From: Acidimicrobiia bacterium
GTDB taxonomy: Bacteria > Acidobacteriota > Vicinamibacteria > Vicinamibacterales > CAVVIG01
DNA: 64,000 nt
Direction: 5' to 3'
Assembly: GCA_016871175.1 (NCBI GenBank)
Contig: VFZL01000003.1
Span: 62,001-126,000, forward strand
In this document: positions 1 through 64,000 of the stretch, piece by piece
How the letters are laid out: each line of letters opens with the position of its first letter
Numbering within the stretch: position 1 is the stretch's first letter
The notes under the pieces: model-generated
What the model saw: only the letters and a program-made list of their open reading frames with translations
What the model was told of the DNA's origin: nothing
The model's database searches: none
Made by a program: the position numbers and the translations under genes

Positions 1-2
1 CG

Positions 3-734
3 CGCCTGTTCAGTCCGTTCAACTGGGACTGGTACGCGACCGACCTAATGCCAATCGTCGACATCTACTTCCTCATCGTCCTCGCGGGCGGGATGGCGTT
101 CGGACGCCTGCGTCCGGCGCTGCGGCAGCCCCTGGCGGCGGTCGTGATGGGCCTCACGCTGCTGAATTACGGGGTCCGAGCAGGGGCGCACCACTGGGCG
201 CTCTCAGCGGCTACCGCCGCCATGGCGCCAGCCCTTCCCGACCGGTGCCCTGATGCCCTACCACAGTCGTTGATCAGCCGCTGGCCGACCGAGAGCGCGA
301 CGCAACGGCGCGAGCGTGGCGCCGCTCGCTGCCTTGTCGAAGTCGCTGCCATACCGACGTTCCTGTCGCCGCTGCGTTGGCAGATCGTCGTCCGGAACAC
401 GGATTCGTACCAGACACTCGCCCTCGATTTGCTTCGGGATCCGGCTCGGGTACCGGAGGCGATCGACGCGCCGTGGCGGTCGGCGGTCCACCATCCCGAT
501 CAGTGGACGCCAGCCGCCTTGCGCGCGGCTGAAACCGAACTCGGTCGGGTGTTTCTGGGTTTCTCACGATTCCCCGCCACCGAGTCGGTCCTGAACGACG
601 ACCAGTCCGCCACCGTGCGGTGGACCGATCTGCGATTCACCACGCCCGGCGGGCCGGCACCGCGCGGCCTGTTCACCGCCGTCGTGACGTTGACACCAGA
701 GGGCCGTGTGGTCGCGATGCGGCTTGGGGAGTAG
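3..734 (+). CDS. C-terminal part of a membrane metal-dependent hydrolase-like (YdjM/YbcI-type) protein, truncated at left edge
   Basis: Frame is open to the window edge (RLFSPFNWDWYATDLMPIVDIYFLIVL...). The PF.WDW...VD motif resembles the inner-membrane metal-dependent hydrolase family. The listed ATG at 48 is internal. Confidence 0.4.
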   Translation, partial: RLFSPFNWDWYATDLMPIVDIYFLIVLAGGMAFGRLRPALRQPLAAVVMGLTLLNYGVRAGAHHWALSAATAAMAPALPDRCPDALPQSLISRWPTESATQRRERGAARCLVEVAAIPTFLSPLRWQIVVRNTDSYQTLALDLLRDPARVPEAIDAPWRSAVHHPDQWTPAALRAAETELGRVFLGFSRFPATESVLNDDQSATVRWTDLRFTTPGGPAPRGLFTAVVTLTPEGRVVAMRLGE

Positions 735-741
735 ACCTCGC

Positions 742-1392
742 CTAGTGGAGCCGGTCCGCGTAGCCAGCCAGCGTCAACACGTGGCGAACGAGCTCGTGAA
801 ACGGACCCTGCGTCGACGGCTGCCGCTCGACGTGATGGTATCCGCCGCCCAGCCGCCCCTCGAGATCCCACAGCGGCACGCTGTCCGCCGGGAGGTGACC
901 CTCTTCGGCAGGCATCTCCCAGAAGCCCGCCGAGCGGAGCGCGGTGGTCAGGGCATGCCACTCCTCTTCCGGCACGGGCCGGATCTTGGACGCGACGACG
1001 CTCAAGGGCTGGGCCGCCTCAGGGGACGCCGCCCACGCGTACTGCCGGGCAATGAGTAGCGCCTGCCCCTCCATGCGGCTCAGCCGCACCGATAGCGGCG
1101 AAGATGCGCGGTCCGGCGACTGGGCGACGAAGCGATACACTTCGTCCTCGGCGAACGGACCGCAGGCAAGCACCGGTTCGCCCATCCACTGCAAGGAACG
1201 GCGCGAGAGCGGTCGGACGACGCTCGCGCGCTGTTCGGGAGGACACTGGTCTGGGGCCGGCAGGGCGCGTCCGAGCAGCGCCCGCGCGGGCTTGGAGGAA
1301 TCCGCCGCCCGACATCCCGGAACAGTCACGCCGACGATGACCAGCGCGGCCAACACGGCTCGGAGCCGTGCACTCATCCTTAGGTGAGCCAC
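742..1392 (-). CDS. hypothetical lipoprotein
   Basis: 216 aa ORF with an N-terminal hydrophobic segment and a lipobox-like VTVPGC. Tandem with other minus-strand ORFs. Confidence 0.55.
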   Translation of the reverse strand: MAHLRMSARLRAVLAALVIVGVTVPGCRAADSSKPARALLGRALPAPDQCPPEQRASVVRPLSRRSLQWMGEPVLACGPFAEDEVYRFVAQSPDRASSPLSVRLSRMEGQALLIARQYAWAASPEAAQPLSVVASKIRPVPEEEWHALTTALRSAGFWEMPAEEGHLPADSVPLWDLEGRLGGGYHHVERQPSTQGPFHELVRHVLTLAGYADRLH

Positions 1393-1889
1393 CGACCGAC
1401 CTCGACGAAGCGGCGAGCGCTCGGATCGAATTGCCAGCAGATTGCGAGCGTCGGATCAGCGAACCCGCACACTGTGGTCGTCGCCCAACGGGGCGCAAGG
1501 TGTCCGTGGATCCCGACGGAGTCCTTGAGCGCCGTGCTGATGTCCGCCGCCTCCTTTCGGCTGTAGCAGGACAGGTCCACATCGCCGGTGAACGTGCCGA
1601 GCTCGATGGCCGGACCGTCGACATCGATCGCGAAGTATCGTCCGGTCGACTCCTGTGGTGCTCGCATCGCGATCGCGAAGGCGCCGCGATGCCCGGGCTC
1701 GAACTCCGCCGGGCAGAACCGCAGAATCGGACCACTGAGGCCCAGGGCTGCCACGCGCGCAACGAGCTCGGGCGGACGCACTTGCGCGGAGGCGAGATCG
1801 GTCAGAACGACCGCCGCGAGGCCGATCGCAACTGCGGACGCACGTGCCAACCAATGGGTCAACCTCGCGCTGCCGATCTGCAATGTCAC
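1380..1889 (-). CDS. hypothetical secreted protein (GTG start proposed)
   Basis: Minus-strand ORF with a signal-peptide-like start (VTLQIGSARLTHWLARASAVAIGLAAVVLTDLASAQ). The upstream part of the open frame is probably non-coding. Confidence 0.5.
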   Translation of the reverse strand: MTLQIGSARLTHWLARASAVAIGLAAVVLTDLASAQVRPPELVARVAALGLSGPILRFCPAEFEPGHRGAFAIAMRAPQESTGRYFAIDVDGPAIELGTFTGDVDLSCYSRKEAADISTALKDSVGIHGHLAPRWATTTVCGFADPTLAICWQFDPSARRFVEVGRWLT

Positions 1890-1911
1890 TCCTCGATCAA
1901 ATGCACGAGAC

Positions 1912-2433
1912 TCAGTCAGTGATCCATGTTCGCTTGAACGCCCTTGACTTCGCGTCCCACCAGAAAATCGATCGAGCCTTGTCGAACTGCACAAGCTCGA
2001 CGGCAGGCGCCGTCAGCGTCAGCGATTTCAGTTCGGGATGCGGGCACTCCAAGTAGCCGCGTCCGCACGTGGTGTCGTAGCAGCCTGGCGGGACGTCACG
2101 GATCCCGTACATCTGCAGACGGCTTCCCGGGTCGCCCGCCAACTGCCACGCGTGGTGCCGGCCGTTGGCTTGCGCGAGAAATGCGAACAGCGCCCAGCCG
2201 AGACCCTTGACGGCGGTGAACAGCCAAGCCTCATCGGTGCGACCGTCATGATCGAAGTCGCCCTTCACGACGTATGGCGTGGGGAACTCGGCGCGGTGTA
2301 TCTGCCAAGCACCGGCGATGTCAGCATCGGTCGGCATGCGGTAGCCGCGCGGTGCCGCAACCTGCGCCCAACCGGTTGACACCGTCAACGCCACACTCAT
2401 CACGGCGATCGCGGGCGTGAGCCGGAGGTCCAT
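1912..2433 (-). CDS. hypothetical secreted protein
   Basis: 173 aa with signal peptide (MDLRLTPAIAVMSVALTVSTGWAQ) and several Cys (PPGCYDTTCGRGYLECPH). Confidence 0.55.
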   Translation of the reverse strand: MDLRLTPAIAVMSVALTVSTGWAQVAAPRGYRMPTDADIAGAWQIHRAEFPTPYVVKGDFDHDGRTDEAWLFTAVKGLGWALFAFLAQANGRHHAWQLAGDPGSRLQMYGIRDVPPGCYDTTCGRGYLECPHPELKSLTLTAPAVELVQFDKARSIFWWDAKSRAFKRTWITD

Positions 2434-2492
2434 TCCAGCTATCAGGATAAGCCATAAGACCGTCTCGAAGTCTCTCGAGTCGGCGCACGCGG

Positions 2493-3344
2493 CTACGGCT
2501 TGAAGTAGCCTGGTCGTGCGAGGACGTCGGCGTTGCGACCACCGAGGCGAATCTTGACGTCGTGCCAGCCGCGCTTTCCGGCAGCGGTGGGCGTGTAGGA
2601 CACCAGATAACGCGCACGCATCTCGGCGAGCGCGCGGGAAAAGAGCTCCGCCAGATCGCGCTGCGAGGTCGCCGACCAGATCCGGCCGCCTGTCGCGTCG
2701 ACAAGATCCTCCATCCAGTTCGAGCGCAGCTCGTCGCGCGCCGGGGATCGCACGATGTGGGTAACGCCCCCCGAACGGTGCGCCGACTCGAGGACGTCCT
2801 CCTCGGTCAACCAGCTCGCGTTGTCCGCACCGTCGGTGAAGAGCAGCATCATGGGGCGGGCGTCGCTATCGTGAGTCGCAGCCAGCGCCAGCTGGACCGC
2901 ATCGCGGACCGCGGTCTGGCCCTCGCCCTTGATCCCACCCAACGACCGTCTGACCGAGGCGAGGTCGGGCGTCATACGTGCACGAATAGCGACCGAATCG
3001 GAGAACGTCACGAGCCCGGCGTGGTCGCTGGGACGCAGCGCGCCAAGCAGCCCGTCGCCCGCCTTGATCAAGGCGGTGAGGCGACCACCCTGGACGCTTA
3101 GGCTCGTGTCCAAGACGAGCTGCACGCTGAGCGGCACGTCATCGAGTCTGACGGCGTCGATGGTCTGGGGGGCGCCATCGTCAGTCGCGATGAAGTCGTC
3201 CTTGGTGAGACCGGCGACCGGACGTCCGTCGCGCGTGACCGAGACGTCCATCCGAACGACCTCGACATCGGCGCGAAACGTTTGGCCGGCGACCACACCG
3301 ACCGTCGCGCTCGAGACCACGAGCGCGATCATCGTCGCGTTCAT
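2493..3344 (-). CDS. VWFA-domain protein (acidobacterial VWFA-related type)
   Basis: MIDAS-like DTSLSVQG, LLFTDGADNASW, ...RARYLVSYTP...GWHDVKIRL. Start overlaps the stop of the upstream gene (ATGA). Confidence 0.8.
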   Translation of the reverse strand: MNATMIALVVSSATVGVVAGQTFRADVEVVRMDVSVTRDGRPVAGLTKDDFIATDDGAPQTIDAVRLDDVPLSVQLVLDTSLSVQGGRLTALIKAGDGLLGALRPSDHAGLVTFSDSVAIRARMTPDLASVRRSLGGIKGEGQTAVRDAVQLALAATHDSDARPMMLLFTDGADNASWLTEEDVLESAHRSGGVTHIVRSPARDELRSNWMEDLVDATGGRIWSATSQRDLAELFSRALAEMRARYLVSYTPTAAGKRGWHDVKIRLGGRNADVLARPGYFKP

Positions 3345-4363
3345 CGGCGGACCCCCGCCTGACTCAAGAGCCACTCGATGAGCTCGGTGCCCGTAAAACC
3401 CTGCAGGTAGAGCGTCCAGGCATCGATAGGAGCCGTCGGCGAGGCCGCCGCGAACTGTTCACCGAGTTGGCGGACCCGGTCCAGATTGCCCCGCTCGAAT
3501 TCGAGCCGCGTGAGCGCTGCGTACGAGGACTTCTGCGGTGAGATCTTGTGGGCCTGCTCCGCGTGCGCGACCGCCTCGTCCAACCGCTTCTCGCGCTGCT
3601 CCAAGGCGGCCAGAAACAGGTGCGCGAGGTAGCGGAGGTCGGGACTCCTCGCCCGGCTGGCGACGGCTTCGAGCGGCTCGCGGGCGTTGCCTGGCGACTT
3701 GTTGGCCAATAGGATCCAGCCGAGGCGCAGACGCGCCTCGAGCGAGTCGGGATGGTTGGACAGGATCTGTCGATACAGTTGTGCGATCTTATGGAGCGTT
3801 TCGCTCAGCGCCTCGTGGACAGGCGCCCACCGCCCTCGGAGGTTGGGCTCGGACTCACGGACGTCGGCCTCCCGAAGCGCCCCCCGCACCAACAAAGCGT
3901 CAGCGCTGGTGACGTCAATGGTGAGGGCCTGGTTGACCGCCCGTTCGGCGCGCACACGCTCGTTGCGCGTCAGGTACACGAGGGCCTGGAGGCCGCGCCA
4001 TCGTGTTTCGGACACGCGACTGCCCGCATCACGCGACACGGCCTCGACGAGTGCTTCTGCCGCACTCAGATGCTCGTGCGCGGATTTTGCGGGTAACGAC
4101 AGCACGGCGTCCGCATGGAGCATGACCGCGGCGCGTCGGCGCGGATCACCGGTTTCGAGTGTTCGAGCGGCGGCACGGGCGCGGTCGCCGCTCCACCCGG
4201 CTACCACGGCAACCGCCTCCAGGCGCCCGCCTTCGGTGTAGCGACGCAGAAGCGTGTCGTACTCCTGGTCCGGCCTTCGACCCTGTGCGGCGGCGCGATT
4301 CGTTGCCGCGAGCAGGACGATCAGTACCGCTGAGGCCACTCGGGGCGGCCACGGCCCTTGCAT
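3341..4363 (-). CDS. tetratricopeptide-repeat secreted protein
   Basis: Signal peptide MQGPWPPRVASAVLIVLLAATNRAAAQ, then TPR-like helices (LEARLRLGWILLANKSPGNAREPLEAV...). Internal Met chosen as start. Confidence 0.65.
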   Translation of the reverse strand: MQGPWPPRVASAVLIVLLAATNRAAAQGRRPDQEYDTLLRRYTEGGRLEAVAVVAGWSGDRARAAARTLETGDPRRRAAVMLHADAVLSLPAKSAHEHLSAAEALVEAVSRDAGSRVSETRWRGLQALVYLTRNERVRAERAVNQALTIDVTSADALLVRGALREADVRESEPNLRGRWAPVHEALSETLHKIAQLYRQILSNHPDSLEARLRLGWILLANKSPGNAREPLEAVASRARSPDLRYLAHLFLAALEQREKRLDEAVAHAEQAHKISPQKSSYAALTRLEFERGNLDRVRQLGEQFAAASPTAPIDAWTLYLQGFTGTELIEWLLSQAGVRR

Positions 4364-4368
4364 GAGCC

Positions 4369-6363
4369 CTATTTGCCTGGCAGGGCAAACGCCATCAACT
4401 CGCCAGGCATCACCGCACCACTCACGCCGAGCACGATGTACTGCTTGCCGTTCCACATGTAGCTCATCGGCGAGCCGGTCTGTGCCCCAGGCATGTAGAC
4501 CGCACCGACTTCCTTACCGGTCGCCTTGTCGTACGCGCGGAGCATGGCGCCACGCTGACCGTTCGGTGTGGTGAATGCACCACCCTCGCCCGAGATCACC
4601 AGCGTCTTCGTGGTAAGAATGCCGATTCCGCCCGAGCTTCCGCCCGCCCCTCCCGGCCGTCCGGTGCGTGGGATGTTCATCCCCTTCAGCGCCGGATGAT
4701 TCTTGATGTTGTCCGGTGTCTCGCCGTGCGCGATCTGCCAAACGACCTCGCCCTTGTTCAGGTCGATCGCGCTAATCCGGCCGTACGGCGGCTTGATGAG
4801 CGGCAGCCCTTGCACGCTCAACCCCGGCCCTCCATCGTCCCCGCCGCCCACGCTGATGTAGTTCATGTCCGATCGCTTCGGATCGTTCACCATCGAAAGC
4901 ACGCGCAACAGGGAGTGCGAGTACACATAGAGGATCCCCGTGTCGGGATCGAGCGAGCCGCCGGGCCAGTTGGCGCCGTTCGGAATGAACAACGTGCCAA
5001 CCTTCCCGCCCTCGCCGCGCGCGATCGGCGGTGTGTAGATTGGGCCAAACTTGTACTGCTGCAGGAGCTTCAGCCCTTCCGCCTTCAATTGGGGCGTGAA
5101 GTCGATGACGTAGTCTTCGAGGAACCCGTTGCGCTCGAACGGGGGTGGCTTGGTCGGAAACGGCTGCGTCGGCGAGTAGGTCTCGGACGGGAGCGTCCCC
5201 TTCTCCACGGGACGCTCTTCGATCGGCCACACCGGCTTGCCCGTCACCCGATCGAAAAGGAACAGGAAGCCTTGCTTGGTTGGCTGCGCAATCGCTTTGA
5301 TCCGCTGGCCGTTCACCGTGATGTCCGCCAGAATGGGTGCGCAGGGCACGTCGTAGTCCCAGATCGGGTGGTGGACGAACTGGAAATGCCACAGCCGCTT
5401 CCCAGTCTGCAATTCGACTGCGACGAGACTCTCCGCAAACAAGTTGTTGCCGGGTCGGTGTCCTCCGAAGTAGTCGCCGGTCGGAATCTCAACCGGCAAA
5501 TACGCGATGCCCAACTCCTCGTCGACCGTGAGCTGCGTCCACATGCCGGTGTGTCCGGTGTACGACCATGAGTCGTTCAACCATGTGTCGTTGCCAAACT
5601 CGCCGGGACGGGGAATAGTGTGGAAGATCCAGAGTCGCTTGCCCGTTTTCGCGTCGTATCCTCGGACGTAGCCCTTCGGGTTCTCCCTGCTCCGCGGTGC
5701 CGTGCCGCCACGATGCGACGCACCCACGATGACGACGTTTTTCGCGACGATGGGCGCGCCGTTCCAGGAGATGTCGGCTGTCTCGAGGTCGAGGGTCTGG
5801 TCCGCGTCCAGCCGCAGATCGACGACGCCGTGGCTCCCGAAGTCCGCGAGCGGCCGTCCGGTCTTCGCATCCAGCCCGACGAGTTGATACCCGTTCGACA
5901 CGTAGAAGATGCGCTCGTCGCCCTTCCCGTCGGTCCAGTAGCCGACGCCGCGGCCCGACATACGCCGCGACGACACCTGGGCACGGCGACCTTCCTCGAG
6001 TCGATGCATCCACAGCATCTCGCCGGTATCGGCCCTCACGGCGACAGCGTTCCGATGCGATCCGGCCGTGAAGTACAACACGCCGTTCACCATCAGCGGC
6101 GTCGTCTGGAGGTTGAAATCGGGACGGGGGCCCAGGTTGTCCGTCTTGAATCGCCAGGCCACTTCCAGCGTGTTGAAGTTCTGGGCGTTGATCTGGTCGA
6201 GCGGCGCGTACCGCGTGGACCCCACGTCACCCGCCCAGGATCGCCACTCGCCCTTAGTGGCGCCCTTCTGCGCCACGGCGGTCGTCGTCACAGCCGCGAC
6301 GCACAGTGCCACTGTTCCGAGCCAGACGCGTACGGACGCCCCGCAGAAGCTGCATGACCGCAT
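4369..6363 (-). CDS. PQQ-dependent dehydrogenase (quinoprotein, glucose-dehydrogenase-like)
   Basis: Repeated PQQ propeller motifs (AVAVRADTGEMLWMHRL, LVGLDAKTGRPLADFGSHGVVDL, VRGYDAKTGKRLWIFH) with a signal sequence. Confidence 0.9.
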   Translation of the reverse strand: MRSCSFCGASVRVWLGTVALCVAAVTTTAVAQKGATKGEWRSWAGDVGSTRYAPLDQINAQNFNTLEVAWRFKTDNLGPRPDFNLQTTPLMVNGVLYFTAGSHRNAVAVRADTGEMLWMHRLEEGRRAQVSSRRMSGRGVGYWTDGKGDERIFYVSNGYQLVGLDAKTGRPLADFGSHGVVDLRLDADQTLDLETADISWNGAPIVAKNVVIVGASHRGGTAPRSRENPKGYVRGYDAKTGKRLWIFHTIPRPGEFGNDTWLNDSWSYTGHTGMWTQLTVDEELGIAYLPVEIPTGDYFGGHRPGNNLFAESLVAVELQTGKRLWHFQFVHHPIWDYDVPCAPILADITVNGQRIKAIAQPTKQGFLFLFDRVTGKPVWPIEERPVEKGTLPSETYSPTQPFPTKPPPFERNGFLEDYVIDFTPQLKAEGLKLLQQYKFGPIYTPPIARGEGGKVGTLFIPNGANWPGGSLDPDTGILYVYSHSLLRVLSMVNDPKRSDMNYISVGGGDDGGPGLSVQGLPLIKPPYGRISAIDLNKGEVVWQIAHGETPDNIKNHPALKGMNIPRTGRPGGAGGSSGGIGILTTKTLVISGEGGAFTTPNGQRGAMLRAYDKATGKEVGAVYMPGAQTGSPMSYMWNGKQYIVLGVSGAVMPGELMAFALPGK

Positions 6364-6401
6364 AGTGAGACCTCACGCTCCGGAAACGGCTGGATGCTAC
6401 C

Positions 6402-6439
6402 CCAAAAACAAAAGGAGAGGCCCTTTCGGAACCTCTCCT
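6402..6439 (-). terminator. Rho-independent terminator downstream of the 6486..7952 gene
   Basis: Perfect 8-bp stem aggagagg...cctctcct (6413-6420/6432-6439). On the minus strand it is followed by TTTTGTTTTT. Confidence 0.8.
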
Positions 6440-6485
6440 TCCCTACCTGCCTACCCGCCCAGCTCCTTGCCCGCGTGACCGAGGC

Positions 6486-7952
6486 CTACTGCTGCTGTTG
6501 CTGCTGCGTCCGAGTACCGGCGGGCGCCTTGCCGCGCTTGGCGAGCTCTTTCTGGTACTGCTCTGGAGTCAGGAACGCGATATCGGTCCACCCGTGCCCC
6601 ATCTCGTCCATCGTTCGGCTGCCCCATCCGCGCCAGTTGGTCGGGTCGGGGTTGTGCTTATTGTTCGCTGTGTTGTCATGGTACGAGATGGTGTGGAGGA
6701 TCGTCCCCTTCGGGAAGAGGTGCGGCGTCTTGTACGTGTAAGTGATCTGCCAATTCTGCTCGTAGCGGTTCGCATCCGTGAGCGTCTCACGTCGGCCGTC
6801 CGGGTGAATGGCTTCGAGGATCATCCGCGTGCCCAGGAAGTGCATGTGCGGCTGGAAGCTGAGGATCAGCGCATCTTGCGGCAGCGGCCAGAAGCGCTCG
6901 TGCGTGGCCACGGTATTCGGGGGGATGCTCAGCGTGGTCGCCGAGTGCAGCGGATTCTCTTGAACCAGGAATCCCGTTGGCATCCGCGGTTCGTTGATGT
7001 CGATCTTGTGGCCGGCCTTGAGGATGGCGTCTTCCACCTTCTCGCGGTTGAGCGCCCACATATTCCCGACGTCGGTGCGGATGCGATGTGACGTGACCAC
7101 GTACTCAGGCTTGTAGCCCTTGGGGTAGAACTTGATGCCGACGCGTTCGATGTCGTGCTTCTCCTCGCCCATCGAGTGATAGTGCGGGGCGAATCGGAAC
7201 TTGGATCCCGCCTTGATCAGCTTCGCTGTTCCGTCCGCGAAGAAGTCGGCGTCGTTCCCCGGCCCGTACTCGATGAGGTCCATCTCCTCGTCGGTATTCG
7301 AGCCCATGCCCAGCGAGAGCCCATCTCGATCGGCGCCCTCCGGCGCACGCACATACACGTGAGAATGGTGCACACAGCAGTTCGCCGACGGAATCATCTG
7401 CACCCACTTGACGTAGCGGTCTTCGGTGATCTTCGGATCCACGATCTCGCTCGGCTGCGTGTCCCGACCGGCGGCGGGGATCGTGAAGCCTTTCTCCATG
7501 CTCACGACCAGGTCGGGCTCGCCGAACGCCCATTCGTCTGCAGCTCTGAACTTGGCCGGGGGCGGTGCGTCCTTGGGATCACCCTGAGGCGCACCCCCGT
7601 CGATCCACCTCACGACCGTCTCGATCTCCTTGTCGGAGAGCGACGGATCATCGAGATACTCGCCGATGCTCCGATCGATGTGCCACGGTGGCATTTGACG
7701 GCTCGACACCCGCGCCTTGATGGCCCGGACCCATGGACGCACGTCCTGATACGTCAGCAGTGACATCGGGGCGATCGAGTTTGGACGATGACACTTCTGG
7801 CACGAGCGCTGAAGGAGCGGAAGGACATCCTTCGTGAACGTTGGCGTGGCTGCCTTCGTTGATTGCCCCGCGACGACGGGCGGCATGAGCAACACGAACA
7901 CGGTCGGCACGCCGACGCTCAACGCGAGCCGGGCGAACTTGCGCATAATCAC
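6486..7952 (-). CDS. exported heme-c protein with copper type II ascorbate-dependent monooxygenase-like His motifs; C-terminal poly-Q
   Basis: Signal peptide; CQKCH heme motif in FTKDVLPLLQRSCQKCHRPNSIAPMSLLTYQDVRPW; VHHSHVY, HYHSMG, QPHMHFLG; ends ...RTQQQQQQ. Confidence 0.8.
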   Translation of the reverse strand: MIMRKFARLALSVGVPTVFVLLMPPVVAGQSTKAATPTFTKDVLPLLQRSCQKCHRPNSIAPMSLLTYQDVRPWVRAIKARVSSRQMPPWHIDRSIGEYLDDPSLSDKEIETVVRWIDGGAPQGDPKDAPPPAKFRAADEWAFGEPDLVVSMEKGFTIPAAGRDTQPSEIVDPKITEDRYVKWVQMIPSANCCVHHSHVYVRAPEGADRDGLSLGMGSNTDEEMDLIEYGPGNDADFFADGTAKLIKAGSKFRFAPHYHSMGEEKHDIERVGIKFYPKGYKPEYVVTSHRIRTDVGNMWALNREKVEDAILKAGHKIDINEPRMPTGFLVQENPLHSATTLSIPPNTVATHERFWPLPQDALILSFQPHMHFLGTRMILEAIHPDGRRETLTDANRYEQNWQITYTYKTPHLFPKGTILHTISYHDNTANNKHNPDPTNWRGWGSRTMDEMGHGWTDIAFLTPEQYQKELAKRGKAPAGTRTQQQQQQ

Positions 7953-8306
7953 CTCTCCTGAACCGACCGGTGACCTGGATCGACCGCAACAGTATACGCT
8001 ATGGACTGGCGGTCGTGAACGCCTGAAACCCTCCTTGAGGAAGAAGTTGCCAGGCCTCTTGACAGCGGCTACGCTCGGGTTTCGATCGGTGTCGTCGCGT
8101 GCAACGGCTCAGGTAATGAGCGCCACACGACAGGAAGGAACTCAGTGGAGGGCTAGATGTGCCAAGTTGACGCTCACAAAAGGGTCGGCCGAAGCGGCGT
8201 GCTAAGCGGAGCGTACCCACTCGACGGATCCGCTGCCCCCCCAGTTGCGGATCCAGCACCCGCGCGCCTCGGGACCGAAGCTGACCTCGCAAGGAGACCA
8301 CGTGCG

Positions 8307-9077
8307 GTGAGCGTGCCCCAGACCTTCGTCCGCTGGTTCGCCGCACTGGTGTGGAGCGCGGGGCCGCTCGTCGGGACTGGGCTGGCGCAACAGAATCAGC
8401 CGATCTACCCCTCGTACGAGGGGTTCATGAAGAACGCCGATGGCACGCTCACGCTGTCGTTCGGATACTACAGCCACAACGCCGAGGTCATCACCATTCC
8501 CCCCGGCGCCGACAACTCCTTCGCTCCAACCCCTGAGGATCGCCAACAGCCCACGGTGTTCAAGCCAGGGCATTGGGAGCGTCAATGCGTCATGGTGGTG
8601 CCCGGCAACTTCGATGGCAAGTTGACGTGGAATCTCGCCTACGCCGGGAAAGCGACCAGCACCAGCACGAGGATGCTCCAGTCCAATTGGTTCCTCGTGG
8701 AAGCGGTGGATGAGCTCACCAGGTCGATCGACCTCGCGAAAGCCAAACACGGCGTCTGTCTCAATCGTGCGCCGGAGGTGTCGGTGCTCGGAACGGTCCG
8801 CAAGCGCGGCGCACCGTCGACCTTGGCGACGCCGATGGATGTCGGCGCGACGGAGAGCCTCTTCGGGAGCGTGCACGATGAGGGGCTGCCGCGGGGCAAG
8901 CCAGTGACGGCCAGCTGGAAACAAATCTCAGGTCCCGGCACGGCGAGGTTCGAGCGAGCCGACACGGCTCGCACGCACGTCGTGTTCTCGGCACCCGGTG
9001 AATACGTCCTGGAGTTGACCGGAAGCGACTCCGAGCTGAACGCGTCGACACGAGTCACGGTGACGGTCGTGAAGTAA
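8307..9077 (+). CDS. secreted Ig/PKD-like protein, copy A of the repeated module family
   Basis: aaggag RBS upstream of GTG 8307; SYEGFMKNADGTLTLSFGYYSHN...IPPGADN...QQPTVFKPG...VPGNFDGKLTWNL, shared with 14467..15408 and 44902..45873. Confidence 0.75.
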   Translation: MSVPQTFVRWFAALVWSAGPLVGTGLAQQNQPIYPSYEGFMKNADGTLTLSFGYYSHNAEVITIPPGADNSFAPTPEDRQQPTVFKPGHWERQCVMVVPGNFDGKLTWNLAYAGKATSTSTRMLQSNWFLVEAVDELTRSIDLAKAKHGVCLNRAPEVSVLGTVRKRGAPSTLATPMDVGATESLFGSVHDEGLPRGKPVTASWKQISGPGTARFERADTARTHVVFSAPGEYVLELTGSDSELNASTRVTVTVVK

Positions 9078-9089
9078 CTCGACGGTCCC

Positions 9090-11216
9090 ATGGCCCTTGG
9101 TCCCGCAGGCGGCGCCCCTCGGTGGGCGCCCCCATTCCACACGCTGACCCTCACCCTGGCCTGGGTCGCCCTGACGACGGCACCGCTCTGTGCGCAACCG
9201 CGCTCCACTGTGTTCACACGTGATGTTGCGCCGATTCTTTACAAGCACTGTGTGGTCTGTCATCGGGACGGCGAAGTCGGAGGATTCAGCCTGCTGACGT
9301 ACGAAGACGCGCGTCCGCGCGCGGCGGCCCTCGCGCGTGCCACGCGGGCGCGACGCATGCCTCCGTGGATGCCGGCACCGATCAACGGCGTCACGTTCGT
9401 GGGTCAGCGAGGCCTCACCAACGCGGAGATCGAGACGATCGAGCGGTGGGCTGACTGGGGCGCACCGGAGGGCAGTCGATCCGAGCGACCGGCCCCCCCC
9501 GCGGTGACATCGGGCTGGCGCCTCGGCACACCCGATCTCGTCGTCGCTATGCCGGAGCCTTACGTGTTGGCCCCGGGATCGGCCGACGTCCTCCGCAACG
9601 TCGTCATCCCAGTACCGCTTGGCGAAGGCCGCTACGTGCGTGGGCTGGAGTTCCGCCCGGACAACGGGGCCGTGGTCCACCACGCCAACATCAGGGTCGA
9701 CCGGACACGCTCGGCCCGTGCGGCCGACGCGACGGACATCGAGGTGGGTTTCGATGGACGCATAAGCGCCGGCGCCGAGTTTCCCTCGGGATACTTCCTC
9801 GGGTGGACCCCGGGCCAGCTCTCTCCCCTGCAGGACGACGACACCGCCTGGCAGCTGGATCCAGGCAGCGACCTGGTCGTCCAACTGCATCTGCGGCCGA
9901 CCGAACGGACAGAGCGAGTGCAAGTGCGTATCGGGTTCTTCTTCAGCCGGCACGACACGAAGCCGAGCGCGTCGAAGCGCCCTCGGCGCACCCCGGTGAT
10001 GATCCGCCTGGGTCGGCAGAACCTCGACATTCCGGCCGACACGAGCGACCATCGCGTCGAAGACCACTACCGCCTGCCCGTGGACGTCGAACTGGCCGCG
10101 ATCCAGCCGCACGCGCACCATCGGGCCCGCAGCGTCGTCGTGCTCGCGCGGCTCCCCGACGATGTCGAGCGAACGCTGCTGGACATCCCCGAGTGGAGTT
10201 TCGATTGGCAGGACCAGTATCGCTACACCGCACCCATCGTCTTGCCGGCTGGGACCGAGCTCCGCTCTGTGTACCATTTTGACAACAGCGTCGCGAACCG
10301 GCGGAATCCCGACCACCCGCCGCGGCGGGTGCGCTGGGGCCAGAGCAGCTCAGATGAAATGGGGGATGTCTGGTTCCAGGTCATCACGCGCGACGCCACT
10401 GCTCGGGCGGTCCTCACCGAGGACGTGAAGCGTAAGGTCCTCGCGGAAGACGCCGTCGGATACGAGACGATGCTCGAGCGCGAGCCGGGCAACGCCAGGC
10501 TCCACGAGGCCGCGGCGACGCTGCTGCTCGCGCTCGGGCAACACGATCGTGCGGCCGATCATCTCGAACAGGCGCTGCGACTGAATCCCGGTTCGGCCGA
10601 GGCGCATTACAACCTCGGAACGGCGTTGGCACAACAGGGTCGAGCGGATGAAGCGATCCAGCACCTTCGGGAAGTGGTGTCGACGTCGCCGAATCACGTG
10701 CCGGCGCGTGTGAACCTCGGGGCCCTGCTCCGAGGCAAGGGCGACCTTGCCGGCGCCGCCACGCATCTGCAGCGAGCGCTGGCGCTCGATGGGCAGAATG
10801 CCGCAGCCCGAGCGAACCTTGGGGGCGTCCTGCTGCGTCAAGGACACGTGTCGCGGGCGATGGAGGAATACCGGGTCGCCCTTGCCGCGAATCCTACGCT
10901 CCTCGAGCCGCTCACCGAGCTCGCGTGGTCGCTGGCGACGTCTCCGCATCGGGCACTGCGAAATCCGGTCGAAGCGATCGCGTTTGCCGAGCAGGCGCGT
11001 CAACTGACGAACGCTCGAGACGTCCGCGTGCTGGACGCCCTCGCCGCGTCCTACGCGGCTGCGAATCGATTCGGTGAGGCCACGCGGACGCTCGAGCACG
11101 CACTCCGACTCGTGCCCTCCACCGCACCCGACGCTGCCGACACACGTCGTCTCCTCAGCGAACGCCTCGCGCTCTATCGGGCGCGACAGCCCTACGTCGA
11201 CAAAGCGAGACGATAG
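9090..11216 (+). CDS. heme-c/copper-monooxygenase-like protein fused to C-terminal TPR repeats
   Basis: CVVCH in FTRDVAPILYKHCVVCHRDGEVGGFSLLTYEDARPR; VHHANIRV, QPHAHHRAR; then TPRs (NPGSAEAHYNLGTALAQQGRADEAIQHL...). Confidence 0.85.
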   Translation: MALGPAGGAPRWAPPFHTLTLTLAWVALTTAPLCAQPRSTVFTRDVAPILYKHCVVCHRDGEVGGFSLLTYEDARPRAAALARATRARRMPPWMPAPINGVTFVGQRGLTNAEIETIERWADWGAPEGSRSERPAPPAVTSGWRLGTPDLVVAMPEPYVLAPGSADVLRNVVIPVPLGEGRYVRGLEFRPDNGAVVHHANIRVDRTRSARAADATDIEVGFDGRISAGAEFPSGYFLGWTPGQLSPLQDDDTAWQLDPGSDLVVQLHLRPTERTERVQVRIGFFFSRHDTKPSASKRPRRTPVMIRLGRQNLDIPADTSDHRVEDHYRLPVDVELAAIQPHAHHRARSVVVLARLPDDVERTLLDIPEWSFDWQDQYRYTAPIVLPAGTELRSVYHFDNSVANRRNPDHPPRRVRWGQSSSDEMGDVWFQVITRDATARAVLTEDVKRKVLAEDAVGYETMLEREPGNARLHEAAATLLLALGQHDRAADHLEQALRLNPGSAEAHYNLGTALAQQGRADEAIQHLREVVSTSPNHVPARVNLGALLRGKGDLAGAATHLQRALALDGQNAAARANLGGVLLRQGHVSRAMEEYRVALAANPTLLEPLTELAWSLATSPHRALRNPVEAIAFAEQARQLTNARDVRVLDALAASYAAANRFGEATRTLEHALRLVPSTAPDAADTRRLLSERLALYRARQPYVDKARR

Positions 11217-11382
11217 GCCGTTCTGCGACGCCGAGCGAGAACTGTTCCCGCGTCGCGTACACCGGTGCCGCGCAAGGCGCCCGCGGCCCTTCCACAGACT
11301 TCAGGTCGTCCGGGCCTGTCGAAGGACGGCTGAGCGCCGGTTCGGATCGAGCCCCCGCCGTGTTCAGAAGACCCCGACACGT

Positions 11383-14344
11383 TTAGAAAGAGTAGAGAAA
11401 CCCGAGCTCGACAATCCGTGGCGGCAGCACGTCCGTGGGCCGGCCGAAGTTCGGGCCTGACAGCCGGGTGACGTCCAGCACTGGATTCGCGTTGAGGATA
11501 TTGAAGATGTTCACGCGCATGCCCGCCTTCTGGCCGCGTCCCAAGTCGAAGTTCTTCTCGACGCGCCAGTCGACCTGATGGCTGAACGGCAAACGCCGCG
11601 CGCCGATGGGCTCGACGTTGAGCGTGATGTTGGGAATGGTACGTCCCCCCGTGAACTGCACCTGTCGCGCCCAGGGGTACCCGCTGCGCGCCTCGTAGTT
11701 GACCGACGTCAGCAATCCGTACGGCAGCTGATAGACACCTGATAGCTTCCAGGTGTTCTCCCAATTGCGATCCGCAGTGTTGATCTCGTTGTTCGGATTG
11801 AGCGGTGCGCTCTCGACGTTTCCGTTGAACTCACCCGCCGCCGTCGTCGCGGGCTGAGTCAGATCCGTGTAGATGAACGGGACGTTTCGCTTCGTCGCGG
11901 AATACGACCCCGTGAGCTGCCACCGCTGCGACAAGCGCTTCGAGACCGCGACGTCGATGCTGTTGTACTGCTGATTGGCGTTCGGATCGTTCACTCGGCT
12001 GAATCGCTCGAAAGCCCGGCCGGCGAGACTCTGGGGGAACTCGGAGTACGTGAAAGTCCGTCCCGGGTCGTCGCTCGTGTTGACACGTCCATCCGGTCCA
12101 GGATCCGGTGCCGCGATTGGCACGCTGTAGGCCGAGTACGGCCGCAGCGTGTTCAGAATGCGGTAGGTGTTGCTGTACCGCGAGTACAGGTAGGTGGCCC
12201 GAACACCGAAGTTCTGCATGAGCTCACGCTCGAGCGACAACGAGACCTCGTCGCTCTTCGGCTGCCGTTCATCGGGATTAGGGAAGAAGTTGCTGCCGCC
12301 CGACTGGGAGATGAAGTCCGGGCCATTGAGATTCAGATTCGACTCGCCCGCATCATAGACCCGGTTGCCGTTAAAGTCGCGCCATCTGAAGGTGGTGGTG
12401 GTGCGCACCTGCCAGTCTGCCGCGTCCATTTCCGGCACTTGTTGGCGCTGATGGTCGAATCGCCCCCAGCCCCCCCTTGAGCACCGTCTTCCCGTTGCCG
12501 AAGAGATCCCACGAGGCGTGCAACCGCGGTGCGACGCTGCTCCAGATGTTGAACTGCTGTTTGTCGCGACACCCCGCAGGATACACGGCGTCAGCTGGAA
12601 ACGCCGCCGCGACCTGACAAGACGCCGGCACGAACCCGTTGTCGTGCGCGTAACGCAACCCAAGATTCAACGTCACGCGGCGGCTGACCGACCAACTATC
12701 TGTCAGGTACGTGCCGAGGTAGTGACTGACGACTTTCGCCTCGGCGGGATTGTTCCACATCTCCACGCGACACGGTGTCGCGGCGCCCGCCGAGACCTGA
12801 CACGAGGCGAACCCGTTCGACGGTCGCAACCGATAGGGCCACACCCACGAAGAAAACGCGCCGGACAGTTGCGTATTCGGATCGAGAAGCGGGTACTGTC
12901 GTCCGAACCAGTTGTCCGTGTAGTCGAACCCGAACTTGAACTCGTGACTACCGATCAAGAGCTCGGGCTTGTACAGCGTCGCGTTCGCCTTGTAGTGATA
13001 GCGCGGGTTGTGCGGCCGTTGACCAATCGTCGCCATCGGACCGAGATTCAACAGCGTTTGCAGGTCGAGACTGGGGGGCGTGTCGCGGGGCGCGAAGCTC
13101 CAGTAGTGGCTGTCGTAGGTCCAGTAGCCCACCTGGGCGGAGGTGACGAGCTGATTGCTCCACACCCGTTGCAACTCGACCTTCGCGGTTCGACTCGGCG
13201 TCATCAAGCCGCCGCGATGCTCCCACGGGAAGAACTGGCTCAAGGTGCTGGTGGTGTATTTGTGATTGAACTGATAGAACCCGACAAGCCGATTAGCCTT
13301 CGACATCTGGTACGACAGCTTCGAGGTGACGAAGTACGCGACTTCCTTGGCGATGGCCGGTGTCACGCGGTCAGGCATGAACGTGTTCAACGGCTGGGAA
13401 TCGTCGATCTGCCGGCGCGCGGCCCCGTAGAACCAGAGTCTGTCGCGAATGAGGCGACCACCAAGATCCGAGCTGATACTGTAGCGGTCGGCCAAGTCGG
13501 TGCCGCCGGCGAGCCCGAGGGCGCGCAAGCGATCGTCGATATTGCTGCTCTGAAAGCCAGGCCCCGTTTTGTTGAATGCCGTGTTGCTGTGGAAATCGTT
13601 GCCTCCCGACTTGACGATGCCCACCAGATTCACGCCGCGGCTCGGCACTTCGGCGCTGTTACCTAACGTGCGGACAGCCGCCTCCTCCAGCGTGGTGTAG
13701 TCCCAGTAGTTTGCCTGGCCGCTTGAGGCTTGCAGGCTGCTCGTCTGCACGCCCTCGAGCGTCGAGTATGCTTCTCCCGCCTGCCCGAAGACGCGATAGG
13801 TCGGGACCTCGTTGAGCGAGCTGCCGCCGACATCCCGCAGCGTGCGCACGCCGGGCGCCTGCGCCAGCAGGCTCACGATGCCATTACGACTGGTTGGCAG
13901 GAGCTCGATGGTCTCGCGCGTGAACTGCGTGGTCGCTGCGGTGGAGGAGGTGTCGACGACGGGAGCCGCGCCTGACACCGTAATTGTCTCCTTGAGTGAT
14001 CCGACCTTCAGTGGAACATCGATGCGCGCCGTGAACCCCACGGTCAGACGCACACCCTCTCGACGCACGCTCTGGAAGCCGGACAACGTGTACTCGACGG
14101 TGTAGGTGCCAATCGGGAGTGGCATCAACCGATAATCGCCCCGCTCGTCGGAAATCGACACGACCGACGGCACCTGCAGCGACGGGCTCGTCGCGGTGAC
14201 CGTCACGCCTGGCAGCACGCCGCCGCTCTCGTCGGTCACCTGTCCAACGATGCCGGCCTCCTGCGCAGAGGCGGATGCGGTCAGCGCCAGCGCGACCAGA
14301 ATCGCGCCGGCGACGTGCGTGGAGCCGAGACGACGCCTGTCCAT
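11383..14344 (-). CDS. TonB-dependent receptor with N-terminal carboxypeptidase-regulatory-like domain, interrupted by an apparent frameshift near 12470-12476
   Basis: N-terminal part in ORF 12371..14371 (GIVGQVTDESGGVLPGVTVTATSP..., plug domain); C-terminal part in ORF 11383..12663 (...RRLPFSHQVDWRVEKNFDLGRGQKAGMRVNIFNILN...LGFLYSF). Reading joins if one G is removed from AAGGGGGGG. Confidence 0.85.
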
Positions 14345-14466
14345 ACCACCCTCCTGAGACCCTGCGAACAAGATGAGATAGCAGCCGACGTTCTGTGTCG
14401 GCGGAAACGAACCGTCTCGGATCCGCGGGGCAAGTTTCCCCGTGCCTGGGCCGAGTGGCCGAGGCG

Positions 14467-15408
14467 CTAGCGGGTCACGGTGACCGTGACCTCTTGATTG
14501 CGGCTCATCGCGCCGTCGGTGGCGGTGGCCAGGATCTTGTAGGTGCCGACCTCCGAAAACCGGACCGATGTTTCGGTCTCCCCCTGCGTCCCGGAGACGG
14601 CGATCAGATCCTCTGGCAGGAACACGGCCTTGGCCGGACCGCGATATTGCTTCCAGGTCACCCGAAGGCCGAGCACGCGCCGCGGGGCCGAGGAGTTCAC
14701 TTGCGCCGTAAACTGCGACGGTGCCGTCGTGCCGGACGTCGCAACCGGCTTGGGTGTGGGCACCGATCGCGGCTTTGGTAGGCCGTCGTCGGCCGCCTGC
14801 ACTCTGAGCGCGAGCGGCACGTTCACTTTCGCGGTCGCCGTCGCGGCAACAATCAAGGTTGGCTGTTTGTTCGGATCGTCGTGGCCGGGATCGAAACTGC
14901 CGTTGGTCATGACCACCCGCTCGTTGATCTCCTGCTCAGGGATCAGCTCGCCGTACGCGCGCTCGGTTCGGCCGTTCGTCGTCAGCGTCCAGATGACGGA
15001 TTGCTTGCCGAAGTTGGCCGGCACGCGCACGCGGTAGATGAAGCGGTGGCGACGTGGCAGAAAGTACGTGGGCTGATTCAAGTCGCCCGTCGTGCCCAGC
15101 AGCGGCTCAACCTTGTTGTCCGGGCCGACGGGCACGCTGATCTCTTGCTTCCAATTGCGGTTGAAGTACCCGAATACCATGTCGAAGGTGCCGTCCGGGT
15201 TTTTGATCCACCCCTCGAAGTACGGCACGACCGACTGTCCGGCGTTGAAGCGCACCTGCGTGATTTCGGTGGGAAGGCCCGGTGGCGTGTAGCTGCCCGG
15301 CGACGGGCCCTGCGCAGGCAGGGTCCCCCCCCCGACGAAGATGGTCCCAAATGCGACAACGAGAGACGGGCCCCAGCGAGCCCTGGGGCAGCGCGGCCTG
15401 TCCATCAC
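14467..15408 (-). CDS. secreted Ig/PKD-like protein, copy B of the repeated module family
   Basis: PYFEGWIKNPDGTFDMVFGYFNRNWKQEISVPVGPDNKVEP...NQPTYFLP...VPANFGKQSVIWTL; C-terminal SEVGTYKILATATDG. Confidence 0.75.
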   Translation of the reverse strand: MMDRPRCPRARWGPSLVVAFGTIFVGGGTLPAQGPSPGSYTPPGLPTEITQVRFNAGQSVVPYFEGWIKNPDGTFDMVFGYFNRNWKQEISVPVGPDNKVEPLLGTTGDLNQPTYFLPRRHRFIYRVRVPANFGKQSVIWTLTTNGRTERAYGELIPEQEINERVVMTNGSFDPGHDDPNKQPTLIVAATATAKVNVPLALRVQAADDGLPKPRSVPTPKPVATSGTTAPSQFTAQVNSSAPRRVLGLRVTWKQYRGPAKAVFLPEDLIAVSGTQGETETSVRFSEVGTYKILATATDGAMSRNQEVTVTVTR

Positions 15409-15414
15409 CGACTC

Positions 15415-16752
15415 CTACTGCTGCTGCTGGCTCGTTCGCGCCGCCTTGGCGCGCTCCGCGACGCGCTGCTTGAAGTCGGCTTCCTCGAGATACGTGATGG
15501 TGACCCATGCGAAGCTCATCTCGTCGATCGAACGAGAGCCACCGCCCACCCAGTTCTTCGGGTTGGGATTCCACCGGTTGTTCTGAGTGTTGTCGTGCCA
15601 CGAGGTGATGTGCACGATGGTGCCCGCCGGCAGCAACGGCGCCACATCGTCCGCGTAGGGATACGTGATGTGCCAGCCGAACTGGTAGTTGCTCACACAG
15701 CTGATGGTCTCGACGCGGGCCGGGCCCGGCCGCGCGGAGTCCGCTCGCACATCCGGGTAGATCGCTTCCATGCACATGGCCTTGCCCCGATTGTGCATGT
15801 GCGGCTGGAAGGACGCGACCAGCGCCGGCCGCGGGAGCCGGAAGTAGCCGTCGTGGCGAGCGATCTGACCCGGCGGAATGTCGAGCTCCGGCGCATCGCC
15901 CATGTGCTGAGTGAACGCGACGTACTTGGGCACCTGGCCCCTCGGGAACACCTTCAACCCCAATTTCACCGACACGGGCGTCTCTTCACCGCGCGGGTTG
16001 AGGTGCAGGTTGAAGTTGATCTTCGTGCCGGCCTTGATCAGGCGCCCCGAATTCGGCGGAAAGATGTCGCCGTTCTTCCCGAGCGCGTACTCATTCAAGA
16101 ACAATCCGGTCGGATCCTCGTCAGGGTCCTCAACGAGGTTCGTCGTGAAGTGGTGGACAACCTTGAAGCTGCGTGGGTCGGCCGGCTTGCTCTCGATCGC
16201 CATCACATACATGTCTTCCGTGAAGCCCGGGTCGACCATCACGTCGACGATGTTGTCTGGGCCATTCGGCGGAAGGATGTACGGCTTCTTCATCTCGACC
16301 ACGAGATCCGGCTTGCCGATGTACCAGGCATCGAGATCGCTGAACTCACGCGGCTTGGGCAGGTCGGCCGGATTGCCCTGCGGCGCGCCGGCATCCACCC
16401 ACGTCACGATGGTGGCGATCTCGGCGTCGGTCAGCGAGGGATCGTCCTTGAACTTCGTGATGCCGACATTCCGATCGATGTGCCACGGCGGCATCTCGCG
16501 CGCGGCCACCTTGGCCTTGATCGACCGCGCCCACGGTCGCGAGTCCTGATAGGTCAACAGTGACATCGGCGCCACCGAACCCGGCCGATGGCAGTTCTGA
16601 CAGGCACGCTGGAGAATCGGCGCGACGTCCTTGGCAAACGTCGGCTGAGCACTGGAAGACGGAGTCTGCGCCGACGCAGGGGATCCGACGGCCACGCAGA
16701 TTACAAAGGCTCCGGCACCGATCGCGACGAGGGGACCCCTAAGCACGCCCAT
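15415..16752 (-). CDS. exported heme-c/copper-monooxygenase-like protein; C-terminal poly-Q
   Basis: CQNCH in FAKDVAPILQRACQNCHRPGSVAPMSLLTYQDSRPW; VHHFTTN, FQPHMHNRG; ends ARTSQQQQ; 6 nt upstream of copy B. Confidence 0.82.
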   Translation of the reverse strand: MGVLRGPLVAIGAGAFVICVAVGSPASAQTPSSSAQPTFAKDVAPILQRACQNCHRPGSVAPMSLLTYQDSRPWARSIKAKVAAREMPPWHIDRNVGITKFKDDPSLTDAEIATIVTWVDAGAPQGNPADLPKPREFSDLDAWYIGKPDLVVEMKKPYILPPNGPDNIVDVMVDPGFTEDMYVMAIESKPADPRSFKVVHHFTTNLVEDPDEDPTGLFLNEYALGKNGDIFPPNSGRLIKAGTKINFNLHLNPRGEETPVSVKLGLKVFPRGQVPKYVAFTQHMGDAPELDIPPGQIARHDGYFRLPRPALVASFQPHMHNRGKAMCMEAIYPDVRADSARPGPARVETISCVSNYQFGWHITYPYADDVAPLLPAGTIVHITSWHDNTQNNRWNPNPKNWVGGGSRSIDEMSFAWVTITYLEEADFKQRVAERAKAARTSQQQQ

Positions 16753-16823
16753 CGGACCTCCTCAACGCTCGAATAGCAGCCGCCCGACAAGAGGTAAGCG
16801 AGCTGTTAGGTTACAGTCGAACC

Positions 16824-17754
16824 GTGTCGGGAGGCAACCCTCGCTTTGGCGCCCACATGTCGGTGGCCGGCGGCCTCCCCCGAGCGGTTGAACGCGCCCA
16901 GGTGCATGGGTGCGAGGCGCTGCAAATCTTCACAAAGAACGCGAGCCGCTGGCGAGGGCGACCCGTGTCAACAGATGAGATTGCCCTGTTTCGGGAACGA
17001 GTTGAGAAAGCTGGTATCAGGCCTGTCGTGTCGCACGCCAGTTATCTCGTCAATCTGGCGGCGTTCCATCCGGCGCTCCGCCGCCAATCGATCGAAGCCA
17101 TGGCTGACGAACTCGATCGAGCGGAGTCACTGGGCTTGCTCGGCGTTGCCTTGCATCCGGGGTGTTCCACGTCCGCCGGGGCGCAGCACGGAATCGGGCT
17201 CGTCGGCGAGGCCTTGCTCGAGCTCCTTCGGACACGTCCGCATGGGCGAACGATGATCCTGCTGGAGCAGACGGCCCGGACAAGGCACGACACTCGGGTC
17301 ACGCTTCGAAGAGCTTGCCGCGATTATCGACCGCACGGACGGTCACGTTTGCATCGGAGTCTGCCTCGACACATGCCATCTGCTGGCCGCGGGCTAAGAC
17401 CTCACGACCCCTGCTGGGTATCGAGAGACCTTCGACACGTTCGAGAGGCTCGTCGGCTTCAGCCGGCTGCACCTCGTGCATGTGAACGATTCAAAGCGGC
17501 CACTGGGCAGCCGCGTCGATCGCCATGAGCACATCGGCAAGGGGTTCGTGGGCGTGGGAGCGTTTCGTCGGCTCGTGAACGACCGCAGGTTCGCGGGTCT
17601 CCCGATGCTGCTCGAGACGCCCAAGGCATATGCCGGCAAGCCGGCCGGTGCGATTCTGGGGGATCCGCTGGACCTTGCGAACTTGAAGCTGCTTCGGGGC
17701 CTCGTCGCGACCGCGCCGCGCCGCGCGACGCACGTGCATCGACGTCCCGTTTAG
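16824..17754 (+). pseudogene. nfo: deoxyribonuclease IV (endonuclease IV) pseudogene
   Basis: FGAHMSVAGGLPRAVERAQVHGCEALQIFTKNASRW...LLEQTA; frameshift at ~17275 continues [39 protein letters not shown]; then TAA 17395-17397 where Tyr is expected; resumes DLTTPAGYRETFDTFERLVGFSRLHLVHVNDSKRPLGSRVDRHEHIGKG...LLETPK. Confidence 0.88.
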
Positions 17755-17769
17755 ACGATCACGTGCGCG

Positions 17770-18230
17770 CTCAACCAGCCTCGGCGACATCGAAGCTGCT
17801 GCTGCCAGTTCAAAGCGAACTGGGAGTGCCAGGCTGGGTCGTCGCCGGGGCATGCTCGCCCTGCTCGTATCGGCAGTCCTGGCTCCACCCGTTGGCCGGT
17901 TGAGTGACAGGGGTCACGCTCCACGCGCGATGGTGCTCCTCTGGATCGCTGGGGCCGCGTTGCTTGTGCTGTGGGCATGGGTGCCGAGCGTGCTGACACT
18001 GTACGCCGTGGGGGGCCTATCTGGTGCAGGGCCGATTCGGTCCTGATCACACAGGCGCTGTCAATGGACGGCTCGCGCGCGTTCAACTACTCACCCGAGC
18101 GGCCGGGCGCATTGCTGCATCCGGAGCGGCGATGCTGTCCAGCCACGCCGCGGTGCTCGTGTCCCTGAGTGTGGCGCTTGGACTGCTCGCGTGGCGAGTG
18201 ACCGAGTATCCTCGGGCATCGGTGCGTCGG
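17770..18230 (+). pseudogene. degraded membrane transporter remnant (MFS-like)
   Basis: Hydrophobic fragments in different frames: MLALLVSAVLAPPVGRLSDRGHAPRAMVLLWIAGAALLVLWAWVPSVLTLYAV and AAMLSSHAAVLVSLSVALGLLAWRV. PVGRLSDR resembles the MFS loop motif. Confidence 0.45.
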
Positions 18231-19082
18231 TCACGGGCCCACGATCTCGGCTTCGAATCGAGAGATGATGATGGCGCCCGACTTCCACGCGTCGTGCCGC
18301 AGGCCGGCCTTCTCGCACGTGTGAGCCAGGAACTGCTCCCGCGTCCAGCCCCACTCGATGGCCACTTGCGGGAGCAGCAGCCCACGGCGAGATCCATGCT
18401 CGACAATCAGGCCATGCCGTCCGAGCTCGATGGTCTCGATGTCGGTCACGCGCTCGATGACAGCCTCGTCGAGCTTTGCCGCGATCGGCGCGTCGTTGTA
18501 GTGCGACAGGTCGGTGCTGGCGATGAACATCACGCGCCGCCCGGCGAACGTCTCGGCCAAGGCGCGCCCCAACTCGGATGCGGTCTCTGCCGTTTGGCGT
18601 CCCAGGAGCAAGGGCACGATTGGCACGTGCGGGCACACTCGACACAGGAACGGGAGCTGCATTTCGATCGAATGCTCACGAGCATGGGCCGCCTCGTGTT
18701 CACACACAAGGGCCGAAGCCGCCGCCAACGCGGTCACCGACGCTTCGTCGACCGTCACCAGGCCAAAGGGAGTCTCGAAGGCGTCTGCGCGCGTCACCGC
18801 CACCCCCTCGAACTCGACGAAGTGCGAGGGTCCGACCAACACGACGAGGTCGAGTGCGCAGCCCTGAAGCTCTCGATAGGCGTACGCCGCCACCGGTCCG
18901 GAGTAGCGCAGCCCCGCGTGCGGGGCCACCAGCGCCGTGAGGTCGGTCACAGCCGACCACTCGCTCGGATCCGGTCCGCCGGCCGTCGCGGACGCCAGGT
19001 ACTGGTCGACTTCCTGCGCCAGAACGTCGGCGATTCCGGGATACCAGCGCCCGGCGACGGCTGCGGGACGGGTGACGGCCAT
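18231..19082 (-). CDS. chimeric ORF: MEMO1-family N-terminal part joined in frame to AMMECR1 C-terminal part (AmmeMemoRadiSam B/A)
   Basis: MEMO part: RPAAVAGRWYPG...VAPHAGLRYSGPVAAYAYREL...LVGPSHFVEFEGVAVT...HSIEMQLPFL...FIASTDLSHY. After VIERVTD it becomes AMMECR1-like: IETIELGRHGLIVEHGSRRGLLLPQVAIEWGWTREQFLAHTCEKAGLRHDAW. Confidence 0.78.
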   Translation of the reverse strand: MAVTRPAAVAGRWYPGIADVLAQEVDQYLASATAGGPDPSEWSAVTDLTALVAPHAGLRYSGPVAAYAYRELQGCALDLVVLVGPSHFVEFEGVAVTRADAFETPFGLVTVDEASVTALAAASALVCEHEAAHAREHSIEMQLPFLCRVCPHVPIVPLLLGRQTAETASELGRALAETFAGRRVMFIASTDLSHYNDAPIAAKLDEAVIERVTDIETIELGRHGLIVEHGSRRGLLLPQVAIEWGWTREQFLAHTCEKAGLRHDAWKSGAIIISRFEAEIVGP

Positions 19083-19177
19083 CAGCGATCTAGAATCTAC
19101 TCCTCCACACGCTCCGGCAGAACGGCCGCCGCGACGGCTGCGGCTGAGCTGTCTGCGATTCGGTGCTAGCATCTGGC

Positions 19178-19477
19178 ATGCCTGCTGTCTTTTCCCGGGC
19201 GGAGATCGCGCGAATTGCCGCGCTCGCCCACCTCGAGCTTGGCGAACACGAGGTTGAGCTGTTCGCCGACCAGCTCGGCGATATCCTCGGGTACGCGAAC
19301 CAACTGCAGCCGATCGACACGACTGGTGTCCCGCCCACATCGAGTGTCGTCATCGAAGACGAGGGTGAGCGGGCGGACGCGGTCGTGCCGAGCGTCGATC
19401 GCGAGATCGCGCTGGCCAATGCCCCCGACGCGTCGCTCGAGGTGGGACTCTTTCGCGTGCCGCGTGTGATCGGGTAG
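19178..19477 (+). CDS. gatC: Asp-tRNA(Asn)/Glu-tRNA(Gln) amidotransferase subunit GatC
   Basis: [39 protein letters not shown]; immediately upstream of gatA. Confidence 0.9.
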
Positions 19478-19484
19478 ACCACGG

Positions 19485-20966
19485 ATGGCGCACACGACAC
19501 TCAGCGCCGCGCGCACGGCGTGGCAGGTGGGAGCACACTCGGCCGTCGAGCTCTGCGAAGCGTCGCTCGCCGCCATCGCCGATCAGGACCCGGTCCTTGG
19601 AGCGTTCACTGAGGTCACGGCGGACCGCGCATTGAGTCGAGCCGCCGCGATCGATCGGGACCGCGAGGCATGGGCACACCAGCCGCTAGCCGGCGTCCCA
19701 GTGGCGATCAAGGACAACCTCTGCACTGCCGAAGTCCGCACGACGGCTTCGTCGCGAATACTCGAAACCTTCGTCCCGCCGTACACGGCAACAGCGGTCG
19801 CCAAGCTCGAAGCCGCCGGCGCCATCATCATAGGCAAGACGAATTGCGACGAGTTCGCGATGGGGTCGTCGACAGAGAACTCCGCGTTCCGCGTGACGCG
19901 GAATCCGTGGGCGACCGACCGCATACCCGGCGGATCGAGTGGCGGGTCTGCGGTGGCGGTGGCCTCCGGGATGGCTCCCCTCGCGCTCGGCTCGGACACA
20001 GGCGGATCCATCAGACAACCGGCGGCGCTCTGCGGCATCGTCGGCCTCAAGCCGACCTACGGACGCGTGTCTCGATACGGGCTGATCGCGTTCGCCTCGT
20101 CGCTCGACCAAGTCGGTCCGCTCACGTGGACGGTCGCCGACGCCGCGCTGGCACTCTCGGTCATCGCGGGCGGCGATGCGGCCGACGCCACGAGTGCGCC
20201 GCATCCGGTCCCGGACTACACAGTGGGGCTGACGGGGAACGCGCGCGGTCTTCGGATCGGCGTGCCGCGCGACCTCCTGAATGGCGAGGGTGTCGATGCG
20301 GATGTCGCGACACACGTCCAGCAGGCGCTCGAGACGCTCAAGGCTCGAGGAGCGTCGATCGTCGACATTGCGCTGCCGACTGCGGCGGCAGCCATCCCAA
20401 CCTACTACCTGGTGGCCACGGCCGAAGCCAGCTCGAATCTGGCGCGCTACGACGGCGTGCGTTACGGCTTTCGTGCGCCGGCAGAGGGACGCGACACGCT
20501 ACGCGCGATGTACTGCCGGACGCGCGAGCGGGGCTTCGGCGCGGAAGTCAAGCGACGGATCATGCTCGGCACCTACGTGCTCAGCGCCGGCTACTACGAT
20601 GCGTACTACCTGAAGGCCCAGCAGGTGCGCACGCTGATCCGGCGGGACTACGAGCGCGCGTTTGAGCAGGTCGACCTCGTCGCGATGCCGACAAGCCCGA
20701 CACCGGCGTTTCGCATCGGAGAGCGCATCGCCGATCCGGTCCAGATGTATCTGGCCGACATCTTCACGGTCAGCGCCAACCTCTCGGGGCTTCCGGCGAT
20801 CAGCGTCCCCTGTGGCTTCAGCACCGAGGGGCTGCCGATCGGCCTTCAGCTGACCGGACGGCACTTCGACGAAGCCACGCTCCTTCGCGCGGCAGACGCG
20901 TACGAGCGCGACGCGAACTGGTCTGTCCATCGTCCGCCCCACGTGGGGGCCCGCACACATGCCTGA
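19485..20966 (+). CDS. gatA: Asp-tRNA(Asn)/Glu-tRNA(Gln) amidotransferase subunit GatA
   Basis: Amidase signature [51 protein letters not shown]. Confidence 0.97.
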
Positions 20967-21972
20967 GCCCGCGTGGGCGAACTGGCCGGACGAACGGCTC
21001 CTGTCGCTGCGTCTCTGCGATCTGAAGGTGACGCTCGCGGGTACAACGGTCGAGCGCCTGATCGCCCAAGTCAACAAAGAGCTCAATGACCGCGGCCTCG
21101 CGCAGCCGCACTACTATCTGTCGGACGAGTGGTTCACGGCCGACGGCGTGGCAGGCATCGCCGTGCCCTTTTATCTCGCGCACCCGCGTCTGGCACGCTT
21201 GGAGCTCGCCCAGATGCTCGAAGTGGAAGGGGGAGACGAGGAGACGTGCCTGCGGATTCTTCGGCACGAGGCAGGTCACGCCGTCGACAACGCCTACGAC
21301 CTGCGCCGCCAGCCGCTGCGCCGGCGACTGTTCGGCAACCCTGACGCCGTATATCCGAAGTACTACACGCCAAAGCCGTACAGCACAAACTTCGTGCATC
21401 ATCTCGATCACTGGTACGCCCAGAGCCACCCCGACGAAGATTTCGCCGAAACGTTCGCGGTATGGCTGGATCCGGCCTCGCTCTGGGGTCTGCGGTACGC
21501 GGGGTGGGGTGCCCAGCGCAAGCTGGAATACATGGACCGGTTGATGCACCGGATCAGGGGGACGGCGCCGAAGGTCACCTCGGTCCGACGAGTCGATCCG
21601 CTGCGACGATTGCGGCGCACGCTGCGCGACCACTATCGCCTGAAACGAGAGCACTACGGCCTCGACCACCCCGACTTCTGGGATGACGACCTCCGCCAGG
21701 TGTTCTCCGACGCACCCGAGTTCGCAAAGCGCAAGTCGGCGGCACGCTTTGTCCGTGCCATTCGCCGAGAGGTTCGGACAACGGTTGCAAGCTTCACCGA
21801 CAGCTACCAGTACACGATCGATCAATTGATTGAGAAGGTCATCGCGCGCTGCCGCGAGCTCAACCTCCGCCTCACTGACGATGAGCAGACGGCCAAGGTC
21901 GATTTCGTGGTGTTCCTCACAGTCCAGACGATGAACTACCTGCACGGCGGGCGGCACCGAGTGGCGCTATGA
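20959..21972 (+). CDS. putative zinc-binding metallopeptidase
   Basis: HExxH motif in [16 protein letters not shown], later [16 protein letters not shown]; overlaps gatA end. Confidence 0.8.
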
Positions 21973-23000
21973 GCGGAACCAAACTGCGTGTGCTGGCCCT
22001 GGTGCATCGACATCTCGTGCCGCCAGAAACGGTGCCCGAGGACACCGATCTGCTCGCCGCGCCCTGGCGGACCGAGTACGATGTGATCTCGACGTTACGC
22101 TCGCTGGGGCACGATGTCCTGCCGCTCGGCGTTCACGACGATCTCGGCGAGCTTCGCCGCGCCAACTTCGAGTGGAAGCCACAGATCGCCTTCAACCTCC
22201 TCGAGGGCTTCGACGACATCACCATCTTCGACCAGAATGTCGTCAGTCACCTGGAGCTGCTCAAGCTCGCGTACACGGGCTGTAATCCCCGTGGGTTGAT
22301 CCTCTCGCGCGACAAGTCTCTCTCGAAGAAGCTGCTTGCCTACCATCGCATCCCCGTTCCGGAGTCCGAAGTCTTTCGTGTCGGTCGGCTGGGCCGGCGG
22401 CCCAAGCGCCTGCCCTACCCGCTGATCGTGAAACCGCTCACGCAAGAATCTTCGGTCGGCATCTCGCAGGCTTCGGTGGTCGAGACGGACGAGAAGCTCG
22501 AGGAGCGGGTCGCGTTCGTGCACCAGAGCATCGGCACCGCGGCAATCGTCGAGCAGTACATCGAGGGTCGCGAGCTCTATGTTGCGATTCTCGGCAACCA
22601 GACGCTGCAGTCGTTCCCCGTCTGGGAGCTGTTCTTCACCCACATGCCCACTGACGCCAAGCGGATCGCGACCGATCGGGTCAAGTGGAGTGTGAAGTAC
22701 CAGAAGAAGTACGGGATCGAGAGCGGGCCGGCGAAAGACCTCTCCGAGTCGATCTGCGAGCGGATTCAGCACACGTGCAAGCGGGCGTATCGAGCGCTCG
22801 AGCTGAGCGGCTACGCCCGCATCGACCTGCGACTCGACGCCGAAGGCCGACTGTGGGTGCTCGAAGCGAATCCGAACCCACAGATCGCCCGCGGGGAAGA
22901 CTTCGCCGCGTCAGCTGAAAGAGCAGGTCTGGGCTACGAAGGGCTGCTCCAGCGGATCCTCAACCTCGGACTCCGATGGCAGCCGGAGAGCTTCGCATAG
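21969..23000 (+). CDS. ATP-grasp protein, D-alanine--D-alanine ligase-like
   Basis: PLIVKPLTQESSVGIS, AIVEQYIEGRELYVAILG, GYARIDLRLDAEGRLWVLEANPNP; ATGA overlap with the metallopeptidase. Confidence 0.85.
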   Translation: MSGTKLRVLALVHRHLVPPETVPEDTDLLAAPWRTEYDVISTLRSLGHDVLPLGVHDDLGELRRANFEWKPQIAFNLLEGFDDITIFDQNVVSHLELLKLAYTGCNPRGLILSRDKSLSKKLLAYHRIPVPESEVFRVGRLGRRPKRLPYPLIVKPLTQESSVGISQASVVETDEKLEERVAFVHQSIGTAAIVEQYIEGRELYVAILGNQTLQSFPVWELFFTHMPTDAKRIATDRVKWSVKYQKKYGIESGPAKDLSESICERIQHTCKRAYRALELSGYARIDLRLDAEGRLWVLEANPNPQIARGEDFAASAERAGLGYEGLLQRILNLGLRWQPESFA

Positions 23001-23210
23001 CCGAGCCCGCAGGTCGGCGGGGCCAAGCGGGGATTGCCGGGGATTGCCGGGCGTAGATGTAAGAACCGCGCGATGAGCCAGATGCTCCCCAATGCGAGCG
23101 CTGCGCCCAGGAGCCGAGCACCGCACCGAGCACGCCGCGTGATGGACAGACACCGCCGCGAGGCGGGAGGTCCCGCTCGGCAGGTGGTCGTGGTTGACCG
23201 CGGCCACGCA

Positions 23211-23522
23211 CTAGCTGGATTCGGCGGCTCGACGACCGCCTCGGATCCACACGGGCACCGTGTAGGGCACGAGACGTCGACGAACTTCCTCCATCGCAAC
23301 GCGCTCGGGCTTTAGAGGCGCCGTTCCTTGATCCGTTCCAAAGCGGATGCGGGCTCCACGACGCAGTTGCTTGGCCCGCATGGCCGCCACGTCGACGAAC
23401 AGGAATCGGCTCGTAATCGGAACCGCTGGCTCGAGCGAAACGACTGGTCCGTCTTCGAGAACAGAGGTTTCCAGTGCTGCAGCGCGTTCAGTTGGCTCTG
23501 GCTGTGAGATCGTGTCTTCCAT
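23211..23522 (-). CDS. RNA polymerase omega-subunit-like protein
   Basis: SRFLFVDVAAMRAKQLRRGARIRF...LKPERVAMEEVRRRLVPY fits the omega pattern (RF.LV.VAA.RA.QL..G...I.A..E...GL). Confidence 0.55.
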   Translation of the reverse strand: MEDTISQPEPTERAAALETSVLEDGPVVSLEPAVPITSRFLFVDVAAMRAKQLRRGARIRFGTDQGTAPLKPERVAMEEVRRRLVPYTVPVWIRGGRRAAESS

Positions 23523-23545
23523 CGCTTCCCAGACGATAACACGAA

Positions 23546-23577
23546 GGCCGGGTTGGCCGGGTGGGCCGGGTGGGCCC
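23546..23577. repeat. 9-bp tandem repeat GGCCGGGT(T/G), about 3.5 copies
   Basis: ggccgggtt ggccgggtg ggccgggtg ggccc read directly. Confidence 0.85.
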
Positions 23578-23645
23578 AGCAGATGGCTGGAAGGCGTGAC
23601 CTGCCACCTGCGCGACCGACCCGGCTTGACCCGTCCCGAGTAAGA

Positions 23646-24098
23646 CTAGGCGGCTACGTCAATCTTGATCTGCCGCGGCTTGGCCTCTTCGCGCATCGGA
23701 AGCTTAACGGTCAGCACGCCATCTCGATAGTCCGCTGACACCCGGCCGGCGTCGAGGGTCTGCGGCAGCGAGAACGACCGGCTGAACGTGCCGTACCGAC
23801 GCTCGATCCGGTGGAACTGCTCCTCTTTCACCTCGGAGCTCAACTTCTTCTCACCCTTGATCGTGAGCGTGCCGTTGTCGACGGTGATCTCGATATCTTC
23901 GCGCTGCATGTCCGGCAACTCGGCCTTCAGCACGACCTCGTGGTCGCCGTTCTGGTAGATGTCCACCGGCGGAACCCACGCACCCGATGTCATCAGCCCC
24001 TCATCACTGCGGCCGTATGCGTCGCTGAACACCCGGTTGATCCGGTCCTGCAACTGCGAAAACTCGCGAAACGGGTCACTCCAACGAACGATTGCCAT
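23646..24098 (-). CDS. Hsp20/alpha-crystallin small heat shock protein
   Basis: MAIVRWSDPFREFSQLQDRINRVFSD...VKAELPDMQREDIEITVDNGTLTIKGEKK...GTFSRSFSLPQTLDAGRVSADYRDGVLTVKLP; RBS-like AAAGGAC upstream. Confidence 0.93.
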   Translation of the reverse strand: MAIVRWSDPFREFSQLQDRINRVFSDAYGRSDEGLMTSGAWVPPVDIYQNGDHEVVLKAELPDMQREDIEITVDNGTLTIKGEKKLSSEVKEEQFHRIERRYGTFSRSFSLPQTLDAGRVSADYRDGVLTVKLPMREEAKPRQIKIDVAA

Positions 24099-24124
24099 GA
24101 TGTTGTGTCCTTTCTTTGCCACTG

Positions 24125-24148
24125 GCGCTGGGGCCCCATCCCCAGCGC
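24125..24148. other. stable hairpin in the dnaK-hsp20 intergenic region
   Basis: Perfect 9-bp stem gcgctgggg / ccccagcgc with 6-nt loop; no U-tract follows on the minus strand. Confidence 0.65.
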
Positions 24149-24236
24149 AGAACTCACGCCAATGCCTTCGCCACCGATCCCCATGTCCTCGGCTCCGGCT
24201 GGTCGCGGATGCTTCCTGCACCCGCGCACCTCCGCC

Positions 24237-26144
24237 CTAGAGGGTCTCCGCGTACTCCGCGTCTACCACCTCGGCGTCGCGGACGTCCTTGCTGTGCGAC
24301 GGCGATCCCGACCGCTCGGCGTTCTGACCGCCGGAGCCGGACTGGGCCGACTTGTAGAGGAACTCGGCGACGCTGTGTGAGGCCCGCTGCAGCGCGTCGG
24401 TCGCGGCCTTGATGCGGCCGAGGTCATCCCCTTCGCTGACCTTGCGCGCGTCCACGATCGCCGCTTCCACCCTGGACCGGTCACCGACGCTGATCCGCTC
24501 GCGGTTCTCGTTCACCGTCTTCTCGACCTGATAGACCAACGCGTCGACCTGGTTGCGCGCGTCGACGAGATCGCGGCGCGCCTGGTCCTCGGCGGCGTGG
24601 CTCTGCGCATCCTTCACCATCCGTTCGACCTCGTCTTTCGACAGGCCGCTCGATCCGCTGATGGTGATCTTCTGCTCTTTGCCGGTCGCCAGATCCTTCG
24701 CAGAGACGTTGACGATGCCGTTCGCGTCGATGTCGAACGCGACCTCGATCTGCGGCAGGCCACGCGGCGAAGGCGGAAGACCTCCGAGATGGAACCGTCC
24801 GAGCGTGCGGTTGTCACGCGCCATCGGGCGCTCACCCTGCAGCACGTGGACCTCGACGCTCGTCTGGTTGTCGGTCGCCGTGGAGAAGGTCTCGCTCTTC
24901 CGCGTGGGAATCGTCGTGTTGCGCGGAATCAGCGTTGTCAGCACACCGCCGAGCGTTTCGATGCCGAGCGAGAGTGGTGTCACGTCGAGCAGCAGGACGT
25001 CCTTGACTTCGCCCGCCAGCACGCCGCCTTGAATCGCCGCACCGATCGCGACCACTTCATCGGGGTTCACCCCCTTGTGGGGCTCCTTCTTGAAGTAGTC
25101 CTTCACGAGCTGCTGAACCTTGGGCATGCGCGTCGACCCACCGACGAGCACGACCTCGTCGATTTTCGAGGGGTCGACGCCCGCGTCAGCCAGCGCCTGC
25201 CGCACCGGACCCATCGTCCGCTGGAGCAGATCGTCGACGAGCGACTCGAGCTTCGAGCGCGTCAACTTGACCTGCAGATGCTTGGGTCCGGTCGCATCCG
25301 CCGTGATGAACGGCAGATTGATCTCGGTTTCGAGCGCGGTAGATAGCTCGATTTTTGCCTTCTCCGCTGCCTCTTTCAGGCGCTGAAGCGCCATGCGGTC
25401 CTTGGTGAGGTCGGGGCCTTCGCTCTTCTTGAACTCGCCGGCCAGCCACTGAATGATGCGGTCATCCAGATCGTCACCACCAAGATGCGTGTCGCCGTTG
25501 GTCGCCTTGACCTCGACCACGCCCTCGCCGACTTCGAGCACCGAGACATCGAAGGTCCCGCCGCCGAAGTCGTACACCGCAATCGTCTCGTCCTTCTTCT
25601 TGTCGAGCCCGTACGCGAGCGCGGCGGCCGTCGGTTCGTTGATGATGCGCAAGACGTTGAGCCCCGCGATCTGTCCGGCGTCCTTGGTCGCCTGCCGCTG
25701 CGCGTCGTTGAAGTAGGCGGGAACGGTGATCACGGCATCGGTCACCTTCTCACCCAAGTAGTCCTCCGCGGCCTGTTTGAGCCTCTGGAGCACCATCGCT
25801 GAGATTTCGGGTGGCGAGTACGACTTGCCCCTGACATCGATCCGCGCGTCGCCGTTCGCGGCCTGCGTCACCCTGTACGGCACGCGTGACGCTTCCTTCG
25901 AGACCTCGTCGTGTTTCCGCCCCATGAACCGCTTGATCGAAAAGACGGTGTTCTCGGGGTTGGTGACGGCCTGGCGTTTGGCCACCTGGCCTACGAGTCG
26001 TTCGCCGTCCTTCGAGATCGCGACCACCGAAGGCGTGATTCGTGAACCCTCCTGGTTGACGATGACGGTCGGCTGTCCGCCTTCCATGACAGCCACCACG
26101 GAGTTCGTGGTGCCGAGGTCAATGCCGATGACTTTGCCAGCCAT
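24237..26144 (-). CDS. dnaK: molecular chaperone DnaK (Hsp70)
   Basis: [43 protein letters not shown]...; full-length Hsp70 motifs. Confidence 0.98.
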
Positions 26145-26189
26145 GTGTTCTTTTAAAAACCTCCGGCGAATAACCCTGAGCAGAAGTCT

Positions 26190-26243
26190 ACGAATTATAT
26201 GAGTGTATGTAAATAAGTTTTTTTTAGTGTGTATATATTAAGT
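26190..26243. promoter_or_regulatory. AT-rich promoter island between dnaK and a divergent gene
   Basis: A/T-dominated stretch (aattatatgagtgtatgtaaataagttttttttagtgtgtatatatta) in a GC-rich background; minus strand contains TATAAT (26194-26199). Confidence 0.5.
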
Positions 26244-26504
26244 CTTCCGGCCACTGGGGGTGAACTTGCCCGCGAGCCGTCCGAACAAGAGCGCACGGGT
26301 TGTCATATATCCGCACGACTCCGAACCACCCCGACAGTTCCGCCAAGGATGAGCTCGGTCACCCCGCTGTTCCACGGCCCCGGGACGGTTTCCGACGCGA
26401 CAAACGCAGGCGCCCCGCCGCGAAGGGAACTCGACTCGGCGCTGGACCCCGCGCTGAAAGAAACGACGCACCAATTCCCTGGCGCCTGTGCGATCATCGC
26501 GACC

Positions 26505-26900
26505 ATGCGCTCGCGCCTACAGGCTGTCGTCCTTCCATCGGACGTGGGCGAGTTCTCTGAGGAGGCGCGTCGCGTCTTTCTTGAGCTCGGCCGGATTTCG
26601 AGCCCAGATGCCCTGACGGGCGAATGCACACCAGCCGTCGACGTCTATGAGACGGACGAAGCGGTGGAGGTCGTGATGGACCTGCCGGGCGTGGAGAGCG
26701 GCGCCGTGCGCGTCGTCATCAAGGGCGCCGCCGTGCTCCTGGCCGGAGAGAAGACGCCGCGCCGTGGACGGGGCGACTTTACTTTTCATCTGGTGGAGCG
26801 AGACTTCGGTCGCTTCGCCCGACTCGTCCGACTCTCGGCGGCCTGCGATGGAGGCCGCGCGATTCAGGTGCCGGTCACGACGGCACAGCCCACCAAGTAA
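26505..26900 (+). CDS. divergent Hsp20/alpha-crystallin-like protein
   Basis: TPAVDVYETDEAVEVVMDLPGVESGAVRVVIKGAAVLLAGEKTPRR...FHLVERDFGRFARLVRLSAACD matches the alpha-crystallin core. Start uncertain. Confidence 0.75.
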   Translation: MRSRLQAVVLPSDVGEFSEEARRVFLELGRISSPDALTGECTPAVDVYETDEAVEVVMDLPGVESGAVRVVIKGAAVLLAGEKTPRRGRGDFTFHLVERDFGRFARLVRLSAACDGGRAIQVPVTTAQPTK

Positions 26901-27715
26901 TGCGGCTCCTCTTCATCGGCGACATTGTGGGGCGGCCAGGACGCGAGCTGGTGCGGCGCGGCTTGGCCTATCTGGTCGAGCAGTACCAGATTGACCTCGT
27001 GATTGCGAACGCCGAGAACGCGGCAGCCGGCTTCGGTATCACGCGCGAGATCGGCGATCAGCTCCTGGAGTGTGGCATCGACGTGATGACCTCCGGCAAC
27101 CACATCTGGGACAAGAAGGAGGCCGTCGACTACATCGGCGCTGAGCCGCGTCTGTTGCGGCCTGCCAACTACCCGTCTGGCGTGCCCGGGAACGGGAGTT
27201 ACCTCGCCCGTACCCGGGACGGCCGAGCGGTTGGCGTGATCAACGTCATGGGGCGCGTGTTCATGCCCGCCATCGACGATCCGTTCACGGTCGTGCTGCG
27301 GGAGATCGAAGCGCTGCGCCAGCGGGCGCGCGTCATCTTCGTGGACTTCCATGCCGAAGCCACTTCCGAGAAGATCGCAATGGGTTGGCACCTCGACGGC
27401 AAAGTCACGGCCGTCATCGGGACGCACACGCACGTGCAGACCGCGGACGAGCGGATCCTGCCGAAGGGAACGGCCTACCTCACCGATGTGGGCATGACGG
27501 GACCGCACGACTCGGTGATCGGCGTCGAGATCGAAGCGGCCTTGGGGCGTTTCCTGAACGCGATGCCCGTGCGCCTCGAAACGGCCACAGGGAACCCGCG
27601 TCTTCACGCTGCGGTCGTCGAGGCTGCGGACGACACCGGCAAAGCGACCGATATCGAGCGCGTGAGCCATAGCCTCGAGGAGCTCGTCGCGCTCTCCGGG
27701 GATTCCCATGGGTGA
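26900..27715 (+). CDS. TIGR00282/YmdB-type metallophosphoesterase
   Basis: MRLLFIGDIVGRPGRELVRRGL...NAENAAAGFGIT...GIDVMTSGNHIWDKKE...VDFHAEATSEKIAMGWHLDGKVTAVIGTHTHVQTADERIL. Confidence 0.95.
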   Translation: MRLLFIGDIVGRPGRELVRRGLAYLVEQYQIDLVIANAENAAAGFGITREIGDQLLECGIDVMTSGNHIWDKKEAVDYIGAEPRLLRPANYPSGVPGNGSYLARTRDGRAVGVINVMGRVFMPAIDDPFTVVLREIEALRQRARVIFVDFHAEATSEKIAMGWHLDGKVTAVIGTHTHVQTADERILPKGTAYLTDVGMTGPHDSVIGVEIEAALGRFLNAMPVRLETATGNPRLHAAVVEAADDTGKATDIERVSHSLEELVALSGDSHG

Positions 27716-29330
27716 TTTGTTCGACCTGCCGTTCGAGGAGGAACAGGACCAGCCGACCGCGCAGGAGCCGCCGACCGACGGGCGATTGCGCGCGACGCCC
27801 GCACCGCCGCACTCGTCGCCCCCGCAGGCCTCACCACGTCCGGCTTCGCCGCCTTCGGTGCCCCCACTTCCCGTGCCTGAACGTGTGGGTGAGGTCGTCC
27901 CCGCGGCCCTGGCACGGCCGATCGCCGCACCGCACGAACGAGATCGCGCACCGCGCCGGCGGCCAGGGGCTTCCTCCGGTCGCGCGCTGACGGTCGGTCA
28001 GCTCACGGCGCAGATACGTCACCTGCTCGAGAGCGAGCTCTTCGAAGTGTGGGTCGAAGGCGAGCTCTCGAACTGTCGACTGTGGAATACCGGCCATCTG
28101 TACTTCACGTTGAAGGACTCCTCCGCGCAAATCAAAGGCGTGATCTTCCGCTCCTCGCTGCGCTACCTCCGATTCAAGCCCGAGGATGGGCTGAAGGTCG
28201 TCGCGCGCGGACGAGTCTCCGTGTACGACCCCAAGGGCGAGTATCAGCTCGTGTGCGAGCACCTCGAGCCGCAAGGTCTCGGTGCGTTGCAACTGGCCTT
28301 CGAGCAGCTGAAGGCACGCCTGCAGGAGGAGGGGCTCTTCGACCCGGCGCGGAAGCGTCCGCTACCGGCGCTCCCGCGCAAGATTGGCCTGGTGACGTCG
28401 ACCGATGGCGCGGCCATACGCGACATCCTGAAAGTCTTGGCCAGACGCCATTCCACCGCGCACATCGTGATCCGGCCCGCACGCGTGCAGGGTGAAGGCG
28501 CCTCGGTCGAGATCGCACGGGGGCTGAAAGCGCTCGGCCACGTGCCAGGTGTCGATGTCATCATCGTGGGCCGTGGCGGCGGGTCGATTGAGGATCTCTG
28601 GTCCTTCAACGAAGAAATCGTGGCCCGCGCGATCACGCTCTGTCCCGTGCCAGTCATTTCGGCCGTTGGACATGAGACTGACGTGACGATCGCTGACTTC
28701 GTCGCGGATCTCCGCGCGCCGACGCCGTCGGCCGCCGCCGAAATGGTCATCGCGGCGAAGGACGAGTTCAGGGCACGAATCGATCGCCTCGCGGATCGGC
28801 TCCGTACGTCGGCGGTCGGGCGACTGCGCACGCTCGGTCGCCGGCTTCAGCTCCTGACCAGCCGCCCGGCCCTCGCGGGTCTGCCGAGTCGTGTCGCCAA
28901 CCGAGGTCGTCATGTCGCGGAGCTATCGCATGCGCTGGCACACACGGGCCGGCTGACGCTCCAGTCGCGAGAGCGCCACGTGCGGTCGCTCGAGCGCCGC
29001 CTTCGGGCGTGCGACCTTCGACAGCGACTCGCGCACGTGCGGACGCGGTTGGTCGGCGTCGATGGACGAGGGGCGGCGGCGCTGACACGCCGGCTCCATC
29101 GGGCCACCACCCAGCTGCGCGAATGCGCGGGGCGCTTGGAGAGCTTGAGCCCGCTGGCCGTCCTCGGGCGCGGGTACGCCGTGTGCTGGAATGCCGACCG
29201 GACCCGGATCATCCGCGCGGCGACACAGGCCACGCCGGGCGATCGGGTGCGAGTCACATTGGCCGAGGGCGAGCTCGACTGCGACGTCCGCGATACGATC
29301 CTCGACTCGGCACCGCGTGTTCAGTCCTGA
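27708..29330 (+). CDS. xseA: exodeoxyribonuclease VII large subunit, with Pro-rich N-terminal extension
   Basis: LTVGQLTAQIRHLLESELFEVWVEGELSNCRLWNTGHLYFTLKD...GRGGGSIEDLWSFNEEIVARAI...GHETDVTIADFVADLRAPTPSAAAE. Confidence 0.95.
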   Translation: MGDLFDLPFEEEQDQPTAQEPPTDGRLRATPAPPHSSPPQASPRPASPPSVPPLPVPERVGEVVPAALARPIAAPHERDRAPRRRPGASSGRALTVGQLTAQIRHLLESELFEVWVEGELSNCRLWNTGHLYFTLKDSSAQIKGVIFRSSLRYLRFKPEDGLKVVARGRVSVYDPKGEYQLVCEHLEPQGLGALQLAFEQLKARLQEEGLFDPARKRPLPALPRKIGLVTSTDGAAIRDILKVLARRHSTAHIVIRPARVQGEGASVEIARGLKALGHVPGVDVIIVGRGGGSIEDLWSFNEEIVARAITLCPVPVISAVGHETDVTIADFVADLRAPTPSAAAEMVIAAKDEFRARIDRLADRLRTSAVGRLRTLGRRLQLLTSRPALAGLPSRVANRGRHVAELSHALAHTGRLTLQSRERHVRSLERRLRACDLRQRLAHVRTRLVGVDGRGAAALTRRLHRATTQLRECAGRLESLSPLAVLGRGYAVCWNADRTRIIRAATQATPGDRVRVTLAEGELDCDVRDTILDSAPRVQS

Positions 29331-29346
29331 GCCCGAACTGCGTCCC

Positions 29347-29592
29347 ATGGCCGATCCGTCAATCAGAGATTTCGAAGCTGCGATTGCCGAGCTCGACGGC
29401 ATCGTGAAGAAGCTAGAAGAAGGCGATCTATCGCTGGAACAGTCGCTCGCGCTGTACGAGCGCGGGGTTCAGCTCTCGCGCTTTTGCCACGCGAAGCTCG
29501 AGGACGCCGAGCGCCGCATCGAGATCCTGACCGATCGCGGCGAACTCAAGCCCGCGCCAGCGTCGCTGCAGCCCGACGACACGGACCGCTGA
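29347..29592 (+). CDS. xseB: exodeoxyribonuclease VII small subunit
   Basis: IRDFEAAIAELDGIVKKLEEGDLSLEQSLALYERGVQLSRFCHAKLEDAERRIEIL. Confidence 0.95.
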   Translation: MADPSIRDFEAAIAELDGIVKKLEEGDLSLEQSLALYERGVQLSRFCHAKLEDAERRIEILTDRGELKPAPASLQPDDTDR

Positions 29593-29593
29593 C

Positions 29594-30550
29594 GTGGCGG
29601 GCGAGACACTGGGCCTCTTTCTCGAGCGGGCGCGCACACGCGTCGATCACGCACTCGAGGCGTGGCTGCCCAGGCCTCCGAGAGTGCCGCCCCTCGTCAG
29701 TGAGGCGCTTCGCTATAGCGTGTTCGCCGGCGGGAAACGCCTGCGTCCCGTCTTGGTGCTGGCGGCCGCGGACGCCGTGGCGCGTCGTGCCGCGCCGGAT
29801 GACGAGCGGCGACGCGTCGAGGCACACGATGCGGCGCTCCCCACCGCGTGTGCCCTGGAGCTCATACACACCTACTCGCTCGTGCACGACGACCTGCCGG
29901 TCATGGACAACGACACGCTGCGGCGGGGGCGGCCTACCGCGCACGTGGTCTTTGGCGACGGCATCGCGATTCTCGCAGGCGACGGGTTGCAGGCGGCCGC
30001 GTTCGAGCTGCTCGCGCGGGAGCCCGCCACCGCAGATCCGAGGGTCGCCGAGCGCAAACTCCGCACGATCCTGGCGATCGCGCAGGCGGCTGGGCCCGCG
30101 GGCATGGTCGGCGGCCAGGCGCTCGACCTACAGGCTGCAGGTCAGGCCAAAGATCGGCCCTTGACCCTCGACGCGGACGGACTGCGCGCCATGCACGCCC
30201 GGAAGACCGGCGCCATCATTCGCGCGTCCGCCGTGTGCGGTGGCATCATGGCCGGCGCTGACGAGCCCCTCGTCTCCGCCCTCGATCGATACGCGGCCGA
30301 GCTCGGCCTCGCGTTTCAGATTGTGGACGACATCCTTGACGTTGAAGGGGACGCGACCACCCTCGGTAAGACAGCGGGCAAGGACGCCGCCGGTGCCAAG
30401 CCGACCTATCCGGCACTCTTCGGCCTCGAGCAGTCGAAGGCGCTTGCCGCGGAGTGTATCAACCGCTGTCGCGCGACGCTCGACGAGGCAGGCCTTCAGG
30501 ACGGTTGGCTGTGGGCTATTGCCGAGTGGATGCTGGGCAGGAGAAGCTGA
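29594..30550 (+). CDS. ispA: polyprenyl (farnesyl/geranyl) diphosphate synthase
   Basis: GGKRLRPVLV, LIHTYSLVHDDLPVMDND, LAFQIVDDILD (DDxxD motifs). Confidence 0.93.
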   Translation: MAGETLGLFLERARTRVDHALEAWLPRPPRVPPLVSEALRYSVFAGGKRLRPVLVLAAADAVARRAAPDDERRRVEAHDAALPTACALELIHTYSLVHDDLPVMDNDTLRRGRPTAHVVFGDGIAILAGDGLQAAAFELLAREPATADPRVAERKLRTILAIAQAAGPAGMVGGQALDLQAAGQAKDRPLTLDADGLRAMHARKTGAIIRASAVCGGIMAGADEPLVSALDRYAAELGLAFQIVDDILDVEGDATTLGKTAGKDAAGAKPTYPALFGLEQSKALAAECINRCRATLDEAGLQDGWLWAIAEWMLGRRS

Positions 30551-31335
30551 GGCGGTTGTCTCGCACTCGGCTCGACCTACTGCTCACCGACCGCGGTCTC
30601 GCACCCTCACGCGAGCGGGCACGTGCGCTCATCCTCGCCGGACAGGTGCGCGTGAACGGCCAGACCGCCACCAAGGCCGGGACGTTGGTGGCCAGCGACG
30701 TCGATCTCACACTCGACGTGCCCGATCACCCGTACGTGAGCCGAGGTGGCGTCAAGCTCGCCCACGCCCTCGAGACGTTCGCCATCGACGTTCGCGGGCG
30801 CCGTGCGCTCGACGTTGGGGCATCGACCGGTGGGTTTACCGATGCGCTCCTGCGGCGTGGCGCGGCCTCCGTCATCGCCCTCGATGTCGGCCACGGGCAA
30901 CTCGATTGGTCACTCCGTACCGATCCGCGCGTTGTCGTGCGCGAGCACGTCAATGCGCGCGCCCTTACGCGGGGGGACGTGCCGCACGACGTCGGCGTCG
31001 TCACGATCGATGTCTCCTTCATCTCGCTGCGCCACATTCTCCCGGCCCTGCGACCGTTTCTTCTGCGGGGCGCCGACGTCGTAACTCTGGTGAAACCGCA
31101 GTTCGAGGCCGGACGCGCAGACGTCGGAAAGGGCGGCCTTGTCACCGACCCGGTCGTTCACGCTGCCGTCGTGGCACGCGTGGTCGACGAGGCGCAGGGC
31201 TTCGGTTACACGGCCCTCGCTCAGACACCGTCGCCCATCACCGGCGCACGCGGGAACCGAGAGTTCTTCGTGTACTTGACGTGGGCGCCGACCAAGAATC
31301 CGCCCCATAGCGGTGTATCGTTCAACTTGAAATAG
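30526..31335 (+). CDS. tlyA: TlyA-family rRNA (cytidine-2'-O)-methyltransferase
   Basis: S4 domain RLDLLLTDRGLAPSRERARALILAGQVRVNG...ALDVGASTGGFTDALLRRGA...LVKPQFEAGR. Start (GTG 30526 or TTG 30556) uncertain. Confidence 0.9.
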   Translation: MDAGQEKLRRLSRTRLDLLLTDRGLAPSRERARALILAGQVRVNGQTATKAGTLVASDVDLTLDVPDHPYVSRGGVKLAHALETFAIDVRGRRALDVGASTGGFTDALLRRGAASVIALDVGHGQLDWSLRTDPRVVVREHVNARALTRGDVPHDVGVVTIDVSFISLRHILPALRPFLLRGADVVTLVKPQFEAGRADVGKGGLVTDPVVHAAVVARVVDEAQGFGYTALAQTPSPITGARGNREFFVYLTWAPTKNPPHSGVSFNLK

Positions 31336-31341
31336 CATGAG

Positions 31342-32238
31342 ATGGTGTCCGAGTCGCACGCGCCGATCACAACGATCGGCATCCTAGCCAAATCCCATCT
31401 GCACGCAGCGGCCTCCCACCTGGTGGACATTGCCGAGTGGCTCGACCGCCGGGGCGTTCGCGCGGTCTTCGAGTCGGAAACGGCGAGCCTGATGCCACCG
31501 GGTACAGCGCGCGCGATCGCGACGAAGCCCGATTTGGCGACCACGGTGGGCATGGTGCTCGTGCTCGGTGGTGATGGCACGCTCCTCGGCATGGCCGATG
31601 GCATCGCGGAGGCCGGATCGAACATCCCGCTGCTCGGCGTCAACTTCGGCAGCCTCGGTTTTCTCACCGAAGTCACGCTCCCAGAGCTCTATCCGGCGCT
31701 CGAGGCGGTGCTGGCCGGGCAAGTGCCGATCGAAGAGCGCGTGATGCTGCACGCCACCGTCCAGCGCGAGGGGCGCACCTTCGCCACCCACGTCGCGCTG
31801 AACGACGTCGTGGTCACGAAGGGGACGCGAGCCCGGATGGTCGACCTCTCCGTCTGGCTCAACGACGACTTCGTCACTCGAGTGAAGGCGGACGGGCTGA
31901 TCGTCGCGACCCCTACGGGATCGACGGCCTACAACCTCGCGGCAGGCGGCCCGATCGTGCAGCCAGCCGTCGACGCGCTCGTCCTGACGCCCATCGCGCC
32001 TCACACGCTGACGAATCGGCCGGTGGTGGTCCCCGCCACCGCCACCGTGCGAGTCCAGCCGACGATGGAGGGGCGGGATGAGGTGTACGTGACCTTCGAC
32101 GGCCAGACGACGTATCGGCTGCAAGAAGGCGATGAGATCCTCACGCGTCGAGCCGACGTCCGCGTGCGGCTGCTGCGCCCGACGACACGAAACTACTACC
32201 AGGTGCTACGCACGAAGCTGAAGTGGGGAGAGCGCTGA
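31342..32238 (+). CDS. nadK: NAD kinase
   Basis: VLGGDGTLLGMADGIAEAGSNIPLLGVNFGSLGFLTEV...DGLIVATPTGSTAYNLAAGGPIVQP. Confidence 0.96.
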   Translation: MVSESHAPITTIGILAKSHLHAAASHLVDIAEWLDRRGVRAVFESETASLMPPGTARAIATKPDLATTVGMVLVLGGDGTLLGMADGIAEAGSNIPLLGVNFGSLGFLTEVTLPELYPALEAVLAGQVPIEERVMLHATVQREGRTFATHVALNDVVVTKGTRARMVDLSVWLNDDFVTRVKADGLIVATPTGSTAYNLAAGGPIVQPAVDALVLTPIAPHTLTNRPVVVPATATVRVQPTMEGRDEVYVTFDGQTTYRLQEGDEILTRRADVRVRLLRPTTRNYYQVLRTKLKWGER

Positions 32239-32285
32239 CAGTCGCACGTCACTCCGCCGGCGGCTGACGGCCGCGCCTGCGCCTG

Positions 32286-32304
32286 GGCGCGCGTGAAGCG
32301 CGCC
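32286..32304. terminator. candidate hairpin between convergent nadK and mltG
   Basis: 7-bp stem ggcgcgc-gtgaa-gcgcgcc in the convergent gap; no U-tract. Confidence 0.3.
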
Positions 32305-32337
32305 GAGGCACGACTCGAGCCTGGTGACCTGGGACGC

Positions 32338-33393
32338 CTATCGCCCTGTGGCGGCCCTCCGCCCGGCGAGGCGTCGCTGGCGAAAGTACTCCACCTGAAA
32401 CGTCTGCACATGGCGATTGTGTTCACTCAGCGTGCGCGAGAACACATGCGAGTTGTCGTTCCGGCTGACGAAGTAGAGGTAGTCGGTGTCTGCCGGCTGT
32501 GCTGCCGCCTGGAGAGACTCGGCACCAGGCGCCGCGACCGGCCCTGGCGGCAGGCCGGGGTACCTGTAGGTGTTGTACGGTGAGTCGAACTGGAGATCGT
32601 CGCGCCGCAGGTTCCCGTCGTATCGACCGGCGCGGAGAAGTGCATAAATCACGGTCGGATCGCACTGCAGCGGCATGCCAATGCGGAGCCGGTTGGCGTA
32701 CACGCTAGCGACGATGGGCCGCTCCTCCGGTTTGCCGGTTTCCTTCTCGACGATCGACGCGAGCGTCACGAGTTGCCGGACGGAGAGGCCACGCGACTGA
32801 GCGGCCGCTCGCAACTCGGGCGTCAACGTCTTCGTGAACCGATCCACCATGAGCGCCACGAGGCGCGGTGCGTCGGTGCTGCGAGACAGCGAGTAGGTTT
32901 CGGGAAAGAGGTAGCCCTCGAGATCGGTCGCCTCCGGATCGAGGTCTCGGATCAGGGCGGGGTTGGCAGTGGCCGCCATGAACGCCTCAGCGGTGCCGAA
33001 GCCAGCGGACTCGAACACGTGCGACATCTCTCGGACCGTGAGTCCTTCTCGAAATGTCAGGGGGACCAGGTCGACCTCGCCGCGAGCGATCTTGTCGATC
33101 ACGTCCAGAGCGCTGAGCGGCTTGTCGAAGCGAAACTCACCGGCCTGGAGCCGGCGCGCATTGCCACTGCGCCACAGCGCCACGCGGTACGTCCATTCGT
33201 CCCGGACAATCCCGGCCGCGATGAGGCGCTGGCCGATCCCTTGCGGCCCCGTGCCCGGCGGGATGACCACGAGCGGCGACTCACCGGCCGGATACCCCTG
33301 GTACGGCTGCGCAGCACTGCGGTAGGACCGATAGCCCACCACGCCGGCCCCCCCGCCGACGACCAGCAGCACGAGAAGCAGCATCCTCTTCAT
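32338..33393 (-). CDS. mltG: endolytic transglycosylase MltG
   Basis: VVIPPGTGPQGIGQRLIAAGIV...LASIVEKETGKPEERPIVASVYANRLRIGMPLQCDPTVIYAL...YNTYRYPGLPPGPVAAPG. Confidence 0.95.
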   Translation of the reverse strand: MKRMLLLVLLVVGGGAGVVGYRSYRSAAQPYQGYPAGESPLVVIPPGTGPQGIGQRLIAAGIVRDEWTYRVALWRSGNARRLQAGEFRFDKPLSALDVIDKIARGEVDLVPLTFREGLTVREMSHVFESAGFGTAEAFMAATANPALIRDLDPEATDLEGYLFPETYSLSRSTDAPRLVALMVDRFTKTLTPELRAAAQSRGLSVRQLVTLASIVEKETGKPEERPIVASVYANRLRIGMPLQCDPTVIYALLRAGRYDGNLRRDDLQFDSPYNTYRYPGLPPGPVAAPGAESLQAAAQPADTDYLYFVSRNDNSHVFSRTLSEHNRHVQTFQVEYFRQRRLAGRRAATGR

Positions 33394-33416
33394 CGGAGAC
33401 CGTCGCCGAGCGATCG

Positions 33417-33857
33417 TCAACAGACCGGAGCTCCGCGATCGAGGAAATCCTGGAGGAACACCGCCGCGGCGGCGGCATCCAGTTGGGCCTTGCGCTTGCG
33501 CCAGTCGCGCTCACGGAGGGCCAGGCGCTGCTCCGCCTCGCGACTGGTCAGGCGCTCGTCCTCCCCGACGACCGGGACACTCACACGGGAGCGGAGCTGG
33601 TCGATGAATGCGCGGGCACGGCGCGTGTCGTCCGAGGCTTGGCCGTCGAGCCGTGCCGGCACGCCGACGACGATCACGCGTAGGCCGTCGGCGTCGCGCA
33701 TCAACGAGTCGACTTCGGCGACCACGACGTCCAGCGTGGTGACACCCGTCACCTGGAGTGTTTTGAACGGCCTGGCCAGGGTGCCCGACACGTCACTGAG
33801 CGCGAGGCCCACGCGTCGCGTCCCGAGATCAATGGCCAGCGCCCGACCAGTGCCCAT
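33417..33857 (-). CDS. ruvX: Holliday junction resolvase RuvX (YqgF)
   Basis: ALAIDLGTRRVGLALSDVSGTLARPFKTL...IVVGVPARLDG...VPVVGEDERLTSREAEQRL. Confidence 0.94.
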   Translation of the reverse strand: MGTGRALAIDLGTRRVGLALSDVSGTLARPFKTLQVTGVTTLDVVVAEVDSLMRDADGLRVIVVGVPARLDGQASDDTRRARAFIDQLRSRVSVPVVGEDERLTSREAEQRLALRERDWRKRKAQLDAAAAAVFLQDFLDRGAPVC

Positions 33858-33933
33858 CGTTGCTCACTTCGACCAAGCGTATCAGATGGCACCGCGCTGC
33901 ACATGCGGCGCCAGCCTACCGATACCACAGGTG

Positions 33934-35100
33934 ATGCGAAAGCGGTCCGCGGTTGCCATCGGTCTGCTCGGGCCTGCCGTGCTCCTGCTCGCGGCGGGAC
34001 CTGCGCTTCGTGCTGGACAGGATGGTCCTTCACAACTGGCGCTCACTCGTCGCGCCAACGAGCGGCTGCGCGCACTCTACGAGGAGGCAGATCGCCTCGC
34101 GAGTCAGGAACAAACCGTCCTCAGAGAGCTGCGGCAGCTGGAGATCGCCCTTCAGATCGCCCGCGAGGAGTTCCAGCGGGCCGACACCGCCGTCACAGAA
34201 GCGGCGACACTGCGTGACGCGCTGAACGCGCAGGTGGCGACCCTGGAGCGGACACGAGACGAGGAGCATCCTCGTTTGGCCGCTCGCCTCGCCGAAATGT
34301 ACAAGCTCGGGCGGCGTCGCTACGCGAAGCTGCTGCTGTCGGTGACGGACGTGCGCGGGCTGGGGCGCTCGATCAGGAGCCTCGCCTCGCTCGCCGATCG
34401 CGACCGGGCGCGGGTCCGCGCGTACGAGGCGCGACTGGGCACACTGCAAGCCACGCGCGCCGAGTTGGAAGCGCAACAGCGGGCGCTGGACGGACGGCGG
34501 GCCGAAGCCGCCACTGCGCGCGCGACAACCGAGGCGGCCGTCGCCGCTCAGACGGCGCGCATCAGAGAGATCGACGCACGGCGCGACGTGAACGCCAAGC
34601 TGGTCAGCGAGCTACAAACGGCCCGGCAACAATTGGAGGCGACCATCGCACGCGCCGAGCCGGTGCCGGTCGCCCTCCCGATCGCCTCGTTCCGCGGAGC
34701 CCTTCCCTGGCCGGTCATGGGGACGGTCCGGCGACCGCAAGGGCCCGCCATGTCCCAGCGCCCCGGTCTCGAGATCGCGGCATCGGAAGGAACGCCGGTC
34801 CAGGCCGTGCACAACGGGGCTGTCGCGTACGCCGGGAGCTTCGATGGTCTGGGAAACCTCATCATCGTCGACCACGGCGAACAGACCTTCTCGCTCTACG
34901 GCCACCTCCTCGACGTGGCGGTCGGTCGCGGCGTCACGGTGTCAGCGCAACAGCCCCTGGGCCGCGTCGGCCTGACCATCTTCGGCTCGCCGGCACTGTA
35001 TTTCGAGCTGCGCGTCAACGGCAAAAGTGTCGACGCGACGGCCTGGCTCGAGCGCCGGGCCGGCCCGGTGCCCGGGTCCTCGCCGCCGGAGGCTCGTTAG
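33934..35100 (+). CDS. EnvC-like murein hydrolase activator (coiled coil + M23 domain)
   Basis: Signal sequence, long coiled coil, then LPWPVMGTVRRPQGPAMSQRPGLEIAASEGTPVQAVHNGAVAYAGSFDGLGNLIIVDHGEQTFSLYGHL. Longer listed ORF is mostly spurious upstream. Confidence 0.9.
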   Translation: MRKRSAVAIGLLGPAVLLLAAGPALRAGQDGPSQLALTRRANERLRALYEEADRLASQEQTVLRELRQLEIALQIAREEFQRADTAVTEAATLRDALNAQVATLERTRDEEHPRLAARLAEMYKLGRRRYAKLLLSVTDVRGLGRSIRSLASLADRDRARVRAYEARLGTLQATRAELEAQQRALDGRRAEAATARATTEAAVAAQTARIREIDARRDVNAKLVSELQTARQQLEATIARAEPVPVALPIASFRGALPWPVMGTVRRPQGPAMSQRPGLEIAASEGTPVQAVHNGAVAYAGSFDGLGNLIIVDHGEQTFSLYGHLLDVAVGRGVTVSAQQPLGRVGLTIFGSPALYFELRVNGKSVDATAWLERRAGPVPGSSPPEAR

Positions 35101-35158
35101 CCCAGATCCCTGCACGAATCGGGTGGCGAGGCTCCAGATCACCCTGTAGACTGGTGTC

Positions 35159-36334
35159 ATGTCTGGTCGCACCCGGCGCGTCGTGTTGTGGTTTTCGACG
35201 CCGGTCGTCGCTTTTGTGCTGGTGGGGGCGCTCCTCAGCAAAGTGACGTCCGGTCAAGGCGTCTACCAGGACCTCAAGATCTTCAACGACGTGTTCAACT
35301 TGATCTCCAGTAACTACGTCGAGAAAGTCGATCTCACCAAGGTCATGCATGGCGCGATGGACGGTCTCGCCGACAGCCTGGACCCGGATAGCGCCTACCT
35401 CTCCACCGACCAGGTCAAGCAGATCGAAGCGGGCAACACGCTCGCGGCCGGCGATGTCGGTCTGGATCTCACACGACAGTATTACCTCCGCATCATCGCG
35501 GCCCGCGATGGATCACCCGCGGCGAAGGCGGGATTGCAGACCGGCGATTTCGTACGCATCATCGACAGCAAGCCGACGCGGGAGATGTCGGTGTGGGAGG
35601 GCATGCGGGCTCTGCGCGGCTCCCCGGGCACCAAAGTGAAGCTCACCGTCTTCCGAGGCGCCGCGACCGACCCGCACGAAATCGAGCTCACCCGTGAAGT
35701 ACTTTCCGCGCCCGATGCGACGAGCCGGATTGCGGCGCCAGGGGTCGGGTACCTCCGTATCGCGGCCATTGGCGTGAAGACACCGGACATCGTCAAGGCG
35801 CAGGTCGCCGATCTCATCAAAGCAGGCGCCGCCAAGCTCATCGTCGACGTACGCCGAACGTCGGGTGGATCGCTCGATGCCGGGCTCGCGCTCGCGCGAT
35901 TGTTCGTGGCCTCGGGCACGTTGGCGATCCGTGAGAGCAAGGGCGCCGCGAAAGAGACAATCACCACCAAAGCCGGCGACGGGACAATAGCGCTTCCGAT
36001 CCAGATCTTGGCCGACACGGGAACTTCGAGCGGGGCAGAGCTCTTCGCGTCTGCGCTCGTCGGCAACAAGCGCGCGGAGCTCGTGGGCGAGCACACGATC
36101 GGCCGCGCGGCCTCCCAACGGCTTATCAAGCTTCCCGACGGCAGCGGGCTCTACTTGACAACGATTCGGTACCTGACCCCTGACGGCACGCCGCTGCATG
36201 AAAAGGGGCTCGCGCCCACTGTTCCGGTGGATCAGCCGGATGTCGAGTTCGGGCAGTTGCCGCCGACCACCGACCCCGTCCTCGAAAAAGCGCTGGAGCG
36301 GGCGGGTGCCCCGGCAGCCAGGAAGGCCGCCTGA
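35159..36334 (+). CDS. S41-family C-terminal processing peptidase (PDZ domain)
   Basis: YVEKVDLTKVMHGAMDGLADSLDPDSAYL...AAKAGLQTGDFVRIIDSKPTREMSVWEGMRALRG...ADTGTSSGAELFASAL...TIRYLTPDGTPLHEKGLAPTVPV. Confidence 0.9.
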   Translation: MSGRTRRVVLWFSTPVVAFVLVGALLSKVTSGQGVYQDLKIFNDVFNLISSNYVEKVDLTKVMHGAMDGLADSLDPDSAYLSTDQVKQIEAGNTLAAGDVGLDLTRQYYLRIIAARDGSPAAKAGLQTGDFVRIIDSKPTREMSVWEGMRALRGSPGTKVKLTVFRGAATDPHEIELTREVLSAPDATSRIAAPGVGYLRIAAIGVKTPDIVKAQVADLIKAGAAKLIVDVRRTSGGSLDAGLALARLFVASGTLAIRESKGAAKETITTKAGDGTIALPIQILADTGTSSGAELFASALVGNKRAELVGEHTIGRAASQRLIKLPDGSGLYLTTIRYLTPDGTPLHEKGLAPTVPVDQPDVEFGQLPPTTDPVLEKALERAGAPAARKAA

Positions 36335-36432
36335 AGCGGCGCGGCGCCATCGGCTGACGACATCCGGCTTCCGAAGGTCATCTGGGCTTTGTTATACTGC
36401 TCGTTCGTCCAACGCCTGATTTTTCAAGATGT

Positions 36433-36508
36433 AGGCGCGTAGCTCAGGGGTTAGAGCGCCTGCTTGACACGCAGGAGGTCGGTGGTTCGAATCCACCCGT
36501 GCCTACCA
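36433..36508 (+). tRNA. tRNA-Val (anticodon GAC), CCA encoded
   Basis: AGGCGCG/CGTGCCT acceptor (one G-U), D-arm TAGCTCAGG, anticodon arm CCTGC-TTGACAC-GCAGG, T-arm GGTGG-TTCGAAT-CCACC, discriminator A, CCA. Confidence 0.97.
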
Positions 36509-36626
36509 ACCTTCGCTCGCCGCCATGCACGACGCGAGCTGAGGTTGGCCAGCCAGGCGTTGCTTGCGGCGGCTCGCGCGGTCGTGGCCCGCGATCGGCC
36601 AGCCACCCGAGGGCTGACATCGTTCC

Positions 36627-38612
36627 ATGAGCCAGGTTTCCATCACACTCCCTGACGGGTCACGACGAGACGTGCCGCGGGGTACGTCCGTCCTCGACGT
36701 CGCGGCCGCGATCTCGCCGCGGCTGGCGAAGGCCGCCATCGCAGGGATGGTCGACGGCCGGTTGGTCGACTTGTCGTTCCCGCTGACGTCGCATGCGGCC
36801 GTCCGCGTCCTGACGAGCGACGGTCCGGATGCGCTATACGTCTATCGCCATAGCGCCGCACACCTCCTCGCGGCGGCGGTCACCTCGCTCTTTCCCGCGG
36901 CGCAGTGCGGCATCGGTCCCCCGACCGAGGACGGCTTCTTCTACGACTTCGTCGTCCCCCGCCCCTTTGTCCCCGAGGACCTCGAGGCTATCGAGCGGAA
37001 GATGAAGGAGCTCGCTGCCCAGGATCTCGTGTTCGAACGCCAGATGTGGCCGCGCGAGGATGCGAAGGCGTTCTTCGCGGGCCTCGGTGAACCGCTCAAG
37101 GTGCAGCTCATCGAGGAGAAGACCGAGGGCCAACGCGAGATCTCCTGCTACACGATCAAGGACAAAGAGACCTTCATCGACTTCTGCGTCGGACCGCATG
37201 TGCCGTCGACGGGCCGATTGAAGGCGTTCAAGCTGCTCAGCACGTCGAACGCCTACTGGAAGGGCGACGCGAACAACCAGCCCATGCAGCGGATCTACGG
37301 CACGGCGTTCTTCTCCGAGAAGGAGCTCAAGGACTACCTGACGCAGATCGAGGAGGCCAAGAAACGCGATCATCGAAAGATCGGGAAGGATCTGGGGCTT
37401 TTCTTGTTCCACCCCTGGGCACCGGGCGCAGCCTTCTGGCTCGACAAGGGCACCACGCTGTATCACACGCTCGCGAACTACATGCGCGAGGTGCTATTTC
37501 CCGCAGGGTACGTCGAGGTCAAGACACCGCTCATCTTCAACAGGGCGCTGTGGGAGACCTCAGGGCACTGGTCGCACTATCGTCAGAACATGTTCATCAT
37601 CGATCCGGCTTCCGGTGGGGCAGCGACCGGCTCGCAGGCACCAGAGCACGGGTCCGCGAAAGACCATGAGCTGATGGGCGTGAAAGCGATGAACTGTCCG
37701 GCGCACATGTTGCTCTTCGCGAGCGAGATGCGAAGCTACCGCGACCTGCCCCTGCGGTTCCACGAGCAGACGGCGCTCCACCGCAACGAGGCGTCGGGCG
37801 TCCTCTCGGGCTTGACGCGCGTGCGGCAATTTTCGCAGGACGATGCGCACTGCTTCGTCACACAGGAGCAGATCGGTGAGGAGGTGGGGCGATGCCTGGG
37901 TCTGGTCCGGCGCGTGTACGGCGACCTCGGCCTTCCCTACTCGATGAAACTGTCGACGCGTCCGCCGGAGTTTCTGGGCGACGTCGCGACGTGGGACTCC
38001 GCCGAGTCGCAGCTCAAGAGCGCTCTGGAGCGCGCCGAGCAGCCATACACACTCAACGCCGGCGACGGAGCATTCTACGGACCCAAGATCGACGTGGATG
38101 TCGTGGATGCCATCGGGCGCAAGTGGCAGTGCGCCACGGTTCAACTCGACTATCAGATTCCGCAGCGGTTCGACCTGAAGTACATCGGACCCGACAACGC
38201 CGAGCATCGTCCAGTAGTGATTCACCGGGCCATCTTCGGGAGCTTCGAACGGTTCATCGCCATCCTGATCGAGCATTACGCTGGGGCATTTCCACTCTGG
38301 CTGGCGCCCGTCCAGGCAGTGGTGCTGCCAATCGCCGACCGACATCTCGAGTATTGCCAGCAGGTTCGGGCAGATCTCGAGGCCGCGGGCCTGCGAGGGG
38401 GTCTGGACGACCGCCAGGAGAAGATTGGATATAAAATCCGTGAGGCTCAGCTGCAGAAGATTCCCTACATGCTCGTCGTCGGGGACCGGGAAGCGGCCGA
38501 GGGGACGGTGTCGGTGCGTACGCGGACGGGCGGCGACCAAGGCGCCAGTTCGGTGGGGGCGTTCTTGGAGCGCGCGCTGGACGAGGTCAAGCGGCGGGTT
38601 CTGCCCGCCTAG
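36627..38612 (+). CDS. thrS: threonyl-tRNA synthetase
   Basis: TGS domain, HSAAHLLAAAV, MNCPAHMLLF, RNEASGVLSGLTRVRQFSQDDAHCF. Confidence 0.98.
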   Translation: MSQVSITLPDGSRRDVPRGTSVLDVAAAISPRLAKAAIAGMVDGRLVDLSFPLTSHAAVRVLTSDGPDALYVYRHSAAHLLAAAVTSLFPAAQCGIGPPTEDGFFYDFVVPRPFVPEDLEAIERKMKELAAQDLVFERQMWPREDAKAFFAGLGEPLKVQLIEEKTEGQREISCYTIKDKETFIDFCVGPHVPSTGRLKAFKLLSTSNAYWKGDANNQPMQRIYGTAFFSEKELKDYLTQIEEAKKRDHRKIGKDLGLFLFHPWAPGAAFWLDKGTTLYHTLANYMREVLFPAGYVEVKTPLIFNRALWETSGHWSHYRQNMFIIDPASGGAATGSQAPEHGSAKDHELMGVKAMNCPAHMLLFASEMRSYRDLPLRFHEQTALHRNEASGVLSGLTRVRQFSQDDAHCFVTQEQIGEEVGRCLGLVRRVYGDLGLPYSMKLSTRPPEFLGDVATWDSAESQLKSALERAEQPYTLNAGDGAFYGPKIDVDVVDAIGRKWQCATVQLDYQIPQRFDLKYIGPDNAEHRPVVIHRAIFGSFERFIAILIEHYAGAFPLWLAPVQAVVLPIADRHLEYCQQVRADLEAAGLRGGLDDRQEKIGYKIREAQLQKIPYMLVVGDREAAEGTVSVRTRTGGDQGASSVGAFLERALDEVKRRVLPA

Positions 38613-38691
38613 ACCAGGCCGGGAGGCATGGAAAGAATGAGAGGGCTATATCGCTTTCGATAGAGGACCACGCCGCGACGACCGTGTACGC

Positions 38692-39249
38692 GTGAACGAG
38701 CGCATCCGCGTTCGGGAAATCCGAGTCATCGACGATACCGGGCAGCAACTCGGGATCATGACGCCCCCCCAAGCGCTGGCCATTGCCAGACAGAAGGGGC
38801 TGGACCTGGTGGAAATCTCACCGACGGCCGTGCCGCCGGTGTGCCGAATCATGGACTTCGGCAAGTACCAGTACCAGGAACAAAAGCGCGCCCGTGAGGC
38901 CCGAAAGCACCAGCAGGTCATCGAGGTCAAGGAGATCAAGTTCCGACCGAAGGTGGACGAACACGACTATCAGTTCAAGAAGAAGCACATCGAACGCTTC
39001 CTCGAGGACGGGGACAAGGTCAAGGCGACCATCTTTTTCCGGGGCCGTGAGATGGCCCATCCGGAGATCGGGCAGCGTATCATCGAGCGATTGGTGCAGG
39101 AGCTGGCGGAGGTCGCGATCGCAGAGGCGCTACCCCGCCTCGAAGGCAACCAGATGCACACCATCCTGAGCCGGAAACCTCAGGGACGGTCGAAGGCGGT
39201 GGCACCGTCCCCCGCTCCGCCACCGCCGGCGCCGGCGCGTCAGAGATAG
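38692..39249 (+). CDS. infC: translation initiation factor IF-3 (GTG start)
   Basis: [58 protein letters not shown]...[15 protein letters not shown]-terminal Pro/Ala tail. Confidence 0.97.
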
Positions 39250-39256
39250 GACACCT

Positions 39257-39463
39257 ATGGCGAAGAAGTTGAAGCTCAAAACGCACCGCGGCGCGGCCAA
39301 GCGGTTCAAACGGACGAAGCGAGGCAAGTTCCTTCGCTCGAAGGCATTCAAGCGTCACATCTTGAGCAGCAAGACGACCAAGCGGAAACGCCACCTGCGA
39401 GCGCCTGCGGCCGTTTCCGACCAGGACTCGGCGAAGCTCGAGCGGATGCTGCCGTATAAGTGA
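39257..39463 (+). CDS. rpmI: 50S ribosomal protein L35
   Basis: [43 protein letters not shown]; between infC and rplT. Confidence 0.97.
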
Positions 39464-39499
39464 CCGTGCACTGTGAAGCGTGCTAGGTAGGAGAGAGTC

Positions 39500-39868
39500 A
39501 TGCCCCGCGTGAAACGAGGAACAGTTCGGCGTGCCAAGCGCAAGAAGCTGCTCGGCCTTGCCAAAGGATACTTCGCCAACAAGAGCAAGCTGTATCGCGC
39601 CGCCAAAGAGTCGGTCGACACGGCGCTCAAGTACGCCTTCGTCGGCCGGCGCAACAAGAAGCGGGACTTCCGACGGCTCTGGGTCGTGCGGATCAACGCC
39701 GCCACGCGGCAGCACGGGCTGACTTACGGGCAGTTCATGAACGGCTTGAAGCACGCTGGTGTGGCACTCGACCGTAAGAGCCTGTCGGAGCTCGCCATCG
39801 CGAGTCCGGCAGCGTTCGGGCGTCTGGTGGAGACGGCCAAGACCGCGATCAAGTCGGCCGCAGCGTAA
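39500..39868 (+). CDS. rplT: 50S ribosomal protein L20
   Basis: MPRVKRGTVRRAKRKKLLGLAKGYFANKSKLYRAAKESVDTALKYAFVGRRNKKRDFRRLWVVRINAA. Confidence 0.98.
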   Translation: MPRVKRGTVRRAKRKKLLGLAKGYFANKSKLYRAAKESVDTALKYAFVGRRNKKRDFRRLWVVRINAATRQHGLTYGQFMNGLKHAGVALDRKSLSELAIASPAAFGRLVETAKTAIKSAAA

Positions 39869-39870
39869 GG

Positions 39871-40935
39871 ATGAGTCTTCCCGACCAGGCCGCCGTTCAG
39901 ACCCAGATTGCCTCGTTCGAGACCGAGCTGACACACGCGCGGACGGCGCGCGATGCGCAAGCGGTGCGCGACCGTTACCTGGGCCGGAAGAACAGCGTGG
40001 TCGCCTCCTGGATGCAGCTCATCTCCAGCGCGGCCCTGGAAGACAAGAAGGCACTTGGCCAGCGCGCGAACGAGCTGAAGCAGTCTATCGAGGCGCGTTG
40101 GGCCGCATACCAGGCAAGCGCCGACCAGCACGCGCGCCCCTCGGGCGCGATTGACGTGACCCTCCCGGGTCGTGCACCGACCCTCGGCCGACGGCATCCG
40201 CTGACCCTTGTCCGCGATCGGATGGAGGGCATCTTCACGCGTATGGGCTTCGCCATCGTCGAAGGGCCCGAAATCGAGGATGAATGGCACTGCTTCGACG
40301 CGCTGAACATGCCGGCAGAGCACCCTGCGCGCGACATGCAGGACACGCTCTATCTCGCCACGCCGGTCCTCGGGGAATCGCGGCGCGCGGACGATAAGCG
40401 GACGATGTTGCGGACGCACACGTCGTCGATTCAGGTGCGCTACATGCAGGCCCATCAGCCCCCCGTCCGCATCGTCGCGCCGGGCCGTGTGTACCGTCGG
40501 GACGACCTGGACCTGACGCACACGCCGATGTTCACGCAGATGGAAGGTCTCGCCGTCGGTGACGGCATCTCCCTGGCGGATCTCAAAGGGACGCTGACCG
40601 CCTTCGCGCGCGAGATGTTCTCGCCGAGCGCCCTGGTTCGGTTCCGCCCAAGCTTCTTCCCGTATACGGAACCGAGCGCTGAAGTGGACATCAGTTGCTG
40701 GCAGTGCGAGGGCGCCGGCTGCGCCATGTGCAAGCGCACAGGGTGGATCGAGATCGGCGGCTGCGGCATGGTGCACCCCGCCGTGTTCGAGGCCGTGGGG
40801 TACGACGCCGAGCGCTACACCGGATTCGCCTTCGGCATCGGCATCGAACGCGTCGCGATTCTCAGGCATCAGGTGCAGGACATCCGCTTGTTCTTCGAGA
40901 ACGATCTGCGATTCCTCGAACAGTTCCCGTACTGA
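39871..40935 (+). CDS. pheS: phenylalanyl-tRNA synthetase alpha subunit
   Basis: GRRHPLTLVRDRMEGIFTRMGFAIVEGPEIEDEWHCFDALNMPAEHPARDMQDTLY...LRTHTSSIQVRYM. Confidence 0.97.
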   Translation: MSLPDQAAVQTQIASFETELTHARTARDAQAVRDRYLGRKNSVVASWMQLISSAALEDKKALGQRANELKQSIEARWAAYQASADQHARPSGAIDVTLPGRAPTLGRRHPLTLVRDRMEGIFTRMGFAIVEGPEIEDEWHCFDALNMPAEHPARDMQDTLYLATPVLGESRRADDKRTMLRTHTSSIQVRYMQAHQPPVRIVAPGRVYRRDDLDLTHTPMFTQMEGLAVGDGISLADLKGTLTAFAREMFSPSALVRFRPSFFPYTEPSAEVDISCWQCEGAGCAMCKRTGWIEIGGCGMVHPAVFEAVGYDAERYTGFAFGIGIERVAILRHQVQDIRLFFENDLRFLEQFPY

Positions 40936-43058
40936 TGCGCGTCCTGGTTTCCTGGCTCCGCGACTTCGTGGCCGTGACCGCTTCGCCTGAGGAGCTCGCC
41001 GAGAGGCTGGGGCTTCGTGGATTCGAAGTCGCGTCCGTGGAACCGGCTCCGGACGGCGTGCGGCCGCCATGGGCGCAGATGGCCGCCGGCCTGGATGGCG
41101 TCATCGACTTCGAGGTGACGGCCAACCGACCAGATTGCCTGAGCGTACTTGGCTTCGCCCGAGAGGTCTCGACGCTGTACAACCTGCCGCTGCGATTGGT
41201 CACGCCCGTCACCGCGGCGCGCGTACCCAACGTCGAGGTCAGCCTGCCAGTCGTGGCCGTCACTATCGAGGACGCCGAGCGCTGCCCGCGATACGCCGCC
41301 GCGATGACCGCTGTCACAGCGACGACGTCGCCGCGATGGATGGTCGCGCGGCTCGAAGCGGCAGGCGTCCGAGCGATCAGCCCGTTCGTCGACATCACCA
41401 ACTACGTGCTGATGGAGCTCGGCCACCCGATGCACGCGTTCGATTTCGCGAAGCTCAGCGGTGGACGGATTCGCGTCCGCCGAGCCACGCCAGGCGAAAC
41501 GATGACGACGCTCGACGGGGTGAAGCGGGAGCTCGATACAGAGATGCTGGTCATCGCCGACGCCGACCGAGCGCAAGCGGTCGCCGGCGTGATGGGCGGC
41601 GGCTCGTCCGAGGTGTCCGCTGCCACCCGCGTGGTCGTGTTCGAGAGTGCCTACTTCCAGCCGGCATCAGTCCGTCGCACCAGCAAGCGGCTTCAGCTCA
41701 AGACCGAAGCCTCGTCACGATTCGAGCGCGGCGTCGACATCCACGCACCGGTCGTAGCGCTCGAACGCGCCCTGGAGCTCACGGAGCTTATCGGCGCAGG
41801 TCGCCGTGGAGCGGTCGTTGACCGCTACCCGTCTCCTCGCAGTCCGCGAACCATCGTGCTGCGTGGCGCACGCATCGGCCTGATCCTCGGACTGACGATT
41901 CCAGATGCGGACGTCGAACGGATCCTTGGGTCGCTAGGGCTTGCCCTCACCAGGCGAGCCGACGGGTGGAACGTCGAGGTTCCGGCCTTCCGGGTCGATC
42001 TCCTGCGGGAGATCGACCTCATCGAGGAAGTCGGGCGTCATCATGGCTTCGAACGGCTCGAGCCCACGTTCCCGCCGATGTCGATGGCCGCGGCGCCAGC
42101 GGATCCACGGATCTCGCGCGATCGGGCGATCCGGACGACGCTGGCCGCGGCGGGCCTGACCGAGGCGGTGACCTTCGGGTTCATACAGAGCGCGACCGCC
42201 CGGCGGTTCCTCCGAGCGGACGACGCCACGCAGTTGGTGACCATCGCGAATCCGCTGACGGCGCTCTTCGATGTGTTGCGGCCCTCGATCGTGCCCGGGC
42301 TGCTCGACGTGCTCGCGCACAATCGACGACACGGCCGGCGGGATGTGGCGATTTTCGAGATCGGCGCACGCTTCACGATCGCGCATGGGGAACGGCGTGC
42401 CGTCGGGCTCGCTTGGACCGGCGCGGCATCGACCGAGCACTGGTCGGGTAGTGGACGCGAGGTCGACTTCTTCGACGTCAAGGGCGCCATCGAACGGCTG
42501 TGCGACATGTTGCGGGTACCTGTTCACTGGACCCCCACCGCTGCGCCGTATCTCACGGCAGGAGAGTCTGCGGCGATCATGGCCGGTGATTCGGTGATTG
42601 GGATCGCAGGTCTGATGGTCCCGAAGATCGTCGATGAGCACGGCGCCCCCAAGCAGGACGACGTATTCGTGGCCGAGCTCGATCTGGAGGCGCTGGAGGC
42701 CGCGCGCGCTTCAGGCGTCGCGCGCGAGACGATGGGAGGGGCGGATGAGACCGTCCGGCCGTTGCCGCGCTTTCCTTTCGTCGTCCGAGACCTCTCGATC
42801 GTCGTGTCGGAAGCCTTGTCTGCCGACACCATCCGTGGCACCATTCAAACGGCCGCTGAGGGTGCTCCGGCACCGCTCGCCTCGATCGCGTTCTTCGATC
42901 GATACAAGGGAAAGGGCGTCGCGGAGGACTGCGTCAGTCTTTCGGTGCGACTGACGTTCCAGTCGGCCGAGCGGACGTTGACCGACGTCGACGTGCAGCA
43001 GAGTTTCGACCGCGTCCGTGCCGCTCTGGTCCAGACGCACGGCGCCGTTCAACGGTAG
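40935..43058 (+). CDS. pheT: phenylalanyl-tRNA synthetase beta subunit, lacking the N-terminal tRNA-binding OB domain
   Basis: MRVLVSWLRDFVAVTASPEELAERLGLRGFEVASVE then directly GVIDFEVTANRPDCLSVLGFAREV; TGATG overlap with pheS; B5 and FDX-ACB regions present. Confidence 0.95.
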   Translation: MRVLVSWLRDFVAVTASPEELAERLGLRGFEVASVEPAPDGVRPPWAQMAAGLDGVIDFEVTANRPDCLSVLGFAREVSTLYNLPLRLVTPVTAARVPNVEVSLPVVAVTIEDAERCPRYAAAMTAVTATTSPRWMVARLEAAGVRAISPFVDITNYVLMELGHPMHAFDFAKLSGGRIRVRRATPGETMTTLDGVKRELDTEMLVIADADRAQAVAGVMGGGSSEVSAATRVVVFESAYFQPASVRRTSKRLQLKTEASSRFERGVDIHAPVVALERALELTELIGAGRRGAVVDRYPSPRSPRTIVLRGARIGLILGLTIPDADVERILGSLGLALTRRADGWNVEVPAFRVDLLREIDLIEEVGRHHGFERLEPTFPPMSMAAAPADPRISRDRAIRTTLAAAGLTEAVTFGFIQSATARRFLRADDATQLVTIANPLTALFDVLRPSIVPGLLDVLAHNRRHGRRDVAIFEIGARFTIAHGERRAVGLAWTGAASTEHWSGSGREVDFFDVKGAIERLCDMLRVPVHWTPTAAPYLTAGESAAIMAGDSVIGIAGLMVPKIVDEHGAPKQDDVFVAELDLEALEAARASGVARETMGGADETVRPLPRFPFVVRDLSIVVSEALSADTIRGTIQTAAEGAPAPLASIAFFDRYKGKGVAEDCVSLSVRLTFQSAERTLTDVDVQQSFDRVRAALVQTHGAVQR

Positions 43059-43067
43059 GAATGAATC

Positions 43068-43343
43068 ATGGCAAAGACCGCAGTCCGCACCGAGCTCGAG
43101 TTGATCGACCGGCTCGAGGAGAAGCTGAAGAAACTCGTCGCTCTGGTCGAGCGGCTGAAGTCGGACCATGCCGGCTCCGCCGCGGAGAACCAGCGCCTCT
43201 CGCGCGAGATTGAGCGCCTCACCAACCAGCTCTCGACAAGCGACGCGCTGTCCACTGAGCTGGCCGCGCTACGCGAAGAGCGCGACATCATCCGCACGCG
43301 GGTCAGCGACATGCTCGAACAGCTGGAATCGTTGAACCTCTAG
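43068..43343 (+). CDS. zapB: ZapB-like cell-division coiled-coil protein
   Basis: 91 aa coiled coil (ELELIDRLEEKLKKLVALVERLKSDHAGSAAENQRLSREIERL); next to zapA. Confidence 0.65.
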   Translation: MAKTAVRTELELIDRLEEKLKKLVALVERLKSDHAGSAAENQRLSREIERLTNQLSTSDALSTELAALREERDIIRTRVSDMLEQLESLNL

Positions 43344-43459
43344 AAGGGTTCGATATCTGCGTGGACAGCTCTGAATCCCGAGTTGAAGGCTCTGAGGCAG
43401 TTGTCGCTGCTTCGAGCGCAGGACACACGACCCAGAACTGAAGAGTGCTGTAAACATTT

Positions 43460-43756
43460 ATGAGCGATGGCGGCCGCGTCGTCTCGGTCCAGATCCATGG
43501 ACAGCGATACCCGATCCGCAGCGGGCTGGATCAGGAGTACGTGGCGCGGCTGGCCGAGTACGTCGACGAGCGGATTCGCATCGCGGCTGACGCGTCCCCC
43601 TCCGGCGATTCGCTGCGACTCGCGGTCCTTGCCGCCCTGAACATCGCCGACGAGCTCTTCCGCTGCCGGGAATCCAGCCGGCAGCGCACCGGCGAGCTTT
43701 CCGAGCGCTGGGACGAGCTCGAACGCCTGGTCGACCGCATGCTCACGATGCCCTGA
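43460..43756 (+). CDS. zapA: cell division protein ZapA
   Basis: VVSVQIHGQRYPIRSGLDQEYVARLAEYVDERIRIAAD...RLAVLAALNIADELF. Confidence 0.88.
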   Translation: MSDGGRVVSVQIHGQRYPIRSGLDQEYVARLAEYVDERIRIAADASPSGDSLRLAVLAALNIADELFRCRESSRQRTGELSERWDELERLVDRMLTMP

Positions 43757-43771
43757 TCGGTCTCGGGACCT

Positions 43772-44866
43772 CTACCTCATCCCTCCTGGTGCAATCGCCT
43801 GTTTCCCACGCGCGTGCTGCGCGTGCCCGGAGCTGTTCCGGTCGGTTCGTGTCATCTCCATGAGCGCGGGACCACCCTGCGCGAAGATGCTGTGACGCAG
43901 CGCCATCTTGATCCACTCGTCGACATCGACAACTCGATAGTTCCGGTCCACGAACTGTCCAATCGCTTCATCAACGACCGCGCGCGGATTCGACACCTTG
44001 GGGTGCACCAGGATGTCCGCGAGCACGTCGTGCAGCATGTTCAGGTTGTCGAGAATCGCCGCCGAACGTTCGTGAACCGATACCAGGCCTGGCGCGATCG
44101 ACGGAGCGAGGGGGAGCTCACTGGGAAATGCATCGGGAGGCGTGCCAGCGGTGAGCTTGCGCTCGAATCGATCAGTGACGATCTTCAACCCCGCCGCGCG
44201 ACCCGCGCGATCGCCAGCAGTCTCGAGCGGCTCTTGCGCAGCGAGCTGAAACCAGTGCGCGGCCCACACGAAGCCGGACAAGGTGGGATAGCGCAGCTCT
44301 CGCCGAGGGTTGAAGCCCTCTTCGGTGAACGTCGTGTACGGGTGGTCGTACAGGATGCCCATGTCCTTCGGGACGTCGGGAAGCGCCACGTCCGGACGGC
44401 TCGAGTAGCGTTCGACGGCCGCATCGAGCGCCGCTGCCCGTGCCGGCGGCTCGACCATCGCGAAGATCGCGAGGACCTCTCGGTGGAAGACGTGCGTTCG
44501 CCGGATCAGCTCAGCGCCGCGTCTGCCGAGCGCGGCGTACCCACGGTCGGCGTCAGGATCCGATGATGCGAGACCGGATTCGGCGCTGAGACGCTGCCTG
44601 AGCCGCGCGAAGACGTCGGACTCCTCGACCTTGCCCTTGCCTCGCGTCAGCTCGCCGTACAACACGCCATGAGCGCGCTCCAGGCCGACCAACCGCGCGT
44701 GGAGCTCGGGCCACGCCTGCTTGAAGGACGCGGTCAGCCACGCGGCGTCGGTCTCGCCTGCGCTCGGGCCCCCACCTTGTGCCCCGCCCCTCGCCGACCA
44801 CGCGGCGACGCACGCCACGACGATGACGAGGCGAGCCACGACTGCGTGAATCGGGCGGGGCATCAT
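43772..44866 (-). CDS. hypothetical secreted protein, third gene of the 44-47 kb module block
   Basis: Signal peptide MPRPIHAVVARLVIVVACVAAWSARGGAQ. About 365 aa, no family recognised. Confidence 0.6.
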   Translation of the reverse strand: MMPRPIHAVVARLVIVVACVAAWSARGGAQGGGPSAGETDAAWLTASFKQAWPELHARLVGLERAHGVLYGELTRGKGKVEESDVFARLRQRLSAESGLASSDPDADRGYAALGRRGAELIRRTHVFHREVLAIFAMVEPPARAAALDAAVERYSSRPDVALPDVPKDMGILYDHPYTTFTEEGFNPRRELRYPTLSGFVWAAHWFQLAAQEPLETAGDRAGRAAGLKIVTDRFERKLTAGTPPDAFPSELPLAPSIAPGLVSVHERSAAILDNLNMLHDVLADILVHPKVSNPRAVVDEAIGQFVDRNYRVVDVDEWIKMALRHSIFAQGGPALMEMTRTDRNSSGHAQHARGKQAIAPGGMR

Positions 44867-44901
44867 ACAGCAGCCGTCCGGGGGCCGCCTGAGCGGCCTC
44901 G

Positions 44902-45873
44902 CTAGCGGGTCACCGAGATCTTCCAATACCCGTTGGTCCAACAGCACTGGTCCGCGGCCGTACTATCGACGTTGCCAAACGTGTCGGCGCGAACGCGAAT
45001 CACATAGTCCCCCGGCTCACTGAACGTCGCCGTCGTGGTGGCCTTCCCTTGGACTTCGGCCAGCTGGATTTTCGGTGCGCTGAAGACCACAGGTGCCGCC
45101 GGTCCCGCGTGCCGGTAGAAGGTGGCGTTCAAGGCCGGCACCGCTTCGCGCTTGACTGGAATGGGTTCCTTCTCGTGCACCGCGTCATCGGTAGCCCAAA
45201 CGGTCAAATCGAGAGGGACACCGACCTTGGCCTGCAGCGCCGGCCCTTGTATCCCAGTCGGGCCACGTCCGGAGGGTCCCTTCTCCTGGAACCGCAAGAG
45301 CGGTGGAGTCGATCCCATGGCCATCGGCCAACTCAATTGATACGCCGTCGACGTTGCGCGGGCGGGGATGCTCCACGTCTGGCCCTGATGCCGCAGCGTC
45401 CACACCACGTCGCCCTTGAACGAGCCCGGCACCGTGACGGTGAACACACCGCGCTGGCGATCGTATTGGTTGCCGCCGCCGCCACCGCCGCCACGACCAC
45501 CACGACCCCGTCCGCCGCCGCCGGCCGCCGCGCCCTGCGCATCTGCCCCAGCCGCGCCCGCGTTGGCGCCACCACCCCGGTTGGAGTAGTTCTCGCCGGG
45601 CAAGAACACCGTTGGCTGACGGCCGTCGTATTCCTTCGGCGTGATGAAGTTATTCGGCCCAAGCGGAATGTCCACGGCTACCTTGTTCAGATTCGAGTAG
45701 CCGAACGAGAAGCTGAACGTGCCGTCAGGGTTGGCGTACCACCCATCGAAGAACGGAGCAATGCGCGCCGCTTCAGGAACCGGCCCGAGTGGCCTCGGTG
45801 ACTGCGCCTGGAGCGCGACCGCTCCCGCCACCGCCGCGAGCACGAACCCCCCAACGATCCATCGTGCAAACAC
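44902..45873 (-). CDS. secreted Ig/PKD-like protein, copy C of the repeated module family, with Gly-rich insertion
   Basis: PFFDGWYANPDGTFSFSFGYSNLNKVAVDIPLGPNNFITP...RQPTVFLPGENYSNRGGG...VPGSFKGDVVWTLRHQGQT; TFSEPGDYVIRVRAD. Confidence 0.78.
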   Translation of the reverse strand: MFARWIVGGFVLAAVAGAVALQAQSPRPLGPVPEAARIAPFFDGWYANPDGTFSFSFGYSNLNKVAVDIPLGPNNFITPKEYDGRQPTVFLPGENYSNRGGGANAGAAGADAQGAAAGGGGRGRGGRGGGGGGGNQYDRQRGVFTVTVPGSFKGDVVWTLRHQGQTWSIPARATSTAYQLSWPMAMGSTPPLLRFQEKGPSGRGPTGIQGPALQAKVGVPLDLTVWATDDAVHEKEPIPVKREAVPALNATFYRHAGPAAPVVFSAPKIQLAEVQGKATTTATFSEPGDYVIRVRADTFGNVDSTAADQCCWTNGYWKISVTR

Positions 45874-45920
45874 TGGCGCGCCTCCAGAACTCAGAAGTTG
45901 GTACTCAGAGCGACACGGGC

Positions 45921-45956
45921 AAAACGAAAGAGCCTCTCGATCATCTCGAGAGGCTC
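45921..45956 (-). terminator. Rho-independent terminator downstream of the 45988..47352 gene
   Basis: Perfect 11-bp stem gagcctctcga-tcatc-tcgagaggctc (45930-45956); on the minus strand followed by TTTCGTTTT. Confidence 0.82.
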
Positions 45957-45987
45957 CTCAGGTCGGGCGATCGATTTGTCCCCCGTC

Positions 45988-47352
45988 CTACTGCTGCTGT
46001 TGCTGCGTCGTCGTGCTCCGCGCCTTCGCCTTGGCCTCACGATCCGCCACGATCTGCGCATAGCCCTCGTCATCGAGGTGCGTCACGGCGATCCACGCGT
46101 GAGACATCTCGTCTGCCGTCCGGCTGCCGCCGCCCACCCACTGATCGGGATCGGGGTTGCCCTTGTTCTTCACGGTGTTGTCGTAATAGCCCGTCACGAC
46201 GAGCACGGCGCCTTTGGGGATGAGCGGCGCGTAGTCGTCTTCGTACACGTGACTCGTATGCCACTGGTTCGTCCAGTTGGACACGGAGCTGATCATCTCG
46301 AGCTTGCCCGTCTCCGGGTAGAAGATCTCCGCCGTCATGCCGACCATGCGCGAGTGCCCGTGTGGCTGGAAGCTATCGATCCGAACTGGCGTCTTGAAGG
46401 AGTGGAAGCCTTGCGTCATGGCCGTGCCATGCGGAGCAATCTCGAGCTCGCCGCCCTTCATCAGGAGCGAGTACAGCTTGAGGTCCTGCTTGTACTTCGC
46501 CTTCTGCTTGTGATCGGGAGGATAAAGCCAGACGCCCATCTCGACCTGGTCGTCCTTCACCTCTTCGCCGTACGGCCAGTAGTGCACGTCCCACTTGACC
46601 ATCGAGTTGGCAGGCAACGTGCGGCAACCGCTCGCTGGGACGACCTCGCCAGCCTTGCCCGATGCGTACTCCGACAGGCGCTCGACCACCGCATACTGAC
46701 CCGTCTTTTCATCCAGCCCCATGAGATCGCTGTTGGCGTGGTGAGCCGCCGGGCGCCCCTTGAGGGATGGCTTGACGGCAATCGCCTTGATGCACCGATC
46801 CTCGGCGAGGCCAGCGGGCACGATGGGGCGCCACCAGCGATCTTGTCCGCGGGCAGGCACCGTGTATGGTTTCGTCTTGATGACGAGATCGGGCTTGCCG
46901 AATTCATCTTCGTACGACCACTTGGTGCCGTCCGGGAACTGCGCGGGAGGCGGCATGTCGGCCGGATTGCCTTGCGGCGCGCCACTGTCCACCCATCGCA
47001 CGATCGTGTCGATCTGCACGTCTTTGAGGCGGAGATCATTCTTCAAGTGCTGGATGCCGATCGTGTCGTACCGGTACGGCGGCATTTCTCGATCCATGAC
47101 CCGCTGCCTGATCGCGCGGACCCACGGACGAACCTCCTGAAACGTCACGAGGGACATCGGACCCACGGATCCAGGGCGATGGCATTCCTGGCAGTTCTTC
47201 TGAAGGATGGGCGCTACGTCCTTCGCAAACGTGACGGCCGGCCCGTTGCTCGCCGACTGCGCGGCGGCCTGCTGACCTAACCCCAAGAAGGCGAGCGCCG
47301 CCACGGCTCCCACTCCGGCACTCTGCATCCGACCGACCCGCGTTCTCGCCAT
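45988..47352 (-). CDS. exported heme-c/copper-monooxygenase-like protein; C-terminal poly-Q
   Basis: CQECH in FAKDVAPILQKNCQECHRPGSVGPMSLVTFQEVRPW; HHANSDL, QPHGHSRMV, DVHYWPYGEE; ends TTTQQQQQ. Confidence 0.82.
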   Translation of the reverse strand: MARTRVGRMQSAGVGAVAALAFLGLGQQAAAQSASNGPAVTFAKDVAPILQKNCQECHRPGSVGPMSLVTFQEVRPWVRAIRQRVMDREMPPYRYDTIGIQHLKNDLRLKDVQIDTIVRWVDSGAPQGNPADMPPPAQFPDGTKWSYEDEFGKPDLVIKTKPYTVPARGQDRWWRPIVPAGLAEDRCIKAIAVKPSLKGRPAAHHANSDLMGLDEKTGQYAVVERLSEYASGKAGEVVPASGCRTLPANSMVKWDVHYWPYGEEVKDDQVEMGVWLYPPDHKQKAKYKQDLKLYSLLMKGGELEIAPHGTAMTQGFHSFKTPVRIDSFQPHGHSRMVGMTAEIFYPETGKLEMISSVSNWTNQWHTSHVYEDDYAPLIPKGAVLVVTGYYDNTVKNKGNPDPDQWVGGGSRTADEMSHAWIAVTHLDDEGYAQIVADREAKAKARSTTTQQQQQ

Positions 47353-47469
47353 AGACCCTCCCACACGTTGCATTCTACACGTAGCCGCCCACCGCCGGCA
47401 GGCGAAACGGCACCGCAGCCCTACCTGCCGAGCCCCGTAGGCCCCGACCCGGCCACCGGGCCAGCCGGC

Positions 47470-47935
47470 CCGTCAGCGCAGCCTCCAGAGACACTCAACC
47501 AGGCGGCGAAGTTCCTCGTCCGGGAGCTCGCGCGCCGACATCGGCGGCATCTGACCGACACCCTCGCGCACAATACCCAACACATCGGCCGCACCGCGGG
47601 ACAAGTGCACTAGCGCCGGCGTTCCTCCGGACCGTGACACGGCGCGCACACCCGCGCATAGGCGGGGTGTGCCTGGGCACATCGCGCGCGAGGATCTCGT
47701 TCAGCGCGGCCGCGCCGTTCCCATCGAACGTCTCGATCGGCCGGCCCGTCCTGGCCTCGACGGCGAACAGCCGCTGACGTCCGGCGATCCAACACCCAGA
47801 GCTGCGCGCCTGTCCGCGTTGAGCGCGGCGACGCGATGGAACGAGGTGCTGAGGGACATCACGTCGTCAATCATCGCGCCAGCCCGCGCTGTGAGAAATT
47901 TTCGGCGGTCATATCGGTCGTCGCGCAGCACGGCG
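47470..47935 (-). pseudogene. remnant of a PQQ-dependent dehydrogenase with C-terminal cytochrome c domain
   Basis: Fragments in different minus-strand frames: VMSLSTSFHRVAALNA, TGAQLWVLDRRT, RLFAVEARTGRPIETFDGNGAAALNEILARD, AYARVCAPCHGPE, TPALVHLSRGAADVLGIVREGVGQMPPMSARELPDEELRRLVECL. Confidence 0.8.
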
Positions 47936-48317
47936 CCACATCAGCAGAGTCTGCGTCAGAGTGGGCGCAAATCTGCGAACCTTGGACTGGCAGTCTCCAA
48001 GATCCGATCGTTGCGTATGGTAAGATCCACAAGTCTTTCAGTTCCTGCTTTGCTCGTGATGGCGGCAGGCTCGTTTGAGCCAACGTTTCATCCAAGTGAG
48101 CTGCGACGCTGCGTGGTGTGCATGCCTCTGAGCGAGGAAGCCTGAAGCGCGGCTTTTGAAGCGGTTCCACCTGCTTACGCAGGTTCATCGACCTCCCCAC
48201 ACGGCAAAGCGGGGCCCTTTCTTGTTCGCACGGGCTCCGCCCCGAACCCCGGCTCAGGCGCACGCCGCAACTGCACCGACCAACGCCCCCCAGCCAAAAG
48301 CGCCGTACACTAAGCGT

Positions 48318-49325
48318 GTGCCCACCGCCTCTCCCTCTGTTGCCGACCGGACGGAAGCCGAGCTCATCTCGATCATCCAGACGCACACATCGTATTCGGC
48401 GGACTGCGTGGTCGTGGGTATCGGCGATGACGCAGCGGTCGTGGAGCCTGCGCGAAACCGTCTCGAGGTGCTGACTGTCGACGCGCTCGTCGAGGGAATC
48501 CATTTCGATCGGCGGTTCACACCACCCGAGGCCATCGGGCATCGCGCGCTGGCGGTCAATCTCAGCGACTTGGCAGCGATGGGAGCCGAGCCCCGTCACG
48601 CCCTCCTGTCTCTCGCGCTGCCGGCCACGCTGCCGCTTGAGGAGTTCGACCGCTTGCTCGCCAGCTTTGGCCAGCTGGCGCGTCGGTATCGGTTGCCGCT
48701 GATCGGGGGGAACCTGACGCGCACACCCGGGCCGCTCGTTGTGGACGTGACCGTCTCGGGGACCGTAAGACGCCGGCGCGCGCTGCTACGCAGCGGCGCC
48801 CGACCAGGCGACGAGGTGTACGTCAGCGGCAGGGTCGGATCCGCGGCGGCCGGCTTGGCCCTCTTGCGGGCAGGCGAGACGGATCAGACGCTGACATCGT
48901 GCGTCGAGCGCTACCTTTGGCCTGAGCCACGCGTTCGCTTGGGCCTCTTGCTGGGTCGGAACAACGCGGCGACCGCCTGCATGGACCTCAGCGACGGGCT
49001 CGCGGACGCCGCCACGCACGTGTCTCGGTCCTCAGGCGTGGGGATGATCATCGACGCGGCGGCGATTCCCATCGAGGCCGCCGCGACGGCGCGGCTGGCT
49101 CGAGACGACCGTGACCCGCTTACTGCCGCGTTGACGGCGGGCGACGACTACGAGCTGCTCTTCACGGTTCGGCCTCGCCTCCGGAACCGCCTGCGGACCG
49201 TGTTGCGCCAGACCGATACGACCATCACACGGATCGGGGTGTGCACGACGGGTCCTGGCGTCCTGCTCAACCGTGGCGACCGCTCGGATCCAATGCCATC
49301 TGGCTTCACGCACTTTCACAGGTGA
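48318..49325 (+). CDS. thiL: thiamine-monophosphate kinase (GTG start)
   Basis: DRTEAELISIIQTH...VVGIGDDAAVVEPARNRLEVLTVDALVEGIHFDRRFTPPEAIGHRALAVNLSDLAAMGAEPRHALLSLALP. Confidence 0.94.
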   Translation: MPTASPSVADRTEAELISIIQTHTSYSADCVVVGIGDDAAVVEPARNRLEVLTVDALVEGIHFDRRFTPPEAIGHRALAVNLSDLAAMGAEPRHALLSLALPATLPLEEFDRLLASFGQLARRYRLPLIGGNLTRTPGPLVVDVTVSGTVRRRRALLRSGARPGDEVYVSGRVGSAAAGLALLRAGETDQTLTSCVERYLWPEPRVRLGLLLGRNNAATACMDLSDGLADAATHVSRSSGVGMIIDAAAIPIEAAATARLARDDRDPLTAALTAGDDYELLFTVRPRLRNRLRTVLRQTDTTITRIGVCTTGPGVLLNRGDRSDPMPSGFTHFHR

Positions 49326-49335
49326 CGCACGTCCG

Positions 49336-49827
49336 ATGATGAGCATGACGCGCGACCTTGTGCGACGCTGGGCGGAAACACTTCTGCACATCGACGACGC
49401 ACCGGAGCGCACAGCGGCTGCGTACGCGCTCGGCGTGTTCTTCGCCTTCTCGCCATTTCTCGGACTTCATACGATTCTGGGCGTTGCTCTGGCGTTCGTG
49501 CTGCGACTGAACCGGGTAGCCGTGCTGCTTGGCGTCTACTCGAACGTGCCGTGGCTCCTCCTGCCGTACTACACGGCTGCCACAGGACTTGGCGCCGCGG
49601 TGACCGGCGCGCGACTCCCGGCCGGCTTCCGCGACCGCCTGGGCCAGGTGATGGAGTTGTCGATCACCAATGGCACCTTGTTCCGGGAGATCGGTTCGCT
49701 GCTCGAGCCCCTCCTGTGGCCCTACACAATCGGGTCGATGATCGGCTCGATCGCCCTTGCCGCTGTCGCGTACCCGATTGCCCTCGGGTTTGTTCGGACG
49801 CGACGGCGGCACCAGCGTCACCATTGA
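49336..49827 (+). CDS. DUF2062-type membrane protein
   Basis: PERTAAAYALGVFFAFSPFLGLHTILGVALAFVLRLNRVAVLLGVYSNVPWLLLPYYTAATGLG. Confidence 0.8.
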   Translation: MMSMTRDLVRRWAETLLHIDDAPERTAAAYALGVFFAFSPFLGLHTILGVALAFVLRLNRVAVLLGVYSNVPWLLLPYYTAATGLGAAVTGARLPAGFRDRLGQVMELSITNGTLFREIGSLLEPLLWPYTIGSMIGSIALAAVAYPIALGFVRTRRRHQRHH

Positions 49828-49834
49828 GGCCATC

Positions 49835-50314
49835 GTGCGAGCGAGATCCTTCCTGCGCATGTCGGTGGTCGTGCTGGTCGCCAGTGCTGGACTGTGGTGG
49901 CTCGTGGGAACGGCCGGACCCGTACCACCATGGGAATCTGCCACCGGCGCACCTGAGACGGCCACGCCCGGCCCGCTGTCGCCAGGAGCCCGACGCGCGT
50001 TCACGGCAACCGCGTATTGCAAGGGCCACACGACACGCGCGGGCGTCGCCCCGCGGCACGGCGTCATCGCCAGTGACCCCGCCGTGCTCCCGCTCGGCTC
50101 CATCGTCGAGATTGACGCGGACGACGATCGCCTGGACGGTTTGTACAGCGTGCTGGATACGGGCCCGAAGGTCCGCGGCCGCCGCGTGGATCTCTACATG
50201 TGGAGCTGCCATGAGGCTCTCGCCTTCGGCAAGCAGAGCGTGGAGATCACGGTGCTCCGAGCCGGCTGGAACCCGGCGGCCGTCAGGGCGCCGGCGACGA
50301 ACGCGATCGACTAA
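49835..50314 (+). CDS. 3D-domain (MltA/RlpA-like beta-barrel) exported protein
   Basis: FTATAYCKGHTTRAGVAPRHGVIASDPAVLPLGSIVEI...YSVLDTGPKVRGRRVDLYMWSCHEALAFGKQSVEITVL. Start approximate. Confidence 0.78.
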   Translation: MRARSFLRMSVVVLVASAGLWWLVGTAGPVPPWESATGAPETATPGPLSPGARRAFTATAYCKGHTTRAGVAPRHGVIASDPAVLPLGSIVEIDADDDRLDGLYSVLDTGPKVRGRRVDLYMWSCHEALAFGKQSVEITVLRAGWNPAAVRAPATNAID

Positions 50315-50443
50315 CGCCGTTGCATATCAAAGAGCCACCGATCCTCCGGTCATCGGTCGCTTCCCTCGGTGCGCTCGACACGCCCATGTCACTGGCGCCG
50401 ATCGAGACAGCTCGGACATGCATGCGCCCGGGCGCATGGGCGA

Positions 50444-52258
50444 CTATGACTTGAGGCTCGTGACGTGCGACTGATGACGGTATTGGAGTTCGAACAACCG
50501 GAAGTAGATGCCGCGCTGGGCGAGCAGCTCCTGGTGGCTGCCGCGCTCGCGGAGCACGCCTTTGTGCAGCACGAGGATCTGATCCATGTCTTGAATCGTC
50601 GACAGACGATGGGCGATGGCGATCGTCGTGCGGCCCTGCATCAGGACTTCGAGCGCATCCTGGATGAGCACCTCTGTGTCGGTGTCCACGCTGGAAGTCG
50701 CCTCGTCGAGCACGAGGATGCGGCGATCGAACGCCAGGGCGCGTGCAAACGACAGCAGCTGTTTCTGTCCGACCGACAAGGTGGAGCCTCGTTCGGCAAC
50801 GGCCGATCCGTACCCCTGCCCCATCGACTCGATGAACGCGTGCGCGTACACCGCTTCCGCCGCACGGCGGACGCGCTCGTCATCGATCGCCTGTTCTCCG
50901 AGTCGCATATTGTCCGCGATGGTGCCCGAGAAGAGATGAACGTCCTGGAGCACCAGACTGAACAGCGACCGGACCTCCTGCAGGTCGAGCTCTCGGAGAT
51001 CGACCCCATCGATGGTGATGCGGCCCTTCTGGACGTCGTAGAACCGGAGCAGGAGATTGATGATCGTCGTCTTGCCGGAGCCCGTCGCGCCGACGATCCC
51101 GATGCGCTGACCCGGACGCACGTCGAAACTGACGTCCCTCAACACCCATTCCACCCCCTCGTCCGGCGTGCCGGGCGTGGGCGGTCGGTACGCGAACCAC
51201 ACATGCTCGAACGCGATATGACCGAGGCCGGTCGGTGGACGCACCCTGGGGCTCCGGGGCGACTGAATGGCAACCGGCTCGTCGAGCAGGCCGAACATCC
51301 GCTCCGATGAGGCCATCGCAGACTGCAGCACGTTGAACTTCTCGGACATGTCGCTGATCGGCCGGAAGAACCGTTGCGAGTACTGAAGGAAGGCGACGAG
51401 CGCACCGAACGTGAGCGTGTCGCGCATCACGCTGAAGCCGCCGTACCAAATGATGAGCGCCGTGGCGAGCGCGCTGGTCACTTCGATGGCCGGGTAGAAC
51501 ACAGCGTAGTAGAAGATCGACTCGATGTTCGCGTCGCGGTACTTGCGGTCGATGTCATCGAACCTGGCAAAGTTGAGCGCCTCTCGGCGGAACAGCTGCA
51601 CCGTCGACATCCCCGTGATGTTCTCTTGGAGGAACGCATTGATCTTCGCGATCCAGCCCCGGACGACACGGTACGACTCGCGGACGTTTCGGCGAAACCA
51701 CTGCGTCACGAGCACGATGAGTGGGAGGACGGAGAACGCCACTATCGCCAACCGCCAGTCCATCCAGACCATCACCGCCATGATCCCAGCGAGCGTCAGC
51801 GCATCGCCAACGATGGTGACCACGCCGGAGGTGAAGAGGTCGTTGAGGACATCGACGTCCGACGTCACGCGGGTCATGAGCCGCCCGACGGGATTCCGAT
51901 CGTAGTAGCGGAGATCGAGTCGCTGCAGATGGCCGTACACCGCCATCCGCAGATCGAACATGATCCGCTGACCGGTCAGTTGGAGCGTCCACGTCTGGAC
52001 GTACTCGGCGGCAAACGCGACCACGAGTACGGCGACGTACACCAGCGCGAGCTGGTCGAGCCCCTCGAGGCGCCGGGTCGCGACATGGTCGTCGATCGCG
52101 AGCTTGACAAGATACGGCTGGGCCAACGCGGCTCCCGATCCGACGAGGATGGCCGCGAGCGCAACCGCCACTTGCCGCCAGTAAGGCCGCAAGTGGGTCA
52201 GCAGACGGCGCATTAGTCGCGCGTCGTACGCCTTACCGAGGATCTCGTCGTCGCTCAC
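50444..52258 (-). CDS. ABC transporter, fused permease and ATPase (exporter half 2)
   Basis: Walker A GIVGATGSGKTTIINLLLRFYD, LSVGQKQLLSFARALAFDRRILVLDEATSSVD. Confidence 0.95.
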   Translation of the reverse strand: MSDDEILGKAYDARLMRRLLTHLRPYWRQVAVALAAILVGSGAALAQPYLVKLAIDDHVATRRLEGLDQLALVYVAVLVVAFAAEYVQTWTLQLTGQRIMFDLRMAVYGHLQRLDLRYYDRNPVGRLMTRVTSDVDVLNDLFTSGVVTIVGDALTLAGIMAVMVWMDWRLAIVAFSVLPLIVLVTQWFRRNVRESYRVVRGWIAKINAFLQENITGMSTVQLFRREALNFARFDDIDRKYRDANIESIFYYAVFYPAIEVTSALATALIIWYGGFSVMRDTLTFGALVAFLQYSQRFFRPISDMSEKFNVLQSAMASSERMFGLLDEPVAIQSPRSPRVRPPTGLGHIAFEHVWFAYRPPTPGTPDEGVEWVLRDVSFDVRPGQRIGIVGATGSGKTTIINLLLRFYDVQKGRITIDGVDLRELDLQEVRSLFSLVLQDVHLFSGTIADNMRLGEQAIDDERVRRAAEAVYAHAFIESMGQGYGSAVAERGSTLSVGQKQLLSFARALAFDRRILVLDEATSSVDTDTEVLIQDALEVLMQGRTTIAIAHRLSTIQDMDQILVLHKGVLRERGSHQELLAQRGIYFRLFELQYRHQSHVTSLKS

Positions 52259-52291
52259 AGCATCACGGGTCGCGGGTTCATGGGATCATCC

Positions 52292-54118
52292 TCAGCTCGC
52301 GGCGAGCTCCTCCTCGAGCAGCTGCTTGCGATAGAGGTCGGCGTAGAGGCCATCGAGGCCGAGCAACTCATCATGGGTCCCGCGTTCGATGATGCGGCCC
52401 TCGTCCAACACCAGGATTTGGTCGGCGCCACGGACGGTCGAGATGCGATGCGACACGATGATGGACGTACGCTGGCGCATCACGTCTCGCAGGCGCGTGA
52501 GGATCTCCTCTTCGGTGTGCGTGTCCACCGCCGATAACGCGTCGTCCAAGATCAGGATGCGGGGGTCGATGGCGATGGCGCGCGCGATCGCGGTCCGCTG
52601 CTTCTGGCCGCCAGACAGCGTCAGCCCACGCTCGCCCACGTGCGTGTCGTAGCCCTGCGGGAAGTCGGCGACGTCCTTGTCGAGCCGTGCGATCGCGGCG
52701 GCATCGAGCACACGCGGCAAGCGGCCCTCCCGGCCTCCCTGGCCGAGTCGGCCGTCGAGGCCGAACGCCACGTTGTCGGCGATCGTGTCGGAGAAGAGGA
52801 ACGGTTCCTGCGGGACGCACCCGATCGCAGCCCGGAGCACGGACAGCGGCAGAGCGCGGACGTCGATGCCGTCTACGAAGACGGTACCGACTGGCGGATC
52901 CTGTACGCGCGCCAGCAGGTTGACGAGCGTCGATTTGCCCGAGCCGGTCACACCGACCAGAGCCGTGGTCGTTCCGGCCGGAATGGTCGCGGACACATGC
53001 CGAAGGACGGGGGCCCTGGATCCGAATGCGAACGTCAGGTCTCGGAACTCGATGTCGCCGCGGAGTTCGCTCGATGCGTAGATGGCGGCCTCCGGTGCGT
53101 CGTGAATCGCGGGCGGGACATCGAGGACGTCCACCATCCGCTTCCAACTGGCCATCCCTCGCTGAAGCATGTTGGTGACCCAGCCGAACGCAATCATGGG
53201 CCAGCTGAGCATCGTCAGGTACGCATTGAACGCGACGAACTCGCCGAGGGTGATCCGCCCCGACACGACGGCCCGGCTTCCCAGCCACAGGACGACCATC
53301 GCGCCGAGCCCGAGGAAGAGGCCCATGCTCGGAAAGAAGAATCCCTGGAGCACGATGAGATGTCGGCTGCGATTCACGTATTCCTGATTCGCACGGCGGA
53401 AACGATCGAGCTCCGAGACCTCCTGTCCGTAGGCGCGGACCACCCGCACGCCACCCAGCGCCTCCTGCGCCACGGCGCTCAACTCGGAGAGTTGCGCCTG
53501 AATCCTCTCGAATCGGCGATGGATGGCGCTGCCGAAGACCTTCACCGAGATCGAGACGAGCGGGAGCGGCAGCAGCGACCACAATGTCAGCCACGGATCG
53601 AGGGCGAGCATCAAAGCGATCGCGACGACGAACACGAAGAGCGTATTCGCCGCGTACATCACGGACGGGCCGATCATCATGCGGACGGCGTTCAGATCGT
53701 TGGTCGCGCGCGACATGAGATCGCCGGTCCGATTGGCCTGGAAGTAGGAGAGCGGCAGCGTCTGCAGGTGGGCGAAGAACGCGTTGCGCATGTCGTACTC
53801 GATGTCGCGCGACACACCGATGATCACCCTGCGCATCAAGAACTGGAAGCATCCCCGGATGACGCCGATGGCAAGCAGCAGCGCGCCGTAGAACGTCAGC
53901 TTGGCGCCTGACACGCCCGCGGCGAGGTCGTCGATGGTGCGCTGCAGGACGACGGGCGCCGTCAAGGCGACGCTTTGCGTCACAAGAATGCAGAACAACC
54001 CGACGAGAAAGGCGCGGCGGTAGGGCCGGACGAAGACCAGGAGCCGCTGAAACGCCGTCACCACACGAGTATACCGTTCAAGCCGACCAGACCTTCGCGC
54101 AGGCTTCACCGGAGCCAC
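52292..54118 (-). CDS. ABC transporter, fused permease and ATPase (exporter half 1)
   Basis: Walker [54 protein letters not shown]; tandem with previous. N-terminal start may lie ~60 nt inside the ORF. Confidence 0.95.
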
Positions 54119-54141
54119 CGCGACTGATAGAATGCCGCCCT

Positions 54142-55959
54142 ATGCATGCCCTCTATCTCGTGATTCCGACGCTCTGCGTCATGGCCATCGCCTATCGCTA
54201 CTACAGCGCGTTCATCGCCGCGAAGGTGATGGTGCTGGACGACACGCGCAAGACGCCGGCGCATACGAAATACGACGGATCGAACTACTATCCCACCAGC
54301 CGGTGGGTGCTCTTCGGTCACCACTTCGCGGCCATCGCCGGCTCGGGTCCGCTCATCGGTCCCGTGCTCGCCGCGCAATTCGGCTGGGCACCCGGGTTCC
54401 TGTGGCTGCTGGCCGGCGTCGTGTTGGCTGGGGCGGTGCACGACTCGGTCACGCTCTGGGCCTCGACACGACGCGGCGGACGGTCTCTCGCCGAAATCGC
54501 GCGATCCGAGATCGGGTCCGTCGCGGGCATTACCGCGGTCATCGCCGTCCTCTTCATTCTCATCGTCGCGCTCGCGGGCCTCGGGATCGTGGTCGTCAAC
54601 GCGCTTGCGGAGAGCGCGTGGGGCATGTTCACGATCTCGATGACCATCCCGATCGCCTTCTTCATGGGCTTCCACATGTTCGTGTGGCGCAAGGGCCAGG
54701 TGAAAGAAGCGACGGTGATTGGCGTCGTCTTGATGCTCCTCGCCGTGGTGTTCGGCAAGAACGTCGCCGAGTCCTCGATCGCGCCGTGGTTCATCCTGAC
54801 GAAGCACCAGATCACCGCGGCGCTGGCCGTCTACGCGTTCGTCGCCTCCGTCATCCCCATGTGGATGCTGCTCACGCCGCGTGGATACCTCAGCACCTAC
54901 ATGAAGATCGGCACCATCCTGCTGCTGGTCGTCGGTGTCGCGGTGGCGAATCCGACGCTGGAGGCGCCGGCATTCTCTCAATTCATCGGAGGTGGGGGCC
55001 CCGTCATCGCGGGTCCGCTCTTCCCCTTCGTCTTCGTCACCATCGCGTGCGGCGCGGTGTCGGGCTTCCACGCCCTCATCTCGTCCGGCACGACGCCGAA
55101 GATGGTGGACGTCGAGACCGACATCCGCCCCGTCGGGTACCTGGGGATGCTCTTCGAAGGCCTCGTCGGCGTGATGGCGCTCATCGCGGCCGCATCGCTC
55201 CACCCCGGCGACTACTTCGCCATCAACGTCGCGGACCCCACGGTGTTCGCCGCCCTGAACATCCCCATGGTGAACGTCGAACAGCTTGGGCGTGAGGTCG
55301 GCGAGAACGTCATCGGCCGCTCGGGCGGCGCGGTGTCACTGGCGCTGGGCATGGCGCAGATTTTCGCGAACATCCCCGGCATGAAGGCGCTGCTGTCCTA
55401 CTGGTACCACTTCGCGATCATGTTCGAAGCGTTGTTCATCCTGACCACGATCGACTCCGGCACGCGCGTGGGCCGGTTCCTGCTGCAGGAAGCGGGCGGT
55501 CGCGTGTGGAAGCAGTGGGGCGACACCAACTGGATGCCGAGCGCGCTCATCTCCACGGGTCTGATGGTGCTCGGGTGGGGCTACTTCATCTGGACCGGAA
55601 GCATCACCACCATCTGGCCGCTGTTCGGTGTAGCGAATCAGCTTCTCGCGTCGGTGGCCCTCGCCGTCGGGACGACGATCATCATCAACCTCGGCCGCCA
55701 GAAGTATGCGTGGGTCACGTTGACCCCGCTCGTCTTCCTGGCGACGACAACGTTGACGGCTGGGTACATGAGCATCCGCGACAACTTCTGGCCGCTGACG
55801 CTCAGAGCGGATCCAGCCCTGCGGATTCAGGGCTACGTGGACTCGATCGCGACGGCCATCATGATGGTGTGCGCGATCGTGATCTTCGCGTCCGCTATCC
55901 GTCGGTGGATCAAGGTGCTGTCCGGCAAGTCTCCGGCGCTGGAGCTCGCCGAAGCCTAG
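54142..55959 (+). CDS. cstA: carbon starvation protein CstA family
   Basis: [63 protein letters not shown]...; multi-TM. Confidence 0.96.
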
Positions 55960-55981
55960 CGCTGGAACTCGCCGAAGCCTG
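55936..55981 (+). repeat. 23-bp imperfect tandem duplication across the cstA stop codon
   Basis: gcgctggagctcgccgaagccta / gcgctggaactcgccgaagcctg. Confidence 0.9.
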
Positions 55982-56146
55982 GCGTGGATTGTCGAGCGGT
56001 AGCCTCAGCCGTATCGCGGCGCGCCCGTGAGAAACCGGCGCGCCGCGCGCACGCGTCATCGACTTGGACTCCGCACCACGGCCTGGTACTATCCCCTTAC
56101 CCTACCGGCCGCACCTGCCGATAAGCAATCGGAGCGCCTGACCCTC

Positions 56147-56965
56147 ATGCACACACACGGTTTTCGTCTGTACGGGATCTGGCTGGTCCTGGTGGTGAGC
56201 GCCACCCCCGCCCTGGCACAGTTCCGGCCACGCCCGCTGGCTGACGCGCCGCTCGCGGAGCGGTACATCATCGAAGCACAGGGCGGCCTGTGGAACCCGG
56301 GGCCGGAGATGTCCATTACCAGCGAATCGCTTGGCATCCTCGGCACGAAGATCGACTTCAAGTCCGATCTCGGGCTCGCGCAGACCCGCTTCAAGGAATT
56401 TCGCGCGACGCTCCACCCCGCGCGCAAGCACAAGCTGCGCTTCCAGTACGTCCCGATCACCTACGAGCAATCCTCAACGCTCCGCCGGACCCTGGTGTTC
56501 AACGGCCAGCGTTACGACCTCGGCGTGCCCGTCAGGTCGGAGCTCGAGTGGAAGGCGTATCGCTTCTCCTACGAGTACGACTTCGTCTCGATGAGCCGAG
56601 GCTTCGGTGGCTTCGTCTTGGATCTCAAGCAAACGGACGTCACGGCTCGGCTGAGGAGCCCGTTGCTGGAGGAGTTCACGAAGCTTCAGGCCCCAATCCC
56701 CTCGATCGGCGGCATCGCGCGTATCTACTTGAGCCCGGCCGTTTCAGTAACAGGCGAGCTCTCGGGGATCAAGATTCCGAGGAACGAACAGTACGACTTC
56801 AACGGCCACTATGCCGACCTCGACATCTACGGGACGTTGAACGTCAACCGACACGTCGGTGCCCAGTTCGGCTACCGTTCGTTCGACGTCGAGGCGTTCA
56901 TCAACGATGACTCCGGCGCGTTCACATTGAAGGGCATCTACTTCGGCTTCGTCGCGCGATACTGA
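56147..56965 (+). CDS. outer-membrane beta-barrel-like secreted protein
   Basis: Signal peptide MHTHGFRLYGIWLVLVVSATPALAQ; alternating aromatic/hydrophobic strands; C-terminal GAFTLKGIYFGFVARY. Confidence 0.65.
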   Translation: MHTHGFRLYGIWLVLVVSATPALAQFRPRPLADAPLAERYIIEAQGGLWNPGPEMSITSESLGILGTKIDFKSDLGLAQTRFKEFRATLHPARKHKLRFQYVPITYEQSSTLRRTLVFNGQRYDLGVPVRSELEWKAYRFSYEYDFVSMSRGFGGFVLDLKQTDVTARLRSPLLEEFTKLQAPIPSIGGIARIYLSPAVSVTGELSGIKIPRNEQYDFNGHYADLDIYGTLNVNRHVGAQFGYRSFDVEAFINDDSGAFTLKGIYFGFVARY

Positions 56966-56985
56966 TCTCGCGCCACGCAGGCTGT

Positions 56986-58179
56986 TCAACGAACGGGCGC
57001 AGTGAGCTTGGCGAGCCGCCGGTCGGCCTCGGCCAGCGTTTCGTCCTTCTTGCAGAAGGTAAACCGCAGTTTCGTTCGGCCCGCGGTGGGATGACGATAG
57101 AAGCTGCTCCCGGGCACTGCGGCCACGCCCACGTCGCGCACCAGGTATCGCGCGAACTCGACATCGTCGGGGAATCCAAAGCCACCGATATCGGTCATGA
57201 TGTAGTACGCGCCGCGCGGAACGTAACAGGTGAAGGAGTGTCGCCTCAGGATACCGAGGAGCGTGTCTCGCCGCCGCGTGTAGCTGTCCGCGAGCTGCGC
57301 GTAGTAGGAGTCGGGCACCTGTAAGGCGACAACGCCCGCTTCCTGCAGGGGCGCGGCCGCGCCGACTGTGAGAAAGTCGTGCACCTTCCGAATGGCCCCG
57401 GCCAACGTCGGCGGCGAGATTGCCCAACCAACCCGCCAACCGGTCACGCTGTAGGTTTTCGACAGGCTGTTGATCGTCACCGTGCGCTCGGCCATGCCGT
57501 CGAGCGCGGCGATCGGCACGTGGCGCCAGCCGTCGTACACGATGTGCTCGTAGATCTCGTCTGAGATCGCGACCACGTCCCACTTGGAGCACAGTCGCGC
57601 GATCGTTTCGAGCTCGCCTCGCGTGAACACCTTTCCCGTCGGATTGTTCGGGGTATTCAGGATGATGGCCTTTGTCCGCTCGTTGAACGCCGCGTCCAGC
57701 TCGTCGGCGTCGAACGTCCACTCGGGCCTGCCGAGGGACGGGTCGGGCTCGTGCAGCGTTACGTACCGCGGCGTCGCACCTGAGAGGATCGCGTCGGGCC
57801 CATAGTTCTCATAAAAGGGCTCGAAGATGATGACCTCGTCTCCTGGGTCGATGATCGCCATCATCGTGGCCATCATCGCTTCCGTCGCACCGCAGCACAC
57901 GGTGACCTGTTCGTCAGCCGAGATCCGCACGCCGAAGCGACGCTCGAACTGCGCGGCAATCGCTTCCCGCAGGCGGCGTGTGCCCCACGTGACGGCGTAC
58001 TGGTTCACATCGGCGCTAATGGCGGCGATGGCCGCTTCCTTGACGACATCGGGTGCGGGGAAATCGGGAAACCCCTGGGACAGATTGACGCCGCCGTGCT
58101 GCTGGTTCAGCCGCGTCATCTCCCGAATGACCGACTCGGTGAATTGGGTCGCCTTCTTCGAGCCGGTCAGCTTGGGCAT
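56986..58179 (-). CDS. class I/II pyridoxal-phosphate aminotransferase
   Basis: GGVNLSQGFPDFPAPD...AIILNTPNNPTGKVFTRGELETIARLC...TINSLSKTYSVTGWRVGWAI. Confidence 0.95.
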   Translation of the reverse strand: MPKLTGSKKATQFTESVIREMTRLNQQHGGVNLSQGFPDFPAPDVVKEAAIAAISADVNQYAVTWGTRRLREAIAAQFERRFGVRISADEQVTVCCGATEAMMATMMAIIDPGDEVIIFEPFYENYGPDAILSGATPRYVTLHEPDPSLGRPEWTFDADELDAAFNERTKAIILNTPNNPTGKVFTRGELETIARLCSKWDVVAISDEIYEHIVYDGWRHVPIAALDGMAERTVTINSLSKTYSVTGWRVGWAISPPTLAGAIRKVHDFLTVGAAAPLQEAGVVALQVPDSYYAQLADSYTRRRDTLLGILRRHSFTCYVPRGAYYIMTDIGGFGFPDDVEFARYLVRDVGVAAVPGSSFYRHPTAGRTKLRFTFCKKDETLAEADRRLAKLTAPVR

Positions 58180-58190
58180 GCGGACGGGAC

Positions 58191-60758
58191 CTATCCGCGC
58201 GAGTGCCGACGAGCGGCGAGGGCCTGCGTCGAGGGCGTGGCCCGCACCCTTCGCGTGCGAGTCCTCAGCGTGGAGGTCGTCGTTCTCACGGCGGTGCTCG
58301 TGCGGACTCGCCGGGAGAGCGCCGAAGGCTTCGCGCGCACCTTAGGCGCGGGCCTCGCGGTGGCGCCGACATGGGACCGGCTGCGTTTCTTGACCGGCGG
58401 CCGTATAGACGTGGCAGCGGTGAGGGCACCGGCGGCGCGCTCGTCGACCAAGCGTCCGGATGGCGAATCGGCGACGAACACCGGCGTGGCCGGCGTGGCG
58501 CCATCGCCAGATCCGGACAACTGCAGCGGCGGCACCGACACGCCTCCATAGAGGCGACGGTAGTCATCCGCCGTCCCGAGAATACGCTTCACGTAGTTCT
58601 GTGTCTCGGGATACGGGATATCGTCGATGAACTCGTCGGTCGGCACGCCTGGCCGCTGGGCCAGCCACCTGCGCACTGCGCCCTCGCCGGCGTTGTAACC
58701 CGCCAGCGCCAGGTGCACGCGACCGAACTGTCGCATGAGCTCGGTGAGATACGTCGTCCCCATGCGAATGTTCGACTCCGGATCGGTCATCAGCTTGGCC
58801 GAGTACGCCAACCCGACCTTTCGCGCGTAGATGCGCGCGGTGGGCGGAATGAGCTGCATCAAGCCCACGGCGTTGGCTGATGACCGGACGTCGGGTACGA
58901 ACGTGGACTCCTGGGCGACGAGCGCCGCCACCAAGTACGGATCGAGCCCCCCGGCAGCGGAGTACTTCTGAATCAGATCCCAGTAGGAGATCGGGAAGAT
59001 GTGCGACAGCACTTCCGGCGGCAAGTACTCACCGCCAGCCGCCATGAACTGCGGATAGGCGCGTCGCATCGTCGAGATCGATCCGCGGAGCAGCGCGAAC
59101 TGCTCGCGGCCGGTGGCGACCAGCCCTTGCTGGCGGTAGATCCACGCCGTCGTGGCCTGCACGGCCGCCGAGTCACCCCACACGCGCTGGATGAACTTGA
59201 GCTCGTTGAGGGCGTCCTGATAGAGCTCGACCTGCAGCAAGGCGCGCACGATGTCCGTGTTCGGTGGCGGCGGGACCGCCGGACCCGGGACCTCTCGGAT
59301 GACACGCGGGGGCGGCACGCGCCCGTTGAGCTGCGCGACCGCCAGACGACCGTAGTACGAGTTCAGGTAATCCAGCGATGCCAGCGTGAACCGCGCGTCG
59401 GCGAGATCCGGCTGCTGGTTCGCGCGATGAGCGCGTCCCGACCAGAAGAGCCACGCCGGCCGATAGTCCGAGCGCGGGAAGTCCACCGCGGCATGGTCGA
59501 AGAGCTGTGCGGTCTCCGCGTAACGGCCCTGTCGATATGATCGCCAGCCGACCTTCCACACGGCGCGTTCGGTGAACGTGCCGCGCGGGTATCGCTGAAT
59601 CATCTCGCGAAACACCGTGTCGGCGGCCGTCTCGTCATCCTGGCGGATGTACTGCGTCGCCAGGTGGCTGAGGGACTCTTGGGCCCACGGCGAATTCGCA
59701 TGCTTGTCCACGATCGAGCGGACGTTCCGCAGATACGTGGCACTGTCACCAAGCGCGCGACTAGCCAGGGCCTCGAAGTACAGGGCCTCCGCCTGTCGAG
59801 CGCCCCTCTTCAACAGTCGGGTCGCGCCCTCTCGGGCAGTCCGATAGCGCTTCAAGTAGAAGTCCAACGCGGCCAGGCGAAGGTCGACGAGATCTTTGTC
59901 GTCACCCGTCGCAGCCACACTGAGCGCCTCGTACGCCGACTTCGCGGCGGGGTACTGCTTGGAAGCGTACAGCCGCTGCGCGCGACCCAACTCGAGGCGG
60001 AAGCGTTCCGTCCCCGGCATGATGCGTCCGAAGCTGGGGAACGTGTCCAAGCGGGCACGCGCGGCCGGGGCGTGCTCGCTCAACGGAAACTCGTAGTACA
60101 CGCGAAGGTATGCCTCGACCGCGCGCTCCTTCTGCCCCACGGCCTCTGCGGTGCGTCCGAGACGCAGCAGCACATCATCGAGCGCGAGCGGCCGCTCCTT
60201 GCTCACACGCTCGTACACGGCTGCGGCCGCACCAGGGTCGCCGGCCGCCTCGAGCGTCTCGGCTTCGCCGAGCGCGCTCGCCTCGTGCAGGTAACCCACC
60301 AGCTGCCGTTGCTGGAGCAACCGGAAGGCCCTCAGCGCATCGGCGGTCTTGCCCATTCGCTGTTGGGCGCGCGCCGCATAGTAGAGCGCGTAGTGCCCCA
60401 GCACGCCATCCTGCACGGAGGCTTGTGAAAGCGTGGCCAGGGCCTGCGCGTCCTTGCCCGTCTGGAACAGAGTGATCCCGTTCACGAGGGCCGCCGGCGG
60501 ACGGACCGTGCGTGCTCGATCGGGCGCCAGCCACAGGTGCCGTGCGTCAACCGACAGCCGCGGGTGCTCAGTCGGCGCCAACATCAGGACAGCCGCGGTC
60601 CCGGAGAGACCAACGGACGGGGACGCAGGCGTCGAATCCATGTGAGCGGTACCGCCGCCGCTCGATCGCTCGCCCGACACGGCAGCCTGCTGGGCGATCG
60701 CCGCGTGTGCCGCCAACAGGAACGCGAAGAACGCGAGGGGCCGGGCCAGGCGTGTCAT
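58191..60758 (-). CDS. soluble lytic murein transglycosylase (Slt-like, TPR + SLT domain)
   Basis: AALVAQESTFVPDVRSSANAVGLMQLIPPTARIYARKVGL...NIRMGTTYLTELMRQFGRVHLALAGYNAGEGAVRRWL...PYPETQNYVKRILG. True start at MTRLARPLAFF. Confidence 0.9.
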   Translation of the reverse strand: MTRLARPLAFFAFLLAAHAAIAQQAAVSGERSSGGGTAHMDSTPASPSVGLSGTAAVLMLAPTEHPRLSVDARHLWLAPDRARTVRPPAALVNGITLFQTGKDAQALATLSQASVQDGVLGHYALYYAARAQQRMGKTADALRAFRLLQQRQLVGYLHEASALGEAETLEAAGDPGAAAAVYERVSKERPLALDDVLLRLGRTAEAVGQKERAVEAYLRVYYEFPLSEHAPAARARLDTFPSFGRIMPGTERFRLELGRAQRLYASKQYPAAKSAYEALSVAATGDDKDLVDLRLAALDFYLKRYRTAREGATRLLKRGARQAEALYFEALASRALGDSATYLRNVRSIVDKHANSPWAQESLSHLATQYIRQDDETAADTVFREMIQRYPRGTFTERAVWKVGWRSYRQGRYAETAQLFDHAAVDFPRSDYRPAWLFWSGRAHRANQQPDLADARFTLASLDYLNSYYGRLAVAQLNGRVPPPRVIREVPGPAVPPPPNTDIVRALLQVELYQDALNELKFIQRVWGDSAAVQATTAWIYRQQGLVATGREQFALLRGSISTMRRAYPQFMAAGGEYLPPEVLSHIFPISYWDLIQKYSAAGGLDPYLVAALVAQESTFVPDVRSSANAVGLMQLIPPTARIYARKVGLAYSAKLMTDPESNIRMGTTYLTELMRQFGRVHLALAGYNAGEGAVRRWLAQRPGVPTDEFIDDIPYPETQNYVKRILGTADDYRRLYGGVSVPPLQLSGSGDGATPATPVFVADSPSGRLVDERAAGALTAATSIRPPVKKRSRSHVGATARPAPKVRAKPSALSRRVRTSTAVRTTTSTLRTRTRRVRATPSTQALAARRHSRG

Positions 60759-61654
60759 CCTACAGCTCCGGCAGCAGTCGGCGCGGATAGCGTGGTGGGT
60801 GTGGACGTCGGTGCCTGCCGCAAGACGCCGCTCGCCTCGAGGCAGCGCGACGCGTGACGCGTCATCACCTCGAGCGCGGCAGGCCACGCGATCCCTTCGC
60901 ATGGCTGATCCGCTGGTCGTGCCTCCGGGCCCTGGTCCGCATACAGCACGGCGACGACGCGACCTTGAATGACGATCGGCACGCCGATCGCTCGCCGACC
61001 GAGCGGCTCCTCCGCAAAAGCTGGTGCGGGAATCCGCACGGGCCCGTGCGTCGACGCCGCAGTGCCGCTGCGAACAGCCTCTTCGACAACGCCGGCGCCG
61101 AGGATGGCTTCGCGGAACTCGGTGAGTTTGTCGGTCCGCGCGCCAAAGCCAACGAACTTCCAACCCTGCAGCTCATGGCCGTGCACGATCAGGATGGCGG
61201 CACGGGCGGCCTCTCGCGTCGCGTACTCAAGCAGGATTTCGAGCACGTCCGGGACGGTGCGACCCGTTTCGAGGTATCGGATGGCCTCCACCAGGCGCTC
61301 ACTCCTCGCCAGCCCGCGAGCTGCGGCTTCCGCTGTCGCGGCTTGCTGTCCTTCGAGGGCGCCGTGTTGGCGTCCAGTCTCCCAGCCGTCCGCGCGTCCA
61401 GCGTCGAATCCTTCGTCGTACGCGTCCTGTCGTGAACGCTCGTGGCCTACGGCGGTGGCGCTCGCCGCAGTGGCCACGCGGAGGTCCGCTGCCGCACGCG
61501 CCGTCTGTTCAGCTTGCTCGAGAATGACGCAGCGCTCGTAGACCAACGCGCTACTCAACCGCTGCTCGACCGTCTTGACCTCACGGGCCAGCACATCCTC
61601 GATCGAGCGGCGAAGAGTCTCCAGCGTGGCGCGCAGCGATTCGTCGAGGCTCAT
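60755..61654 (-). CDS. coiled-coil + GAF-like domain protein, coupled to the lytic transglycosylase
   Basis: ATGA overlap with Slt gene; N-terminal coiled coil, then ...RRAIGVPIVIQGRVVAVLYADQG...EVMTRHASRCLEA typical of GAF C-termini. Confidence 0.65.
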   Translation of the reverse strand: MSLDESLRATLETLRRSIEDVLAREVKTVEQRLSSALVYERCVILEQAEQTARAAADLRVATAASATAVGHERSRQDAYDEGFDAGRADGWETGRQHGALEGQQAATAEAAARGLARSERLVEAIRYLETGRTVPDVLEILLEYATREAARAAILIVHGHELQGWKFVGFGARTDKLTEFREAILGAGVVEEAVRSGTAASTHGPVRIPAPAFAEEPLGRRAIGVPIVIQGRVVAVLYADQGPEARPADQPCEGIAWPAALEVMTRHASRCLEASGVLRQAPTSTPTTLSAPTAAGAVG

Positions 61655-61813
61655 CGTTCCTGCGGTCGGTGACGGTCGGCTCGGGCGTTGGCGTTCAGCC
61701 ACGCCGCACCGCTCAGCCCCATCCGCTCCCCCGTCTAGCTCTATCGGCTGTGATCGGTGTGACGGGCAGGGCGCAGGCGCTTCGCCACTCCCCCCACCCC
61801 CGGACCTTCTGAT

Positions 61814-61843
61814 ATTATGCGGGCCACTCGGAGGACAAGTCAA
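61814..61843 (-). promoter_or_regulatory. sigma70-like promoter for the GAF-Slt pair
   Basis: Minus strand TTGACT - 18 nt - CATAAT, upstream of ATG 61654. Confidence 0.45.
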
Positions 61844-61991
61844 GGACGCAAGTGGTACAAGTGCAAACGGTACAGTAGCTTGCGTAGCATGCGTGCGGAC
61901 AACCCAAGTAATAGTCGTCGATAGGGCGCGCGGAAGTGTGCAGATCCTGATCGCGCGGAATCGGCGGCTCGGAAATGCGCGGTGCGCAACG

Positions 61992-64000
61992 CTAGAAGCT
62001 CACCCGTGTGCCGACGATCACGGTTCTGGGAGCGCCAGGGGCCAAGAAAGTGCCCTGCTGGACGGGGAACTCGCCACCGACCGCGGGGAACTGACGGGCG
62101 ACGAACGTACCTGCAGGGGTGAACGCCACCGACCCGAGCTGCGCGGCCGATGCGTACTCGGCGCCGAGCAGGTTGTTGACCTGGACGAACAGCTGCATCC
62201 ACGGCGTGAATCGGTAGCGCACCGACAGGTTGCTCACCACATAGCCGTCGGCCGAGCCGGGACCGAGGTAGAAGAGCCCATCGGGCTCGTGCTCACCGTT
62301 CTCGTTGCCGCGTGCGAACGAGCTCGACGCGCCGATCACGTTGAAGTCGATCGAGAGCGCCGGCGTCGGCTGCCAATCCGCGAAGACCTTGAGGGTGTGG
62401 CTGGGCATCAACGGAATCCGGTCACCGGGTCCCACCTCGATCGTGCTCTCGAGGCCTGCCCGACCGGCTTCGGCGTTCTCGTTGCTGCTGTTACCCGACC
62501 CGTTGACGACTTCATGGCTCTGAAACGTCGCCGAGAGCCAGTTGTAACCCGCGCCGAAGGCCACATCACCCACGCGGCTCTGCACGCCGAGCTCGAGACC
62601 GAGCCGACGCGTGCGCCCGAAGTTCTTGAAGTAGCCGAAACCGGTTGCCTCGGACGCGACGAACAGGATGTCGTTCCGATTCTCTGCTTGGAAGAACCCC
62701 GCGTTCCACTGCGTGCGCCGGTGCCAGCGCCCGCGGACACCGGCCTCGACAGTCCGCGTCACGACCTGCTCGAGTGGCGGATCACCGGCCATCGCGTTCG
62801 GCAGCTTGCATGGCTGCTCAGGGTCTGCGCAGCCCAGCTCGATCGATGTCGCCGCGCGACTGCCTTCGCTGTAGCCCGCGTAGAGATCGATCGAGGGCCG
62901 AACGTTGTAGGTCACGCCGGCCGCAGGATTGAATCGCGAGAACACGTGATCCCCATCGAGCGATCCCGCTTCCCCACCCGGGCGGATCCGATCGCGGTTT
63001 TCGAGCCGCGTCCGATTGAAACGACCCGACACGGTGAGGTGCCACACATCGTTCAGCGTGAGCGTATCGAGGGCATAAACGCTCCACGTCCGCTGCACGC
63101 CGTCGAGCCTGACACGCGAATCGAAGGGCTCGCCGTCGACGTCCCCGGCGTTCTCGCCGTCGGCGAAGACGCCCGTGCCCTGGATGCTTCGATCCGGCAA
63201 CAGGTAGCCGAGCTCGGAGGACTGCAGGAAGTCCATGCGGCTCCGGTCGATCGCGGCGCCGAACACGACCTGGTGCTTTGCGGTCCGCCCCGTCTGCTCC
63301 CAGTTGGCCTGCCCCGTGAGACCGGCCGTGTTCTGATGCGCCTGCCCACGGTTGATCAACCCGTTGCACTGCTCTCCGGGCTCATCTTGGAGGAGGATGT
63401 TGCCAATACAGCGCAGGAATGGAAACGGCATGGTCGCGGCGCTCGCACCACTCACCGGCACAGTGGTGTACCCGGCAGCGATGAGCGCAGCACGTTCCGC
63501 AGCGCTCGGCTGATACACCGACTGATCGAGCGAGCCTTCGTTGGAGTCGCCGTTGAACGTGTGCGTCCGGATGTGCCGGACGTAGCCGCTGCCGGTGAAG
63601 CCGAGGCGATCGGACCACGCGCGACGAAAGATCGCATTGACCCATGTCGATCGGTTGTCGGTCTCATCAGGCTTCGTGTAGACGCTGCGGTAATCGCGCT
63701 CGAGCAATCGCTCCTCTTGAAGCCCATTCCCATTCAGCGCGTTGTCCGCGTGGGCCGCTGACACGGTCAGCGTGGTGCGCGCGTGCTGCCAGCCGATCTT
63801 GCCGAACAGTTGCCTCACGTCTGACGGGGATGCCTCGCGCCAGCCGTCCTCGGCGAACAGATTTCCGGTGGCGTACCAATGCAGCGACCCGTCGCCACGC
63901 GAGGCCCCGTGCTCGAACTCGACAGCCCGCCGTACGAACTGCCCGTAGAGGGCCTGGACCGACGTCCCTTTGTGGCTCAAGCCGTCCTTGGTCTGGAGCA
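61992..64000 (-). CDS. TonB-dependent receptor, C-terminal part; 5' end runs off the right edge
   Basis: ...YKFVQVNNLLGAEYASAAQ-type beta-barrel end (LFVQVNNLLGAEYASAAQLGSVAFTPAGTFVARQFP...), open frame continues upstream of 63980 (LQTKDGLSHKGTS). Confidence 0.88.
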   Translation of the reverse strand, partial: LQTKDGLSHKGTSVQALYGQFVRRAVEFEHGASRGDGSLHWYATGNLFAEDGWREASPSDVRQLFGKIGWQHARTTLTVSAAHADNALNGNGLQEERLLERDYRSVYTKPDETDNRSTWVNAIFRRAWSDRLGFTGSGYVRHIRTHTFNGDSNEGSLDQSVYQPSAAERAALIAAGYTTVPVSGASAATMPFPFLRCIGNILLQDEPGEQCNGLINRGQAHQNTAGLTGQANWEQTGRTAKHQVVFGAAIDRSRMDFLQSSELGYLLPDRSIQGTGVFADGENAGDVDGEPFDSRVRLDGVQRTWSVYALDTLTLNDVWHLTVSGRFNRTRLENRDRIRPGGEAGSLDGDHVFSRFNPAAGVTYNVRPSIDLYAGYSEGSRAATSIELGCADPEQPCKLPNAMAGDPPLEQVVTRTVEAGVRGRWHRRTQWNAGFFQAENRNDILFVASEATGFGYFKNFGRTRRLGLELGVQSRVGDVAFGAGYNWLSATFQSHEVVNGSGNSSNENAEAGRAGLESTIEVGPGDRIPLMPSHTLKVFADWQPTPALSIDFNVIGASSSFARGNENGEHEPDGLFYLGPGSADGYVVSNLSVRYRFTPWMQLFVQVNNLLGAEYASAAQLGSVAFTPAGTFVARQFPAVGGEFPVQQGTFLAPGAPRTVIVGTRVSF

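Follow-up and report, generated by a model that had tools for sequence, protein, structure and literature searches.

Cytochrome c-fused proteins with a predicted PHM/DBH-type copper monooxygenase fold are paired with an Ig-like protein in Acidobacteriota

The copper fold shared by PHM and DBH (PF01082/PF03712) is known mainly from animal hormone-making enzymes, and in PHM the peptide is held by the residues R240, N316 and Y318. The family described here has the same predicted fold and keeps the order and register of all six copper ligands, but it is bacterial, carries a fused N-terminal cytochrome c domain, is paired with an Ig-like protein, stays below the Pfam cut-off, has the PHM substrate residues replaced and reaches about 30 copies per genome. 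The cytochrome-linked LPMOs, exported copper monooxygenases that a heme or PQQ protein supplies with electrons, are a functional analogy only: the c-type cytochrome CjX183 (Cellvibrio Cbp2D/CjX183) reduces and activates bacterial LPMOs (PMC8981238), and a PQQ dehydrogenase that bears a cytochrome domain (fungal AA8-AA12) drives LPMOs (PMC5960967). LPMOs have a different fold and one histidine-brace copper, whereas here the heme domain is fused to a putative two-copper PHM-type enzyme. For the partner protein, the closest described domains are the PKD/K319L-like Ig domains (PF00801, PF22352), which resemble its C-terminal domain in some members; its most conserved part, the N-terminal Ig-like domain, in contrast matches no Pfam or NCBIfam model and stands alone beside the enzyme gene in one genus. 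In the open-access papers searched we found no description of bacterial PHM-like or Acidobacteriota copper monooxygenases, nor of the fusion, the partner, the amplification or the bacterial setting; the catalytic fold itself is known.

We analysed a window of 64,000 nucleotides (contig VFZL01000003.1) from an Acidobacteriota genome of 4.44 Mb in 85 contigs, and collected the features of interest in Table 1. A first-pass annotation had proposed an exported redox module of CxxCH proteins, small secreted proteins and a PQQ dehydrogenase, and all the ORFs that it named were present, including the third copy of the association (44902-45873 with 45988-47373). The export signals could also be recognised by eye at the N-termini of the translations, which places these proteins putatively outside the cytoplasm.

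Table 1. Positions of the genes in the window and of the predicted ligand codons in the reference copy.
Feature	Position	Strand	Basis
PQQ-type dehydrogenase (quinoprotein)	4369..6363	-	PF01011 E=7e-175
Cytochrome c + PHM-like copy without same-strand partner	6486..7952	-	ORF; four-protein alignment
Partner-family gene with PKD domain	8307..9077	+	PF22352 E=8e-9; family alignment
Cytochrome c + PHM-like domain fused to C-terminal TPR repeats	9090..11216	+	ORF; Pfam; alignment
Outer-membrane beta-barrel gene, CarboxypepD_reg + OMP_b-brl_4	11192..14371	-	PF25183 E=2e-21; overlapping ORFs, two frames
Partner of 15415-16752: two putative Ig-like (PKD-type) domains, N-terminal export signal read by eye	14467..15408	-	ORF; family alignment; AF2
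Cytochrome c + PHM-like putative copper monooxygenase, reference copy, 445 aa	15415..16752	-	ORF; AF2; fold matches; ligand columns
Reference copy, CxxCH codons (heme)	16602-16588		
Reference copy, Met87 codon (heme, probable)	16494-16492		
Reference copy, His200/201 codons (predicted CuH)	16155-16150		
Reference copy, His250 codon (predicted CuH)	16005-16003		
Reference copy, His318/His320 codons (predicted CuM)	15801-15793		
Reference copy, Met412 codon (predicted CuM)	15519-15517		
Putatively exported protein without family match	43772..44947	-	directly downstream of second pair
Partner of 45988-47373	44902..45873	-	ORF; small-protein alignment
Cytochrome c + PHM-like copy of second cluster, poly-Q C-terminus	45988..47373	-	ORF; alignment

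The partner gene follows its enzyme gene at a distance of 6 bp in the reference pair and of 114 bp in the second cluster. The only small gene near the 6486-7952 copy is on the opposite strand: it is 8307-9077, whose ORF is open from 8157, and which stands head-to-head with 6486-7952 at a distance of about 355 bp, while 9090-11216 starts 12 bp downstream of it. In the latter protein the cytochrome c and PHM-like part covers about residues 1-450 and the TPR repeats about residues 459-613. The OMP_b-brl_4 gene sits between the two clusters of this part of the window without being a constant neighbour, and its two reading frames around 12.4-12.6 kb apparently reflect a frameshift or an assembly error. 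The product of 43772-44947, whose true start is probably internal to the ORF, had no Pfam or NCBIfam match and was not found at other loci, being a singleton in the neighbourhood clustering.

Over their whole length, the window's four CxxCH proteins could be aligned (31-46% identity to the first), and the CxxCH, HH, H, HxH and DEM columns were invariant in all four, which bears out the shared motifs described earlier. An AlphaFold (AF2) model of the 15415-16752 protein, built from 64 homologs, had a mean pLDDT of 87.9 and a pTM of 0.82 and displayed a tandem beta-sandwich fold as in PHM. When this model was searched against the PDB, PHM or DBH made up every one of matches 1-29 (E 7e-11 to 3.4e-8, prob 1.00), and those after rank 29 were unrelated proteins with TM-scores near 0.2. 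For PHM the TM-score by target was about 0.6; the query-normalised score was 0.42-0.45 for most PHM matches, a low value because PHM has no heme domain. PHM was not found by PDB sequence search, either with a single protein or with a 4-row profile, so that recognising the likeness needed a profile-to-sequence comparison together with the fold search. With hhalign, the family profile matched rat PHM (a query sequence identical to PDB 1opm over residues 2-290) with an E of about 1e-5 and a score of 46.5, against scores of at most 25.0 in 120 shuffles of rat PHM and 16.2 for the reversed sequence; the global mode gave no useful alignment to rat PHM.

According to the model, the CxxCH proteins of the window are thus predicted to carry a PHM/DBH-type copper monooxygenase fold behind an N-terminal cytochrome c domain. 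It is by predicted fold and ligands that they are placed in the PHM/DBH superfamily, and not in the Pfam family as it is drawn now. The best Cu2_monoox_C (PF03712) match among the 64 members had an E of 5.5e-5 and 6 of the 64 matched at E<=0.01, while no member reached the cut-off of 23 bits among the scores shown. In the HMMER comparison suggested in the first pass, the CxxCH proteins of the window gave a Cu2_monoox_C match on 6486-7952 only (E=6e-4) and matches to cytochrome models, all of them sub-threshold. A PF03712 search among relatives returned no match, its controls being likewise silent, and NCBIfam gave nothing useful on the CxxCH proteins of the window. With every Pfam copper-monooxygenase model below its cut-off, the enzyme family is left unannotated.

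The copper ligands of rat PHM (H107/H108/H172/H242/H244/M314) aligned by hhalign with H200/H201/H250/H318/H320/M412 of the reference copy; M412 is in a low-confidence stretch of this alignment, but falls within the shared DEM motif. Both the CuH ligands (H200, H201 and H250) and the CuM ligands (H318, H320 and M412) were in PHM register and present in 64 out of 64 homologs, and the copper ligands were kept in 27 of the 28 paralogs of this genome. The resemblance of the His motifs to those of PHM and DBH, noticed at first from the letters of the sequence, is now upheld by the fold search, the profile alignment and this invariance. In the N-terminal domain, C51, C54 and H55 (CxxCH) and M87 were conserved in all 64 homologs and M63 in 63, i.e. 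the combination of CxxCH and a conserved Met typical of a c-type cytochrome, with M87 probably the axial heme Met. Cytochrom_C exceeded the Pfam cut-off in two paralogs (L061 and L062); at E<=0.01 it was matched by 12 of the 64 members and Cytochrome_CBB3 by 54.

The three small proteins of the window belong to one family (33-39% identical). The AF2 model of 14467-15408 (pLDDT 84.7) was all beta, with its strands in two blocks, and the fold search returned generic Ig-like matches only, with no specific functional match. We read the partner as two Ig-like domains on the basis of this model, the C-terminal one being PKD-like in some members. Eight genomes of one Acidobacteriota genus matched the N-terminal domain only, and in both genomes examined from that genus (2/2) a short gene for this domain alone lies directly upstream of the enzyme gene; what counts for the enzyme is therefore probably this N-terminal domain.

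We found that the enzyme and partner genes are strongly linked. This genome contains about 30 cytochrome-PHM genes and 18 partner genes, and all 18 partner genes are beside a cytochrome-PHM gene. Among 80 named Acidobacteriota loci (with titles that name Acidobacteria or one of its subgroups, apart from a single Bifidobacterium breve label), the partner was beside the cytochrome-PHM gene in 76, and at least one of the four loci without it was cut by a contig end. In whole-genome searches, 65 out of 73 partner genes had an enzyme gene no more than 310 bp away (56 of these 65 lying downstream of it on the same strand), and 5 of the remaining 8 were at contig ends. One locus (L136) encodes enzyme and partner in a single ORF of 686 residues without a second signal peptide. 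A FastTree tree, whose long branches make the details unsure, separated a mostly partner-less clade, which includes the TPR-fused forms and 9090-11216, from a clade of 104 with the partner in 97, with which 6486-7952 groups. Other neighbour families were variable (quinoproteins at 21 of the 80 loci, OMP receptors at 16). Chance grouping of the genes was ruled out by the adjacency statistics, so the non-random association claimed for the CxxCH and small secreted proteins holds, extends beyond this genome and is strengthened by the natural fusion. The association is a fixed two-gene pair with variable neighbours, in place of a three-part redox module.

We consider it probable that the pair forms a two-protein oxidation unit, in which an exported, heme-fed copper monooxygenase works with a dedicated Ig-like subunit. 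The monoheme cytochrome c domain, with His55 and probably Met87 as axial ligands, would accept electrons one at a time from donors in the periplasm or at the surface (a quinoprotein at some loci, another cytochrome at others) and would hand them to the copper sites in place of ascorbate, for which the LPMOs driven by c-type cytochromes are a good analogy. CuH would be formed by His200, His201 and His250 and CuM by His318, His320 and Met412; CuM with O2 would then hydroxylate a C-H bond of an extracellular substrate. The Ig-like protein may bind the enzyme as a docking or substrate-binding subunit, holding it on the substrate or selecting the substrate. Occupancy of the copper and heme sites, the direction of electron flow, hydroxylation and the role of the partner are what we infer. 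The copies number about 30, have diverged from one another and differ in their neighbours, which suggests a separate substrate for each. There is perhaps an even chance that the family represents a large class of extracellular bacterial monooxygenases not described before, with an in-chain heme c replacing ascorbate for a two-copper PHM-type enzyme, an Ig-like subunit and tens of copies acting on many substrates in soil Acidobacteriota.

The place of the PQQ dehydrogenase had to be weighed separately. The 4369-6363 product is a PQQ beta-propeller well above the Pfam cut-off (PF01011, 583.5 bits vs 26.7), and this 4.4 Mb genome holds about 50 quinoprotein (PQQ-propeller) genes, a second large expansion. 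The cytochrome domain could take electrons from such dehydrogenases and serve mainly as a respiratory electron outlet, the whole protein being a quinoprotein accessory. In keeping with this, quinoprotein genes are enriched within 1.5 kb of enzyme genes in this genome (9 vs 2.0 expected, P=1.5e-4), and 4369-6363 lies 122 bp downstream of 6486-7952 on the same strand. This is however the only copy of the window that adjoins a PQQ gene, about 40 of the 50 quinoprotein genes are away from any enzyme copy, and a PQQ neighbour occurs in about a quarter of the 80 loci against 95% for the Ig-like partner; we regard the accessory role as very unlikely. The PQQ link is real but loose, and supports an occasional cooperation and not a fixed three-part module. 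Of the module proposed in the first pass, the enzyme/partner pair thus stood and the PQQ gene as a constant third part did not, and feeding by the PQQ enzyme is favoured weakly by the enrichment and opposed by its presence in a minority of loci. It is also conceivable, though unlikely, that the PHM-like domain binds copper without being a monooxygenase, as an electron carrier, copper store or sensor in a heme-copper relay of periplasmic electron transfer. The loss of the PHM substrate residues and surroundings rich in other redox proteins, with multiheme cytochromes at some loci, would fit such a role, but the six ligands of the two sites, the CuM Met among them, are invariant in 64 proteins and would be superfluous for a simple carrier, and the way the copies have multiplied and diverged resembles a diversification of substrates.

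That the system is a bacterial equivalent of peptidylglycine amidating monooxygenase, with PHM-like peptide hydroxylation and a PAL-like NHL propeller finishing the cleavage, appears highly improbable. In this genome, an NHL propeller follows one of the pairs and matches the PAL core of rat PAM (residues 59-277, E=4.6e-21), and NHL genes near enzyme copies are weakly enriched across six genomes (8 vs 2.8 within 2.5 kb, P=0.007). On the other hand, NHL proteins abound (11-32 matches in each genome), just one enzyme copy of the studied genome directly adjoins one, and the peptide-holding residues R240, N316 and Y318 of PHM are not kept in the 64-homolog alignment, where the columns are mostly Q, F/H and W. 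Since these residues are lost, peptide amidation was rejected as the main role. An LPMO identity was rejected as well, as the fold matches are PHM/DBH and it is the cytochrome domain that provides the mature N-terminus.

If the reading as a heme-fed copper monooxygenase with an Ig-like subunit is true, some soil Acidobacteriota hold about 30 copper monooxygenases per genome, an expansion missed by annotation because neither Pfam nor NCBIfam recognises the enzyme family. It would also add a heme-driven form to the PHM/DBH superfamily, offer a one-chain system for testing the electron route to two uncoupled coppers, and point to an oxidation capacity that may contribute to the turnover of soil organic matter.

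The enzyme was present in 13 of the 20 genomes of the phylum Acidobacteriota that were searched, with up to 30 matches each. The contig labelled as a Bifidobacterium breve MAG (L153, CALQBJ020000045.1) bears an Acidobacteriota-type gene pair, and the label is probably wrong. We also found a Bacteroidota relative with 25% identity on a Chondrinema litorale plasmid (L199, NZ_CP111057.1), annotated as a hypothetical protein; its gene lies directly downstream of a redoxin-domain gene and has no annotated partner-like neighbour. On contig 35 of the genome under study (L045:16141-19571), the enzyme, partner and PAL-like NHL beta-propeller genes form an apparent operon that recalls the PHM and PAL halves of animal PAM. 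Another pair of the same genome, on contig 6 (49933-52118; L012 and L027), is interrupted by stop codons in each gene and seems decayed. Finally, short poly-glutamine tails (e.g. TTQQQQQ) end the 6486-7952, 15415-16752 and 45988-47373 proteins and most paralogs (L044-L062); they occurred in 18 of 32 enzyme ORFs vs none of 347 other predicted genes at the same loci, and in some other Acidobacteriota the tails are N/D-rich.
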